This document shows, in pieces, positions 1 to 64,000 of a DNA stretch of 64,000 nt. Under the pieces are notes generated by a model, which saw only the letters and a program-made list of their open reading frames with translations, was not told the DNA's origin and ran no database searches. The translations under genes and the position numbers were made by a program. This stretch comes from Candidatus Kinetoplastibacterium galatii TCC219 (GTDB taxonomy: Bacteria; Pseudomonadota; Gammaproteobacteria; Burkholderiales; Burkholderiaceae_B): positions 124,001-188,000 of the forward strand of contig NC_020284.1 of assembly GCF_000340905.1 (NCBI RefSeq). The letters are read 5' to 3'. Every line of letters starts with the position of its first letter. The first letter of the stretch is position 1.

Positions 1-280
1 CCATTAAATATCCATTCTCTATGCCGTATTCAAATGTTATTACGTTTGTCGAATTATTTTTTTTTCTGAAATTTCGATTAAGCTCTTTAATTTCTTTTTC
101 ATTAACCATCCTAATATTTAATCTTATTTTATTGCATATATAAGAAGAATATAATAAAGATGTATTAATAGATTTTTTTACCCATTTACTCAATAGTTTT
201 TCAGTTATGTATATATTTGTATCTTCATATTGAAAATTTATCTTTACCGAAGATTTTTTATCTTGTGGAGTAGAGTTCAT
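1..280 (-). CDS. ybeY: YbeY endoribonuclease (rRNA maturation factor), 5' part only
   Basis: This is the N-terminal 93 residues of YbeY, a metal-dependent endoribonuclease for 16S rRNA 3' end maturation and ribosome quality control. It runs off the left edge, so the HxxxHxxxxxH zinc site is not visible. Reading the minus strand from the ATG at 280 gives an open frame to base 1. It contains [16 protein letters not shown] followed by [10 protein letters not shown], which matches the conserved family pattern of an ELN segment, then a T-D/N-V-L/I-T-F segment. The start overlaps the 3' end of phoH by 23 bases, the usual phoH-ybeY arrangement in proteobacteria, and suggests translational coupling. 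The identification is solid; whether the full gene is intact cannot be judged here. Confidence 0.88.
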
Positions 281-1214
281 AGGCAGTTATAATTTTTGCT
301 ACTAATGGGTGTCTTAAAATATCTTTTGCAGTAAATGAATTTATGGATATATTTTCTATTTTATTTAGTATTGATATAGCATCATTCAAACCGCTTTTGT
401 GTCCTGGGAGCAAATCAATTTGTGATGGATCGCCTGTTATAACAGTTTTACTACCCATTCCTATTCTTGTAAGGAACATTTTCATTTGCTCAGGAGTAGT
501 GTTTTGAGCCTCATCCAATATAATAAATGAGTTGTTTAATGTTCTACCTCTCATATATGCAAGAGGTGCTATTTCTATTATTTGCTTTTCAAACAACTTT
601 TGTACTTGTTCGATTCCAATAAAATTATATAATGCATCATATAATGGCCTAAGATAAGGGTCAACTTTCTGTTCCAGATCACCTGGTAGAAACCCAAGTT
701 TTTCTCCAGCTTCTACTGCTGGACGTGTTATTATTAAGCGCTCAACATCATGATTATCTAGTGCATTTACAGCACATGCCACAGCCAACATAGTTTTACC
801 AGTACCAGCAGGACCTATTCCAAAAGTAATATCTTTGTTTAGGATATTATGTACATACATATACTGATTTCTTGTTCTTGGTCTTATTTTTAGTTTATTT
901 AGACTAGAATGCTTTATTCCATAATCTAAATTATTTATGTCTAGTTCTGACATTCCCAGAATAATATCATTTTCACATATCTCTCTGTGCTTTGATTGTT
1001 CATAAAAGAAATGAATTGCTTTTTCTGCCAAAAAACTATTTGATCCTGTAATCGTAAATTTATTGCCAGATCTTATAATTTTTGTGCCTGTGATATTAGC
1101 TATTGTGAAAATATTATTATCTAACGGCCCACACATCTTTGATAGCAATAAATTATTATCATCATCTAATATTATACTGGTATTTTCTGGGCTAACTTTC
1201 AGTTCTGTTTTCAT
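258..1214 (-). CDS. phoH: PhoH-like ATPase
   Basis: A 318-residue PhoH-family P-loop ATPase. The N-terminal 80 or so residues resemble a KH-like/PhoH leader. The Walker A motif GPAGTGKT is at residues 134-141, and Walker B with the DEAQN helicase-like signature (IILDEAQN) at about 231-238. [11 protein letters not shown] segment follows, typical of the family. The cellular role is not firmly known; PhoH proteins are linked to RNA metabolism, often beside YbeY. Here phoH lies between miaB and ybeY on the minus strand, the order common in beta- and gammaproteobacteria. Length and motifs look complete and functional. Confidence 0.93.
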
Positions 1215-1239
1215 TTAAATATAATTGAGTTAATTGGGA

Positions 1240-2676
1240 TTATATTTGTCCTCGTAACGTATTCCTGTTTGTTTTTACTATTAAGACATCTATCATTTTC
1301 CCAATAAGGTTTTCATTTGACTGGAAATTCACTATTCGATTATTTTCAGTACGACCCATAAACTCTTTATGGTTCTTTTTAGATGGTTTTTCTACTAGAA
1401 TACGTTGTGTTGTACCCACCATAGCTGTAGCTATTTCTTGTGCTTGTTTATCAACAAGTCTTTGTAGTTTTTGTAGTCTTTCTAATTTTACTTCATAGGG
1501 CACATCATCAATTAGATTTGATGCTGGTGTTCCAGGACGTCTTGAATATATAAATGAAAAAGCTGTGTCAAATCCTATTTCTTCTATTAGAGATATAGTT
1601 TTTCTAAAATCATTTTCAGTTTCTCCAGGGAATCCTACTATGAAATCAGATGAAACAGATAGACCTGGTCTTGATTCTCTTAGTTTTCTGATTACAGATT
1701 TATACTCAATAGACGTATAACCTCTTTTCATTGCAGAGAGTATACGATCACTTCCAGACTGAACAGGCAAATGCACAAATGATACTAATTTTGGTAAATT
1801 GGCGTAAGCATTGGCAATTCGTTTAGTCATTTCTCTAGGATGGGATGTTGTGTACCTGATGCGCTCTATACCCGGTATTTCATGAACATATTCTAGTAAT
1901 TTAGCGAAATCAGACATACTTCCATCAATTGTTTTTCCAAGATAAGCATTTACATTCTGACCAAGTAAGGTTACTTCTTTTATACCGTTGTTTGCTAAAT
2001 CAGCAATTTCTATTAAAATATCTTCAAATGGTCTAGAAACCTCAGTTCCTCTTGTATAAGGAACTACGCAAAAACTGCAATATTTACTGCAACCTTCCAT
2101 GATAGATACAAAGGCTGTTGGTCTTTCAACTTTAGATGGCGGTGACATTGAGTCGAATTTTTCTATTTCTGGAAAACTTATATCAATTTGAGGTTTCCCT
2201 TCATTTATTTTTTTGTCTATAAGATCTGGTAACCTGTGTAAGGTTTGAGGGCCGAAAACTATATCTACATATGGAGCTCTATTCAGAATCTCATGACCTT
2301 CTTGGCTAGCTACACATCCACCAACTCCAATAATTATATTAGGATTTTCTTGTTTTAGGATTTTTGCTCTTCCAAGATCTGAAAATACTTTTTCTTGTGC
2401 TTTTTCTCTTACAGAGCATGTATTGAATAATATTAGATCAGCTTCTTCTGGGTTGTTTGTGACAGAAGTATATCCATACTTGTAAAGTATTTCTATAATT
2501 TTATCAGAATCATATGTGTTCATTTGACAGCCAAAAGTCTTAATATAGATCTTTTTATAAATATTTACAGATTTATTATCAAAGAATATTTTAATATTTT
2601 TTCTTTCATGTTTAGAAATAATTAGAACAAAAATTATAGTCAAATTATAGTCATATATGTAATATATACTATACAT
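1240..2676 (-). CDS. miaB: MiaB, tRNA-2-methylthio-N6-dimethylallyladenosine synthase
   Basis: A radical-SAM methylthiotransferase that adds the 2-methylthio group to i6A37 of tRNAs. Three cysteines of the N-terminal MTTase domain are present (about C50, C87, C121). The radical-SAM cluster is CSKYCSFC at about 196-203, and a TRAM-like C-terminus ends near NTLRGQI. The frame from the ATG at 2676 has about 40 residues, partly hydrophobic, before the conserved [11 protein letters not shown]. No nearer in-frame ATG or GTG exists; an in-frame TTG lies 11 codons in. Some family members have N-terminal extensions, so 2676 is kept with low certainty. The gene follows secF by a short gap and precedes phoH. 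Confidence 0.93.
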
Positions 2677-2709
2677 TTGGATAATGTATTATTGATAAGT
2701 GCTCTTGAC

Positions 2710-3642
2710 CTATTTAAACATACTAATTTTTACTTTGGAATATAGCTTTTTATCCCCAAACCTCATCCACATAGCAAGTGATGTAGCAACAAATACCGAT
2801 GAGTATATCCCAAACCATATACCTATTGTTAAAGCAAGAGAAAAGTAATGTAATGTTTGCCCGCCAAATATTAGTATTGATAGCACCATCATTTGAGTAC
2901 AACCGTGGGTTATTATAGTTCTAGAAACTGTTTGCGTGATTGACATATTAATTATTTCTGTGATATCACGTCTGTCGGAATGATTTATATTTTCACGTAT
3001 TCTATCCATTACTATTACAGATTCATTAACAGAATATCCTAGCACAGCTAATATTCCAGCAAGTACACACAATGAAAATTCCCATTGAAAAAAAGCAAAA
3101 AAACCAAGAATTATTACTATATCGTGAAGATTGGCAATTATACCAGATAAAGCTAGTTTGTATTCGAATCTTATAGTTAAGTAAACAATAACACCTACTA
3201 TTACAGTTATTAGGGCCAATATACCATCTAATATAAGCTCATTACCTACTTGAGGACCTACTGTTTCTACTCTAGTTATGTGCAAAGATTCATCATAATT
3301 CTTAAGATCTAATAGAATTTTGTTAACCTGGGTCTCTAAAGTACTGTCTTTAGACAATACAGGTAATCTAATCATTATTTCACGTAAAGAATTAAATAAT
3401 TGCACCTGATAATCTGTGTATCCTATCTTGAATATAATTTCACGAACCTTATCTGAGGATAGCTTATTATCTCCTGAGAAATTCATTTCTATAGTAGTGC
3501 CACCAGTAAATTCTGTAGATAAATTTAATCCTTTAGTAGTTATAAAAAATATTGCTATTGTAAACGTCATTAGACTTATTAAATTAAGAACTAATGAATA
3601 TTTCATAAAAGGAATAGTTTTATTAATTCGAAAGAACTCCAT
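2710..3642 (-). CDS. secF: Protein translocase subunit SecF
   Basis: An inner-membrane subunit of the SecDF-YajC complex, which uses the proton motive force to assist late steps of Sec-dependent export. At 310 residues it has the expected layout. TM1 is near the N-terminus (about residues 15-37), then a periplasmic domain containing STEFTGGTTIEM, the SecF version of the conserved first-loop motif. Five C-terminal membrane segments include GYSVNESVIVMDRIREN. It starts 8 bases after the secD stop (stop at 3651-3653, SecF ATG ending at 3642), so the two are co-transcribed and probably translationally coupled. It looks complete. Confidence 0.95.
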   Translation of the reverse strand: MEFFRINKTIPFMKYSLVLNLISLMTFTIAIFFITTKGLNLSTEFTGGTTIEMNFSGDNKLSSDKVREIIFKIGYTDYQVQLFNSLREIMIRLPVLSKDSTLETQVNKILLDLKNYDESLHITRVETVGPQVGNELILDGILALITVIVGVIVYLTIRFEYKLALSGIIANLHDIVIILGFFAFFQWEFSLCVLAGILAVLGYSVNESVIVMDRIRENINHSDRRDITEIINMSITQTVSRTIITHGCTQMMVLSILIFGGQTLHYFSLALTIGIWFGIYSSVFVATSLAMWMRFGDKKLYSKVKISMFK

Positions 3643-3650
3643 AGTATTCC

Positions 3651-5528
3651 TTAATTATTATTTTTTGGTTTCCAGACTTCACCTATGGATATTTTTGAGA
3701 GATTTTCTCTTTTTCCATACCAGAAATTTACCATCATTCTTACACACAAGACAGACGAAAACATCGATGTCATTATACCAAGACAATGTACTATTGCAAA
3801 ACCACGTACCGTCCCCGATCCTAATGTTAGTAAGGAAAGTCCTACTATCAGAGCTGTAATGTTAGAGTCTAGAATAGTAGCCCAAGCTCTTTTAAATCCA
3901 TAATATATTGCTTTTTGTGGATTATTACCATTTCTTAATTCTTCTCTGATTCTTTCATTAATTAAAACATTGGAATCTATTGCCATACCAACGGTAAGTG
4001 CAATAGCAGCTATACCTGGCAGGTTTATTGATACTTGCATAACAGATAAGCAGGCAATCAACAATATTACATTTATAATTAACCCAATGCTAGAAAATAA
4101 TCCAAATAATCCATAGTAAGATGTTATAAAACAAACTACGGAAATAAATCCATATACTGTAGATTTTAAACCTTTTTCTATATTGTTTAGACCCAAACTC
4201 GGACCTATTGTTCTTTCCTCCACAATTTTCATTGGAGCAGCTAATAAACCGGATCTTAACAATATAGATATCTCTGCAGCTTCTTCTGGACTCATTGCTC
4301 CAGATATTTGCACTTGTCCACTAGGAATCTCGCTTCTTATAAATGGGGCTGTTATTATTTCTCCTATTCCATTTTCAAATAATATTATTGCCATTCGTTT
4401 GTTTATATTATCTCTTGTGACATCTTTAAATATACGAGAGCCTTTAGAATCTAGTGTTAAATTCACAGAAGGTTGCCTTGATTGTGCATCACGTCCGTAG
4501 CGTGCATCTTTTATATTAGAGCTAGTTAGTATTGGTTGCTTATATACAAAGGTATCATTACCATTATGATCTCTAATATTCTCTAAGCCAAAAGGCAACA
4601 ATCCACTTTTAAATAGATTTTTGGTTGCTTGAGAATCATCAATCATTCTTACTTCTAGTTTTGCTGTTCTTCCTATCAAATCCTTAGCTTTAGATATATC
4701 CTGTTTTCCAGGAAGCTGTACAATTATACGTTTACTGCCTTGTTGTTGTATTATTGGCTCGGAGTCGCTTATCCCGCTTATGCGCTTATTTAGAGTAGAT
4801 ATATTTTGTGAAACCGCATTAATTTTTATTGTTTCTAAAAACTTTTTACTAAAAGAAACACTTATTGATGACTGATTATATCCATTTTCCTCAATAAAAA
4901 TATCATCATCCAGCCACTGTTTTTTGATATTTCTTATCGCTTCATTTTTATCGCTTAATTTATGTAATTTTACTAGTATATTATTCTTGTTACGATCTAC
5001 TTTTGCTATTATCTTTTTCCTATTAAGGATAGATTTTATTTCCATTGCTGTTTCAGCATATTTTGATTCTACTGCAGCTTCGGTATCAACTTCTATCAGA
5101 AGATGTACACCACCACGCAGATCCAAACCTAGAGACATAGGTTTAGCTCCCAGGAGATCAAAAATTCTCATAAAACTTGGTGTTATGCTAGTCATACCAA
5201 TTGTTATGTTATATACATTACTTTTATTTGAACCTGTATTTAAATTTTGATTGAGTTTTTCTAAAAGACAAAATTGATCATCTGATGAAGATAACTTGAT
5301 TGTGATGCTATTATCTTTCTCTATAGAAACTGAATATTTTTTCACATTAGAATCGGAGATTATATTTTTTATTCTCTCGATAGCTATAGTATCAATTTTT
5401 TTGTATATTCGGGCCTCAGATATTTGTATATAAGGAACTACTTCATAAAAGTTTGGTGCTGTGTATATGAAACCAGCAAGAACCGCGAATATGATAAACA
5501 GGTTTTTCCAGGTAGGATAGCGGTTCAT
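3651..5528 (-). CDS. secD: Protein translocase subunit SecD
   Basis: A 625-residue inner-membrane protein, partner of SecF. TM1 is at about residues 10-27, followed by a large periplasmic region. That region carries the conserved GLDLRGGVHLL motif and the P1 base/head domains. A six-segment membrane domain follows with TVGMAIDSNVLINERIREE, the proton-relay region with its conserved Asp. The gene lies in the standard yajC-secD-secF order, 49 bases after yajC. Length matches E. coli SecD (615). No sign of decay is seen despite the AT-rich coding. Confidence 0.95.
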   Translation of the reverse strand: MNRYPTWKNLFIIFAVLAGFIYTAPNFYEVVPYIQISEARIYKKIDTIAIERIKNIISDSNVKKYSVSIEKDNSITIKLSSSDDQFCLLEKLNQNLNTGSNKSNVYNITIGMTSITPSFMRIFDLLGAKPMSLGLDLRGGVHLLIEVDTEAAVESKYAETAMEIKSILNRKKIIAKVDRNKNNILVKLHKLSDKNEAIRNIKKQWLDDDIFIEENGYNQSSISVSFSKKFLETIKINAVSQNISTLNKRISGISDSEPIIQQQGSKRIIVQLPGKQDISKAKDLIGRTAKLEVRMIDDSQATKNLFKSGLLPFGLENIRDHNGNDTFVYKQPILTSSNIKDARYGRDAQSRQPSVNLTLDSKGSRIFKDVTRDNINKRMAIILFENGIGEIITAPFIRSEIPSGQVQISGAMSPEEAAEISILLRSGLLAAPMKIVEERTIGPSLGLNNIEKGLKSTVYGFISVVCFITSYYGLFGLFSSIGLIINVILLIACLSVMQVSINLPGIAAIALTVGMAIDSNVLINERIREELRNGNNPQKAIYYGFKRAWATILDSNITALIVGLSLLTLGSGTVRGFAIVHCLGIMTSMFSSVLCVRMMVNFWYGKRENLSKISIGEVWKPKNNN

Positions 5529-5577
5529 AAATTTAGATAATTGCTATAAAAAGTTAGATTAAGATTTTCAATGCATA

Positions 5578-5931
5578 TTACAAAGATTTTATTGTTCCTT
5601 TAGGCATAACACCAATAATTGCATTTTTCTGTGTTGCTATTTCAATAGGATTCTTATCTGAAGAATACGAAATATCTATAACAACATAGTTTTCATTTAT
5701 TTTCTTTATCTTCCCTAATATTCCACCGGAAGTAATAATTTCATCATTCTGAGATAAGCTAGAAATTAGATTCCTATGTTCTTTTTGGCGTTTTATTTGT
5801 GGTCTTATCATTAAAAAATATAAGACTATAAACATAACTAATATTGGAAGCATGTTTAATATAGGACTACCTTCTGCTGTTGTAGCGTTTGCTTGAGTCA
5901 TAATCAAATTAGAGATACTGTTTATATGCAT
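5578..5931 (-). CDS. yajC: Preprotein translocase subunit YajC
   Basis: A small single-span membrane protein of the SecDF-YajC complex. The hydrophobic segment ILNMLPILVMFIVLYFLMI is at about residues 24-42, directly followed by RPQIKRQKEH, the hallmark of the family. The cytoplasmic tail contains ITSGGILGKI, also conserved. The ATG at 5931 gives 117 residues; an in-frame ATG ten codons later (5901) is an alternative closer to the usual length of about 110. It lies upstream of secD and downstream of tgt in the same direction, a common arrangement (queA-tgt-yajC-secD-secF) in proteobacteria. Confidence 0.93.
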   Translation of the reverse strand: MHINSISNLIMTQANATTAEGSPILNMLPILVMFIVLYFLMIRPQIKRQKEHRNLISSLSQNDEIITSGGILGKIKKINENYVVIDISYSSDKNPIEIATQKNAIIGVMPKGTIKSL

Positions 5932-5998
5932 TATTTCATTCCACGTTATTAAAATTAATTAGTCGTTATTATAATTGTTTTTTATTCTTTATCAATTT

Positions 5999-8192
<2,194 letters not shown>

Positions 8193-8287
8193 GGTATTAT
8201 TAACGCTTTTTATTTACATTTACGAAAATTTTTAAATTAATATAAACAGAAAAATTATGAAAAATAAATTCAAAAATTTTAGAATGC

Positions 8288-9777
8288 TTATATTTCGAGA
8301 CTATTCCAGATGTTATCAATATTCTTTTTGATAGAGTCAAGCATTATTATTGGTTTTCCCCACAATCTATCAGTCTCTCCTGGTAGTTTGTTAGTAGCAT
8401 CTATTCCCATTTTGCTACCTAACCCTGATTTAGGTGAGGCGAAATCTAAATAGTCTATAGGAGTATTTTCAACTAATAAAGTGTCTCTATATGGGTCTGT
8501 GCGCGTACTTATTGCCCAAATAACTTCTTTCCAGTCTCTAATATTGATATCTTCATCTACTATTATTATAAATTTTGTGTACATAAATTGACGTAGCATA
8601 CCCCATAGCCCAAACATTATTCTTCTTGCATGACCAGCATATTGCTTTTTAATAGAAATTATAGCTAACCTATAACTACATCCTTCAGCAGGAAGATAAA
8701 AATCTACAATTTCTGTAAATTGTCTTTTAAGTATTGGGGTAAATACTTCATTCATTGCTAAACCTAGCACTGCTGGTTCATCTATAGGTTTTCCTGTATA
8801 GGTAGAGTGATATATAGGAGATCTTCTCATAGTAATTCTACTAACAGTCAGGACAGGAAATAGCTCTTGTTCATTGTAATAACCTGTATGGTCGCCATAA
8901 GGACCCTCTAAAGCCATCTCATATCCTGATTCTGATGGCATTATACAGCCTTCTATGATTATTTCTGCTCTTGCAGGAACGTATAGCTCTAATCCAATAG
9001 ATTTTGTTATTTCTGTTCGTGAGCCTCTAAGAAGACCTGCAAATTGGTATTCAGATAGACTATCTGGTATAGGAGTCACAGCTCCTAACATGGTGGCTGG
9101 ATCAGTGCCAATAGCAACAGCAACCTGAAAAGGTTCATTTTTGTTAAGCCTAGCGTGTTCTTGAAAATCCAATGCTCCACCTCTATGAGGGAGCCAACGC
9201 ATTATTAATTTATTTTTTTCTAGTAACTGTTGACGATATATTCCTATATTTTGTCGTTTAGATAATGGTTTTTTTGTTATAACTAACCCCCATGTTAACA
9301 AAGGAGCTACATCGTCTGGCCAGCATTTTTGAATTGGTATATCGTACAGATTAACGTCTTTTTCTTCTATTACGATTTCTTGGCAAGGAGCATTACTGAC
9401 TATTTTAGGATTCATATCCCACAAAGCCGCTTTCAACATAGAGATTTTCGAAAAGGCATCGCGAATACCACTAGGGGCTTCTGGCTCTCGTAATGATGCT
9501 AAAATTTCACCTACGTCGGTTAATGATTTTATAGAATTTGAATCTATCCCAAGCGATATTCTCTCTACTGTTCCGAATAAATTAGTTAATATGGGCATAG
9601 ATGATATTTTGTTATTATGTAGTATATGTTCAAATAACAAAGCTGGCCCTTGCTTAGAAATTACTCTTGATGATATTTCTGTTATTTCTAGATCAGAGCA
9701 AATTTGAGCATTAACCCTCTTCAATAAGTTTTTTTCTCTAGGTAAGTAATAAATTCTCTTAAATCACGATACTTCAC
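8288..9777 (-). CDS. ubiD: UbiD, 4-hydroxy-3-polyprenylbenzoate decarboxylase; frame interrupted near the 5' end
   Basis: A prFMN-dependent decarboxylase of ubiquinone synthesis. The body (8288-9724, 478 residues) is intact and carries family landmarks such as [27 protein letters not shown] and [11 protein letters not shown]. The true N-terminus lies upstream. A GTG at 9775-9777, preceded by a good ribosome site (GGAAG, six bases before it), opens the residues [14 protein letters not shown], the conserved UbiD N-terminus. This frame then enters a run of seven A (9729-9735) and stops at TGA after KKTY. An eighth A would give [13 protein letters not shown] and a 496-residue protein, the normal length. 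It could be a transcriptional-slippage site, a recent mutation or a sequencing error. Initiation at the TTG at 9724 would drop 18 conserved residues. Confidence 0.88.
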
Positions 9778-9808
9778 ATCAAGCTTCCAGTTAGATAATT
9801 TTATTTAA

Positions 9809-10546
9809 TCATAGATTCCAGCGTAGCATGTTGCTTATAGCTGAAATAACCGCAATACCAGCAGTTTCTGTTCTAAGAATTCTAGACCCAAATCTCATGG
9901 GGTATATATTATTTAAATTAGTCACTAAATCTAATTCTTTTTCAGACCATCCGCCTTCAGGACCTACCATTATGGTTAATGATTTTGTGTCTTTAATTAT
10001 TTCTAACACATCAAAAATATTATTTTTTGATAGTGGGTCGCACATTATAATAGGATCTTCTCTAGGCTGCATTAAGTAATTATTTAGATAAACACATTTA
10101 TCAATTCTAGCTAATAAACTTCTCCCACACTGCTCACTAGCTGAAATTATAACACGTCTCCAGTGAGACAAGCTCTTCTCTAGATTATCGCTAGTGATAT
10201 GATTGTTGCATCTTTGTGTTTGCATAGGAATAATGTGTTGAACTCCAAGTTCTATAGATTTTTCTATTATAAAGTCCATCTTATTCTTTGAGGTAATGGC
10301 TTGAGCTAAAGTTATATGCCCTGATAACTCCATTTCATTTTTAATATGCTCTCGTATTTCTGCAAAGAAATTCTTATTAGTTATAATTAGACTCGACATA
10401 TACTCTCCTCCAAGACCATTGAAAAGTAAAATGTTGTCGCCGTGTTTTAGTCTAAGCACTTTAATGTGATGCACTACTTCATGAGGAAGCTGGATAATTT
10501 CATTTGTATTTAGACTGATGTCGCAAAAAAAACGTGATAAATGCAT
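9809..10546 (-). CDS. rsmE: 16S rRNA (uracil-1498-N3)-methyltransferase RsmE
   Basis: A SPOUT-class methyltransferase acting on U1498 of 16S rRNA. The N-terminal PUA-like part contains HHIKVLRLKHGD (about residues 25-36). The C-terminal trefoil-knot domain shows MVGPEGGWSEKE and FGSRILRTETA, the SAM-binding loops. At 245 residues it is full length. It lies upstream of ubiD on the same strand and is divergent from tkt, with a 179-base spacer holding the promoters of both. I see no sign of decay. Confidence 0.94.
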   Translation of the reverse strand: MHLSRFFCDISLNTNEIIQLPHEVVHHIKVLRLKHGDNILLFNGLGGEYMSSLIITNKNFFAEIREHIKNEMELSGHITLAQAITSKNKMDFIIEKSIELGVQHIIPMQTQRCNNHITSDNLEKSLSHWRRVIISASEQCGRSLLARIDKCVYLNNYLMQPREDPIIMCDPLSKNNIFDVLEIIKDTKSLTIMVGPEGGWSEKELDLVTNLNNIYPMRFGSRILRTETAGIAVISAISNMLRWNL

Positions 10547-10725
10547 ATTATTGATAAATTAATCCTGGTATTATCTTTACTTTGGCATACTGTGTTTACA
10601 TAGATACATTAATTATAAACATAATCATAAATTTGTTTAGGCTAGGTTACTATATTTTACACAGATGATAAAATTAAAATCACTATATTGTTTATTTTTA
10701 AGCATTGGAGTTAAAGAGTTATCAC

Positions 10726-12780
10726 ATGAGTAATATGACAAACACACCTAAATATTTTTTGGCAGATTCTATACGTGTTTTATCTATGGATTCGGTGCAG
10801 CAAGCAAATTCAGGTCACCCTGGGGCTCCAATGGGAATGGCAGAAATGGCACAGGCATTATGGAAGAATAACTTGCGGCATAATCCGTCTGATCCTAACT
10901 GGATAAATCGAGATCGTTTTGTATTGTCCAACGGACATGGTTCTATGCTTCTATATTCTTTATTGCATTTGACTGGTTACGATCTATCTATAGATGATTT
11001 GAAGGGTTTTAGACAATTACACTCAAAAACTCCGGGCCATCCTGAAGTAGGCATCACTCCAGGTGTTGAAACAACAACTGGCCCTCTTGGGCAAGGTCTA
11101 GCTAATGCAGTAGGCATGGCATTGGCAGAGGCTCTATTAGCTTTGGAGTTTAATAGACCAGGGTTTGATATCATAAATCATTGGACTTACTCTATAGTCG
11201 GTGATGGATGTTTGATGGAAGGAATATCTCATGAAGTTTGTTCTCTTGCAGGCACCTTAAAATTATCTAAATTGGTAGTATTGTATGATGACAATGGTAT
11301 TTCTATAGATGGTCACGTGAAAAACTGGTTTAATGATGATACAGCAACTCGCTTTCGTGGTTATAATTGGAATGTCATTGAAGAAGTTGATGGGCATAAT
11401 GTAGATGCTGTTGATGCTGCGATAAAACTAGCCAAATCTCAGGATGAAAAACCAACCTTAATAATTTGTCGCACTATCATAGGAAAAGGTTCTCCAAATA
11501 TGGCCGGAACTCATAGTGTGCACGGTTCTCCGTTAGGTAAGGATGAGGTAGCATTTACACGTGATAATCTTGGATGGAAACATGATAAATTCTTTATCCC
11601 AGAAGAGATATATAGAGAATGGGATGCTAAAGAAACTGGAGCTAGATTACAATCAGTATGGCAATCTAAATTTAGCGTTTATAGTGACAAATATCCTGAA
11701 TTGTCTTCTGATCTTATCCGTAGAATGAATGGAGATCTACCTAAAAACTTTGATGATTTCTCAAACAAGCTTATTAATTTAACAATCGACAAATCTGAGA
11801 CATTGGCAACTAGAAAGGCGTCCCAATTAGCTATTGCTGCGCTTGTGTCAGAAATGCCAGAATTATTGGGTGGGTCAGCTGATTTGACTGGATCAAATTT
11901 CACTGATTGGAAAGACTCTGTTTCTGTTAGGGCTGGTAGCAAAGGAATTAATTTTGGTAGGTACATAAACTACGGTGTGCGTGAATTTGGTATGGCTGCA
12001 ATAATGAATGGAATATCATTACATGGTGGCTATCTACCATTCGGAGGTACTTTTCTAACTTTTTCTGATTATTCTCGAAATGCTATTCGAATGGCCGCTT
12101 TAATGAAGCAAAAGGTTGTCCATATATTTACTCATGATTCAATAGGATTAGGTGAGGATGGTCCGACACATCAGTCTATCGAACATGCTGCTAGCTTACG
12201 ACTCATCCCTAATTTATCTGTATGGAGACCATGCGATACTTTAGAAACTGTTGTTGCTTGGTTATATGCTGTTAGTAGAAATTCTAGCATTGGAATGAAA
12301 GTTAGCGATGGTGGACCAACTGCTTTATTGCTTTCTAGACAGAATTTACCTTTTGTTCAACGTGATAAAGAGACTGTTGAAGCAATAAACAAGGGCGGCT
12401 ACATTTTAAAGGAAAGCAGCAATCCTGTGGCGGTAATTATTGCTACTGGTTCTGAAGTTTCTATCGCTTTAGATGCTCAAAGCAAATTGAGTGAAGAAGG
12501 AATAATGGTCAGAGTAGTTTCTATGCCTAGCACTGATGTTTTTGATAAACAAGACATTAGTTGGAAAAGCAAGGTTCTACCTAATAACTTGCCTCGTATA
12601 GCTATAGAAGCAGGTGTTACTTCAGGATGGTATAAGTACGTTGGTATAGACGGAATAGTTTTGGGTATTGATCGTTACGGTGAATCAGCCCCTGCTGGTT
12701 GTTTGTTCAAATTTTTTGGCTTAACTGTTGATGTAGTGGCTAGTGCTGTAAGAAAGATTTTATTAAATAAAGGGATATAA
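10726..12780 (+). CDS. tkt: Transketolase
   Basis: A thiamine-diphosphate enzyme moving two-carbon units in the non-oxidative pentose phosphate pathway. Motifs include [18 protein letters not shown] near the N-terminus, the ThDP/Mg motif [19 protein letters not shown], and the pyrimidine-domain [10 protein letters not shown]. The open frame extends to a TTG at 10705, but that TTG is itself part of a GGAG ribosome-site-like stretch. The ATG at 10726 (MSNMTNT), or the one nine bases later, matches family starts. It begins the tkt-gap-pgk cluster; gap starts only two bases after its stop. With tal at 32 kb it supplies both sugar-shuffling enzymes. Confidence 0.95.
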
Positions 12781-12782
12781 TT

Positions 12783-13793
12783 ATGGCAATAAGAGTTGCA
12801 ATTAATGGATATGGTCGTATAGGGCGTAATATTTTAAGGGCTCATTATGAATATGGCAAAAAAAATAATATAGAGATAGTTGCTATAAATGATATGGGTG
12901 GTCCAGAAACAAATGCTCACTTAACTCGTTTCGATACCGTTCATGGTAAATTCAACGGCTCAGTGAAGGTAGAAGAAGATTTTATGGTTGTTAATGGCGA
13001 CAAAATAAAAATGCTTGCCAATCGCAATCCAGAAGAGTTACCTTGGAAATCACTTAATATTGATGTTGTTTTAGAATGCACTGGTGTATTTACATCTAAA
13101 GAAAAGTCCATTGCTCATATCAAGAGCGGGGCCAAGAAAGTCATTATATCAGCTCCTGGTGGAGATGATGTTGATGCTACAGTAGTTTTCGGAGTCAATG
13201 ACAGTATACTTAAATCATCTCATACTGTCATTTCTAATGCTTCTTGTACAACTAATTGTTTAGTTCCAATTGTTAAGCCTTTAAACGATATTGTTGGTAT
13301 AGAAAGCGGTCTTATGACCACTATTCATTCCTATACAAATGATCAGGTTCTTACAGATGTGTCTCACAAGGATTTAAGAAGAGCTAGGTCTGCCACAATG
13401 AGCATGATTCCAACCAAAACTGGAGCTGCTGCTGCAGTTGGTTTAGTTTTACCGGAGCTAAAAGGCAAGTTGGATGGTTATTCCATAAGAGTTCCTACTA
13501 TCAATGTCTCATTAGTAGATTTGTCCTTTATCGCTACAAGAGAAACCTCAGTTAAAGAAATAAATGAAATATTAAAAAGAGCATCTGATGGTATTCTAAA
13601 AGGAGTTTTGGATTTTAGCTCAGATTATCTTGTTTCTGTCGATTATAATCATAGTCCAGCATCTAGCACATTTGATTCCACTCTAACCAAGGTATCTGGA
13701 AGACTTGTTAAAGTATTCTCTTGGTATGACAATGAGTGGGGGTTTTCTAATCGCATGTTAGATACTACTGTTGCTCTTATGTCGGCTAAATAG
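12783..13793 (+). CDS. gap: Glyceraldehyde-3-phosphate dehydrogenase, type I
   Basis: Oxidises glyceraldehyde 3-phosphate to 1,3-bisphosphoglycerate with NAD. The 336-residue frame shows the dinucleotide-binding [10 protein letters not shown] at the N-terminus, the catalytic SNASCTTNC, and the C-terminal [12 protein letters not shown]. It starts two bases after the tkt stop and is followed by pgk after an 80-base spacer that holds an 11-bp inverted repeat. All catalytic signatures are intact. Confidence 0.97.
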
Positions 13794-13806
13794 TTAATGC
13801 TTTATG

Positions 13807-13843
13807 TACAATAAACATTTTGTTTGACAATTTGTTTATTGTA
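13807..13843. repeat. Perfect 11-bp inverted repeat between gap and pgk
   Basis: TACAATAAACA at 13807-13817 is the exact reverse complement of TGTTTATTGTA at 13833-13843, with a 15-base loop. The loop contains TTTGACAA, that is a perfect TTGACA hexamer at 13824-13829, but no convincing -10 box follows at 16-18 bases. No run of T follows the right arm, so a classical intrinsic terminator is unlikely. It could be an operator or an mRNA-processing or stability hairpin between gap and pgk. The ten bases TGTTTATTGT of the right arm recur just before greA (37303-37312). Confidence 0.6.
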
Positions 13844-13873
13844 TTGTTGATATTGGTATTTATAGAGGTTTCA

Positions 13874-15067
13874 ATGAGTGTTAAGACCTTAAGCGACTTA
13901 TCCATGTCCGGTAAATTGTTGGGTAAGAGAGTTTTTATAAGATCAGATTTGAATGTTCCATTTGATAATGTTGGTAATATTGCAGAAGATACTCGTATTA
14001 GAGCCTCTGTTCCTGGAATTAGACTTGCCTTGGATGGTGGGGCAGCCGTAATGGTAACTTCTCATCTGGGACGCCCCAAAGAAGGTGTATTGAGTGAATC
14101 AGATTCATTAGCGAAAGTAGCCCAGAGATTATCAGAAATCTTGGGTATGCAAGTTGAGCTTATTAAGGATTGGGTGAATGGCGTTAGTGTTGATCCAGGT
14201 CAGGTCGTATTGTTGGAGAATTGCAGAGTAAATGTTGGAGAAAAGGATAATGATGATTCTTTATCTCGTAAAATGGCTTCTTTATGCGATGTATATGTTA
14301 ATGATGCATTCGGCACGGCACATCGTGCAGAGGCTACTACTTCTGGTATAACCAAATATGTTGCTGTTGCATGCGCTGGACCTTTGTTAGAAGCAGAGTT
14401 AACAGCATTGCATCGTGTTTTCTCTTCCCCTAAGAGACCCTTAGTTGCTATTGTCGGCGGATCCAAAGTTTCTTCAAAATTATCGGTATTAAAATTTTTA
14501 TCTGACAAGGTAGATTATCTGATAGTTGGTGGTGGTATTGCTAATACTTTCATGCTTGCATCAGGATTACCGATTGGTAAATCTTTAGTAGAGCTTGATC
14601 AAATAGAAAATGCGCTTTTCATTATTAACAATATGAAGAATCGTGGTGCGGCTGTGCCTATTCCATTAGATGTATTGTGTTCCAAGTCTTTTAACGCTGA
14701 TGCTGAAGCTATTTTAAAGCAATCCACAGAAATATTAGATGATGATATGATAATGGATGTTGGACCTGAAACGTCAAAAATTTTTGGTAAAATCCTCGAT
14801 TTAGCTGGAACGATAGTTTGGAATGGTCCGGTCGGTGTTTTTGAATTTGATCAATTTTCTCATGGAACATCATTTGTTGCAGATACTATAGCTAAATCCA
14901 AAGGTTTTTCTGTAGCTGGTGGTGGAGATACTATCGCTGCTATTTATAAATATGGAATAGAAGATAAAATAGACTATATATCTACTGGTGGCGGAGCCTT
15001 CCTAGAGTTTTTAGAAGGTAAGACTTTACCTGCTGTGCTAGCTCTGGAATTAAGAGCTGATAATTAG
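13874..15067 (+). CDS. pgk: Phosphoglycerate kinase
   Basis: Transfers phosphate from 1,3-bisphosphoglycerate to ADP, the ATP-yielding step of lower glycolysis. Substrate-binding motifs are [13 protein letters not shown], the SHLGRP loop and [10 protein letters not shown]. The C-terminal nucleotide site is [11 protein letters not shown] chose the ATG at 13874 ([10 protein letters not shown]), which has an AGAGG-like ribosome site just before it. The frame can be extended to a TTG at 13820, but those 18 residues are hydrophobic, unlike the family, and overlap the inverted repeat. The length of 397 residues is normal. The convergent pit gene ends one base beyond the pgk stop. Confidence 0.96.
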
Positions 15068-15068
15068 A

Positions 15069-16553
15069 TTATTCTAAAATAAATATTCCTATAGCAAATA
15101 GGGATGCGGACAGTGATATTGCTGCCGGAAGGGTTAGTATCCATGCTAATAATATATGGCGGATAGTGTTTCGCTGCAGGCTTACTTTATTAGCAACTAC
15201 TGTTCCGGCAACTCCAGAAGATAGTACGTGTGTCGTGGATACTGGAAGATTGAATAGATTTGCAATTCCTATAGAGAACACAGCTGTTACCTGGGCTGCA
15301 GTTCCTTGAGCATATGTCATCCCCTGTGTGCCTATTTTTTCTCCTACAGTTGTAACAACTCGTTTCCATCCTATCATGGTTCCAAACCCTAGAGCTGTAG
15401 CTACTGCTATAATTACCCATATCGGAGCATATTCTACAGTAGAGGTAATATCCGTTCTAAGTCTATCTAGATCATATATATTTGGAGTAGTTAGGTTTTG
15501 TGTTTTTACAACATTTTTTGCTATGTCATCCAGACAAAGTAAATTTTTTCGAGTGTTTATTCTTTGTTTTATAGATAAGTCTTCATAATTCGATACATTT
15601 TTTAATGTGAATTCTATTGTATTGATAGTTGATAGTGTCATTTTTGGGCTACAGCTTAGATCTTTTGAAAGGTCATTAGATATAATCTGATCACTCATGT
15701 TTAGGTATTCGATTATATATTCTTGATTTCTGTTATAAAACTCTCGCAAATGAACAACAGCATTTCTCGTGCAATCTATTTGATATGATGTACTATGTAG
15801 ATTTAATACGTATTGAGATGGGGATATTCCTATCAAAATAAGCATTACTAATCCAATACCTTTTTGACCATCATTTGATCCATGAACAAAACTAACTCCC
15901 ATCGCTGAAATTACAAGTACAAGTCTATTCCAGAAAGGTGGGTGTTTTTTTGCTTCTAATAATCTACGTTGTTTTGGAGTGTAGTGCATGTTTGATTTTG
16001 GCCATAGATTTTTTAATATTAGGAATAACCATCCAGCCAAAATAAATCCTAGTATTGGAGAAATTATCATTGATAGTCCAATGTCTATGGCTTTACTCCA
16101 GTTTATGCTTTCTGTCATAGGTGTACTTGTTAACCATGAATTAGTTAATCCTACTCCTAAAATTGACCCAATTAAGGTATGTGAACTAGATGCAGGTATA
16201 CCAAAGAACCAAGTCCCTAGATTCCATATTATTGCGGCTGATATCATAGAAAATATCATAATCAGTCCGCGAGAACTGTTGACGTTTATAATTAACTCTA
16301 TTGGCAAAAGGTGTACTATAGCATATGCTATACCAACTCCACCCATTAGCACACCTAGAAAATTAAATATGCCTGAAAAAATAACTGCTATATGTGGAGG
16401 CATAGCTTTAGTATATATTACCGTAGCAACTGCATTAGCTGTGTCATGAAATCCATTTATAAATTCATACACGAGGACAAAAGCCAACGCCATAATTAGG
16501 CCAAAACAAACCCACACGCTTAAACCAGAAAATATACTTATCATAAAAGTCAA
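15069..16553 (-). CDS. pit: Inorganic phosphate transporter, PiT family
   Basis: A low-affinity phosphate:cation symporter in the inner membrane, 494 residues. The two PiT signature repeats are visible: GFHDTANAVATV near the N-terminus, and VHGSNDGQKGIGL in the middle with GTAAQVTAV and FNLPVSTTHVLSS later. The PASSSHTLIGSILG segment is also typical. A hydrophilic stretch of about 120 residues (about 245-365) separates the two membrane halves, as in E. coli PitA. It sits on the opposite strand between pgk and fba, where relatives usually carry pyruvate kinase. An ATG three codons inside (16544) is an alternative start. Confidence 0.93.
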   Translation of the reverse strand: MTFMISIFSGLSVWVCFGLIMALAFVLVYEFINGFHDTANAVATVIYTKAMPPHIAVIFSGIFNFLGVLMGGVGIAYAIVHLLPIELIINVNSSRGLIMIFSMISAAIIWNLGTWFFGIPASSSHTLIGSILGVGLTNSWLTSTPMTESINWSKAIDIGLSMIISPILGFILAGWLFLILKNLWPKSNMHYTPKQRRLLEAKKHPPFWNRLVLVISAMGVSFVHGSNDGQKGIGLVMLILIGISPSQYVLNLHSTSYQIDCTRNAVVHLREFYNRNQEYIIEYLNMSDQIISNDLSKDLSCSPKMTLSTINTIEFTLKNVSNYEDLSIKQRINTRKNLLCLDDIAKNVVKTQNLTTPNIYDLDRLRTDITSTVEYAPIWVIIAVATALGFGTMIGWKRVVTTVGEKIGTQGMTYAQGTAAQVTAVFSIGIANLFNLPVSTTHVLSSGVAGTVVANKVSLQRNTIRHILLAWILTLPAAISLSASLFAIGIFILE

Positions 16554-16882
16554 TTCTTAATCAAAATAGTAATTTTGTTATTTATACAAATAAGGCAAAA
16601 TGCTATAGATCAGATTTTAAAAGAATTTAAAAATGCTTAACTAAAAGTTATTGGATCAACATGGGTGTAAGTATGGATCAAAATATTTATTTTTTAAAGT
16701 AATAAATAATCAATTTAGAATAAAATTATCAAATAATGGAAAAAATCATGCCTAATCCGATATTTATACTTGCAAATGATTTAGCAAGTATAATTTATAT
16801 ATAATAACCTATATATTCTTATGATTATGTTGCAAATTCATTTCCAGTTTTGATATTCACTTAGTTTCGGGAGAATTATTTC
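16554..16882. promoter_or_regulatory. Divergent pit/fba intergenic region with 10-bp inverted repeat overlapping a -10 box
   Basis: This 329-base non-coding gap shows no recognisable gene or remnant of pyruvate kinase. A perfect inverted repeat, TTATACTTGC (16764-16773) and GCAAGTATAA (16784-16793) with a ten-base spacer, overlaps a perfect TATAAT hexamer at 16789-16794. I find no good -35 at normal spacing, which could mean an activator-dependent promoter. A second TATAAT is at 16800-16805. fba would then have a leader of about 80 bases ending in the strong ribosome site GGGAGAA (16869-16875). The repeat is seen directly; an operator role is inference. Confidence 0.5.
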
Positions 16883-17947
16883 ATGTCTTTAGTATCTATG
16901 CGACAATTGCTTGATCATGCAGCTGAAAATGATTATGGAATTCCAGCTTTTAACGTTAATAATCTTGAACAAGTTCAGGCTATAATGGAAGCTGCTGACG
17001 AAACGAATAGTCCAGTTATTATGCAAGCCTCAGCAGGTGCTCGTAAGTACGCAGGAGGAATTTTTTTAAAACAGCTTATACAAGCATCAGTTGATTCCTA
17101 TCCTCATATACCAGTAGTTATGCATCAAGATCATGGACAGTCCCCGTCAGTTTGTAAAAGCGCTATAGACTTAGGCTTTTCAAGCGTAATGATGGATGGA
17201 TCACTCAAGGAAGATGGGAAGACAGTATCTGACTATGAATATAATAGATGTGTAACTAAAGAAGTAGTTGATATTGCTCATCGGCTTGGAGTTACAGTTG
17301 AAGGAGAGCTTGGTTGTTTAGGATCATTAGAAACCCTTGAAGGAGATAAAGAAGATGGTCACGGTGCTGATGGTAAATTAACCTTGGAGCAGTTATTAAC
17401 AAATCCAGAACAAGCTGCTGATTTTGTTAAATACACTCAAATTGATGCTCTTGCTATTGCCATAGGAACGAGTCACGGAGCCTATAAATTTACACGTAGA
17501 CCTACTGGTGATATCTTATCTATCGATCGTATTAAGGAAATTCACTCTAGATTACCTAACACACATTTAGTTATGCATGGCAGTTCAAGTGTGCCTCAAG
17601 AACTGTTATCAGAAATTCGTGAATTTGGTGGTAGCATAAAGGAAACATATGGAGTTCCTGTAGAGGAGATTAAGGAAGCTATAAAACATGGGGTTAGAAA
17701 AATAAATATAGATACTGATATTCGTTTAGCAATGACATCTGCTATACGTAGGTTTTTCTATGAAAGTCCAGATAAGTTTGATCCTAGAGACTATTTAACA
17801 AAGGCAAGAGCAGCAGCAAAAAGAATTTGTGTTTCTCGCTACATAGAGTTTGGTTCATCTGGCAATGCTAGTAAAATTAAGCCGATCAGCCTAGACAATA
17901 TGTCTGAATTGTATATTTCAGGAAAACTTACTCAACAAATTAAGTAA
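16883..17947 (+). CDS. fba: Fructose-bisphosphate aldolase, class II
   Basis: A zinc-dependent aldolase interconverting fructose 1,6-bisphosphate and the two triose phosphates. Signatures are [10 protein letters not shown] near the N-terminus, the zinc-ligand motif [16 protein letters not shown], the [11 protein letters not shown] loop and [10 protein letters not shown]. The 354-residue length and sequence match the betaproteobacterial type. The start has a strong GGGAGAA ribosome site. It opens the run fba-purC-purE-purK-sua5-xerD. In Burkholderia pyk precedes this block; here pyk is absent and pit lies upstream in the opposite direction. Confidence 0.96.
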
Positions 17948-17971
17948 TATTTTTTTATAGGGGTCATAGTA

Positions 17972-18847
17972 ATGAATGTTTTATATGAGTCAAATATAAA
18001 GTCACTCCCATTAATATCTAGGGGTAAAGTTAGAGATATATATTCTGTAGATGAAAGCAAATTATTGATAGTCACAACTGACAGAGTATCGGCATTTGAT
18101 GTAATTCTTAATGATCCTATTCCTGGAAAAGGTGTGGTGCTAAATAAGATGACAGAATTTTGGTTAAATAAATTTTCTGATATTTTACCAAATCATTCAA
18201 CTGCTGTAATGCCAGAAGATGTAGTTTTGAAAAATGAGATAGACCAAGTAAAAGATAGAGCAGTTGTAGTAAAAAGGCTTCGTCCAATTATGGTGGAGGC
18301 AGTTGCAAGGGGTTATTTGATTGGATCAGGTTGGCTTGAGTATCAAAAAAGTGGTTCCATATGCGGAGTTAAGCTCCCCAAAGATTTATTAAAAGCAAGT
18401 AAATTGAATTCTGCAATATTTACACCTGCTGCTAAAGCAGAAGTTGGTATGCATGACGAAAATGTTGAGTTTGATTATGTAATACAACTGGTTGGTTCCG
18501 AGTTAGCTAGACGCATCAGAGATATTACAGTTGAGCTATATAGCAGAGCTTCACAATTTGCATTAGATAAAGGAATAATAATAGCAGATACTAAATTTGA
18601 GTTTGGCATTGATAGTAATGGCGAGCTTAATCTGATGGATGAGGTATTAACTCCAGATTCTTCCCGTTTTTGGCCGGTTAGTGATTATAAGGTTGGTATA
18701 AGCCCTCCTTCTTTTGACAAGCAATTCATAAGAGACTGGCTAGAATCTCAAAACTGGAACAAAAAAGCTCCTGCTCCTAATTTGCCGATGGATGTAATAA
18801 AAAAGACTTCCGACAAATATAATGAAGTTTTAAAACGTTTATTATAG
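17972..18847 (+). CDS. purC: Phosphoribosylaminoimidazole-succinocarboxamide synthase
   Basis: SAICAR synthetase, the step of purine synthesis that joins aspartate to CAIR. The N-terminus has the family motif [29 protein letters not shown] and DTKFEFGID are further conserved blocks. C-terminally it has [13 protein letters not shown]. At 291 residues it is the long proteobacterial form also found in Bordetella. It lies 24 bases after fba and 23 before purE, with a GGGG-type ribosome site, so it is part of an operon making consecutive purine intermediates. Confidence 0.96.
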
Positions 18848-18870
18848 ATATTTTTTATTGGGGTTTAATT

Positions 18871-19362
18871 ATGGACTATATTTCATCTCCCGTAGTTGGA
18901 GTTGTCATGGGATCATCAAGTGATTGGGATGTAATGAGTCATGCTGCTTCGATTCTAGAGAGTTTTGATGTTCCTTTTGAATCTAAGGTTATTTCAGCCC
19001 ATAGAATGCCAAAAGAAATGTTTGATTACGCTAGTGAGGCACATGATAGGGGTCTTAAGGCTATAATTGCTGGGGCGGGTGGTGCTGCTCATTTGCCAGG
19101 GATGATTGCGTCATTAACAGAGGTGCCAGTTTTTGGAGTACCAGTGCCTTCAAAATATTTATCTGGAGAGGATTCTTTGTTATCCATAGTGCAGATGCCT
19201 AAGGGTATACCTGTGGCTACATTTGCAATAGGGGAGGCTGGAGCAACAAACGCAGCATTGCATGTATTGGCAAACATGGCGTTATTTGATAACACATTAC
19301 GACATAAGTTATTATCTTTTAGAAAATCTCAAACAGATAAAGCACGTAATATGAAATTATAA
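18871..19362 (+). CDS. purE: N5-carboxyaminoimidazole ribonucleotide mutase
   Basis: Converts N5-CAIR to CAIR, acting right after PurK. The class I PurE signature MGSSSDWDVM is at residues 12-21, with SAHRMP and the GAGGAAHLPGM loop following. The length of 163 residues is typical. It lies between purC and purK with short spacers, so the three genes for consecutive steps are together. No damage is seen. Confidence 0.96.
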   Translation: MDYISSPVVGVVMGSSSDWDVMSHAASILESFDVPFESKVISAHRMPKEMFDYASEAHDRGLKAIIAGAGGAAHLPGMIASLTEVPVFGVPVPSKYLSGEDSLLSIVQMPKGIPVATFAIGEAGATNAALHVLANMALFDNTLRHKLLSFRKSQTDKARNMKL

Positions 19363-19379
19363 GTTTTTAGGAAGCCATA

Positions 19380-20567
19380 ATGAATTCATCCAGATCTAAT
19401 TTTTATGTTTCTCCTGGTAATTACCTTGGGTTATTAGGAGGTGGGCAATTAGGAAGAATGTTTTGCCACTCGGCGCAGAGTTTAGGCTATAAAGTTGTGG
19501 TGCTTGATCCAGATCCTGATTGTCCTTCTGGTATGGTTGCAGATTATCATATAGCAGCATCTTATAACGATGTTAATGCTTTAGAGAAATTATCTAAATT
19601 ATGTAGATCAGTTACTATAGAGTTTGAGAATATACCATGCAATAGTTTAGAAATATTATCAAAAGATTGTATTGTCACTCCATCTGCCCATGCTGTTTCT
19701 GTGGCGCAAAATAGAATTAAGGAAAAAGAGTTCATACAATCTCAAGGTGTCGAAGTAGCCCCCTATAAATCCATATATAATGAAAAAGATATAACAGAAA
19801 ATATGGAATACCTGCTTCCAGGTATAATTAAAGTATCGAAAATGGGATATGATGGTAAAGGGCAGGCAATTGTTTCTTCTTTGGATGAGGCAAGAGAAAT
19901 TTATTATAAATTTGGTGAAGTGCCATGCATTTTAGAGAAGAATCTTTCTATCAATTATGAGGCTTCAGTAGTATTAGCTCGTGATTTTAGCGGCAACTCG
20001 GTTTTTTTCCCTATAAGTATTAATATTCATAATAAAGGCATATTATCAAGCTCGTTTGTTAGAAAAGATATTGATTCTTCAATCTATAGTCATGAAAAAG
20101 AACGCATGATACGTAAAGCAAAGAAAATTGCTGATTCTTTAAATTACCATGGTGTATTGTGTGTTGAGTTTTTTGTATTGAATAATAATACTATCATTGT
20201 TAATGAAATTGCCCCAAGACCTCATAATAGTGGTCACTATACCATAGATGCTTGCTTTGAAAGTCAGTTTGATCAACAGGTTAGGGTAATGACGGGACTT
20301 CCACTAGGTAGCACAGAATTACTAACATCTGCTCTTATGTTGAACATATTAGGAGATAGTTGGTTTGATACAGACTCGGGGGTTCTTAGAGAGCCAAATT
20401 GGCATGATATTTTATCTTTATCAGGTGTAAAATTACATCTTTATGGAAAAAAAGAAGCACGTCCATTACGTAAGATGGGTCATTTAACAGTATTAGGTGA
20501 TAATATTAATTTGTTAGAAGATAAGGCAAGAATTGTTGCCACAAAACTGGACTTGTCTTTTTGGTAA
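19380..20567 (+). CDS. purK: 5-(carboxyamino)imidazole ribonucleotide synthase
   Basis: An ATP-grasp enzyme that carboxylates AIR using bicarbonate and ATP. The N-terminus has LGLLGGGQLGRMFCHSAQ. The central part has MGYDGKGQAIV, typical of the ATP-binding lid, and the grasp domain ends with VNEIAPRPHNSGHYTIDAC. The 395-residue length is normal. Its ATG is 17 bases past the purE stop, and TTTAGGA provides a ribosome site. It is co-directional with fba-purC-purE. Confidence 0.95.
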   Translation: MNSSRSNFYVSPGNYLGLLGGGQLGRMFCHSAQSLGYKVVVLDPDPDCPSGMVADYHIAASYNDVNALEKLSKLCRSVTIEFENIPCNSLEILSKDCIVTPSAHAVSVAQNRIKEKEFIQSQGVEVAPYKSIYNEKDITENMEYLLPGIIKVSKMGYDGKGQAIVSSLDEAREIYYKFGEVPCILEKNLSINYEASVVLARDFSGNSVFFPISINIHNKGILSSSFVRKDIDSSIYSHEKERMIRKAKKIADSLNYHGVLCVEFFVLNNNTIIVNEIAPRPHNSGHYTIDACFESQFDQQVRVMTGLPLGSTELLTSALMLNILGDSWFDTDSGVLREPNWHDILSLSGVKLHLYGKKEARPLRKMGHLTVLGDNINLLEDKARIVATKLDLSFW

Positions 20568-20591
20568 TTGTTGAAGTTAGAGAGATATTAA

Positions 20592-21590
20592 TTGAGATAT
20601 TGTAATATTGGAGAGGCCGCTGATAGTTTAGTTAAAGGCAATGTAGTTGCTTTCCCTACTGAAACAGTCTATGGACTTGGAGCTGATGCTGATAATGATC
20701 AGGCTATAAGTAAGGTATATTCCATTAAGAATCGTCCATTAAATCATCCGGTCATTGTTCATTTGCTAGATGGTGATGATCTTTTATATTGGGCTGAAAA
20801 TGTTCCTAGGGAGGCTTACTTATTAATTGAAAATTTCTGGCCTGGTCCTTTGACAATTCTGCTGAAGAAATCTAAAAATGTTATAAGTTTGGTTAGTGGT
20901 GGTCAAGATACTATTGGATTGAGGTGTCCATCACATATTATTGCTCAGAATCTTTTGAAAGAGTTTGTGCGCTTGAAGCCTGCTCAGCGTGGTGGATTGA
21001 TAGCTCCTTCTGCAAATAAATTTGGCAAGGTGTCACCTACAAGTTCGAAACATGTTTTTGATGAATTTTCAAATGAAATTTCTTCTAACTTAATGATCGT
21101 AGATGGAGGTAAATCAATGATAGGTATTGAATCAACCATTGTAGATTTGTCGAATGTAGTTAAAGGTTCTCACCCAACTTTGTTAAGACCAGGTTTCATT
21201 AAAGCATCGCAAATAGAGGAGGCATTAGGGCGAAAAGTGTTTTCTCCTACAGAGTATTCGCCAGTTGTTTCTGGTTCATTGAGGGCGCACTATTCCACTA
21301 ATACTCCTTTAGAGATAATTAAAGAAGATATAGATTTTGATGATTTATTCTATTCGAATAAAAAAATTGCATTGCTATCTTGTGATCCTTCCCCTATTGC
21401 TTTGCCTAGTTGTTTTATTTGGTATGAAATGTCACACGATAATGATTTATATGCTAGTAAACTTTATTCAACATTGAGAGAGATAGACTTATCTAATTTT
21501 GATAAAATTTTCGTATATGATTTGCCAAATGGTTCAGCATGGAATGCAATAAGAGATAGGATCTATAGGGCAGCAGCAGCTTTTATTTAA
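20592..21590 (+). CDS. L-threonylcarbamoyladenylate synthase (Sua5/YrdC/YwlC)
   Basis: Makes threonylcarbamoyl-AMP for the t6A37 modification of ANN-decoding tRNAs. The YrdC domain covers about residues 1-205, with VAFPTETVYGLGADA, KNRPLNHPVIVH and the C-terminal LLRPG. The linker PVVSGSLRAHYSTNTPL and a Sua5 C-terminal domain follow, so this is the two-domain Sua5 form (332 residues). The start appears to be TTG at 20592, with AGAGAG about six bases upstream; no ATG or GTG fits. It sits between purK and xerD, a placement also known in Burkholderia. Confidence 0.92.
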   Translation: MRYCNIGEAADSLVKGNVVAFPTETVYGLGADADNDQAISKVYSIKNRPLNHPVIVHLLDGDDLLYWAENVPREAYLLIENFWPGPLTILLKKSKNVISLVSGGQDTIGLRCPSHIIAQNLLKEFVRLKPAQRGGLIAPSANKFGKVSPTSSKHVFDEFSNEISSNLMIVDGGKSMIGIESTIVDLSNVVKGSHPTLLRPGFIKASQIEEALGRKVFSPTEYSPVVSGSLRAHYSTNTPLEIIKEDIDFDDLFYSNKKIALLSCDPSPIALPSCFIWYEMSHDNDLYASKLYSTLREIDLSNFDKIFVYDLPNGSAWNAIRDRIYRAAAAFI

Positions 21591-21602
21591 TAATGGTTTT
21601 TT

Positions 21603-22502
21603 ATGTCTTTGATTTCTAAGGTAGTTATAGATTCTTTTATAGATAGTATCTGGTTAGAAGAAGGACTTTCTAAAAACACACTATCTTCGTATAGAGGAGA
21701 TATAGAGTGCTTCGCTTTATGGATGGAGAATTTATACAAAAAAAGTATTTTGGACGATATTGTCAGTGAAGATATTTATAAATGGCTCTCGGAGAATTTT
21801 TTTGTTATAAAGTCAACAACATCTAACAGGCGTCTGGCATCATTAAAAAAATTCTACACATGGTCTCTACGTGAAAAATTAACAAAAAACAATCCATGCT
21901 TATTAATAAAAACCTCTAAACAAGATAAAAATGTGCCAAAAACTCTATCTGAGAGTCAAGTTGAAGAACTATTAAAAGCTCCGAATGTTGACACCGACAT
22001 TGGATTGCGTGACCGCGCTATGTTAGAAACAATGTATTCTACTGGTCTGCGAGTATCGGAGTTGGTTAATTTAAAAATAAATGATGTTAATTTATCTGAT
22101 GGGGTTGTTCATATTATAATGGGAAAAGGAGGAAAAGACAGACTAGTTCCATTGGGAGAAGAATCTGTTTACTGGATAGAGAATTATATATCCAATATTA
22201 GATGTTCCTTACTTCCTTTTAACAAAAATATCTTGTTTGTTACAAACAGACTAGGAGCTATGTCGAGACAAGCTTTTTGGCATATGGTAAAAAAATACGC
22301 AATTCTAGCAAATATAGATGCTTACTTATCGCCACATGTTTTAAGGCATGCATTTGCTACTCATCTCTTAAATCATGGTGCCGACTTAAGAGTTGTACAG
22401 ATGTTATTAGGCCATTCCAATATATCTACTACTCAGATTTATACTCATATAGCAAATGAAAGACTAAAGCAATTGCATCAAAAACATCATCCTCGCCATT
22501 AA
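21603..22502 (+). CDS. xerD: Tyrosine recombinase XerD
   Basis: A site-specific recombinase which, with XerC, resolves chromosome dimers at dif. The N-terminal SAM-like domain covers about residues 1-90. The catalytic domain has all expected residues: Arg in STGLRVSEL, Lys in MGKGGKDR, HxxR in SPHVLRHAFATH, His in LGHSNISTTQ, and Tyr in IYTH. At 299 residues it is complete. XerC would give a similar picture; XerD is favoured by overall resemblance and length. Its TAA stop is the loop of a terminator hairpin that also faces the convergent tRNA-Arg gene. Confidence 0.9.
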   Translation: MSLISKVVIDSFIDSIWLEEGLSKNTLSSYRGDIECFALWMENLYKKSILDDIVSEDIYKWLSENFFVIKSTTSNRRLASLKKFYTWSLREKLTKNNPCLLIKTSKQDKNVPKTLSESQVEELLKAPNVDTDIGLRDRAMLETMYSTGLRVSELVNLKINDVNLSDGVVHIIMGKGGKDRLVPLGEESVYWIENYISNIRCSLLPFNKNILFVTNRLGAMSRQAFWHMVKKYAILANIDAYLSPHVLRHAFATHLLNHGADLRVVQMLLGHSNISTTQIYTHIANERLKQLHQKHHPRH

Positions 22503-22526
22503 ATGGCGTAGGATCATCAGTTTTTT
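22489..22526. terminator. Intrinsic terminator overlapping the xerD stop codon, usable in both directions
   Basis: ATCCTCGCCAT (22489-22499) pairs with ATGGCGtAGGAT (22503-22514). This gives an 11-bp stem with one bulged T, and the three-base loop is exactly the xerD stop codon TAA (22500-22502). On the plus strand seven T follow at 22521-22527. On the minus strand, downstream of tRNA-Arg, the same hairpin is followed by a T-rich stretch. It therefore probably ends both convergent transcripts. Confidence 0.8.
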
Positions 22527-22601
22527 TGGCCTCGCTGGGTGGAATTGAACCACCAACTGACCCTTAGGAGGGGTCTATTATATCCATTTAACTACAGCGA
22601 G
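22527..22601 (-). tRNA. tRNA-Arg (anticodon CCT)
   Basis: Reading the minus strand, the acceptor arm CTCGCTG pairs with CAGCGAG, followed by discriminator G and an encoded CCA. The anticodon stem GACCC/GGGTC holds the loop CTCCTAA, giving anticodon CCT (reads AGG). The T arm GGTGGTTCAATTCCACC is standard. The gene is 75 bases long, convergent with xerD and divergent from the addB-like gene. Confidence 0.93.
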
Positions 22602-22640
22602 ATTAATCGTTTTAAATTAATTTAATAATTCTAATTAAAC

Positions 22641-25274
22641 ATGCACATAGAAAAAGAGCTAGATCTTTGTGAAATAAACTTGGAGTCAGTTTGTTCTATG
22701 GCGCCTAGAAAGAGTTTATTATTAACAGCAAATAAACGTCAAGCAAATCAGGCAATGAAGCATTTATCTGAGTATTTATGTTCCTCTAAAGAAACAAAAG
22801 AGTTATTGCAAATTATTTCTATAGATGAATGGATTATTAATCTTTTTGAGAATTTGTCATTTTTACCTAATATAAATATCCCTACTTTTTTTCTAAATAA
22901 ACCATGCTTGCAAGTTTTATGGCATAGTATTTTGACAAGAAATATTAACAAAGATAGTTATTCTATAGGCAATAAGAAATCATCTGCCCTGGCTTTAGAT
23001 GCTTATAATTTAATAAAAAATTGGAAAATTAAATTGCCTAAAAACTTGGCTGATTATGAGAATAGTAGTTTTGTCTATTGGAAAAAATATTACGAGAAAG
23101 AAACTAAAAGAATAAATGCTATAGATATTAATGGTGTTTATTCCCTAGTCATAAAAAATATAAATAGGAATAAAATTTCTCTGCCGGAAAATATAATATT
23201 GTCTGGTTTTTTAGAAAATTATCCTAGACTAGATGATTTGTTAAGAAAGCTTATATCGAAAAAAGTAAAAATTTATTTATTATCTAATAAGATTGACAAG
23301 TTAACATCTAATAAATATTTAAAATGCGATAATATAACAGAAGAGTGGAGGTCAGCAGTAAATTGGATTACTGATTCTTTCATAAGAAACCCTTCAGGAA
23401 AGTATGCCATAGCATCAGCTCATCTAGATAAGCAAGCAGAGGTAGCTTATCGCATGTTAGATCACAAATTGCGCTGTTATAAAGAAGAAATTTCTATAAC
23501 ATTTAGTATTTCATGTGAAAAATCAATAGCACATAGTCCTATAATTCATTCTGCATTTTCTTGGTTAAATATTTTATTTAATTTATCGGTAAGTAGAAAA
23601 TGTGATACTAAAAACTTCGGTAAAGCTCTTTTGTCTAGTTGCTCTTTTATGGGTAACAAATTGTTCGAACCTTATTCTGTTTTAGAGCTAAAACTAAGAG
23701 ATAAAATTGGAATATACATCGATATAATAGAGATATCAGAATTATTAGCTGATTATGATTTAGGGGCAGATCTTATAGATGCTTTATCTTTTTGGCCAGA
23801 AAGAGATAATCTGCTCCAGATTAGCAAATGGATTCTGATCATAAGGAAATCGCTTTTTTTTATATGTTTTTCCAGATATGCATCTTCAGATATTATTGTA
23901 CATGAGGCAGTAAAATTATTTGATAAATTACTAAACGAATTTAATGTTCTTTCTCCATTTTTTGGTGATATTTCAGCCGCTAGAGTTATAAGTTTGTTTG
24001 AGCACTTTGTGGAATCTAATAAGTTTTATAAAAATGATAATAGGCATAAAAACATAGAAGTACTAGATTTGAAGGATGTAATTTCAAGAAACTGGGATGC
24101 TGTTTGGGTAATAGATTTTAATGATGAGATTTTCCAGTATCCTATACACTCAAATCCATTTCTGCCAAAAAATATTTTACATGAGTTTTCTATCGCAAAG
24201 CCTATATTTAGAAATGAATTAAATTTGTCTTGTTATGCATATAAATCTTTAAATCAATGTACTAGGCAACTGGTTGTTAGTTATTCTAGCCAGGAGGATT
24301 ATGATTCTGTACAGCCATCCAAATTCATTGATGATAGTTACCAAATTCTTAATTATGTTAATAATTATTGCTCATTGAAAAGAAAAGTTAATATGGAGTG
24401 TATTAATGATTCGAAAGGACCTAGATTGCTTACATCTGAATCTGTCATCAATGGAACTGGTGTATTAGAACTACAATCTCGTAATCCATTATGGGCTTTT
24501 GCTAAATACAGACTAGGAATAGTTGGTCTAGATCCATATTATAAAGACAAAAGAATTTCATATAGAAGAGGTAGATTTTTACATAGGATACTAGAATTAT
24601 TCTGGCTTGATGTGCGTTACCACAGCAAATTGATGAGTTTGTCTGATATGGAGATAGATTCGTTATTACTGAAACATATCAAAAATGCCTTATCTGTTGA
24701 TTTTTATTTAGATCTGGGTTTTATAAAACAACTAGAATCAGAAAGAGCTTTAAAAATATTGAAGAACTGGATTAATACAGAGAAAAATAGATTACCATTT
24801 TTAGCTAGTAGTCTAGAGTATAAGTTTTCATGGGAGTATAAATCCTTAGTATTTAATATGCGCTCAGATAGAATAGATTTTTTAGAAAATAAAGCAGTGA
24901 TAATAGATTACAAAACTGGAAATCGAATATTTAATATAGACCTAGATTGGTCTAGGCAAAGACCTATAAATTTACAGATGTTGGTTTACAATATGGCATT
25001 TTCACAAACAAGTAATTTAAATATTATGTCATTAATAATAGTTCTATTAAATCCTAAAGGTGTAATAACAAGTGGTGTTTCTAGTGATGATATTGGTTTA
25101 ACTGGAATTAAAATTTATAGTGACTTTAGTAAAAGAATTAATGAGCTTTCTAAAAAGGTATCAATGCTGGCGGATGAGTATATTGAAGGAGTATCTGATA
25201 ATTCTATAGTAAAAAAAGATGATTTAAGATTTTGTGACATCATGCCATTTTTAAGAATAAATTTTAACGAATAA
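22641..25274 (+). CDS. AddB-like PD-(D/E)XK nuclease / inactivated helicase subunit
   Basis: An 877-residue protein that resembles the AddB-like exonuclease subunit encoded next to an AddA-like helicase in betaproteobacteria. The N-terminal half has a degenerate helicase-like region without a proper Walker A. The C-terminal part (about 650-870) is a RecB-type nuclease domain with RRGRFLHRILELFW, MRSDRIDFL, and the catalytic core VIIDYKTGN (about residues 750-759), so the Asp and Lys are present. The ATG at 22641 has no clear ribosome site. It ends 14 bases before the helicase gene. It likely acts with AddA in double-strand-break end processing for RecA loading. The family assignment is good; the exact subunit name is inference. 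Confidence 0.8.
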   Translation: MHIEKELDLCEINLESVCSMAPRKSLLLTANKRQANQAMKHLSEYLCSSKETKELLQIISIDEWIINLFENLSFLPNINIPTFFLNKPCLQVLWHSILTRNINKDSYSIGNKKSSALALDAYNLIKNWKIKLPKNLADYENSSFVYWKKYYEKETKRINAIDINGVYSLVIKNINRNKISLPENIILSGFLENYPRLDDLLRKLISKKVKIYLLSNKIDKLTSNKYLKCDNITEEWRSAVNWITDSFIRNPSGKYAIASAHLDKQAEVAYRMLDHKLRCYKEEISITFSISCEKSIAHSPIIHSAFSWLNILFNLSVSRKCDTKNFGKALLSSCSFMGNKLFEPYSVLELKLRDKIGIYIDIIEISELLADYDLGADLIDALSFWPERDNLLQISKWILIIRKSLFFICFSRYASSDIIVHEAVKLFDKLLNEFNVLSPFFGDISAARVISLFEHFVESNKFYKNDNRHKNIEVLDLKDVISRNWDAVWVIDFNDEIFQYPIHSNPFLPKNILHEFSIAKPIFRNELNLSCYAYKSLNQCTRQLVVSYSSQEDYDSVQPSKFIDDSYQILNYVNNYCSLKRKVNMECINDSKGPRLLTSESVINGTGVLELQSRNPLWAFAKYRLGIVGLDPYYKDKRISYRRGRFLHRILELFWLDVRYHSKLMSLSDMEIDSLLLKHIKNALSVDFYLDLGFIKQLESERALKILKNWINTEKNRLPFLASSLEYKFSWEYKSLVFNMRSDRIDFLENKAVIIDYKTGNRIFNIDLDWSRQRPINLQMLVYNMAFSQTSNLNIMSLIIVLLNPKGVITSGVSSDDIGLTGIKIYSDFSKRINELSKKVSMLADEYIEGVSDNSIVKKDDLRFCDIMPFLRINFNE

Positions 25275-25288
25275 AAAGTGTCATTTTT

Positions 25289-28200
25289 ATGCATAACTAT
25301 TGTTTTTTAGGTGATGATGGTATTAGAGATAGGGCGTTGGATCCATTGGAATCATTTATAATTCAAGCCCCTGCTGGCTCTGGAAAAACCGAGCTTTTGA
25401 CTAATAGAATTTTGTCTTTACTTGTTGTCGTATCAAAGCCTGAAGAAATATTAGCAATAACGTTTACAAGAAAAGCTGCGTTAGAAATGCGTGAACGGGT
25501 TATAGAAAAATTAAAACTTGGACTGCGCAGTATACCATACAATTCTGCTGATATAATCTCATGGAAATTATCAAAATTAGCACTAGAAAGAGATACTTTG
25601 TTAGGCTGGGACCTTTTAAAACATCCAGAAAGAATAAATATCAAAACCTTTGATTCGTTATGTTTTAGTCTGATATCAAGTTTTCCTTGGTTGTCAGAAA
25701 TCGGCAGTACAACAAATATAGTCAAAGATGCTAGAAAATATTATAAAGAGGCAGCATTTTCTACGGTAAATTTGGCAGATGATTATCCATGTATTCGTTC
25801 TTTAATTTCTTATTTGGATGTTAACATAAAATTAGTAGTAGATTACATAGCTGATATGCTATCTAAACGTGATCAATGGTTACCTGTGTTAAGATATATT
25901 TCCAGCAAAGAATTATTGCAAAAAGAATTACAATCTATTCTAGAAAGAGATATAAAAAAGCTACTCTCATTAATGCCTGTTAATTGGATGAAAGATTTAC
26001 AGTATCCTATAAGGATGGCTTCTAGCATTATTTGTGAAGATAATAATAGTAGTATTTTAGTCAGTCTTTTAGACTGGGATTGTTATTTAGAGCCAAATAT
26101 AAATAGTTTAAAGAAAATAAAAGCATTATCCTTAATTTTTCTTACCTCACAAAATACATTGCGAAGTCCAAAAGGATTAAATAGAAAAAATGGTTTTCCT
26201 GCTGGAACATCTCATAGAAAGATTTTTTCTGATTGGTTGATGAATATTAGGGATAATGATTGTTGGATATTTTATTTAACAATGTTGCGTCATGCTCCTT
26301 ACTCTATTACAGAAAATCAGTGGACTATTTTATCTAACCAATCAAATGTACTATTATTATCAGTTGCTAATCTTTTATTAAAGTTTAGTCAGCAAGAAGA
26401 GTTGGACTTTATAGAAATTTCCCAAAGAACGGTTGCTATTTTAGGTAAAGAAAATAATCCGAGCGATCTTCTTTTAAAAATTGATTCTAAAATATCTCAT
26501 GTTTTAGTAGATGAATTTCAGGATACTAATCGCACACATTTTGAATTACTAGAGACTATAACATCTGGCTGGCAGAAAAATTACGGTAAATCTATTTTTA
26601 TAGTTGGTGATCCAATGCAATCCATATATAGATTCAGAGGCGCTGATGTAGGATTATTCTTAAATGTTGTAGAGAATGGTATTGGTGAAATAAAGCCAAT
26701 ATTTTTAAAATTGGTTAGTAATTTTCGTTCACAGTTAAATCTAGTTAATTGGTTCAATACTGTTTTTGGCAACTTATTTCCCATCAATAATGATCAAAAT
26801 ATCGGGGCTATATCTTATAGTCCTTCTATTCCTGTTAATAAGAAATTAGATGATCAAGCAGTTACTTTTCATCCTTTGTTTACTAATAATGATATTACAT
26901 GTAATGAGTTAGAAGAATTTTCTATACGAATTATTAGTAAAATTTTAGAAAATTCTCAAACCAACGACCGAGAATCAACCGCGATATTGGTGCATTCACG
27001 TAGTAGTTTAGGTAATCTCGTAAATATTTTATCTAAAAATAAAATACCATTCCGTGCCATTGAAATAACATTATTATCAGAAAAACCTATCGTCTCTGAC
27101 TTGATCCAATTAGTGAGAGCTATGATCCATCCAGGAGATAGATTAGCTTGGTTATCAATATTGAGATCGCCTTTTTGTGGGTTAAAGTTAGATACTCTTC
27201 ATAGAATATTTGGATCTGATCATAAAACACCGGTTCCAATTATTTTAAGGAAAATACTCGACACTCAGGGTTCGATTATAAATGATTCTGTTGATTATGT
27301 AAGATTTTTTATGGGAGAAGAAGAGCAAAAAATATTACCTGTATCAGAATATAATCGCTTGCTACGCATAGCTCATGTTTTACTGCACAGAGAATATTCT
27401 GGTTCATTTCCATTTTCAGCTTGGATTAGGTACTTGTGGGATCTCCTTGAAGGATCTAATGTTTATAACGATCTAGATACTGAAAATGATGTAGAGAATG
27501 TTCTTTGTTTGATAGATAGAATATCTGCTTATGGAAACATTGATGTCGATATTCTTGAAGAAGAAATATCTAAACTATTAATTACATCAGATCATGTTAA
27601 AGTAGACAAACCTTTCGTAGAAATTATGACTATACATAAGGCCAAGGGGTTGCAGTTTGATAATGTAATTTTATATGGCACTCATAATTCATCTAGTAAA
27701 CATCATGAGTCAATAATGAGATTTGATCATTGCTTTGGAAATGCTTTGTTCTCTCCAGTAAAGTCTATGATAAATGATGCACCTGATCCTATAGCACAAT
27801 ATCTTTGGTATAAAGACAAATTAAGAGACAATTACGAATTAGATAGATTAATATACGTTGCTGTCACTAGGGCTAAAAATAGGATACATATAATTTCACC
27901 TGTATTTTTAAAAGGAGAAAAAGTTATCGCCCCACCATCAGACAGTTTATTAATTAGGTTATGGGGAAATTTAGATTATAAACCTCCGTTGTCAACAGAT
28001 ATTACTGATAGTTTTAGACATAAAGATAGCAATACTAGATTAATTAATAGGATTGTTTGTGATGATATTAACAACATAGTTAATTATACAGACAATCCTT
28101 CATGGAATTATTTTTGGGAATATGATTACAATAACAAGTATATCATAGATAAATTAATACTTGACTGGCTCGCTCAAATAGGTAAGGCGAGTATTAATAA

Positions 28201-28627
28201 TTACTCAAAATTTTACAGATACCTTCCTATAGTAAAGAATCAATTACTTAGAAATAATTTTTTTAGTGACGGCATTGAAGAAGCAGCTATTTTTATAGTA
28301 GATGTTATAGAAAATTTTTTAGAAAACGATATTGGAACATGGATACTATCTTATAAAAAATCTTATAGGAACGTGTCTTTTATTGATAGAAAAGGCTCTA
28401 TTTTTAGTGCGGATGTTGTTTTAGATTTAGGCAATAAGTGGTTAGCAGTGGACTACGATTTGTCCATAATTGGCAAAGAAGAGAGAATGGAAGATTTTTT
28501 AGATAGAATTAAAACTAATTATAGCTATAAATTAAGTAGTTTTTGTAATAATGTCGGTTTAATAGATGATAGACCTCTAAATACAGCTATGTGCTCTCCT
28601 ATCTATAAAATACTATTAGATATTTGA
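25289..28627 (+). CDS. AddA/RecB-like UvrD-family helicase with degenerate nuclease motif
   Basis: A 1112-residue superfamily 1 helicase. Walker A APAGSGKTELL is at residues 27-37, the Walker B region VLVDEFQDTNR near 405, GDPMQSIYRFRGAD near 440, IMTIHKAKGLQFDNV near 785 and LIYVAVTRAKNRIHI near 850. The C-terminal region lines up with the RecB-type nuclease (FSADVVLDLGNKWLAVDYD, about 1035-1055). However, the usual DYK core reads DYD, so the catalytic Lys appears lost. The gene follows the addB-like gene by 14 bases. It probably unwinds DNA ends together with that protein; only the partner retains an intact nuclease core. Confidence 0.85.
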   Translation: MHNYCFLGDDGIRDRALDPLESFIIQAPAGSGKTELLTNRILSLLVVVSKPEEILAITFTRKAALEMRERVIEKLKLGLRSIPYNSADIISWKLSKLALERDTLLGWDLLKHPERINIKTFDSLCFSLISSFPWLSEIGSTTNIVKDARKYYKEAAFSTVNLADDYPCIRSLISYLDVNIKLVVDYIADMLSKRDQWLPVLRYISSKELLQKELQSILERDIKKLLSLMPVNWMKDLQYPIRMASSIICEDNNSSILVSLLDWDCYLEPNINSLKKIKALSLIFLTSQNTLRSPKGLNRKNGFPAGTSHRKIFSDWLMNIRDNDCWIFYLTMLRHAPYSITENQWTILSNQSNVLLLSVANLLLKFSQQEELDFIEISQRTVAILGKENNPSDLLLKIDSKISHVLVDEFQDTNRTHFELLETITSGWQKNYGKSIFIVGDPMQSIYRFRGADVGLFLNVVENGIGEIKPIFLKLVSNFRSQLNLVNWFNTVFGNLFPINNDQNIGAISYSPSIPVNKKLDDQAVTFHPLFTNNDITCNELEEFSIRIISKILENSQTNDRESTAILVHSRSSLGNLVNILSKNKIPFRAIEITLLSEKPIVSDLIQLVRAMIHPGDRLAWLSILRSPFCGLKLDTLHRIFGSDHKTPVPIILRKILDTQGSIINDSVDYVRFFMGEEEQKILPVSEYNRLLRIAHVLLHREYSGSFPFSAWIRYLWDLLEGSNVYNDLDTENDVENVLCLIDRISAYGNIDVDILEEEISKLLITSDHVKVDKPFVEIMTIHKAKGLQFDNVILYGTHNSSSKHHESIMRFDHCFGNALFSPVKSMINDAPDPIAQYLWYKDKLRDNYELDRLIYVAVTRAKNRIHIISPVFLKGEKVIAPPSDSLLIRLWGNLDYKPPLSTDITDSFRHKDSNTRLINRIVCDDINNIVNYTDNPSWNYFWEYDYNNKYIIDKLILDWLAQIGKASINNYSKFYRYLPIVKNQLLRNNFFSDGIEEAAIFIVDVIENFLENDIGTWILSYKKSYRNVSFIDRKGSIFSADVVLDLGNKWLAVDYDLSIIGKEERMEDFLDRIKTNYSYKLSSFCNNVGLIDDRPLNTAMCSPIYKILLDI

Positions 28628-28695
28628 TAAATATATTATCAGCTTAACGATTAATGACTAGCATAAAATACCTATACTCTGATAGAATTAAAAAA

Positions 28696-28790
28696 GGCGG
28701 GCTGTCTTTACATGATGATGTGATAAACCTGGTCAGGTTGGGAACAAAGCAGCCATATTCATGTGTATCAGTGTTTAAGATCGGCCCGCC
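28696..28790 (+). ncRNA. ffs: Signal recognition particle 4.5S RNA
   Basis: The ends GGCGGGC (28696-28702) and GCCCGCC (28784-28790) pair to close a long hairpin of about 95 bases. The apical part has the SRP domain IV signature: CTGGTCAGGTTG, a GGAA tetraloop, then CAAAGCAGCCA. The stem TTG/CAA closes the tetraloop and the CAGG/AGCAG internal loop binds Ffh. It lies just upstream of dnaX, as in many proteobacteria. A TATACT box at 28673-28678 could be its -10, but the -35 is poor. Confidence 0.93.
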
Positions 28791-28867
28791 GGGTATTGTT
28801 TCTTTTGTCTATTTATAAGAAACTACTTAATTAATAATTAATATAAGTTTTTTAGTTGTTTGATTCT

Positions 28868-30571
28868 ATGAATTATTTGGCCCTAGCTAGAAAATGGCGT
28901 CCTAGGAAATTCGGTGATGTTATAGGACAAGATCATGTTGTTCATACCTTGATTAATTCTTTAGATACAAGACGCTTACATCATGCATGGCTATTCTCAG
29001 GTACCAGAGGTGTAGGGAAGACAACATTAGCCAGGATATTGGCAAAATCATTAAATTGTGAAAAAGGAATTACTTCTAAGCCATGTGGCATTTGTGTTTC
29101 CTGTATGGGAATTGATGAAGGTAATTCAGTAGACTATTTAGAGATTGATGCTGCATCAAATCGTGGTGTGGAAGATATGGCTGTTTTATTAGATCAAGTG
29201 ACCTATTCCCCAGTCTTAGGAAGATATAAGGTTTATCTAATAGATGAGGTCCATATGCTTACTGGACATGCCTTCAATTCAATGCTGAAGACTTTAGAAG
29301 ATCCTCCTGATCATGTTAAATTTATTTTAGCCACCACAGATCCTCAAAAAATACCTATAACGATAATCTCTCGTTGCATGCATTTTAGTTTAAGGCCAAT
29401 GTCTACAAAAGTAATAGCTGGCTTATTAGAAAAAATATTGAATAATGAGTTAGTTCGTTATGATAGCTCTGCTCTCGCAATAATAGCTAGATTTGCTAAA
29501 GGATCAATGCGTGATGCTCTGTCTTTAACAGATCAGGCTATATCTTATAGTGACGGGCATATTACAGATAGATCTTTGATGTCTATGTTAGGATTGGTTG
29601 AAAAAGACCATTTAATTAAGATATTTGAGGCCTTAATAACCCATAATTCATCAGAAATAATAAAGTTAGCTAATGATATAGAAATTTCTGGTTTATCTTA
29701 TGAGAATGTCTTATCTGAGTTTGCTCTTATGCTATCTCATTTAATGATAATAAAGGAGGTTCCTTCATTAGATGGCGATAACAGTTTTTTTGATATGGCG
29801 CAAATTAAGGAAATAGTCAGTCAAATTTCCTTTGATCTAATATCCTTATTATATTCAGTAACTTTGAATAGTATTGTTGAGTTGGAAAAATCTCCTGATA
29901 GTTATCATGGATTCATAGTTGTTTTATTTAGATTAATATCGCTAATTAGTAGTTCTAATATTAATGATGCCTATGGAGTTTTTAGCAACAATTCAGATAA
30001 ATCTTGTTTGAGTATTAATAACAATGATTCGGATGTGAATAGTACTAACGAGTTAAATAATGATTCTTCTAATTCAGACATACCCAACGCTGAAGAATAC
30101 ATTTACAATACGGTAACTGATATCGGTAAAAAATTAGTATCGGAGTCTATTAAGAATGATGGTGCGGATTCTGTTAAGTTGCTAGAGACTATGTCGATCC
30201 ATACCTGGGGTGATTTTGTTAATAAATTACCAGTATCTGGTCTTGCCGGAGAACTAGCTCGTCACAGTGAGTGGATTGATTTTGATGGAAGATCGATCTT
30301 TATTAGAGTAGCATCAAAAGCTTTGTTTGGTTATTCTACACAAAAGCGTCTCAAAACTATTCTATGCGAGTATTTAGGCATAGTTATTGATCTAGTAGTT
30401 ACATTAGATGTTACAGGAGATAAAACAGCACACGCTATTTCTCATATGGAAGAGGAGTTGAAAAAGTCCAAATTAAAGGCAGTTGTTCATAATAATAAAT
30501 TTATTAGAAGTATAATTAGTCTTTTGGATGGTGTGATTATGGAAGATACTATATGTTCTATAAATTATTAG
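28868..30571 (+). CDS. dnaX: DNA polymerase III subunit tau (DnaX)
   Basis: The clamp-loader ATPase subunit of the replicative polymerase. The AAA+ domain has Walker A GTRGVGKT at about residues 45-52, zinc ligands C64, C73, C76 and C79, and the [12 protein letters not shown]alker B region. A hydrophilic linker rich in Asn and Ser (about 375-420) leads to the tau C-terminal domain. I chose the ATG at 28868 ([12 protein letters not shown]), which matches the family. The TTG at 28856 only adds four unlike residues. The length of 567 residues suits a tau protein. A run of six A at about 30126 is the only slippery tract noticed, and I do not claim a gamma product. dnaX leads the dnaX-ybaB-recR operon. 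Confidence 0.95.
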
Positions 30572-30602
30572 TTTCTTTAACTTAATAAGGTATTTTATTT
30601 TT

Positions 30603-30926
30603 ATGAAAAATCAAATTGCTGGTTTAATGCGTCAAGCGCAGCAAGTGCAGGAAAATATGAAAAAGATCCAAGAAACACTAGCTGATATCCAGGTTGAGGG
30701 ATCTTCTGGCGGTGGCTTAGTAAGAGTTATCGTTACTTGTCGTCATGACGTGAAGAGCATTAAGATAGATGATAGTTTATTGTCTGACGATAAGGACATG
30801 TTGGAAGATTTAGTTGTAGCTGCTTTAAATGATGCTCTAAGAAAAGTAGATACTGTTTCTAAAGAAAAAGTGTCTACTGCAACATCAGGTTTTCCTCTTC
30901 CTGATGGAATGAAATTTCCTTTTTAA
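30603..30926 (+). CDS. ybaB: YbaB/EbfC family nucleoid-associated protein
   Basis: A small DNA-binding protein of 107 residues in the usual place between dnaX and recR. It begins [19 protein letters not shown], with an amphipathic helix, and ends in [12 protein letters not shown], both typical. The [16 protein letters not shown] strand is the conserved core. Its role is linked to nucleoid structure, and its constant neighbour recR suggests a link with repair. It is complete. Confidence 0.94.
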
Positions 30927-30937
30927 ATTTATTAAAT

Positions 30938-31552
30938 ATGGACAAAAACTATCGTTTTGAGCCAGAACTAATGACCGATTTGATAAATTCTTTGAAACGT
31001 TTACCAGGCATAGGCATTAGATCTGCCCGCAGGATTGCATATCATTTGCTACAACATGATCTAAAAGGCGCTAGCATTTTAAGTAGTTCTTTGACTAAAG
31101 CTGTGGAAAATTTACGTAATTGCAAAGGTTGTAATGGATTCACTGAATATGATTTATGTTATATATGTTCAAACCAGCTTCGTGATAAAAAATTATTATG
31201 CATAGTTGAGACACCTACTGATCAAAATTCTTTAGAGTCGAGTCATAGTTATAAAGGATTATACTACATCTTAATGGGCAGAGTTTCTCCACTAGAAGGC
31301 ATAGGTCCAAAAGAGTTGAGTTTCCATCGAGTTTTAGATAGAGCGCAAGATGGGATTGTTGAAGAAGTCATTATAGCCACTAGCTTTACGGCTGAAGGTG
31401 AAACAACGGCTCAATTTTTAATAGATATGTTTTCTAATAAAGATATAAAAACTACAAGATTGGCTAGAGGAGTGCCTGCTGGTAGTGAATTGGAGTATAT
31501 AGATACTGGCACAATAGCTTGGGCTCTTTTAGAAAGAAAACAAGTTGGTTAA
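30938..31552 (+). CDS. recR: Recombination protein RecR
   Basis: The RecFOR-pathway mediator that helps load RecA at gaps. A helix-hairpin-helix lies near the N-terminus (KRLPGIGIRSARRIAYHLL). It is followed by a C4 zinc finger (CKGCNGFTEYDLCYIC) and a Toprim domain (LLCIVETPTDQNSLE and later IIATSFTAEGETTA). The 204-residue length is standard. It follows ybaB by 11 bases and ends before a strong 13-bp hairpin shared with the convergent tal gene. Whether recF and recO remain in the genome cannot be seen here. Confidence 0.95.
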   Translation: MDKNYRFEPELMTDLINSLKRLPGIGIRSARRIAYHLLQHDLKGASILSSSLTKAVENLRNCKGCNGFTEYDLCYICSNQLRDKKLLCIVETPTDQNSLESSHSYKGLYYILMGRVSPLEGIGPKELSFHRVLDRAQDGIVEEVIIATSFTAEGETTAQFLIDMFSNKDIKTTRLARGVPAGSELEYIDTGTIAWALLERKQVG

Positions 31553-31564
31553 AAATTATTAATA

Positions 31565-31615
31565 ACAAAACAAGTATGCATATATGTGCTTCTGGGGCTG
31601 TAATACTTGTTTTGT
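31565..31615. terminator. Bidirectional terminator between recR and tal (13-bp perfect stem)
   Basis: ACAAAACAAGTAT (31565-31577) is the exact reverse complement of ATACTTGTTTTGT (31603-31615), with a 25-base loop that includes GCATATATGTGC. T-rich sequence follows on both strands, so the hairpin can end recR transcripts on the plus strand and tal transcripts on the minus strand. The stem is AT-rich, so efficiency may be modest. Confidence 0.75.
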
Positions 31616-31627
31616 AGTTTGGTTTTG

Positions 31628-32581
31628 TTAAATCATGTTTGTTATTATCTGATCTAGCTTCATTGAGTCTAAAACGAATAATCGTATCCCTTCTGATAGT
31701 TTGTCGCTAGCCATAGCATCCTCATTCAACATGTATCTGAATTCGTGCTCTGGTAAATTATTTATATAACCATTATCTTCTTTACTAGTATTTTCAATTT
31801 TTAAATTAACGGGTACTTCTCCTTCTTGTGAGTTTAACTGTTTTAAGAGATCTGGGCTTATTGTGAGCAGATCACATCCAGACAACGATATTATTTGACC
31901 TATATTTCTAAAACTTGCTCCCATAATCTCAGTTTTTATATCAAAGGATTTGTAATAGTTATAAATTTTGGTTACGGATTGTACACCTGGATCATTCTTA
32001 TTTGATCTTTCTGATTCCTTCCAATTAATATCATTTTTTTTATGCCAATCATAAATACGACCAACAAATGGAGAAATCAATGTTACATTAGCTTGTGCAC
32101 AAGCTAATGCTTGCGCCATAGAAAATAGTAGAGTTAGATTGCAGTGAATTCCTTCTAATTCTAATACCTTTGCTGCTTGGATACCCTCCCAGGTTGATGC
32201 AATTTTTATTAGAACCCTTTCCCTTGGTATGTTAGATGATTCATATAATTGAATTAACAATCTTGCTTTCTCAATTGTAGCTATTGTATTAAAAGATAGC
32301 CGAGCATCCACTTCAGTAGAAACTCTACCAGGTACAATTTTTAGTATTTCTTTGCCAAATGCAACAGTTATCAAATCAGATATTGTGGATACTTCTTTGT
32401 TTTTATTTTTTTCTACTATATCTCTTAGAATATGCCTATATTCTTCTTTTTGTGCAGCTTTTAGTATAAGAGAAGGATTTGTTGTGGCTTCTTTAGGTTT
32501 TAAGGATTTTATGTTCTCGAAGTCTCCAGAATCAGCAACTATAATAGTGTGTTTTTGTATTGAATTAAGGTAAGTACTCAT
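31628..32581 (-). CDS. tal: Transaldolase
   Basis: Transfers the dihydroxyacetone unit in the non-oxidative pentose phosphate pathway. The Schiff-base lysine is in VLIKIASTWEGI (about residue 130), and the motifs DLITVAFGKEIL and GRVSTEVDARLS are typical. The start at 32581 (MSTYLNSIQKH) gives 317 residues, the size of E. coli TalB. The frame can be extended upstream by 54 residues, but these are unlike the family and fill the divergent promoter region shared with carA. It partners with tkt at 10.7 kb. Confidence 0.95.
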   Translation of the reverse strand: MSTYLNSIQKHTIIVADSGDFENIKSLKPKEATTNPSLILKAAQKEEYRHILRDIVEKNKNKEVSTISDLITVAFGKEILKIVPGRVSTEVDARLSFNTIATIEKARLLIQLYESSNIPRERVLIKIASTWEGIQAAKVLELEGIHCNLTLLFSMAQALACAQANVTLISPFVGRIYDWHKKNDINWKESERSNKNDPGVQSVTKIYNYYKSFDIKTEIMGASFRNIGQIISLSGCDLLTISPDLLKQLNSQEGEVPVNLKIENTSKEDNGYINNLPEHEFRYMLNEDAMASDKLSEGIRLFVLDSMKLDQIITNMI

Positions 32582-32722
32582 AATTTTATTGATAAATAAT
32601 GATGTTAATGTAAAATGTATAATAATATAGTTGTATAAGAGTATTTTAAAGCACTGTGCATACGGTTTCAATGTACAGCAGTAATGATTGATTGTCGATA
32701 CTAAAAAATAACAGGACTTATC

Positions 32723-33874
32723 GTGCTGTCTCAAATTTTTCAAAATACAAAAAAATTATCTCCAGCAGTGTTGGCTTTATCTTGTGGTCAGGTATTTAAA
32801 GGCAGATCCATAGGAGCGCCAGGCTATACTGTTGCCGAAATAGTGTTTAATACTTCCATGACCGGGTATCAAGAGATTATGACTGACTCTAGTTACAGAG
32901 GTCAAATAGTTACTCTTACATATCCTCACATAGGAAATACTGGTGTTAATGACGAGGACTTAGAGTCAAGTCGTATAAATATTTCAGGATTAGTTATTCG
33001 TAATTGTACGGATAGAATGTCTAATTTCAGGGCTACTCAATCGCTTCCTGATTATTTAATTAAGAATGGAGTGGTAGCGATTTCTGATATTGATACAAGA
33101 AAACTTACCAGAATCATCAGAGAAAATGGTTCTCAAGGTGCTTGTATAATGGTTGGTGAAGATGAAAATCGCGCATTGGAGTTAGCTAGGAATTTTGCTG
33201 GAATGTCAGGTAAAGACTTAGCAAAAGATGTATCCATAGATAAATCCGTAGATTGGAATGAAGGATTATGGTCCTTAGGTAATGGTTTTGCCAAGGGAAG
33301 TAATTTAAGATTTCATGTGGTTGCGTATGATTTTGGAATAAAAACTAACATATTGCGCTTATTAGTAGACCGAGGATGTCGTGTCACAATAGTTCCAGCA
33401 GAAACTTCTGCTGCCGATGTGATGAAGTTACGTCCTGATGGAGTTTTCCTCTCTAATGGACCAGGAGATCCTGAGCCTTGTACTTATGCTATTGAAGCTA
33501 CCAGGTTTTTTTCTAGAAAAAAGATTCCTTTATTTGGGATATGTTTAGGCCATCAGATAATGGGATTAGCTGTAGGCGCTAAAACCATGAAAATGAAAAC
33601 AGGTCATCATGGAGCTAATCACCCAGTTCAAGATCTAGAAAATAAGAGGGTTTTTATCACTAGTCAAAATCATGGTTTTGCAGTTGATCCAGCCTCATTG
33701 CCTGATAATGCCTACGTTACCCATGTATCTTTATTTGATGGTTCATTACAGGGTTTTGCCATGTCAGATCGTCCTGCATTTTGTTTTCAGGGACATCCTG
33801 AAGCTAGTCCTGGACCAGTAGATATTGCGATTTTATTTGATAAGTTTATTAGCCTTATGGGCTCAGGAAAATAA
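32723..33874 (+). CDS. carA: Carbamoyl-phosphate synthase small subunit (glutaminase)
   Basis: Releases ammonia from glutamine for CarB. The N-terminal domain contains GEVF-like [13 protein letters not shown], and the class I amidotransferase triad is visible. The nucleophile Cys is in [11 protein letters not shown], and the His and Glu are in [11 protein letters not shown]. The start is GTG at 32723, preceded by an AGGA ribosome site. The length of 383 residues is normal. It is followed by carB after 10 bases. Retaining carAB fits supply of pyrimidine and arginine precursors. Confidence 0.95.
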
Positions 33875-33884
33875 GGGTTGCATA

Positions 33885-36800
33885 ATGCCAAAGCGTACAG
33901 ACCTAAAAAGTATTCTAATTATTGGAGCAGGTCCAATTATTATAGGACAGGCTTGTGAGTTTGATTATTCTGGAGCACAAGCTTGTAAGGCTCTTAAATC
34001 TGAAGGATATCGCACTATTTTAGTTAATAGTAATCCTGCTACTATAATGACAGATCCAGAGACTGCCGATGTTACTTATATAGAGCCAATAATTTGGCAA
34101 GCAGTCGAAAAAATTATTGAAAAGGAAAAACCAGATGCTTTATTACCAACTATGGGTGGTCAAACAGCATTAAATTGTGCTTTAGATTTGGTGCGTCATG
34201 GTGTATTGGAAAAGCACAATATTGAGCTTATTGGTGCAAATGCTCATGCTATTGAGAAAGCAGAAGATCGTCAAAAATTCAAACAAGCAATGACTGACAT
34301 AGGTCTTGAATCAGCTAGATCTGGTCTAGCTCATAGTATGGAAGAAGCATGGAGTGTTCAAAAAGGTATTGCTGCTTATAACGACTCTTTTGGTTTCCCT
34401 GTTGTTATTCGTCCAAGCTTCACTATGGGTGGATCCGGAGGTGGTATTGCATACAATTCTGATGAATTCGAAGATATATGTAAACGTGGATTAGAGGCTT
34501 CTCCTACTAGTGAACTATTGATTGAAGAATCCTTATTAGGATGGAAAGAGTTCGAAATGGAGGTTATTCGCGATAAGGCGGATAATTGTATAATTGTTTG
34601 CTCTATAGAAAATTTAGATCCAATGGGCGTTCATACAGGAGACTCGATTACTGTGGCTCCTGCACAGACATTGACAGATAAAGAATATCAGATAATGCGT
34701 AGCGCTTCTATTGCAGTGCTGCGTGAGATAGGTGTTGACACTGGTGGATCTAACGTTCAGTTTGCAGTTAATCCCGATAATGGAAGAATGGTCGTTATTG
34801 AGATGAATCCTCGAGTTTCTAGATCTTCAGCTTTAGCTTCTAAGGCTACTGGTTTTCCAATTGCTAAGGTTGCTGCATTACTTGCCGTAGGATTCACGCT
34901 TGATGAATTGAAAAATGATATTACTGGAAAATTAACTCCAGCCTCATTTGAGCCATCTATTGATTATGTTGTAACTAAAATTCCTCGTTTTGCTTTTGAG
35001 AAATTTCCGACAGCTGATTCTCGTTTGACAACACAGATGAAATCTGTTGGTGAGGTTATGGCAATAGGAAGGACATTTCAAGAGTCGTTTCAAAAAGCTT
35101 TGCGAGGACTAGAGGTTGGTGTCGACGGCCTGAATCAGAAGACATTGGATAGGGAAACCTTGCAAGTAGAACTAGGTGCTCCTGGACCAGAAAGAATATG
35201 GTATGTTGGGGATGCTTTTGCCAAAAAGTTCACTATTGATGAAGTTTATGCTCTAACTAAAATAGATGTTTGGTTTTTGTCTCAGATAAAAGAAATAGTT
35301 GATATTGAATTAGCTCTTGAGAAAAAAACTCTTTCTGATATAGACCATGATACTTTATTAGAATTAAAACGTCATGGTTTCTCAGATGCTCGTTTGGCAT
35401 TTTTATTGGACTCTTCTGAGTTAGAGGTACGCAAGCTACGTCATAGCTTTAATATTAGACCTGTTTATAAACGTGTTGATACTTGTGCTGCAGAATTTCC
35501 AACTAATACAGCTTATATGTACTCAACATATGAGGAAGAATGTGAGTCTAATCCTTCTAATAAGAAGAAAATTATAATACTTGGTGGCGGTCCTAATAGA
35601 ATAGGTCAAGGCATAGAGTTTGATTATTGTTGCGTTCACGCTTCACTAGCTCTTAGAGAGCATGGCTATGAAACTATAATGATAAACTGCAACCCAGAAA
35701 CTGTTTCTACTGATTATGACACATCAGATAGACTATACTTTGAACCCTTGACATTAGAGGATGTGCTAGAGATAGTTTATAAAGAAAATCCTGTAGGTAC
35801 GATTGTGCAATATGGGGGACAAACACCATTAAAATTAGCACGTGCTCTAGAAGCAAATGGAGTTCCAATAATAGGAACTAGTCCCGAAAGTATAGATATC
35901 GCAGAAGATCGTGAGCGTTTTCAGAAGTTGCTAGCGAAAATTGGTTTGCGTCAACCATCTAATCGTACGGCTCGTACAGAGGTAGAGGCTTTGTCCTTAG
36001 CTGCTGAAATTGGTTATCCTTTAGTAGTACGCCCTAGCTATGTGCTTGGTGGCAGAGCTATGGAGATAGTTCATGAGCAAAAAGATCTTGAAAGATACAT
36101 GAGAGAAGCTGTAAAAGTTAGTAACGACTCTCCAGTATTATTAGATAGTTTTTTAAATAATGCTACTGAGGTTGATGTAGACTGCTTAGCTGATGGAGAA
36201 GATGTTTTTGTTGGTGGAGTTATGGAGCATATAGAGCAAGCTGGCGTCCATTCTGGAGATTCAGCTTGCAGTATACCACCTTATTCCCTATCTACTGATA
36301 TAGTTGATGAGATAAAGCGTCAGACAAGGTTGATTGCTAAGTCTTTGAACGTTAAGGGTCTTATGAACACTCAATTTGCTGTTCAGGATGGTGATATATA
36401 TGTTTTAGAGGTTAACCCTAGAGCTTCTCGTACTATCCCTTATGTTTCAAAAGCTACTGGATTGCAATTAGCGAAGGTAGCTGCATTGGTTATGGCTGGA
36501 GTTAGCTTAACATCTCAAAATGTTATTGAGGAAGTGAAATCATCTTATTTTTCTGTTAAGGAAGCTGTATTTCCATTTGTTAAGTTTCCTGGTGTAGATA
36601 CAATACTTGGTCCAGAAATGAAATCTACTGGCGAGGTTATGGGTATTGGTAAGACTTTTGCTGAGGCGTTTGTTAAGGCTCAATTGGGAGCAGGTGTTCG
36701 TTTGCCTGAAACTGGAACGGTTTTTATTAGCGTCAAAGATCAAGACAAATTATTGGCAATAGATGTAGCAAAAGGATTACAATCATTAGGATTTCATTTA

Positions 36801-37124
36801 GTAGCTACTAAAGGAACTGCTGCCAGACTTATGTCTGCAGGAGTTAAGGTTAGGGAAGTAAATAAAGTTAATGAGGGCCGTCCGAACATAGTAGACATGA
36901 TACGTAATGGTGAAATAGTTTTAGTTATCAATACAGTGGAAGAAAGACGTAATGCTATAGTGGATTCTAAAACTATCAGGGTGCAATCTTTGGCCAATCG
37001 TGTAGTATGTTTTACTACCATAGCTGGTGCTAGAGCTGCTGTTGATGGAATGCAGTATTTGCGTAATGAAGAGGGCTTGAAGGTTTACTCACTACAAGAA
37101 ATACATGATTCTTTACGCAAGTGA
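33885..37124 (+). CDS. carB: Carbamoyl-phosphate synthase large subunit
   Basis: Makes carbamoyl phosphate from ammonia, bicarbonate and two ATP. The two homologous ATP-grasp halves are evident. The first starts [18 protein letters not shown] and has the [13 protein letters not shown] lid. The second begins at about residue 560 with [20 protein letters not shown]. The C-terminal allosteric domain (about 940-1079) is present. I chose the ATG at 33885, just after carA, with an AAGGG ribosome site; the longer frame only adds residues that lie inside carA. At 1079 residues it is complete. A clear terminator follows at 37225. Confidence 0.97.
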
Positions 37125-37224
37125 TTTTATATTAATTATTAGTATTTTTTAATATATTAGTTATAAGTTAGTTTTTCAAGCTTGCAATTATCTTATATAT
37201 TATAGATAATTATAGGTTACTATA

Positions 37225-37256
37225 CCCCGACTCATAAAGTCGGGGTTTTGTTTTAT
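37225..37256 (+). terminator. Rho-independent terminator after carB
   Basis: CCCCGACT (37225-37232) pairs perfectly with AGTCGGGG (37238-37245) around a five-base loop, followed directly by TTTTGTTTTAT. It is the most GC-rich intergenic hairpin in the window and a textbook intrinsic terminator. A weaker 8-bp AT repeat (37186-37193 with 37204-37211) lies just before it. Confidence 0.92.
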
Positions 37257-37326
37257 CAATCAACATATAAATATTAATTAACTTTTATTTAGTTGTTACT
37301 ACTGTTTATTGTTTAGGAGAAAAAGT

Positions 37327-37803
37327 ATGTCTTCTATTCCCCTAACTGTTAGAGGATCAAAGCGTTTAGGTGAGGAATTACACCATTTAAAAACTATAGA
37401 ACGACCTAATATAATAGAAGCTATTGCAGAAGCTCGTTCGCATGGTGATTTATCAGAGAATGCTGAATATGATGCTGCTCGTGAGAGACAAGGGTTTATA
37501 GAAAATAGGATCGCTAAAATTGAAAATATTTTATTTAATGCTCAGATAATAGATCCATTATCTGTAGATAATGATGGCCGCATAGTTTTTGGTGCTACAG
37601 TTAGGCTGGAGGAATTAAACTCAGGTAATTTTTTTTCATATCAGATTGTTGGTGATATGGAAGCAGATATAAAATCTGGACTTATATCCATATCTAGCCC
37701 AATGGCACGAGCCATGATAGGAAAAGAAGAAGGGGATATTATTGAGGTGAAAGCTCCTTCAGGGAATTATGAATATGAGATTGTAAGCGTGTCTTATATT
37801 TGA
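37327..37803 (+). CDS. greA: Transcription elongation factor GreA
   Basis: Stimulates transcript cleavage by backtracked RNA polymerase. The N-terminal coiled coil includes [20 protein letters not shown] and the acidic tip region [14 protein letters not shown]. The C-terminal FKBP-like domain ends with YEIVSVSYI. The ATG at 37327 has a strong AGGAGAA ribosome site and gives 158 residues, the standard length. The possible TTG at 37309 overlaps that site and is rejected. It follows the carAB terminator, so it has its own promoter. Confidence 0.96.
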
Positions 37804-37818
37804 TCTCAAACATAAGAT

Positions 37819-37874
37819 AAATTCTTAACCTTTTGAATATTATCTGCTTGAATATATTCTTTGGTTAAGAAATT
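37819..37874. terminator. Possible bidirectional hairpin terminator between greA and yhbY
   Basis: TTCTTAACC (37822-37830) pairs with GGTTAAGAA (37863-37871). The pairing continues past one mismatch with two A-T pairs, and an inner GAATAT/ATATTC pair lies in the 32-base loop. T-rich sequence follows on the plus strand. It sits between convergent genes, which favours a terminator role, but the stem is AT-rich and the loop long. Confidence 0.5.
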
Positions 37875-37891
37875 TGCTTTATTTTTGATTT

Positions 37892-38182
37892 CTATTCTAT
37901 ATTTTCCCTATAGATAACTATTATCCTACCTATACTTTTAATTAGCGTACAATTAAGATCATTGCAAATTTTATTTATTATTTCCTCTCTTTCTATTTTT
38001 TCTTTTTTATTTATTTTTATTTTTATTAATTCATGTGCTTTTAATGCAACATCAATCTCCTTGTGAACTGGCAAAGTAAAACCTTTATAGCTAATTGTTA
38101 CAATAGGTTTTAATTTATGTGAAGTGATTTTTAATTTATTGTGTTTTTGATTTTTTGTTTCTGTGTTTTTTGTGTTATACAT
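37892..38182 (-). CDS. yhbY: YhbY-like CRM-domain RNA-binding protein
   Basis: A small CRM-domain protein linked to 50S ribosome assembly. The recognisable core is LKPIVTISYKGFT, followed by EIDVALKAHELIKIKI and SIGRIIVIYREN at the end. In most relatives the RNA-binding loop reads GxxG (as in GQNG); here it is SYKG, so the first Gly is lost. I take the ATG at 38182 (MYNTKNTETK), giving 96 residues. The frame can extend to 38224, but that would overlap the rlmE start. The gene is divergent from rlmE by 20 bases, as in relatives where yhbY faces rlmE-ftsH. Confidence 0.85.
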   Translation of the reverse strand: MYNTKNTETKNQKHNKLKITSHKLKPIVTISYKGFTLPVHKEIDVALKAHELIKIKINKKEKIEREEIINKICNDLNCTLIKSIGRIIVIYRENIE

Positions 38183-38202
38183 ATTTAAAATTTTATGAAA
38201 TA

Positions 38203-38838
38203 ATGGCCAATTATAAATCTTCAAAAAAATGGATCAATCAACATATAAATGATCCATATGTCAAATTAGCACAACAGAAAGGCTATCGCTCTAGAGCAGC
38301 CTTTAAATTGATAGAACTATTAGAGACAGAAAATTTATCGTTTCATAATGGGACCATAGTGGTAGATCTAGGAGCTTCTCCAGGAAGTTGGTCTCAAGTT
38401 ATGCATGAGAGATTAAATAAGCCCAATAGTTCATTAAATAACCACATAATAGCACTTGACCTCTTGCCTATGGATCCAATTCCTGGTGTAGAGTTTATAC
38501 AAGGTGATTTTCGTGATCAAGATATTATTGATAAATTAGAAAAAATATTATCAAATAGGTTGGTTGATATTGTAATTTCTGATATGGCCCCCAACCTATC
38601 AGGTATAAGAGATATTGATTCTGTGCGTATATGTCATGTATGTGAACTTGCTCTTGATTTTGCTGTTAAACATCTTAAGAAAAATGGTGTTATTATAACA
38701 AAGTCTTTTCATGGTAGTGGCTTTTCACAGATCGTTTATTTGTATAAAAAGTTTTTTAAAAGAGTTCTAGAATTTAAACCTAAGTCCTCAAGATATAAGT
38801 CATCAGAAACATTCCTGATAGCTCGTAACCTAAAGTAA
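38203..38838 (+). CDS. rlmE: 23S rRNA (uridine-2552-2'-O)-methyltransferase RlmE
   Basis: Methylates the A-loop U2552 of 23S rRNA (FtsJ/RrmJ family). The K-D-K-E catalytic set is visible: Lys in GYRSRAAFKLIE, Asp in SDMAPNLSG, Lys in VIITKSFHGSGF, and Glu in SSETFLIARN. The SAM motif is VDLGASPGSWSQ. The ATG at 38203 (MANYKSSKKWIN) matches the family; the longer frame from 38155 lies within yhbY. It precedes ftsH as in most proteobacteria, although here a 188-base gap separates them. Confidence 0.95.
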   Translation: MANYKSSKKWINQHINDPYVKLAQQKGYRSRAAFKLIELLETENLSFHNGTIVVDLGASPGSWSQVMHERLNKPNSSLNNHIIALDLLPMDPIPGVEFIQGDFRDQDIIDKLEKILSNRLVDIVISDMAPNLSGIRDIDSVRICHVCELALDFAVKHLKKNGVIITKSFHGSGFSQIVYLYKKFFKRVLEFKPKSSRYKSSETFLIARNLK

Positions 38839-38973
38839 ACTTATTTTTAAGATTCATGAATTATGTTTAAATTACAATTTAATGTAATAAAATATACATG
38901 TTATTAATTTTTTATCTTTAAAAGCAGTGGCTTGTTCTTTTTAGAATTTAGAGGTTGAAATTAATAATTTTTT

Positions 38974-38996
38974 GACTATATCCAAATTATATAGTC
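38974..38996. repeat. 8-bp perfect inverted repeat in the ftsH leader
   Basis: GACTATAT (38974-38981) and ATATAGTC (38989-38996) flank a seven-base spacer, about 30 bases before the chosen ftsH start. A TTGAAA hexamer at 38955-38960 followed by TATATC at 38977-38982 could be a promoter overlapping the left arm. The repeat is seen directly; a role as operator or 5' leader hairpin is inference. Confidence 0.45.
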
Positions 38997-39026
38997 TTGA
39001 TAAAAATTGAAGGCGGGAGCTTAGCT

Positions 39027-40832
39027 TTGGATAGTTCTTTTTCAAAAATTGCTGTTTGGGTAGGGATTGCCCTGGCGCTTTTTAGCATATTTAAACATTT
39101 TGATGGAAGCAATAGATTTCAAGATCATTATACATATACACAATTTATGGATGATGTCAGAGATGGTCACATTAAGAGAGTAGAAGTTCAGGGTGATGTA
39201 TTAAGGGTTTTGTCTGATAACAATCGTTTTTACTCATTAATATCACCAGGCGATTTATGGATGGTTTCTGATTTACTGAAACATGGAGTTCAAGTTATAG
39301 GAAAACCACGAGAAGAACCTTCATTTTTAGCCAATGTTTTTATATCATGGTTTCCTATGCTTCTTTTAATAGGTGTTTGGGTTTTTTTTATGAGGCAAAT
39401 GCAAGGTGGAGGACGTGGAGGGGCTTTTAGTTTTGGTAAATCAAGAGCCAAGATGCTTGAGGAATCTAATAATAGGACAACATTCGCAGATGTTGCTGGA
39501 TGCGATGAGGCTAAAGAAGATGTTCAAGAACTAGTAGACTTTTTAAGAGAACCATCAAGATTTCAGAAACTTGGAGGTAGAATACCTAGAGGCGTATTAA
39601 TGGTTGGTTCACCAGGAACAGGGAAGACTTTATTGGCTAGAGCCGTTGCTGGGGAAGCTAATGTTCCTTTCTTTAGTATTTCTGGATCAGATTTTGTTGA
39701 AATGTTTGTTGGGGTTGGGGCTTCTCGTGTGAGAGATATGTTTGAGAATGCTAAGAAAAATTCACCTTGTATTATTTTTATAGACGAGATAGATGCTGTT
39801 GGACGTCAGCGTGGTGCTGGAGTTGGTGGGGGAAACGATGAGCGTGAACAAACTTTAAATCAAATGTTAGTTGAGATGGATGGATTTGAAGCTGGTCAAG
39901 GTGTTGTTGTAATAGCTGCTACAAATAGGCCAGACATACTAGATCCTGCTTTATTGCGCCCTGGGCGTTTTGACCGCCAAGTTGTGGTTTCATTACCTGA
40001 TATAAAAGGTCGTGAACAAATACTTAATGTTCATATGCGCAAAGTACCATTATCAGATAATGTTAGTTCTAATATATTAGCTAGAGGAACTCCTGGATTT
40101 TCTGGAGCTGACCTTGCTAATTTAGTAAATGAGGCTGCTTTATTTGCAGCTAGACGTAATGGTCGTGTTGTTGATATGTCTGATTTCGAGAAAGCTAAGG
40201 ATAAATTAGTTATGGGGGCAGAGAGGCGATCAGTAGTTATGCCTGAGGAAGAAAGGCGTAATACTGCATATCATGAGTCTGGTCATGCTGTTGTAGCAAA
40301 AATGTTACCTAAAACAGACCCGGTTCATAAGGTAACTATAGTGCCTAGGGGCATGGCTCTTGGAGTAACTATGCAATTGCCTGAGAAGGACAGATATAGC
40401 ATGGATAGAGAAAGATTATTGAATATGATTGCTGTTCTTTTTGGTGGTAGAATCGCAGAAGAAATATTCATGAATCAAATGACTACTGGCGCCTCTAATG
40501 ATTTTGAAAGGGCTACTAATATTGCTAGAGACATAGTAACCAGATACGGCATGACAAAAGAACTCGGTCCTATGGTTTATGCAGAAAATGAAAATGAAGT
40601 TTTTCTGGGAAGAAGTGTGACTAAGACTATACATATGTCTGAAGCAACCATGCAAAAAGTTGATTCTGAGATAAGGAGAATTATTGATGAGCAATATTCT
40701 GTTGCTCGTAATATTATAGAATCTAACAAAGATATTATAGAGAATATGGCCGAAAGTTTACTAGAATATGAGACTATTGATTCTGATCAAATAGAGAATA
40801 TAGTTTCTAGAAATTTTCAAAGAAAAGATTAA
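39027..40832 (+). CDS. ftsH: ATP-dependent zinc metalloprotease FtsH
   Basis: A membrane-anchored AAA+ protease for membrane and regulatory proteins. TM1 is at about residues 8-22 and TM2 near 95-115. The AAA domain has Walker A GSPGTGKT and Walker [12 protein letters not shown], with the second region of homology [21 protein letters not shown]. The zinc site is [10 protein letters not shown] chose the TTG at 39027, eight bases after a GGCGGGAG ribosome site, giving [10 protein letters not shown], which aligns with the usual N-terminus. The TTG at 38997 would put that site inside the coding region. At 601 residues the protein is shorter than many (about 630-645) at its C-terminal tail. Confidence 0.95.
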
Positions 40833-40863
40833 ATATTGATAGAGAAATGGTAAATTATTAGTT

Positions 40864-41718
40864 ATGGATAAAAAATTTCAATGTGGTCGTTTTGAGTTTT
40901 CCTTAAATCGGCCAATTGTTATGGGAATAATTAATGTTACTCCTGATTCATTTTCAGATGGAGGAGCCTATTCCTCAATTGATGCTGCCATAGAACACGC
41001 ATATAAAATGATTGATGACGGTGTTGACATTCTAGATATAGGTGGAGAATCTAGCCGTCCTGGTTCTGATAGAGTATCTACTTCTGAAGAATTAAAGCGC
41101 TTATTGCCATTGATCGAGTCATTAAAGGATTGTGGCGTTCCTTTGTCTGTAGATACTTATAAACCAGATGTTATGAAGTCTGTAATTGACATGAATGTAG
41201 ACATGATAAATGATATTTGTGGTTTTACTTTGCCTGGATCATTGGAAACAGTATCATCATCAAATTGTGGGCTATGTGTCATGTACATGAATGGTGATAT
41301 CAATAATATGCATAATTGCTTTCCTGATATGAATGTTGTTAGAGAGGCTAATATTTTCTTTACGAAACAGCTGAATAGGCTTTTAAAATACAACTCTAAC
41401 ATTAAAGATAGAATAGTATTGGATCCTGGTTTGGGTTTTGGTAAAACCATAGAGCAAAATTACTATTTAATCAATCAGCTTGAGAAATTAAAAGTGTTTT
41501 CCTGTCCGTTAATGATTGGAGCCTCAAGGAAATCCATGATTGGTAAATTAGTTGATCGATCAGTATCCGAGCGATTGTGTGCTAGTGTATCTTGTGCCTT
41601 AATTTCAGTTATGTATGGGGCAAATATAGTCAGAGTTCATGATGTGGCAGAGACAGTTGATTCACTAAAGATTCTCAACGCTATAAAACAAGGTTCATAT
41701 ACCCATGAAGCAGGATAG
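40864..41718 (+). CDS. folP: Dihydropteroate synthase
   Basis: Joins p-aminobenzoate to the pterin pyrophosphate in folate synthesis. Conserved blocks are MGIINVTPDSFSDGG, DILDIGGESSRPG, VDTYKPDV, NDICG, LDPGLGFGKT and GASRKSMIGKL. The length of 284 residues is normal. It follows ftsH by 31 bases and overlaps glmM by 14, the standard ftsH-folP-glmM arrangement, which suggests coupling. It looks active. Confidence 0.96.
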   Translation: MDKKFQCGRFEFSLNRPIVMGIINVTPDSFSDGGAYSSIDAAIEHAYKMIDDGVDILDIGGESSRPGSDRVSTSEELKRLLPLIESLKDCGVPLSVDTYKPDVMKSVIDMNVDMINDICGFTLPGSLETVSSSNCGLCVMYMNGDINNMHNCFPDMNVVREANIFFTKQLNRLLKYNSNIKDRIVLDPGLGFGKTIEQNYYLINQLEKLKVFSCPLMIGASRKSMIGKLVDRSVSERLCASVSCALISVMYGANIVRVHDVAETVDSLKILNAIKQGSYTHEAG

Positions 41719-43054
41719 AAAATATTTTGGTACAGATGGGATTCGTGGAATAATTGGCAGTTGTAATATGAATCATGATTTTCTTTTTAGGGTGGGATAC
41801 GCAGCAGGAATCTTTTTCTCAGAAAAAATAAAAAATAAAGAATGTTTTATAGTAATAGGGATGGATACTAGGTCTTCAGGACCTATGTTATCCTCAGCTG
41901 TTAAAACTGGTTTACTTGCAGCTGGTGTAAATATACTTGATGTTTGTTCAGATGCTATTCCCACTCCAGCCATAGCATATTTAGTAAAGCATTTTGATGC
42001 TGACGGAGGCATCATGGTTAGTGCCTCTCATAATCCTTATAATTATAATGGAGTAAAATTTTTCTCTTCTCATGGAACTAAATTATCAGAAAAAGATGAA
42101 TCTAATATAGAGCTATACATAGAAAAACAAACTATTTACTCAGATAGAAGAAAATTTGGAAGAATAGATTTTATTCAAAACGCATGTGATATTTATCTTG
42201 ATTTTTGTAAGAGTACTTTTATAAATGATATTAATCTTAATGGATTTAAGATAGTAATAGATTCTGCAAATGGTGCAGCTTACAAGATTGCTCCACGTCT
42301 TTTTACGGAGTTAGGTGCTTCAGTTTTTATGGTGGGATCTAAACCAAATGGGATTAATATTAATGATAATGTTGGGTCTTCTTTTCCAGAATTGTTAATA
42401 AAAGAAGTTAAAAGAACTAAATCGCATTTGGGTATAGCTTTTGATGGCGATGCTGATCGTGTACAAATGGTGGACCATAATGGTAATATTTTCAATGGTG
42501 ATGAGTTATTGTATGTCATAATCAAAGATAGGCTAAGATCTGATAAGATTAAAGGAGTTGTCGGGACTCATATGACAAACTATGGTTTTGAGTTGGCAAT
42601 GAGTAGGCTAGGAATTGGATTTGATCGAGCGAATATCGGAGATAGATGTGTATATGAACAAATGCGCAAGAGAGGATGGCTATATGGAGGAGAAAGCTCA
42701 GGGCATTTATTGTGCTTAGATCGTCATACAACAGGTGATGGAATTATTGCTGCCGTACAAGTTTTATCAGCCATGGTTAGTTTTAGAACAAAGAATCTAT
42801 CATATTTGTTGAAAGATATTAATATGTATCCTCAGGTTATTAACAACATCAATTGGGACGTGAGAAAGGATTGGAAAGATTGCAGAAGTCTAGTATCTGC
42901 TTATCTCAGAGCTAAGAATTTACTGTCTGGGAATGGAAGGGTATTAATCAGAAAATCAGGAACAGAGGCAGTTCTAAGAATAATGGTGGAAGCTAAAAGT
43001 TTTGATATAGCCAAAAAATATAGTAAAGATATTATGTCTAGTGTTCATATTTAG
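41705..43054 (+). CDS. glmM: Phosphoglucosamine mutase
   Basis: Interconverts glucosamine 6- and 1-phosphate, feeding UDP-GlcNAc for peptidoglycan and lipid A. The N-terminal FGTDGIRG, the phosphoserine loop MVSASHNPYNYNG (active Ser about residue 104), the metal loop DGDADRV, and the sugar-binding GGESSGH are present. The C-terminal RKSGTEAVLRIMVEA binds phosphate. At 449 residues it is full length. Together with uppP and lpxH it shows that envelope precursor synthesis is kept. Confidence 0.96.
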   Translation: MKQDRKYFGTDGIRGIIGSCNMNHDFLFRVGYAAGIFFSEKIKNKECFIVIGMDTRSSGPMLSSAVKTGLLAAGVNILDVCSDAIPTPAIAYLVKHFDADGGIMVSASHNPYNYNGVKFFSSHGTKLSEKDESNIELYIEKQTIYSDRRKFGRIDFIQNACDIYLDFCKSTFINDINLNGFKIVIDSANGAAYKIAPRLFTELGASVFMVGSKPNGININDNVGSSFPELLIKEVKRTKSHLGIAFDGDADRVQMVDHNGNIFNGDELLYVIIKDRLRSDKIKGVVGTHMTNYGFELAMSRLGIGFDRANIGDRCVYEQMRKRGWLYGGESSGHLLCLDRHTTGDGIIAAVQVLSAMVSFRTKNLSYLLKDINMYPQVINNINWDVRKDWKDCRSLVSAYLRAKNLLSGNGRVLIRKSGTEAVLRIMVEAKSFDIAKKYSKDIMSSVHI

Positions 43055-43146
43055 AAAATATCTATTTTGCTTTTTATGGTTTTTCTCTTATTGTTATTCT
43101 AACTCTTTAAATATTATAAAAACATATTAACGATGAGTTTTTATAT

Positions 43147-45204
43147 ATGAATAGAAAAAACTTTAGCTTAAAATCTTCACTATTGGATCGAGAATTATCT
43201 TTTCTAAAATTTAATGAGCGTGTTCTTTACCTTGTAGAAGATCCTAAAATTCCTTTGTTAGAGAGACTAAAGTATATATGTATAGTAAGTTTGAATATTG
43301 ACGAGTTTTTTGAGGTGCGTGTATCTAATTTTAAAAATCTTTATACTAGCGTGTATTCTAGAAGTTTTCAAAAACTATATTTGGAGATACGTTCTATAGT
43401 TCAAAAACAGTATGTTTTGTTTTATAAAGTTTTGTTACCTGTATTACAATCAAAAGATATAAAAATAATTGATATTTATAGGCTAAACAGAGAGCAATTT
43501 GAATGGGCGAAAAATTTATTTATTAACGACATAAAAAAATTACTTTCCCCTGTTCTAATGGAGGATAATCATCCATTCCCAAATTTTCCAAATAAATGTC
43601 TAGTTTTCATAGTAAATTTAGCTAAAAGAGATTCATTGTTCAATAAGCACATAGCTTTAGTACAAGTTCCTTCAGTTTTGCCGAGATTAATAAAAATTCC
43701 TGATGTTTTATCAGAATATAAATACAGTTATATTTTATTAACTTCTTTATTAATAACATTTATTGAATACTTATTTCCTTCGTATAAGTTGTATAGATGT
43801 GATCAATTTAGAATTACACGAAACAGCAACTTGTTTTTAAAAGAAAATATTGTTGATATAAGAGAATATGTACAAAGAAGTTTATTACTGCGAGATTTAG
43901 GATCTCCTGTCAGATTGGAAATTAATTCTCAAGCTTCATCGCAATTAGAGTTATTTTTACAAAAGAAATTTTCTTTAAGCAGATACGATACTTACAGAAT
44001 TCAAGGAACTTTGGATTTATCTACTTTCATCTATATCTATAATAGTGTTGATTTACCTAATTTGAAATTCCCAATAAATAAATCATCATTACCAATTTCT
44101 TTAAATTATCAAAAATCAACATCATCATGTTTTTTTAGGTATTTAAAACATAGAGATATTCTTTTGCATCATCCTTATCAATCATTTCGATTAGTCATTA
44201 ATTTTTTAATGGCTGCTGCAATTGATCCTTGTGTTGTAGCCATAAAACAAACAATTTACCGTACTGGTGACAATTCGGAGCTTATGAAAATATTATTAAT
44301 AGCTGCAAAAATGGGTAAAAAGGTAACTGTAGTATTGGAATTAATGGCTCGTTTTGATGAACAAACAAATATAAATTGGTCTTTTGAACTTGAAAAATTT
44401 GGAGTTGATGTTTTGTATGGTGTGTTACCGTATAAAACTCATGCAAAAATGGCACTTATATTACGTCAAGAAGAAGATGGTGTAAAGAAGTATGTGCATC
44501 TTAGTACTGGTAATTATCACCAGAGTACTGCAGACTACTATACTGATTTTGGATTACTAACATCTGAACCAAAATTATGTGACGATATAGATAAATTATT
44601 CCTAAAACTAACGGGATCAAGGACATATGCTGCTATGGATGTCCTTTTATATTCTCCATTAACTTTGTATGATAATTTAATATCTATGGTTAGAGAAGAA
44701 TCTCTATATGCCTGCAATGGAAAAAAATCTATTATAATGGCAAAAATGAATGCTCTTGTAGACCCAAATATCATTAATGAGTTATATAGAGCTAGCTGTT
44801 ATGGGGTTAAGATCTATTTGATAGTTAGGGGAGTTTGTACTTTAAGATCAGGTGTTGCAAATTTGTCTGAAAATATAGTAGTTAGGTCTATAGTTGGAAG
44901 GTTCCTAGAACACTCAAGAGCCTTCTATTTTTACTCAAATGGCCAAGAAAAAGTTTATCTTTCTTCAGCTGATTGGATGGGGCGTAATTTTTTTAAGAGA
45001 CTCGAGATTGCATTTCCAGTACAAAACGAAGATATTAAACAACGAATTATTAGAGAAGCATTTTTATTGCCATTAATGGATAATCAATTTTCTTGGGATA
45101 AAAGAGATTATGATTATAATAAAATCAGATCTAATTCTACTGAAAGGATATTCAGTGTGCAGGATTTTCTTATGAGGGAATATGGAAGTTGGCTAATAAG
45201 ATAA
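43147..45204 (+). CDS. ppk: Polyphosphate kinase 1
   Basis: Reversibly makes polyphosphate from ATP. The N-terminal part has LLDRELSFLKFNERVL, typical of PPK1. The phospholipase-D-like catalytic half contains the likely phosphohistidine in LPYKTHAKMALIL, then HLSTGNYHQSTADYYTDFGLLT, and a second His motif GRFLEHSRAFYF. The length of 685 residues is normal. It starts 92 bases after glmM. No ppx is visible in the window. Retention of ppk alongside a Pit phosphate transporter suggests an active phosphate economy; this link is inference. Confidence 0.95.
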   Translation: MNRKNFSLKSSLLDRELSFLKFNERVLYLVEDPKIPLLERLKYICIVSLNIDEFFEVRVSNFKNLYTSVYSRSFQKLYLEIRSIVQKQYVLFYKVLLPVLQSKDIKIIDIYRLNREQFEWAKNLFINDIKKLLSPVLMEDNHPFPNFPNKCLVFIVNLAKRDSLFNKHIALVQVPSVLPRLIKIPDVLSEYKYSYILLTSLLITFIEYLFPSYKLYRCDQFRITRNSNLFLKENIVDIREYVQRSLLLRDLGSPVRLEINSQASSQLELFLQKKFSLSRYDTYRIQGTLDLSTFIYIYNSVDLPNLKFPINKSSLPISLNYQKSTSSCFFRYLKHRDILLHHPYQSFRLVINFLMAAAIDPCVVAIKQTIYRTGDNSELMKILLIAAKMGKKVTVVLELMARFDEQTNINWSFELEKFGVDVLYGVLPYKTHAKMALILRQEEDGVKKYVHLSTGNYHQSTADYYTDFGLLTSEPKLCDDIDKLFLKLTGSRTYAAMDVLLYSPLTLYDNLISMVREESLYACNGKKSIIMAKMNALVDPNIINELYRASCYGVKIYLIVRGVCTLRSGVANLSENIVVRSIVGRFLEHSRAFYFYSNGQEKVYLSSADWMGRNFFKRLEIAFPVQNEDIKQRIIREAFLLPLMDNQFSWDKRDYDYNKIRSNSTERIFSVQDFLMREYGSWLIR

Positions 45205-45251
45205 TTTTTTCTAAAAACAACTTTATGTTTATAATTTTGGATTATATACTA

Positions 45252-45279
45252 TTCACAATTGCAATTAATATGGTAGAAT
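45252..45279 (+). promoter_or_regulatory. Promoter of tRNA-Pro
   Basis: TTCACA (45252-45257, five of six to the -35 consensus), a 16-base spacer, and TAGAAT (45274-45279) preceded by TGG, making an extended -10. A start near 45286 would leave a leader of about 12 bases before the tRNA. Confidence 0.6.
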
Positions 45280-45297
45280 TAAACAATTATGATTTTT

Positions 45298-45374
45298 CGG
45301 GGTGTGGCGCAGTCTGGTAGCGCATCTGCTTTGGGAGCAGAGGGTCGTGAGTTCGAATCCCACCGCCCCGACCA
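45298..45374 (+). tRNA. tRNA-Pro (anticodon TGG)
   Basis: A 77-base cloverleaf. The acceptor CGGGGTG pairs with CGCCCCG (one G-T pair), discriminator A, encoded CCA. Anticodon stem TCTGC/GCAGA with loop TTTGGGA gives anticodon TGG. The T loop GTTCGAATC is standard. First of three tRNAs between ppk and dapA. Confidence 0.95.
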
Positions 45375-45550
45375 TTTTTTGTATCTTACTATTTGTTTCA
45401 TGAGTAGATGTTGTATTTCTTGATTAATAAACTTAACAACTTTTAGTATGGGATTAGTCTTTTAATAAACTAATTATTTGAAAGATTGCTTAAGCTTATT
45501 TGAGTTTTTCGAACTTGATTTATTAATTTAGTTCTTTACAAATTTCTAGT

Positions 45551-45627
45551 GCGGCAGTAGCTCAGTAGGATAGAGCACGAGCCTTCTAAGCTCGGGGTCG
45601 GGGGTTCGAATCCCTCCTGCCGCGCCA
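45551..45627 (+). tRNA. tRNA-Arg (anticodon TCT)
   Basis: A 77-base tRNA. Acceptor GCGGCAG/CTGCCGC, discriminator G, encoded CCA. Anticodon stem CGAGC/GCTCG with loop CTTCTAA gives anticodon TCT (reads AGA). The upstream TTGATT and TACAAA with a 16-base spacer (45515-45542) could be its promoter, but the start would fall very close to the tRNA 5' end. The gap from tRNA-Pro (about 176 bases) shows no gene. Confidence 0.95.
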
Positions 45628-45644
45628 TTTATTAACTTCTCATG

Positions 45645-45673
45645 TTTCCATAAAAATTAAAATGTGGTAATAT
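45645..45673 (+). promoter_or_regulatory. Promoter of tRNA-His
   Basis: TTTCCA (45645-45650, four of six), a 17-base spacer, and TAATAT (45668-45673) preceded by TGG, an extended -10 like that of tRNA-Pro. The start would be near 45680, 12 bases before the tRNA. Confidence 0.5.
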
Positions 45674-45691
45674 CTCCCTTATGTATATAAT

Positions 45692-45768
45692 GGTGGCTGT
45701 AGCTCAGTTGGTAGAGTCCCGGATTGTGATTCCGGTTGTCGTGGGTTCGAGCCCCATCGGCCACCCCA
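45692..45768 (+). tRNA. tRNA-His (anticodon GTG)
   Basis: Acceptor GTGGCTG pairs with CGGCCAC, with the His-specific extra G(-1) at 45692 opposite discriminator C, and encoded CCA. Anticodon stem CCGGA/TCCGG with loop TTGTGAT gives GTG. The T arm GTGGGTTCGAGCCCCAT is standard. Confidence 0.95.
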
Positions 45769-45866
45769 TTTTATTACTATTACTACATTCCTATGTATTA
45801 ATAGAGGTTATAGTAGCTGATCATAACTACAATATTTTTCATTAGCAGTGTTTTGGAGCCCTATCT

Positions 45867-46763
45867 ATGGCATCTCCTGTGAGTTGTTCTTTTGGGGGCA
45901 GTATAGTTGCCCTAGTTACCCCAATGTTTCCTGATGGCAGTTTTGATTATCAGGCTTATCGTTCCTTAATTGATTGGCATATATCTGAAGGAACAAATGC
46001 TCTAGTAGTAGTTGGTACTACAGGTGAATCTCCATCTGTTTCTTTGGAAGAGCATGCTAATTTAATACGCGTTGCTGTGGAGCATTCTGATGGACGTATT
46101 CCTGTAATAGCAGGAGTTGGAGCTAATTCTACAAGTGAAGCGGTGTATCTAACAAAACATGCCAAATCTGTTGGAGCACATGCTGGTTTATCTGTAGTCC
46201 CTTATTATAACAAACCTTCCCAGGAGGGAATGTATCGTCATTTTAAGGCTATTTCTGAAGCTACTGATTTACCCATAATTCTATACAATGTTCCTGGACG
46301 TACTGTTGCTGATATAAGTAATGATACAGTATTACGTTTGTCTGAAGTTCCTGGAATTATAGGTATAAAGGATGCTACTGGTGATATTCCTAGAGGTGTA
46401 CTCTTAATGAAGGATGTGCCTTCTAATTTTCAGGTTTTTAGTGGAGATGATCCAACTGCAGCGGCTCTTATTATGTTAGGAGCAAGTGGCAATATTTCTG
46501 TTACAGCTAATATAGCACCTCGTTTAGTGCGTGATTTATGTGATGCAGCAATATCAGGCGATGTTTCAAAAGTACGAGAATTAAATTTTAGATTAGCTTC
46601 ATTAAACAAAGCATTGTTTATAGAGGCTAATCCTATACCAGTAAAATGGGCTCTTAGTAAACTAAACAGATCTCAATTAGGATACAGGTTGCCATTGGTA
46701 GAGATTGGTGAAAACAATAAAGAAATTGTTATTAAAGCAATGAGAGAAGTCGGCTTGATTTAG
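45867..46763 (+). CDS. dapA: 4-hydroxy-tetrahydrodipicolinate synthase
   Basis: Condenses pyruvate with aspartate semialdehyde, the first committed step to diaminopimelate and lysine. Signatures are [40 protein letters not shown] with the catalytic Tyr, and IGIKDATGD with the Schiff-base Lys. Length is 298 residues. It sits after the tRNA cluster and ends before a clear terminator. With lysC at 60 kb it shows the lysine route is kept, whether for the cell wall, for the host, or both. Confidence 0.96.
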
Positions 46764-46773
46764 TTATAAAGTG

Positions 46774-46810
46774 AGATCATTCACTCCTAACGGGGTTTAT
46801 GATCTTTTCT
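46774..46810 (+). terminator. Intrinsic terminator after dapA
   Basis: AGATCAT (46774-46780) pairs with ATGATCT (46799-46805). An inner ACTCC/GGGGT stem (46783-46787 with 46792-46796) is separated from it by a small internal loop. TTTTCTTT follows. It lies just before the end of the convergent mutS gene. Confidence 0.8.
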
Positions 46811-46813
46811 TTA

Positions 46814-49438
46814 TTATTCTAATTTATTTACTAAATCTCTTATTTCATATAATTTATTTATAGCCTCAATAGGGGTTATAGCGTCCACATTGATAGATTT
46901 GATTTCTCTGTAAATGTTCTCCTCCGCAGCTTTATTTTTGTATTGTGATCTGTTTTCAGATATACAGGTTTTTGTATTTATCGTGTCTATATTATTTAAT
47001 TTTTCCCTTGCATTCTCTATTACCTTAATAGGTATTCCCGCTTTTCGTGCTACTTGTATCCCATAACTTTGATTGGCTGGACCTAGTTTAACTTCATGTA
47101 AAAATACTATGTCATCACCAGAGTCTATGGCAGATAAATGTACATTAATAGCATTTTGTGATTCGCAAGGTATTTGTGTTAGTTCGAAGTAATGGGTAGC
47201 AAATAAAGTTAGTGATCTATTAAAATTGATCATTCTTTCTGCTATAGACCATGCTAAACACATTCCGTCATTGGTAGATGTTCCTCTTCCTATTTCATCA
47301 ATTAGTACTAAGCTTCTGTTGGTGCTTGCTGACAATATAGCAGCTGTTTCTATCATTTCTACCATAAAGGTAGACTTGCCTCCAGAAATATCATCTGATG
47401 CTCCAATTCTTGTAAAAATTCTGTCTATATTACCAATTGTTGCTTTTTTAGTTGGCACAAAAGACCCTATTTTTGCTAATAATGTTATTAGTGCTACTTG
47501 TCTCATATAAGTAGATTTGCCACCCATATTAGGGCCAGTAATAACAATCATTCTTTTTTCATCGTTTAGAATACAATCATTAGGGGTAAATATTTTGGTA
47601 TTAACCTCAACCACTGGATGTCTACCATTATCAATTATTATTTCTGTTTTATCGCTAATAATCGGAGGCACCCAACTATTTATATATGAATGTTCGGCCA
47701 AACTTATCAAGACATCCAACTCAGATAATGATTTAGCGCATAAAGATATTTCTTTTATTTTGTTCATAAGGTACTGTAGAACAGTATCATATAGAAATTT
47801 TTCACGAGATATTGCTTTTTCTTTAGAAGAAAGAATGCGTTCTTCCCATTGTTTTAACTCCGGTATTGTAAAGCGTTCAGTACTTTTTAGAGTTTGTAGA
47901 CGCCTGTATGTACTAGGAACCTTGTTGAGTTGACTTTTTGTTATTTCAATATAAAAACCAAAGATCTTACTAAAAGATATTCTTAAATTATTTACCCCGG
48001 TTTTTGCTTTCTCTGCTTCTTCTAGTTTTTTTATAAAATTACTATTATTATCGGATATACTTCGTAGTTCATCTAATTCTTTGTCGAATCCATAGGCTAT
48101 TACTCCTCCATCTTTTAGAGACACAGGAGGATCTTCAGATATAGACATATTAAGAAATTCTGATATGCCCGGATCTATTAATATGGATTCATTAATATTT
48201 TCTATTAATTCTGATTCTTTTATTAGTTTTATGTAACTATATAAATCAGGCAATAACTTCATAGAACTCTTAAGATTAGCTATTTCACGCGGTCTGATGT
48301 ATTTTAATGCTATTCTAGATAACATTCTCTCTATGTCTGGTATTTGTTTTAATTTAGATTTAATTAAATCTAAATTATTTATTTTTATGTCAGTTTTATA
48401 GAAAAAATAATTTATCAGCGATGATATTGCGTTTTGCCGCAAAAGAATAGTAGAAGTAATTTGTGTGGGATTGTTTAACCATTTTCTTAGTAATCTACTA
48501 CCCATTTGTGTGCAACATCTATCTAAAATAGAGAAAAGAGTTGGGCTATCATCTCCATTTATAGTTTTGTTGATCTCTAAGTTTTTTCTGGTTATTGAAT
48601 CTAAAAATACTAATTGATCAGTCCTTTCAATATATATATTTTGGATATGCGAGAGTTCTTTAGACTGTGATCGGCTAGCGTATCTAATTAATGCTCCAGC
48701 CGCTCCTATATTCTGGTGATTGCCATCCAATCCAAAGCTAGAAAGAGAGTCTATTCTAAAATGTTCTAGTAAATAGCTGATAGCATTTTCATATTCGAAA
48801 TGCCATTCTGGGACTGGAGTATATTTTGCAGTAAAATCATATTGCCTTGTATTAATGTCTGTAGTTTCTGAAAATATTATTTCTGCTGGTGACAGTCTAT
48901 GTAATTCTGAATTAATATTTTCTTCTGTAGAATGGGCTACTATCTTGAAGTCTCCATTAGCTAAATTCAAGTAAGCTATGCCAGTTTTACCATCTTTTGT
49001 TGTATTAATTGCAACTAAAGCACGGTCTGATTTTAGAGGAAGCAATGAATCCTCTATGATTGTGCCTGGTGTAATTACTCTAACTATTTTTCTTTCAACT
49101 AAATTATTTTTGATGTTTGAAAAATTTTCATTTATTTGCTCACTGATAGCTATTGATTCCCCATGCTCTAGTAATCTTGATAAGTATTGCTCTAGAGAGC
49201 TGGCTGGTATACCAGCCATTGGTATTGGAATTCCATTTGCAAACCCTCTTTTTGTAAGGGTTAGGTTTAGTAGACGAGAAGCTTTTTCTGCATCATCATA
49301 AAATAATTCATAAAAATCGCCTAATCTAAACAGTAGCAGCATGGATCCAGCTTCTTTTTTTAATGATATGTATTGTTGCATCAAAGGGGTAAGCCCTTCT
49401 TTAGAAACTGGTATTTTGTAATGTGATGATGTTTCCAT
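46814..49438 (-). CDS. mutS: DNA mismatch repair protein MutS
   Basis: Recognises mismatches and starts repair with MutL. The N-terminal mismatch-binding motif FRLGDFYELFYDDA (Phe-x-Glu) is present. The ATPase has Walker A GPNMGGKSTYMRQ, the ABC-like signature region TFMVEM, and Walker B SLVLIDEIGRGTST. The C-terminus has the YGIQVARKAGIP block. I chose the ATG at 49438 (METSSHYKIP), giving 874 residues; the longer frame to 49516 adds hydrophobic residues unlike the family. mutL is not in this window. Retention of mutS is notable in a reduced genome. Confidence 0.95.
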   Translation of the reverse strand: METSSHYKIPVSKEGLTPLMQQYISLKKEAGSMLLLFRLGDFYELFYDDAEKASRLLNLTLTKRGFANGIPIPMAGIPASSLEQYLSRLLEHGESIAISEQINENFSNIKNNLVERKIVRVITPGTIIEDSLLPLKSDRALVAINTTKDGKTGIAYLNLANGDFKIVAHSTEENINSELHRLSPAEIIFSETTDINTRQYDFTAKYTPVPEWHFEYENAISYLLEHFRIDSLSSFGLDGNHQNIGAAGALIRYASRSQSKELSHIQNIYIERTDQLVFLDSITRKNLEINKTINGDDSPTLFSILDRCCTQMGSRLLRKWLNNPTQITSTILLRQNAISSLINYFFYKTDIKINNLDLIKSKLKQIPDIERMLSRIALKYIRPREIANLKSSMKLLPDLYSYIKLIKESELIENINESILIDPGISEFLNMSISEDPPVSLKDGGVIAYGFDKELDELRSISDNNSNFIKKLEEAEKAKTGVNNLRISFSKIFGFYIEITKSQLNKVPSTYRRLQTLKSTERFTIPELKQWEERILSSKEKAISREKFLYDTVLQYLMNKIKEISLCAKSLSELDVLISLAEHSYINSWVPPIISDKTEIIIDNGRHPVVEVNTKIFTPNDCILNDEKRMIVITGPNMGGKSTYMRQVALITLLAKIGSFVPTKKATIGNIDRIFTRIGASDDISGGKSTFMVEMIETAAILSASTNRSLVLIDEIGRGTSTNDGMCLAWSIAERMINFNRSLTLFATHYFELTQIPCESQNAINVHLSAIDSGDDIVFLHEVKLGPANQSYGIQVARKAGIPIKVIENAREKLNNIDTINTKTCISENRSQYKNKAAEENIYREIKSINVDAITPIEAINKLYEIRDLVNKLE

Positions 49439-49698
49439 GAAGAATTTTATATTTAATCTTGTTAGTAACTTAAAGGATATAATCTTTTTAATAAAATATT
49501 TATAAAAATAGATCAATGTAAATTGTATTGCTATATTGATTTCTTAAATAACGTAATTATTTTGCCTATTATACTTATATATCAATATATAATTTATTGT
49601 AAACGAATAAAAATTAACTTTTATAATTTAGTATTTAATTTTTTGTTTATTTCATGAGATATAATTAAAATGGTTAGAATTCTAGAATTGGAGATTTT

Positions 49699-50478
49699 AT
49701 GATTTTGGTAAAAGATTTTTTAATTAATGTTTCTGTTTCTATTTTTATACTAATCTTTGGTTGGTGGCTTTCTTCTATTGTAGGTCAATGGTTTTCAAAA
49801 GCTATAAAATTTTCTCCTCATATTGATGTTACTGTAGTTCCGATATTAAGTTCTTTGGCTATATGGAGCATAAGATTTTTTACAGTTATAACAGTCTTAG
49901 CAAGATTTGGGCTAGAAACAACAAGCATAATAGCCCTGCTTGGTGCAGCTGGTTTAGCTATTGGCTTAGCTTTGCAAGGAACTCTACAGAATATTGCAGC
50001 TGGTATTATGTTATTATTGCTTAGACCAGTAAGATCTGGTGAGTTTATTTGCCTAAAATCAGGAGAAGAAGGTACTGTTAGTGAGATTGGTCTTTTTTTA
50101 ACTAGAATAACTCAAAATGATGGAACTAGCTTAACATTACCAAATAGCATTTTATGGAATTCTACTATTGTGAATTTTAGCAGGAATTCTATTAGACGTG
50201 TGGATATACCAGTTTCAATTAGTTACAAATCTGATATAAATCTAGCCCTCGATACTATTACAGATGTTGTTAAATCTAATTCTTTAGTTCTTGTCGATCC
50301 TACACCATTAGTTAAGGTAGTAGAATATAAAGAATTTAGTATAGTAATTAATGTCAGGGTTTGGTCTGATTCTTCTAATTATTGGGATTTAAGATGGGGG
50401 CTGTATCATCAAATATGGGTTTCTCTTGGTGCTGCTGGAATAGAGGCTCCTATCGTAATAAATAGCAACTTAAATTAG
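49699..50478 (+). CDS. MscS-family small-conductance mechanosensitive channel
   Basis: A 259-residue inner-membrane channel that releases solutes on hypo-osmotic shock. TM1 is at about residues 8-28, TM2 about 45-68, and the pore-lining TM3 about 75-105 with the Gly/Ala-rich AAGLAIGLALQGTLQNIAAG. The cytoplasmic beta domain follows with GTVSEIGLFLTRI and LPNSILWNSTIVNFS. The start ATG has a TTGGAGA ribosome site, with a 10-bp palindrome TAGAATTCTA just before it (49675-49684). It is divergent from mutS across 260 bases, which hold a TATAAT at 49660-49665 but no clear -35. It probably helps the symbiont survive osmotic change; that is inference. Confidence 0.92.
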   Translation: MILVKDFLINVSVSIFILIFGWWLSSIVGQWFSKAIKFSPHIDVTVVPILSSLAIWSIRFFTVITVLARFGLETTSIIALLGAAGLAIGLALQGTLQNIAAGIMLLLLRPVRSGEFICLKSGEEGTVSEIGLFLTRITQNDGTSLTLPNSILWNSTIVNFSRNSIRRVDIPVSISYKSDINLALDTITDVVKSNSLVLVDPTPLVKVVEYKEFSIVINVRVWSDSSNYWDLRWGLYHQIWVSLGAAGIEAPIVINSNLN

Positions 50479-50595
50479 GTGCTATGTTATTTAGTTAATT
50501 AAAAATTCTCAGCTTTTTTATAGGGATTTTTTAGCGATAGGTTTGATTTTAGTTTTTTGAATTATTTTTCAATAAGTTTTGTATGGTATTTTGTT

Positions 50596-51372
50596 ATGCA
50601 TCCGATGTTAAATATTGCTGTTAAAGCAGTTAGGAGATCTAGTTCAGTTTTAAGTCGTTTTAGTTTAGATTTAGAAAGAGTTAATGTCTCTCGACAATTA
50701 ATAAATGAATATGCTGATGAAGCTTATCGATTAGCAGAAGAAGCTGCTAAGTTGGTAATTTTAACGGCATATCCTGATCATGTTGTTTCTCCTGGTAATC
50801 TTAGAGATTTGAAAAACCATAAGGGGTTTTTATGGGTTATTTGTCCTATAGATGGACTAATTAATTTTGCTTATGGATTTCCATTTTATGCAATTTCGAT
50901 AGTATTGATCCAAAATGGTAATATTTTGCAATCAGTAGTTTATGATCCTGTTCGTAACGATCTATTTACTTCACGTAGAGGATCTGGAACTTTTCTGAAT
51001 GATCGTCGTATTAGAGTGTCTGGGCAAATTAGTTTAAGTAATTCTTTGATCGGAGATGGTTCTGACAATATAGATAATGACAATCATTTAGATAAGAGTC
51101 ATGGTGTATATTGCTTATCTACAAGGCGTATAGGATCAGTTGCTCTTGGTTTAGCTTATGTAGCTTGTGGGCGTCTGGATGGTTTTTATGGATACGGTGA
51201 TCTTAATAGAAAATATCTAATTGCTGGAAGCCTTCTGGTTTCTGAGGCTGGTGGCTTGATAACAGATTTTAATGGTGATCAAGATTGGTTAGAATCTAGA
51301 CAAATAATTGCAGCTACTCCTAAAATATTTTCTCTTTTGAAGAATAATATCAATAAGTCTTTAGCTAAATAG
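50596..51372 (+). CDS. suhB: SuhB-like inositol monophosphatase family protein, catalytic site lost
   Basis: The start MHPMLNIAVKAVRR and the blocks VVYDPVRNDLFTSRRGSGTFLNDRRIR, GLAYVACGRLDGF and AGSLLVSEAGGLITDF clearly place it with SuhB. The metal site is destroyed. The GEESG/TEESG element is replaced by SPGNLRD, the WVIDPLDGTTNF motif reads WVICPIDGLINF (first Asp to Cys, Thr lost), and the PWDFAAG Asp is replaced (RKYLIAG). Only one of the four metal ligands remains, so phosphatase activity is unlikely. E. coli SuhB also joins the NusA-containing antitermination complex on rRNA operons, a role reported not to need catalysis, which could explain retention of an open frame. The ATG at 50596 is chosen for its family match. 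Length is 258 residues. Confidence 0.88.
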   Translation: MHPMLNIAVKAVRRSSSVLSRFSLDLERVNVSRQLINEYADEAYRLAEEAAKLVILTAYPDHVVSPGNLRDLKNHKGFLWVICPIDGLINFAYGFPFYAISIVLIQNGNILQSVVYDPVRNDLFTSRRGSGTFLNDRRIRVSGQISLSNSLIGDGSDNIDNDNHLDKSHGVYCLSTRRIGSVALGLAYVACGRLDGFYGYGDLNRKYLIAGSLLVSEAGGLITDFNGDQDWLESRQIIAATPKIFSLLKNNINKSLAK

Positions 51373-51425
51373 AATGAGAATTAATAATTGAAATATTATG
51401 AATAGTTGTTTTTTAATTTGTGGAG

Positions 51426-53000
51426 ATGTATTTGTTAGACTGGCTACAGGACCCGACTGCATTAGTTGGATTATTTACTCTGGTCATTCTTGAGGTTGTT
51501 TTAGGGATAGATAATTTAGTTTTTATCGCAATTCTTGTAGATAAGCTACCTCCTGGACAAAGAGACAATGCTAGAATTATCGGTTTAGGTTTTGCTTTAA
51601 TAGTCCGCATGATATTTTTATCATGCATGTCTTGGTTATTAACATTAACCAACCCCTTATTTCACTTTAGTATATTTTCCGGTCGTGATTTGATTATGTT
51701 GACAGGGGGTATATTACTTTTATTTAAAAGCACCGTGGAACTGCACGATCGTATAAATGGTAATGTATCTGAAGTGATTGGAGCTCGAGTATATGCTAGC
51801 TTTTGGGTTATTGTTGCTCAAATAGTTGTTCTTGATGCTGTTTTTTCACTAGATTCTGTTATAACAGCTATTAGCATGGTTGATCATCTAGCTATTATGA
51901 TGATAGCTGCAATTATTGCTACAGGTATTATGATTTTGGCATCTAAGCCATTAACTATTTTTGTAAATACTCATCCCAGTGTTGTAGTCTTGTGCCTAGG
52001 TTTTTTGCTTATAATAGGATTTTCATTAATATCTGAGAGTTTTGGTTATATAGTACCGAAAGGTTATTTATATGCAGCAATTGGTTTTTCTATATCTATA
52101 GAAGCCTTAAATAATATTTATCGTAGAAATCTGTCAAAAATAGATACTCGGCGGCCAATGAGGGAGAGGACTGCTGAAGCTGTTTTACGCATGTTAGGAA
52201 AAAGAACTGTTGTTAATGATGATTATGAATCAATAAATACTCCTTCATTGAATACTAATGATTTCGGTATAGAAGAACGAAATATGGTAAGTGGTGTCTT
52301 AACCCTAGCAGAGAGATCCATACTTTCAATCATGACTCCTAGAACTGATATTTCTTGGGTTAATATTAATGAAACCTCAGAAACTCTTCGAGAGCAGTTG
52401 ATGAACGAACCACATAGCTTTTTCCCAGTTTGCAAAGGATCTCTTGAAGAAGTCGTCGGAATAGGTCGAGCTAAAGAAATGATTATAAATTTGGCAACTG
52501 ATGATGGACGATTAAAGTTAGATAAATTGCGAGAACCAGTCATAATACATGAATCTACCAGCATCTTAAAGTTAATGGAAATGTTTAAAAGATCCAGAGT
52601 GCAGATAGCTCTTGTTGCTGATGAATTTGGAGAGATAGAGGGGTTAGTAACTCCAATAGATGTCCTTGAAGCGATAGCTGGTGAATTTCCTGACGAGGAT
52701 GAATTACCTACAATTATTGAAGATGGTACGGATAGATGGATTATAGATGGTTCTGCTGATTTACATCATGTGGAGCAAGTTCTAGAAATTGATTGGTTGA
52801 TAAATGACTCAAATGATTATTCGACAATGGCTGGTTATTTATTGGCTAATTTTGGGGCGTTGCCAAATATAGGTGATACTTGGGAATACATTGCATATAA
52901 TGGCACATTTAAATTTGAAGTTCTAAAGTGTGACAATAGGAGAATATCTCTTGTTAGAGTTACTAAGTTATTTCTCGATAATTTATCTTGCATAGAATAA
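51426..53000 (+). CDS. TerC-family membrane protein with CBS and CorC/HlyC domains
   Basis: A YoaE/YegH-type protein of about 524 residues. The N-terminal TerC domain has about seven membrane segments and the conserved [16 protein letters not shown] and [13 protein letters not shown] blocks. A CBS pair (about 290-420, [11 protein letters not shown] and later [17 protein letters not shown]) and a C-terminal CorC/HlyC transporter-associated domain follow. Function is not established; metal export is suspected for the family. GTGGAG at 51420-51425 is the likely ribosome site. It abuts the ATG at 51426 and lies six bases before a TTG at 51432, so the TTG could be the real start. Confidence 0.88.
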
Positions 53001-53031
53001 ATATAGATTGATAGTTACTGAAGTTTTATAT

Positions 53032-53850
53032 ATGGATCAGTTTTTGGTTTTAATTAAGGCTTGCTTTCTAGGAATAGTAGAAGGTTTAACAGAATTTATT
53101 CCGGTTTCAAGTACAGCACACCTAATTTTTATTGGAAAGTTAATTAATTTTAATTCTTGCAATGGTATGGTTTTTGAGGTGTTTATACAGGTAGGGGCTA
53201 TATTCTCAGCAATATTCTTATTTAGATATTATATTTTTGATATATTATTAGGGGTTCTTAGATTAGATGTTAGATACTTGTTATTTTTAGCTAAAGTAAT
53301 ATTTTCTGTTATGCCATCTATTATTGTAGGAGCCATCTTTATAAGATATATAAAGAAATTATTTCTTTGTCCTAGTTTAATAGCTATTTCTCTTATAATA
53401 GGAGGATTGATAATTATCGCAGTTGAGAATAGAAGAAATATTAATTCTAAAGAGAAATCATGTTGCTACTCTGATTTGTATAATATTTCTATTAAGCAAT
53501 CTTTATGTGTAGGTTTCGCACAATGCATTTCCATGATACCTGGTGTATCTAGATTTGGAGCTACAGTTATAGGTGGTATGCTATCAGGACTTAGTAGAAG
53601 TATTGCCACAAGATATTCATTTATAATAGCTATACCTACTATGTTAGGAGCCTCTTTATATGATTTATGGTTCAACATAAACAACCTATCTTATATCGAT
53701 TTCTCAAGCATTTTTATTGGTTCCATATCAGCATTTATCTCCGCTTTTTTTTTAGTAAAATACATAGTAAGGTTTGTAGAGACAAACAGCTATATTGTTT
53801 TTGCATTATATAGAATAATGGTTGGTATTTTGATTTTATTTATATGTTAA
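53032..53850 (+). CDS. uppP: Undecaprenyl-diphosphatase UppP (BacA family)
   Basis: Recycles the undecaprenyl carrier used for peptidoglycan and other envelope polymers; integral membrane protein. The first motif GIVEGLTEFIPVSSTAHL is intact. The second usually reads PGxSRSGAT; here it is PGVSRFGAT, so the second Ser is Phe while Ser, Arg and Thr remain. Several membrane segments fill the rest of the 272 residues. I chose the ATG at 53032 (MDQFLVLIKACF), which matches relatives; the TTG at 53008 adds eight residues. It ends ten bases before the convergent lpxH gene with no terminator between. Confidence 0.93.
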   Translation: MDQFLVLIKACFLGIVEGLTEFIPVSSTAHLIFIGKLINFNSCNGMVFEVFIQVGAIFSAIFLFRYYIFDILLGVLRLDVRYLLFLAKVIFSVMPSIIVGAIFIRYIKKLFLCPSLIAISLIIGGLIIIAVENRRNINSKEKSCCYSDLYNISIKQSLCVGFAQCISMIPGVSRFGATVIGGMLSGLSRSIATRYSFIIAIPTMLGASLYDLWFNINNLSYIDFSSIFIGSISAFISAFFLVKYIVRFVETNSYIVFALYRIMVGILILFIC

Positions 53851-53859
53851 GAATTGTGT

Positions 53860-54642
53860 CTAGAAATCACAGTAATTTATGGTATTGTTTTTTACAATAA
53901 TCCATCCCCCTCTGGTTTTTTTAGAAAAATCATAATCCCAATCAGGCAGTACCCATCTTTCACAAATTTTATTATTCACGTGATAAGTATGTTTTTTCTT
54001 AATATGAGTGTGGCCATGTATCATTTTTGATAGACCATTAATATCTTTAAATTTTTTTTCTATCTCCAGCTCATTTATATCCATTACTTCTTTCGACTTA
54101 TTGATATTAGAAAATTTACTGTATTCTCGTAAGTTTTTTGCAATAATATTTCTTTCTGGTAAGCTTTTTTGCAAGAATTTTTTTTTCCAATCTTTATTAC
54201 GAACAGTTGTTCTGAATTTTTGATATTCTATGTCATCTGTACATAATTCGTCTCCATGACTAATCATTATTTCCTGATAATTATTTTCTAAAATTATCTG
54301 AGAATCAAGTATTAAAGATGCACTAGAAATATTAGAAAAATTTTCACCTAGCAAGAAATCTCTATTCCCAGGTAATATGTAAATACTTATATATTTAGAT
54401 GCTATTTTTATTGATTTAATTATTGTAAAAAGCCATAATGAATCATTACTTTTTATGAAATCGTCTCCTATCCAAGCATCAAAAATGTCTCCTAGTAATA
54501 TTAAATTACTTGAACTAGCTGATGCTTTTTCTAGGAATTTTATAAATATTTTTGAGGTTTTGGGAGTATGCTCAGATAGATGGAAATCTGAAGCCAGCCA
54601 TGTTTCCCCAAAAAAATTTATCTTATTCAATGATTTCGACAT
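53860..54642 (-). CDS. lpxH: UDP-2,3-diacylglucosamine diphosphatase LpxH
   Basis: Hydrolyses UDP-2,3-diacylglucosamine to lipid X in lipid A synthesis. The calcineurin-like metal motifs are complete: ASDFHLSE, LLGDIFDAWIGDD, LPGNRDFLLG, ISHGDELCTDD and MIHGHTHIKK. Length is 260 residues. Its start overlaps the end of ppiB by 20 bases, so they are coupled. Its presence suggests the symbiont still makes lipid A. Confidence 0.95.
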   Translation of the reverse strand: MSKSLNKINFFGETWLASDFHLSEHTPKTSKIFIKFLEKASASSSNLILLGDIFDAWIGDDFIKSNDSLWLFTIIKSIKIASKYISIYILPGNRDFLLGENFSNISSASLILDSQIILENNYQEIMISHGDELCTDDIEYQKFRTTVRNKDWKKKFLQKSLPERNIIAKNLREYSKFSNINKSKEVMDINELEIEKKFKDINGLSKMIHGHTHIKKKHTYHVNNKICERWVLPDWDYDFSKKTRGGWIIVKNNTINYCDF

Positions 54643-55126
54643 TTTCTATCTTAACATCATCGATCGGAACATCATTATAGAATCCTTTGCTTGAGGTTTT
54701 CATATTGTTTATTTTATCGACTACCTCTGTTCCTTCTATTACTTTGCCGAATACTGCATATCCCCAACCATTTGAAGTAGGTGATTTATGATCAAGAAAT
54801 CCATTGTCAGCAGTATTTATGAAAAATTGTGAGGTGGCAGAATGAGGATTATTTGTTCTTGCCATAGCTATAGTATAAATATTATTTTTTAAACCATTAT
54901 CTGCCTCGTTTTCTATGGGATTTTCTAGATTTTCTTTATTAGTTAAGCATGGTAATAATCCACCACCTTGTATCATAAATCCTTTTATAACACGGTGAAA
55001 TATTGTGCCGTTATAAAAATTTTTGTCTATATATTTTAAGAAGTTTTCAACTGTCTTTGGAGATTTTTCTTTATCAAGAAGAACAATAATACTGCCATAA
55101 TTTGTTTGTATTTTAGCTTTGCACAT
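54623..55126 (-). CDS. ppiB: Peptidyl-prolyl cis-trans isomerase, cyclophilin type (PpiB-like)
   Basis: A cytoplasmic-type cyclophilin of 167 residues. The core has TVENFLKYIDKNFYNGTIFHRVIKGFMIQGG with the catalytic Arg and Phe, followed by MARTNNPHSATSQFFIN and the GYAVFGKVIEG block. No signal peptide is seen. In Bordetella-like genomes a periplasmic PpiA precedes PpiB here; in this window only one copy is found between the TPR gene and lpxH, so one paralogue appears lost (inference). Confidence 0.93.
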   Translation of the reverse strand: MCKAKIQTNYGSIIVLLDKEKSPKTVENFLKYIDKNFYNGTIFHRVIKGFMIQGGGLLPCLTNKENLENPIENEADNGLKNNIYTIAMARTNNPHSATSQFFINTADNGFLDHKSPTSNGWGYAVFGKVIEGTEVVDKINNMKTSSKGFYNDVPIDDVKIENVEIIE

Positions 55127-55250
55127 GATTTATAAAATATCAGTTATTATTTGTGATTTTTTCTACAGTAAATGTAGAGTAATAATTCTATCATATTATG
55201 ATTAGCTAATTAAAATAGTTATCTTTTGTTGGTTAATTTGTTAATTACAT

Positions 55251-55826
55251 TTATATTTTTTTTGCAGTTTCATATATAGGACAACATTTTATAGACATAT
55301 TTATGTTATAAATTGCTTCATCTGCAAGTCCTTTTTCAGCACAGACAATTGCTAAGTTATTCCATAGCTCAGGAATTTCTGGAAACAAAATTGTCATTTC
55401 TTTATATAGTTCATAAGCTTTATCTTGATACCCTAGTTTATTTAATATAATTGCTTCCCTAAGAGCCAATTGTATATCTATACTTGTTCTATTATCACTT
55501 GTGTTTATTTTATTTTCTTTTACTAACTGTAGTGCATATTCATATTGATCATTTTCTATTAAAGAATCAATCTGTTCCTTTATGTGGGATTTTGTTTTTT
55601 TGATATAATTTTCTGAATTAGAATTTGTTTTTACTTGATCTTTATGAGAGCTCAAGTAACTGTTCTCAATTATTAATTTATTTAACCAGGTTTTATTATT
55701 TATATTTGATTTAGTTGTTTGTTGTGTTGTATAGTATTCTCCAGCTAATGTGGTTTTAGTTGAAACAATTAAATAAAGCATAAGAATTATAATAGATACG
55801 TTTATGCTATTTATTTTACACTTCAA
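55251..55826 (-). CDS. TPR-repeat protein, probable periplasmic or lipoprotein-like
   Basis: A 191-residue protein. An N-terminal hydrophobic segment (about residues 8-28, INVSIIILMLYLIVSTKT followed by TLAG) looks like a signal peptide. The C-terminal half shows tetratricopeptide-like helices (YEYALQLVKENKI, YQDKAYELYKEMTILFPEIPELWNNLAIVCAEKGLADEA with residue spacing of a TPR, split over about 110-180). It stops soon after the last repeat (CPIYETAKKI), and relatives near cysS seem longer, so the C-terminus may be trimmed. It lies upstream of ppiB and divergent from cysS. Function unknown. Confidence 0.75.
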   Translation of the reverse strand: MKCKINSINVSIIILMLYLIVSTKTTLAGEYYTTQQTTKSNINNKTWLNKLIIENSYLSSHKDQVKTNSNSENYIKKTKSHIKEQIDSLIENDQYEYALQLVKENKINTSDNRTSIDIQLALREAIILNKLGYQDKAYELYKEMTILFPEIPELWNNLAIVCAEKGLADEAIYNINMSIKCCPIYETAKKI

Positions 55827-56027
55827 AATAATATTCCTTTAAATGGGTATTGAATTGTATTTGGATCTCGTCCTTATGTGTATTATTTTGCTACCATTAA
55901 TGCTTCTATCCTGCAGATTTAACCACATAAGCACATATAACACAGCAAGTAGGTTATAAAGATACAATTATTGTGTAAGCTACTGATCTTTTAATTTTAA
56001 TATTAGGATTATTTTTAATATACCACT

Positions 56028-57479
56028 ATGTTGCAAATATATAATACGTTAACCAAAGCTAAAAGTGATTTTAAACCTATTAATGATAATGTAGTTAATA
56101 TGTATGTCTGCGGCATGACAGTTTACGATTACTGTCATCTAGGACATGCTAGGATAATGGTGGTTTTTGATGTAGTGCAGCGTTGGTTAAGGCATATCGG
56201 ATTTAATGTAAGATATGTCCGAAACATCACAGATATAGATGATAAAATTATCAACAAATCTTTGAGTGAAAACAAAAGTATAAGGGAAATTACTGATTTT
56301 TATGTGTCAGCTATGCATATGGATGAAAAGGCTTTAAGTATAGAAACTCCATTTAAAGAGCCTAGAGCAACTAATTATGTAAATGAAATGGTTAGCATTA
56401 TAAAATTGCTTGAAAACAAGGGGCTTGCTTATAAGTCATTAGACGGTGATGTTAATTTTTCAATTAAAAATTTTACTAATTATGGTAAGTTATCAGGGAT
56501 AAATTTAACCGAATTAAGATCTGGAAATCGTGTTCCAGTATCTTCTTTTAAGGCAGATCCTCTGGATTTTGTTTTATGGAAGTCTTCTAAAAAAGATGAT
56601 CCTGATGATAGTAAGTGGGAGTCTTGTTATGGACCAGGTCGTCCTGGATGGCATATAGAGTGTTCTGCAATGAGTAGATCTATATTAGGAAATCCTATAG
56701 ATATACATGGAGGTGGACCAGATCTTATATTCCCACATCATGAGAATGAGATAGCTCAAACCGAGGGGGCTTTTGATGTAAATCTTGCTAATTTCTGGAT
56801 GCACTGCGGATCTTTAATGGTTGATGATGCTAAAATGTCAAAATCGTTGGGCAACTACTACACTATTCGTCAAGCAGTTGGTAAAAAAATTTCACCTAAT
56901 GAGTTCTATTATGAAGTTAATACTCGAGAAGCAGAGATGTTAAGATTTTTTATAATAAGAAGTCATTATCGCAGCAAGCAAAATTATGCATTTGAGAATC
57001 TAGTAGATGCTCAAAATTCTTTAGACAAATTATACCTAACGCTCTTTAATATTAATGTAGAAGGAGATTGTGAGATTGATTGGAGCGACCAGTTCGCTAT
57101 TTCTTTTAAGTCGGCCATGAATGATGATTTCAATACACCTAGTGCTATAGCGATACTTTTTGACTTGGCATCAAAAGCAAATAAAAATAAATGTGTCCGT
57201 AGTGCAAAACAACTTAAATCTCTAGCTGGAGTGCTAGGTATTTTATCTCAAAATCCAACAGTTTATTTCTCAGAACCAACAAGATATAGAATTTCTGTAA
57301 ACAATGACTCATTAAATATAATCTCAAAAGAAGATATAGAGCATTTAATATATAAAAGGAGTAATTTTAAAAAGAATAATGATTATTTAGAAGCTGATAA
57401 AATTAGATCAATGTTAAATGATTCTGGTATTGAGCTAGAAGACAAATCTGATGGCACTACTAATTGGCGTCGTACCTAA
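56028..57479 (+). CDS. cysS: Cysteinyl-tRNA synthetase
   Basis: A class I aminoacyl-tRNA synthetase charging tRNA-Cys. The HIGH-like motif HLGH is at residues 37-40, preceded by the zinc-ligand Cys28 in YVCGMTVYD. The zinc/active-site block GRPGWHIECSAMS and the His pair in GGGPDLIFPHHENE follow. The KMSKS motif is in DAKMSKSLGNY near residue 269. The C-terminal helical domain ends near NWRRT. The 483-residue length is normal. The 201-base upstream gap to the divergent TPR gene holds no recognisable gene. Confidence 0.97.
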   Translation: MLQIYNTLTKAKSDFKPINDNVVNMYVCGMTVYDYCHLGHARIMVVFDVVQRWLRHIGFNVRYVRNITDIDDKIINKSLSENKSIREITDFYVSAMHMDEKALSIETPFKEPRATNYVNEMVSIIKLLENKGLAYKSLDGDVNFSIKNFTNYGKLSGINLTELRSGNRVPVSSFKADPLDFVLWKSSKKDDPDDSKWESCYGPGRPGWHIECSAMSRSILGNPIDIHGGGPDLIFPHHENEIAQTEGAFDVNLANFWMHCGSLMVDDAKMSKSLGNYYTIRQAVGKKISPNEFYYEVNTREAEMLRFFIIRSHYRSKQNYAFENLVDAQNSLDKLYLTLFNINVEGDCEIDWSDQFAISFKSAMNDDFNTPSAIAILFDLASKANKNKCVRSAKQLKSLAGVLGILSQNPTVYFSEPTRYRISVNNDSLNIISKEDIEHLIYKRSNFKKNNDYLEADKIRSMLNDSGIELEDKSDGTTNWRRT

Positions 57480-57510
57480 GGTAATTAATGTAAAGGATTA
57501 TTATATAAAA

Positions 57511-58137
57511 ATGCTATACATAAATTCCAGCCAACCTGATTATTGGGAACAAGCAGTTTCAGATCTCAAAAAAAAGGATAGGATCTTGAAGAGGATTATC
57601 CCATTATATTCAGAAAAAAAGCTTTTGCCTTCCGAGTCTCCTTTTATTACACTCGTTCACTCTATAGTAAACCAACAAATATCTACCAAATCAGCTTGTG
57701 TTATTTGGGGAAAATTTATAAAGATATTTGGCAAGCTTCCTTCTCCTGAAGATATTATATGCTGCAGACGAGAAAATTTAAATAGCATTGGTCTTCCAAG
57801 AAGAAAAGTAGAATACCTAAACGATCTTGCTATTCATTTTTATGAAAAAAAAATTAATCCTGATAAATGGGTTAGTATGGATGATGAGTCAGTTATTTCT
57901 GAGCTGTCTTCTATAAAAGGAATAGGACGTTGGACTTCAGAGATGTTTTTAATTTTTAGTTTATGTCGACCTGATGTTATGCCTTTAGATGATGCTGGAT
58001 TAATTAGAGCTATATCCCTCCACTATTTTAGTGGAGAACCAGTATCTCGTTTTGAGGCTAGAGAAGTTTCAATGGCATGGAGACCTTGGCGTACCGTTGC
58101 CTCTTGGTATTTATGGTGTAGCATAGAGCAGCAGTAG
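57511..58137 (+). CDS. DNA-3-methyladenine glycosylase, AlkA-like (HhH-GPD)
   Basis: A helix-hairpin-helix glycosylase that removes alkylated purines. The HhH motif is LSSIKGIGRWTSEMFLIF and the catalytic-Asp region MPLDDAGLIRAI; earlier TLVHSIVNQQISTKSA is typical of the family. I chose the ATG at 57511 (MLYINSSQPDYWEQA), giving 208 residues. The longer frame would start inside cysS. No Ada-like or AlkA N-terminal domain is present, as in the short betaproteobacterial form. It lies between cysS and accA, as in relatives. Confidence 0.9.
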   Translation: MLYINSSQPDYWEQAVSDLKKKDRILKRIIPLYSEKKLLPSESPFITLVHSIVNQQISTKSACVIWGKFIKIFGKLPSPEDIICCRRENLNSIGLPRRKVEYLNDLAIHFYEKKINPDKWVSMDDESVISELSSIKGIGRWTSEMFLIFSLCRPDVMPLDDAGLIRAISLHYFSGEPVSRFEAREVSMAWRPWRTVASWYLWCSIEQQ

Positions 58138-58176
58138 TATATAATATGTAATAGAATTATTACCTGAAATTTTAAT

Positions 58177-59136
58177 ATGCGAAATATATTCCTGAATTTT
58201 GAGCAACCCATAGCGGAATTAGAAGAAAAAATAGAGCAGATGCGTTATGTTCAGACTGATTCTGCAACAGATATATCTGATGAAGTAAGAAAATTAGAAA
58301 ACAAGAGCCAGCAACTAACTAAAGAGATTTATGCAAACCTAACTCCATGGCAAGTATCTATGGTTGCAAGACATCCACAACGTCCGCATACATTAGATTA
58401 TATAAATGGATTATTTAGCGATTTTAATGAGTTGCATGGCGACAGAATGTATTCTGATGATCAATCTATAATAGGCGGATTAGCAAGATTTAACGATAGA
58501 TCTTGTATGATAATTGGCCATCAGAAAGGTAGAGGTACAAAAGAGAGAGCAATGCGTAATTTTGGAATGCCTAAACCTGAAGGTTACAGAAAAGCACTGC
58601 GCTTGATGAGACTTGCAGAGAAATTCAATATTCCTATCTTTACTTTTATCGATACCCCTGGTGCCTATCCAGGAGTAGGAGCAGAAGAACGAGGTCAATC
58701 TGAAGCCATTGGTAGAAATTTGTACACAATGTCTGAGATAAAAGTGCCTATAATCACCACCATTATAGGAGAGGGTGGATCAGGTGGAGCTCTGGCCATT
58801 GCTATCGGAAACATAGTTTTAATGCTACAGTATTCCACCTATTCTGTTATTTCTCCTGAGGGTTGTGCTTCTATACTTTGGCGAAATTCTGATAAAGCTC
58901 CTGAGGCCGCAGATGCTTTAGCTATAATAGCCCAAAGGTTAAAAAATTTAGGATTGATAGATATAATAGTAAAAGAGCCAATGGGTGGGGCTCATAGAAA
59001 TTATGCGCTTATGTATCAATCATTACACAATGCTTTAACAGATGCTACTAAGCAGTTACATAGCTCAAATCCTGATTATTTTATTAAACAGAGACTCAGT
59101 AAAATATTATCCTTCGGTTCATTTCAAAAGCTTTAA
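58177..59136 (+). CDS. accA: Acetyl-CoA carboxylase carboxyltransferase subunit alpha
   Basis: With AccD, it transfers the carboxyl group from biotin to acetyl-CoA, the first step of fatty acid synthesis. The N-terminal helical region [15 protein letters not shown] is typical. The crotonase-like core has [34 protein letters not shown] and [15 protein letters not shown]. The 319-residue length is standard. It lies between the AlkA-like gene and tilS. No decay is seen. Confidence 0.96.
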
Positions 59137-59154
59137 TAATTACTGGAACTAAAT

Positions 59155-60171
59155 ATGTATGTGGTTTCTAAACATCTTTATGATCCCTTAAAATACTCTT
59201 TACTTAATTTAGATACTATTCCTAAAAGAATTGCCGTGGGCCTTAGCGGGGGCATGGATTCTGCTATGTTATCAATAACTGCATCTAAGGTTGCCAGTGA
59301 TTTGAAGATTTCTCTATTTTTATTTCATATTAACCATTGTTTACAAAATGATTCTAACTATTGGTCTGAAAGAGCTCATGATCTAGCTAATCTATTGAAA
59401 ACTCCTTTTCATGAGAAGAAAATTTATGTAGATCGTAAAAGTAAATATGGTTTAGAAGCTTCTGCTAGAAATTCTAGATACAAGGCATTTGATGATTTGC
59501 TTGGTTTTTATGAAATAGAACATCTTTTTTTAGCTCATCATAAAGATGATCAGGCTGAAACCGTTATTTTAAGATTATTGCGTGGCTCGGGTATAAAGGG
59601 GATGGGTGCCATGAGAAATATTTCAATAAAAAATGGTAAATCATATATTAGACCTTGGTTAAATATACCTAAAGAAATAATTAGTTCTGAAATGAATCTA
59701 TTCTCGAACTCTACATCCTGGTATCCAGTTAACGATCCAACTAACGCAGATAATTCTACTGCAAGGTCTATTGTTAGAAATTGTTTAGCTCCTCAATTAG
59801 ATAAATATTGGCCAAAATGGAGGGATTCTCTGTACAGACATGCATCTCAAATGTCTATTGCCTCAGACATGTTAGAGAATTTTGCTAAATTAGATTTTGA
59901 TAAATTAAAGATTAATAATGATAGCAGTTTTTCGCTTTCTAGATGGCGTTCTATTGATTCAATTTATAGAAAAATACAAGTTTTAAGATATTGGTTTTTA
60001 ATAAATAATTTAAGTATGCCTTCAGAATCTTTTGTTAATAACCTATGCAGGCAACTTGCTAATTTACATTCACTAGGCTACGATAGATTTATGCAAGTTA
60101 AATATGGGGAACATGCTATATTGTGTCATAAGGGATTAGTATGGATAGAATTTTCTAAATTCAACAATTAA
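59155..60171 (+). CDS. tilS: tRNA(Ile)-lysidine synthase
   Basis: Converts C34 of tRNA-Ile(CAU) to lysidine, changing its reading from Met to Ile. The PP-loop motif VGLSGGMDSAML is at about residues 28-39. LFHINHCLQNDS, AHHKDDQAETVILRLLRGSGIKGM and RPWLNIPKEII follow. At 338 residues it lacks the full C-terminal domain of E. coli TilS (432), as do some shorter family members. It sits 18 bases after accA and 88 before lysC. Confidence 0.93.
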   Translation: MYVVSKHLYDPLKYSLLNLDTIPKRIAVGLSGGMDSAMLSITASKVASDLKISLFLFHINHCLQNDSNYWSERAHDLANLLKTPFHEKKIYVDRKSKYGLEASARNSRYKAFDDLLGFYEIEHLFLAHHKDDQAETVILRLLRGSGIKGMGAMRNISIKNGKSYIRPWLNIPKEIISSEMNLFSNSTSWYPVNDPTNADNSTARSIVRNCLAPQLDKYWPKWRDSLYRHASQMSIASDMLENFAKLDFDKLKINNDSSFSLSRWRSIDSIYRKIQVLRYWFLINNLSMPSESFVNNLCRQLANLHSLGYDRFMQVKYGEHAILCHKGLVWIEFSKFNN

Positions 60172-60259
60172 GGATATTATTTTTTAATATTTCGAGACAA
60201 AATCAATTTATTATTTTACAATAAGCAAGTTCATAATATTTTTTCATATAGAGTGTTAT

Positions 60260-61507
60260 ATGGCTTTATTCGTTCATAAGTACGGTGGAACATCGATGGG
60301 TTCTGTCGAGCGCATAAAAAATGTGGCTCGTCGCATAGCAAAGTGGCATGCAGCTGGTCACAAGATCGTAGTTGTTCCGTCAGCTATGTCTGGTGAAACA
60401 AATCGCCTGCTCGGTCTTGCTAGAGAGATTTCTCCTTTCCCTGATGTGAGAGAAATGGATATGTTAGCATCTACAGGGGAGCAGGCTAGTAGCGCTTTGT
60501 TGGCTATAGCTTTACAAAAGGAAGGAGTCTCTGCTAGAAGTTATGCTGGATGGCAAGTTCCAGTAAATACTGATTCTTCTTACACAAAAGCTAGAATCGT
60601 ATCTATAGAAGGGACTAAAGTTCAAGATGATCTAGCCCAAGGCAAGGTTGTTGTTATTACAGGATTTCAAGGAGTCGATCCAGAAGGAAATATAACAACC
60701 TTGGGTAGAGGTGGTTCTGATACTTCTGCAGTTGCTGTAGCTGCTGCTTTGAAGGCACAAGAGTGTTTAATATATACTGATGTAGATGGTGTTTATACGA
60801 CAGATCCTAGAGTGGTTCCAGAAGCTCGTAGACTTTCTCAGATTTCTTTTGAGGAAATGCTGGAAATGGCATCTCTTGGTTCTAAGGTATTACAGATAAG
60901 ATCTGTAGAATTTGCTGGCAAGTATAGTGTTCCTACTAGGGTATTGTCTTCATTGACTGATCCCCTTATTTCTCTTGAAATAGAAATGAGTTCAGGTACA
61001 TTAATTAATTTTGAGGAAGATGGGAAAATGGAATCTGCTGTAGTTTCTGGTATTGCTTTTAGTCGTGATGAAGCTAAGATTACCGTATTATCTGTTCCTG
61101 ACACTCCTGGTATTGCTCATTCAATCCTTGGTCCTGTAGCAGATGCTAATATAGAAGTTGATATGATTCTTCAAAACCAATCTGTTTCTGGTACCACCGA
61201 CTTTTCATTTACTGTAAATCGCAATGATTTTAAGCATACTGTTGATGTTCTGAGGAATCAAGTTATACCAGCTGTTAAAGCAAAAGATTTAGCTGTTGAT
61301 GAAAAGGTAGCTAAAGTGTCTATAGTTGGTGTTGGTATGCGTTCTCATGTTGGTATAGCAAGTTTAATGTTTAAGACCTTAGCCCAAGAGGGTATAAATA
61401 TTAAGATGATCAGTACTAGTGAAATAAAAACCTCTGTCATTATAGATGATAAATATATGGAGTTAGCTGTAAGAGCACTACATAAAGCATTTGATCTTGA
61501 TAAATAG
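60260..61507 (+). CDS. lysC: Aspartate kinase
   Basis: Phosphorylates aspartate, the entry to lysine, threonine and methionine. The N-terminal KYGGTSMGSVERI, GRGGSDTSAVA and YTDVDGVYTTDPR form the kinase domain. Two ACT domains follow (about 265-415), with ITVLSVPDTPGIAHSI and IVGVGMRSHVGIASLMF. At 415 residues it matches the monofunctional betaproteobacterial enzyme. The 88-base upstream gap is too short for a lysine riboswitch and none is seen. tRNA-Ser starts 15 bases after its stop, so it may share the transcript. Confidence 0.96.
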   Translation: MALFVHKYGGTSMGSVERIKNVARRIAKWHAAGHKIVVVPSAMSGETNRLLGLAREISPFPDVREMDMLASTGEQASSALLAIALQKEGVSARSYAGWQVPVNTDSSYTKARIVSIEGTKVQDDLAQGKVVVITGFQGVDPEGNITTLGRGGSDTSAVAVAAALKAQECLIYTDVDGVYTTDPRVVPEARRLSQISFEEMLEMASLGSKVLQIRSVEFAGKYSVPTRVLSSLTDPLISLEIEMSSGTLINFEEDGKMESAVVSGIAFSRDEAKITVLSVPDTPGIAHSILGPVADANIEVDMILQNQSVSGTTDFSFTVNRNDFKHTVDVLRNQVIPAVKAKDLAVDEKVAKVSIVGVGMRSHVGIASLMFKTLAQEGINIKMISTSEIKTSVIIDDKYMELAVRALHKAFDLDK

Positions 61508-61522
61508 AGATTAGTTTTAAAC

Positions 61523-61614
61523 GGAGGCATGCCCGAGTGGCTGAAGGGGCTCCCCTGCTAAGGGAGTGTGTGGCTAAAACTGCACCGTGAGTTCGAATCT
61601 CACTGCCTCCGCCA
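61523..61614 (+). tRNA. tRNA-Ser (anticodon GCT)
   Basis: A 92-base class II tRNA. Acceptor GGAGGCA/TGCCTCC, discriminator G, encoded CCA. Anticodon stem CTCCC/GGGAG around CTGCTAA gives anticodon GCT. A long variable arm is present, as expected for tRNA-Ser. It follows lysC by 15 bases. Confidence 0.95.
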
Positions 61615-61644
61615 TTTTTATGTATTTTAATACGTAGAGTATTG

Positions 61645-61673
61645 TTGCAGATTTTTTAAAAACAATATAGAAT
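61645..61673 (+). promoter_or_regulatory. Possible promoter of tRNA-Arg(ACG)
   Basis: TTGCAG (61645-61650), a 17-base spacer and TAGAAT (61668-61673). The -35 matches only half of the consensus. A start near 61680 gives a leader of about 20 bases before the tRNA. Confidence 0.45.
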
Positions 61674-61701
61674 TAGTGCGTATTAATTTAGGATGTTAAT
61701 T

Positions 61702-61778
61702 GCGCCCGTAGCTCAGTTGGATAGAGTACTTGGCTACGAACCAAGGGGTCGTGGGTTCAAATCCTGCCGGGCGCACCA
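61702..61778 (+). tRNA. tRNA-Arg (anticodon ACG)
   Basis: A 77-base tRNA. Acceptor GCGCCCG pairs with CGGGCGC, discriminator A, encoded CCA. The anticodon stem CTTGG/CCAAG with loop CTACGAA gives ACG, the A34 being normally edited to inosine by TadA. It is the third arginine tRNA in the window. Confidence 0.95.
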
Positions 61779-61829
61779 CTGGTTTATAAACACATATATT
61801 GAATCAGTTAATGATCATAAGTGATGAAG

Positions 61830-61855
61830 AGGTTTAGGATATTTATAATAAACCT
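61830..61855 (+). terminator. Weak hairpin after tRNA-Arg(ACG), possible terminator
   Basis: AGGTTTA (61830-61836) pairs with TAAACCT (61849-61855) around a 12-base loop, followed by ATTTGTAATTATTT. It lies between the tRNA and the convergent DUF1178 gene. AT-rich and short, so only a candidate. Confidence 0.35.
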
Positions 61856-61910
61856 ATTTGTAATTATTTCCTGATCACATGAGCTAATAATAGGTGGTTT
61901 TTTAGTTTAT

Positions 61911-62369
61911 TTAATGCATTGATGAAGGATCTTCTAGGAACTCAGGAATGCTTAGGACTTCTATTCCTTCTTCTTGTAAGGATTTATGTTCTTCTTTTGT
62001 AACCGTTCCTTTTATGGATCTTTTTTCTGCATCACCATCGTGAATTTTCCTAGCCACATCTGCAAAATTAGATCCCACATCCTCTGCTTCTTTTAGAATT
62101 TTGCGTATTCCTTTTATTATATTTATTTGTGTATTTGCGATATTAGTTTTATCTGACAGGCTATCTGTTTTTGTCTTATTAGTTACATCGGATCCGGAAT
62201 GTGTATTAACATAAGGAGCTGAAACTAATTTCGTAATTTCGCTAGAAGCACAGAATGGGCATTCTATTATTTTTTTAGAACGTTGATTATTAAACTCATC
62301 AGATGATGAGAACCATCCCTCAAAAATATGCCCGTAGTTACACTTTAAATCAAAAACTTTAACTGTCAT
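61911..62369 (-). CDS. DUF1178 family protein
   Basis: A 152-residue protein of the DUF1178 family, common in alpha- and betaproteobacteria, function unknown. The N-terminus MTVKVFDLKCNYGHIFEGWF and the IIECPFCAS pair suggest a small metal-binding fold, although the first cysteine is single rather than a CxxC pair. The C-terminal part has RGTVTKEE-like IKGTVTKEEHKSL and IPEFL. The middle (about 60-95) is low-complexity and variable. It follows efp by 20 bases on the minus strand, so it is probably in the same transcript. Confidence 0.88.
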   Translation of the reverse strand: MTVKVFDLKCNYGHIFEGWFSSSDEFNNQRSKKIIECPFCASSEITKLVSAPYVNTHSGSDVTNKTKTDSLSDKTNIANTQINIIKGIRKILKEAEDVGSNFADVARKIHDGDAEKRSIKGTVTKEEHKSLQEEGIEVLSIPEFLEDPSSMH

Positions 62370-62389
62370 GTTGTTTTATGATAATAAAT

Positions 62390-62947
62390 TTAGTTCACTA
62401 AACGTTTATACTCATTAGTTCTTGTATCAATTTCTATATTGTCGTCTATTTTGCAAAACAATGGTACATTGATCTCATGACCTGTGCTTATCTGTGCAGG
62501 TTTTGTTACTTTTCCTGAAGTGTCCCCTCTAACGGCTGGCTCAGTGTAGGTTATTTTTCTTACTATCGTGTTAGGTAACTCTATTGATATAGCTTTTCCA
62601 TCATAGAACACAACCTCTGCTTCCATGCCATCTTGCAAGTATTTGAGAGAATCACCCATGCTTTCTTTTTCTATTTCATGTTGATTAAAGTCTTCATCCA
62701 TAAAAACATACATTGGATCATTAAAATATGAATAAGTGCATTCTTTACGATCTAGTTGTATTAAGTCAAATTTTTCATCAGCTTTATATACAGATTCACT
62801 CACTGATCCTATCAGTAGGTTTTTAAACTTCATCCTAACAACAGCAGAATTTCTACCTGATTTATTATATTCTGTTCTTTGTACAACTAATGGTTCTCCA
62901 GAAACCATTACAACATTACCAACTCTTAGTTCTTGAGCAGTTTTCAT
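62390..62947 (-). CDS. efp: Elongation factor P
   Basis: Relieves ribosome stalling at polyproline. The KOW-like N-terminal domain has the modified loop NKSGRNSAV. The residue at the tip is Arg32, the site that EarP rhamnosylates in this EF-P subfamily. OB domains II and III follow, with [20 protein letters not shown] and the C-terminal [25 protein letters not shown]. Length is 185 residues. It lies downstream of earP on the same strand, the usual pairing. Its GGAG ribosome site sits at the edge of an AT inverted repeat. Confidence 0.97.
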
Positions 62948-62992
62948 TTATATTAAAACTCCAAATTTTATTTTCTATATTTTTTAATATAA
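62948..62992. repeat. 11-bp AT inverted repeat flanking the efp ribosome binding site
   Basis: On the minus strand TTATATTAAAA (62992-62982) is the exact reverse complement of TTTTAATATAA (62958-62948), which ends right at the efp ATG (62947-62945). The ribosome site GGAG (62962-62959) is the last part of the loop, just before the 3' arm. In RNA this could form a weak all-AU hairpin around the translation start. AT richness raises the chance of such a repeat by accident. Confidence 0.45.
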
Positions 62993-63049
62993 TTTCTAGG
63001 TATTTTACTTATACACTATACAAGATAGCATATGTAACAAATACATAAT

Positions 63050-64000
63050 TTATAGCGAAGAGGTGATCTTATGACTTTGCTGACTTATACAGAATTCCAC
63101 CAAGTTTTCACCAAGGGATTTATTCGATATCTGTTTTTCAGCTAATATTCTAGAATGATCTTTCCATAAATTCCAATTTTTATCAGACATTGCAATCTTA
63201 ATAGTATTTCCTACTGTTTCTTCCCCAAAATTATTCCATGAATACATTAACCTCTTTATTGTATCAGGAAAATTATTCAAATTTAACCAAGATTTTAGTT
63301 TGTCTATATGAGCATTGTTTTCCTGCTCATATATATTCCAAACCAGTGGATTACCAGATAATAAAGCTCTTACAAAAGAATCTTCTCCTCTTATAAAATT
63401 TATATCCATACAACAAATCAGTTTATCAAAATTTTCCTGATTTATAAATGGAATTGAAGCTAACTTAAGGTTATCTGTACTGTAGTTATTAGCAAAAATA
63501 GAATCATTATTTACTATTAATACTATTTTTTTATTAAGGTGTTCCATGCTTGTTATAAGTTTATTAACGGGAGCGCTAGGATAACAAAATAACAAACAGA
63601 AAATAAATTCTGATCTTTTGTAGTTTATGCCAATTTTTTTTAAGAAATTTTCTTGATTGTAAGTAGAATTTTTTAGGTATTCCTTGGTTTTTAAAAAACT
63701 ATCCTCTATTATCAATCCGCCTGTTTTATTTGTAAAACCAGGGAAAAAGAAAGTTTTTTTTAGTCCATTAGGTAATCTTGATGAAAGTAGATGGCAATTT
63801 TCTACCCATTGTTCAGCACTTAGATAATCTATATTTATCCAAGTAAAAATATTTACATTTCTTGCTATAATTTTTTTAAGACTATCTGGAATATCGCATG
63901 AGAATGTTTCTATGATGATCTTGCTAGGGTTTAGTTTTTGTTTTAAAAATACCTCCCATTTAACTATATTGATATTCATCAGTACTTGGCTATCTATAGT
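63050..64000 (-). CDS. earP: EarP, EF-P arginine rhamnosyltransferase; N-terminus cut by the window edge
   Basis: Transfers rhamnose from dTDP-rhamnose to Arg32 of EF-P. The frame stays open to base 64000 (ending IDSQVL before the internal Met at 63979), so the start and the N-terminal catalytic Asp residues lie outside. Visible family features are IIIETFSCDIPDSLKK, INIDYLSAEQWVENCH, KKTFFFPGF, TGGLI and the nucleotide-sugar motif FIRGEDSFVRALLSG, followed by VWNIYEQENNAH. The Met at 63979 gives 309 residues but is unlikely to be the start, since relatives have about 60 to 70 further residues. It lies just upstream of efp on the same strand. Confidence 0.92.
   Translation of the reverse strand, partial: TIDSQVLMNINIVKWEVFLKQKLNPSKIIIETFSCDIPDSLKKIIARNVNIFTWINIDYLSAEQWVENCHLLSSRLPNGLKKTFFFPGFTNKTGGLIIEDSFLKTKEYLKNSTYNQENFLKKIGINYKRSEFIFCLLFCYPSAPVNKLITSMEHLNKKIVLIVNNDSIFANNYSTDNLKLASIPFINQENFDKLICCMDINFIRGEDSFVRALLSGNPLVWNIYEQENNAHIDKLKSWLNLNNFPDTIKRLMYSWNNFGEETVGNTIKIAMSDKNWNLWKDHSRILAEKQISNKSLGENLVEFCISQQSHKITSSL

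Follow-up and report, generated by a model that had tools for sequence, protein, structure and literature searches.

The suhB orthologue of Candidatus Kinetoplastibacterium galatii TCC219, a symbiont of insect trypanosomatids, has lost most of the metal site of the inositol monophosphatase (IMPase) fold while keeping an intact reading frame. We consider it likely, though by a margin that leaves room for doubt, that the protein is kept as an rRNA antitermination (Nus) factor and that IMPase chemistry is carried by a paralogue, Imp2. The gene lies in a window of 64,000 nucleotides (the whole stretch of DNA that was analyzed) from a genome made up of one contig of 822,140 bases (labelled G000). 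The suhB gene and its neighbors, the latter named from sequence reading, are as follows.

49699..50478, plus strand: MscS-type channel gene, upstream of suhB
50596..51372, plus strand: suhB orthologue, metal site lost; 258 codons, ATG to TAG, no internal stop
51420..53000, plus strand: TerC/CorC-type membrane protein gene, downstream of suhB

The frame of 258 residues, described as intact in the initial annotation, is thus complete. An in-frame TTG upstream, at 50557 (271 codons), was considered as a start and rejected, because alignment puts the ATG at 50596 at the N terminus of the SuhB proteins of relatives. Analysis with the Pfam profile PF00459 (135.5 bits; cutoff, 27) revealed that the window protein belongs by sequence to the inositol monophosphatase family. 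Its predicted model has a pLDDT of 90.8, and the best structural neighbors of the model are IMPase/SuhB chains.

The acidic residues E67, D84, D87, and D212 of Escherichia coli SuhB are what we take to be the metal ligands of the IMPase fold, D84 being the bridging one. Alignment of the window protein with SuhB of E. coli MG1655 (L131) revealed that P, G, C, L, and Y stand in place of E67, E68, D84, T89, and D212, respectively. D87 is kept and is the only one of the four acidic ligands that remains. The corresponding codons, located by the alignment and then read, are these.

50791..50796, plus strand: P66-G67, place of E. coli E67-E68 (metal ligand and neighbor)
50842..50844, plus strand: C83, place of E. 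coli D84 (bridging metal ligand)
50851..50853, plus strand: D86, place of E. coli D87, sole acidic ligand kept
51211..51216, plus strand: K206-Y207, place of E. coli W211-D212 (D212 is a metal ligand)

The initial annotation had counted three of the four ligands as gone, and the alignment agrees (P, C, and Y at E67, D84, and D212). Its three motif readings, SPGNLRD and RKYLIAG among them, match the translation exactly. The lost ligands suggest that the window SuhB is catalytically inactive.

Imp2 is the second of two PF00459 matches in the genome and lies outside the window (C1:120324-121205, equivalent to L001:1450-2331; minus strand, 293 codons). It belongs to the same Pfam family as the window SuhB but, unlike it, has a complete metal site (TEESG, IDPLDGSTNF, and AWDVAAG). 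In a tree of 52 rows, the 18 Imp2 rows split from the 34 SuhB rows at 100/100, and the window protein falls on the SuhB side. An MscS gene is found upstream of suhB in both the window and Achromobacter, and a TerC-like frame also lies downstream of suhB in the reduced genome G434, described below. On tree position and gene neighborhood, we assign the window gene as the SuhB orthologue. Imp2 also occurs in free-living members of the family, indicating that it is an old paralogue and not a recent copy. A second intact SuhB elsewhere in the genome, named at the outset as evidence that would count against a discarded enzyme, was looked for and strictly speaking is not there, the other intact IMPase being Imp2. 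The best-scoring NCBIfam model for the window protein was NF008027 (PRK10757, inositol-1-monophosphatase), although its 159.8 bits lie below the curated cutoff of 332; Imp2 also scores below this cutoff (186.1), so the model is unable to separate SuhB from Imp2 here. Both proteins also fell below the cutoff of 275.15 for TIGR02067, the HisN-type histidinol-phosphate phosphatase model (window protein, 90.4 bits; Imp2, 116.1 bits).

In order to determine how widely the site loss is shared, eight Kinetoplastibacterium genomes were surveyed: G000, G007, and G001, which make up the window's clade; G002 to G005, of which G002 to G004 served as the second set for within-clade comparisons; and G006, which is K. 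sorsogonicusi. Seven of them have both SuhB and Imp2, and G006 has a single IMPase (PF00459). Alignment with SuhB of the other trypanosomatid symbionts, a check proposed in the initial annotation, revealed that the losses of E67, E68, and D84 are common to 7 of the 8 genomes. Reading from G000 through G007, G001, G002, G003, and G004 to G005, the residues are P, D, D, K, K, K, and N at the E67 place, G, G, G, N, N, N, and K at the E68 place, and Y, Y, H, D, D, D, and E at the D212 place, while the D84 place is C and D87 is retained in all seven. D212 is gone in the window's clade, with E in G005 and D retained in G002 to G004. Sequencing error was rejected as the cause, since seven genomes share the site loss. 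An eighth site-lost sequence of the Kinetoplastibacterium type, P0007, is a metagenome protein from a 1,310-base contig.

Further inspection revealed that each of the eight site-lost sequences is without E67, E68, D84, T89, and D44 and keeps D87, G88, and N91. The Cys at the D84 place is invariant among the eight, and adjacent pocket positions differ. The residues kept, together with D212 in G002 to G004, would suit a site whose remaining ligands bind metal differently and leave some phosphatase activity; given the five positions lost throughout, and D212 in addition in the window protein, we regard such altered catalysis as quite improbable.

The orthologue in K. sorsogonicusi (P0011), unlike the window protein, has a complete site (GEEFG, IDPIDGTTNF, and PWDLAAG), and it is the sole IMPase found in that genome, whereas the window genome has two. 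At the place of Imp2 in G006, the adjacent thioesterase gene is present (59.5% identity), and a search of 19 kb there for Imp2 gave nothing better than E 0.55. K. sorsogonicusi is reported to be the earliest branch among these symbionts (PMC8229890), so that the simplest history would be an ancestor with both genes intact, followed by reciprocal losses.

Ligand loss was seen in 8 of the 202 rows of a SuhB alignment (121 proteins, 80 genome loci, and E. coli), a nonrandom sample consisting of top matches to site-lost queries or near relatives; seven of the eight rows are of the Kinetoplastibacterium type (two being the window's own protein), and the other is P0061. The family survey covered 61 genomes, three of them from the genus, and SuhB was read in 57 of the remaining 58. 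All but one of these 57 retain E67, E68, D84, D87, and D212, the exception being G434 (D212N). In one set of 30 loci, 21 were read; 19 of these lie outside the family, many having been picked for low score or small genome, and they retain the site except for G266, whose sequence ends before it. Order-wide, 386 of 399 genomes have a SuhB match at E 1e-40, and the ligands were read in a minority of those. We also noted that G406, the one other family genome of the 58 (3.5 Mb; completeness, 100), has Imp2 while no SuhB was found at either E 1e-30 or E 1e-40.

P0061, a SuhB encoded on an 86,187-base contig and about 45% identical to the window protein, is also site lost (E67D, E68G, D84N, and D212S). 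In G434 (866,396 bases, Alcaligenaceae type), the only IMPase found is a SuhB (L205:1024-1845, plus strand) with D44N, G70N, P85S, G88N, and D212N that retains E67, E68, D84, and D87. It may represent a halfway state on the route to a lost site, or else an exception to the elimination argument given below. In trees with and without the pocket columns, G434 and P0061 group on long branches with the seven site-lost genomes, leaving K. sorsogonicusi outside. This grouping conflicts with the published genome phylogeny (PMC8229890), and a single clade of all eight genus SuhBs is compatible with the data (p-AU, 0.196). In the hisD tree, G434 joins the genus (96/100), its position within the genus being unsettled. 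The site losses of P0061 and G434 may be of independent or shared origin.

Selection on SuhB was assessed with a pairwise codon model (our own GY94 code) within clades, where dS was 0.46 to 1.87; between-clade values were left out because dS is saturated there. SuhB dN/dS was 0.072, 0.118, and 0.080 for G000/G007/G001 and 0.066, 0.083, and 0.087 for G002 to G004, and a dN/dS of 1 was rejected for the within-clade SuhB pairs (2dlnL, 75.6 to 147.6). For comparison, values were 0.064 to 0.149 for Imp2, 0.037 to 0.059 for hisD, and 0.028 to 0.067 for nusA. The mscS control gave 0.044 to 0.065 for G000/G007/G001 only, the gene being missing from G003 and G004 and cut short by locus ends in G002 and G005. 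SuhB is under purifying selection, about like that on Imp2 and weaker than that on hisD and nusA. The initial annotation had held that a dN/dS near 1 across the symbionts would indicate a decaying pseudogene, and the observed range of 0.066 to 0.118 is far from that value. The window protein has changed faster than its K. sorsogonicusi orthologue (about 48% versus 62% identity to the Achromobacter-type SuhB of G145), as might be expected of a SuhB that is no longer needed and whose frame is open for lack of time. However, the frame is open in all seven genomes, the dN/dS is like that of the intact Imp2 at these dS values, and the predicted fold is confident. A pseudogene is therefore disfavored by the within-clade dN/dS and the open frames, and we give it very little credence.

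Conservation was then compared between the pocket and the rest of the protein, using 83 columns whose conservation reaches 95% or more across 56 intact SuhBs of the family. Across the eight site-lost sequences, 47 of these columns are kept in all, 24 in some, and 12 in none. Fifteen of the columns are what we take to be pocket positions. The eight site-lost sequences all retain 4 of these, versus 43 of the 68 elsewhere (P = 0.019). For the same columns, the pocket and remainder counts are 15/15 and 63/68 in K. sorsogonicusi, 4/15 and 58/68 in P0061, and 9/15 and 59/68 in G434. By the NG86 method, and with small pocket counts throughout, pocket codons in the window's clade gave dN/dS values of about 0.56, 0.78, and 0.35 versus 0.15, 0.22, and 0.19 elsewhere, and those in G002 to G004 gave about 0.04, 0.04, and 0.23 versus 0.18, 0.12, and 0.17. 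Relaxed pocket evolution was thus seen in the window's clade, and none was seen by this method in G002 to G004. The latter result weighs against the reading preferred here.

The introduction of PMC6614801 states that the cellular role of E. coli SuhB is independent of its phosphatase activity, in line with the initial annotation. Partners for such a role are present in the genus: NusA is above the cutoff in all eight genomes, with AR1 and AR2 regions that align to those of E. coli in each (AR2 identity, 33 to 45%), and NusB and Rho are likewise found in 8 of 8. An exact boxA, GCTCTTTAAC, lies 200 to 211 bases upstream of 16S (for loci on the minus strand, at the mirror-image position) at 12 of the 19 16S loci of seven genomes. 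It is present at every 16S locus of G000 (all three leaders), G001, G005, and G007, and no exact boxA was found at the seven 16S loci of G002 to G004. Locus L113 of G003 shows GATCTTTAACA by eye, and the 11-mer GCTCTTTAACA occurs once in L115, versus 0.01 expected. The 16S family search of the complete G006 genome gave no match, though the seven other genus genomes match.

The contact with NusA was considered separately. PMC6614801 reports that the KL251/254AA change in E. coli SuhB lowers AR2 affinity over a thousandfold and that recruitment of SuhB depends on the RNA signal, not on AR2. One of the two positions maps in the window by alignment as follows.

51340..51342, plus strand: K249, place of E. 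coli L254 (NusA AR2 contact, from PMC6614801)

K251, the other E. coli AR2 contact, is found in none of the 56 rows of intact relatives. At the L254 place, L stands in 46 of those 56 rows and in G006; the window's clade has K, and G002 to G005 have I or V. Loss of NusA-contact residues was named in the initial annotation as evidence against its proposal, and the K seen here tilts that way, making an AR2 contact of the E. coli kind less likely in the window's clade. The antitermination partners and signal are present, and the site-lost SuhB may make use of them. Alternatively, SuhB could have taken on a role other than antitermination, such as regulating another protein as its partner, with the Cys at the D84 place forming part of that role. 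The invariance of this Cys while neighboring pocket positions vary, the unrelaxed pocket codons of G002 to G004, and the altered L254 in the window's clade would fit such a role, but the retained fold, the 47 of 83 family-conserved columns kept, and the persistence of the antitermination partners do not favor it. No partner for such a role and no new motif came to light in these comparisons, and we consider it unlikely.

The site loss also bears on the missing phosphatase of histidine synthesis. PMC3846528 names two IMPase-like genes of K. blastocrithidii, at least one of which is supposed to be a histidinol-phosphate phosphatase, and PMC5632650 likewise argues that IMPase-like proteins fill this missing step in these symbionts. 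We found hisD in 8 of 8 genus genomes, so the step is presumably required. Since the SuhB site is lost, Imp2 would by elimination be the candidate enzyme in seven genomes, in which SuhB is unlikely to act in this way; the candidates are thereby cut from two to one in 7 of 8 genomes. K. sorsogonicusi has no Imp2, making its SuhB the candidate by elimination, and we predict that SuhB performs the step there. The argument is not free of complications, as hisD is present and no Imp2 was found at E 1e-30 in G434, G413, G444, G451, G010, and G303. G434, with hisD and one IMPase found (D212N), indicates that a sole IMPase need not retain a complete site. Other family members retain both sites, so the presence of Imp2 alone does not free SuhB. 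In G420 and G449, neither hisD nor Imp2 was found, and the SuhB site is complete, which again departs from a simple rule. Nevertheless, this pattern fits Imp2 as the histidine enzyme, with the SuhB site retained there for a different reason.

These analyses suggest the following history. The K. sorsogonicusi lineage would have split off before the SuhB site was lost, and the ancestor of the remaining species would then have lost it (E67, E68, and D84 to Cys) because SuhB was needed solely as a structural rRNA antitermination factor. Imp2 would have supplied the IMPase-type chemistry, which was most likely the dephosphorylation of histidinol phosphate. Reciprocally, K. sorsogonicusi would have lost Imp2 and kept a SuhB whose site is complete and which presumably serves in both roles. 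From sequence comparisons, then, we infer both the Nus role of SuhB in this organism and the histidine role of Imp2. The initial annotation had proposed that the enzyme was discarded and the scaffold kept. The second part is supported, in that the site is lost, the frame is under purifying selection, the predicted fold is SuhB-like, and the antitermination genes and boxA persist; as to the first part, an intact Imp2 exists, and the cell probably left the chemistry to it instead of giving it up.

Searches of the open-licence literature turned up no account of a SuhB that lacks its metal site, and the passages of PMC3846528 and PMC5632650 on symbiont IMPases do not mention a lost site. A natural site-less SuhB and its reciprocal distribution thus appear new to the literature searched; the phosphatase independence known from E. 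coli is not. The case amounts to an apparent natural separation of the two jobs of one protein, phosphatase and aid to rRNA synthesis. If the reading is true, a site-less SuhB maintained for so long would show, independently of the work in E. coli, that the role in transcription is by itself enough for the protein to be retained, and it would be a ready reagent with which to separate the two functions. More tentatively, and with the balance somewhat against it, genome reduction may have resolved a bifunctional SuhB in opposite ways within the genus, with site loss recurring in other relatives that have undergone reduction (P0061 and, to some extent, G434). Such recurrent loss of catalysis with the transcription scaffold kept would, if true, mean that acting as a Nus factor is what SuhB is for at its core.

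Among the closest systems known is SuhB of E. coli, which is both a Nus factor and an inositol monophosphatase (PDB entries 2qfl, 6ib7, 6ib8, and 6tqn) and is 35% identical to the window protein. Compared with it, the window protein is without E67, E68, D84, T89, W211, and D212, and K251 and L254 are replaced by S and K. The phosphatase activity of E. coli SuhB is reported to be dispensable, yet 56 of 57 family SuhBs outside the genus retain the site that the window protein has lost.
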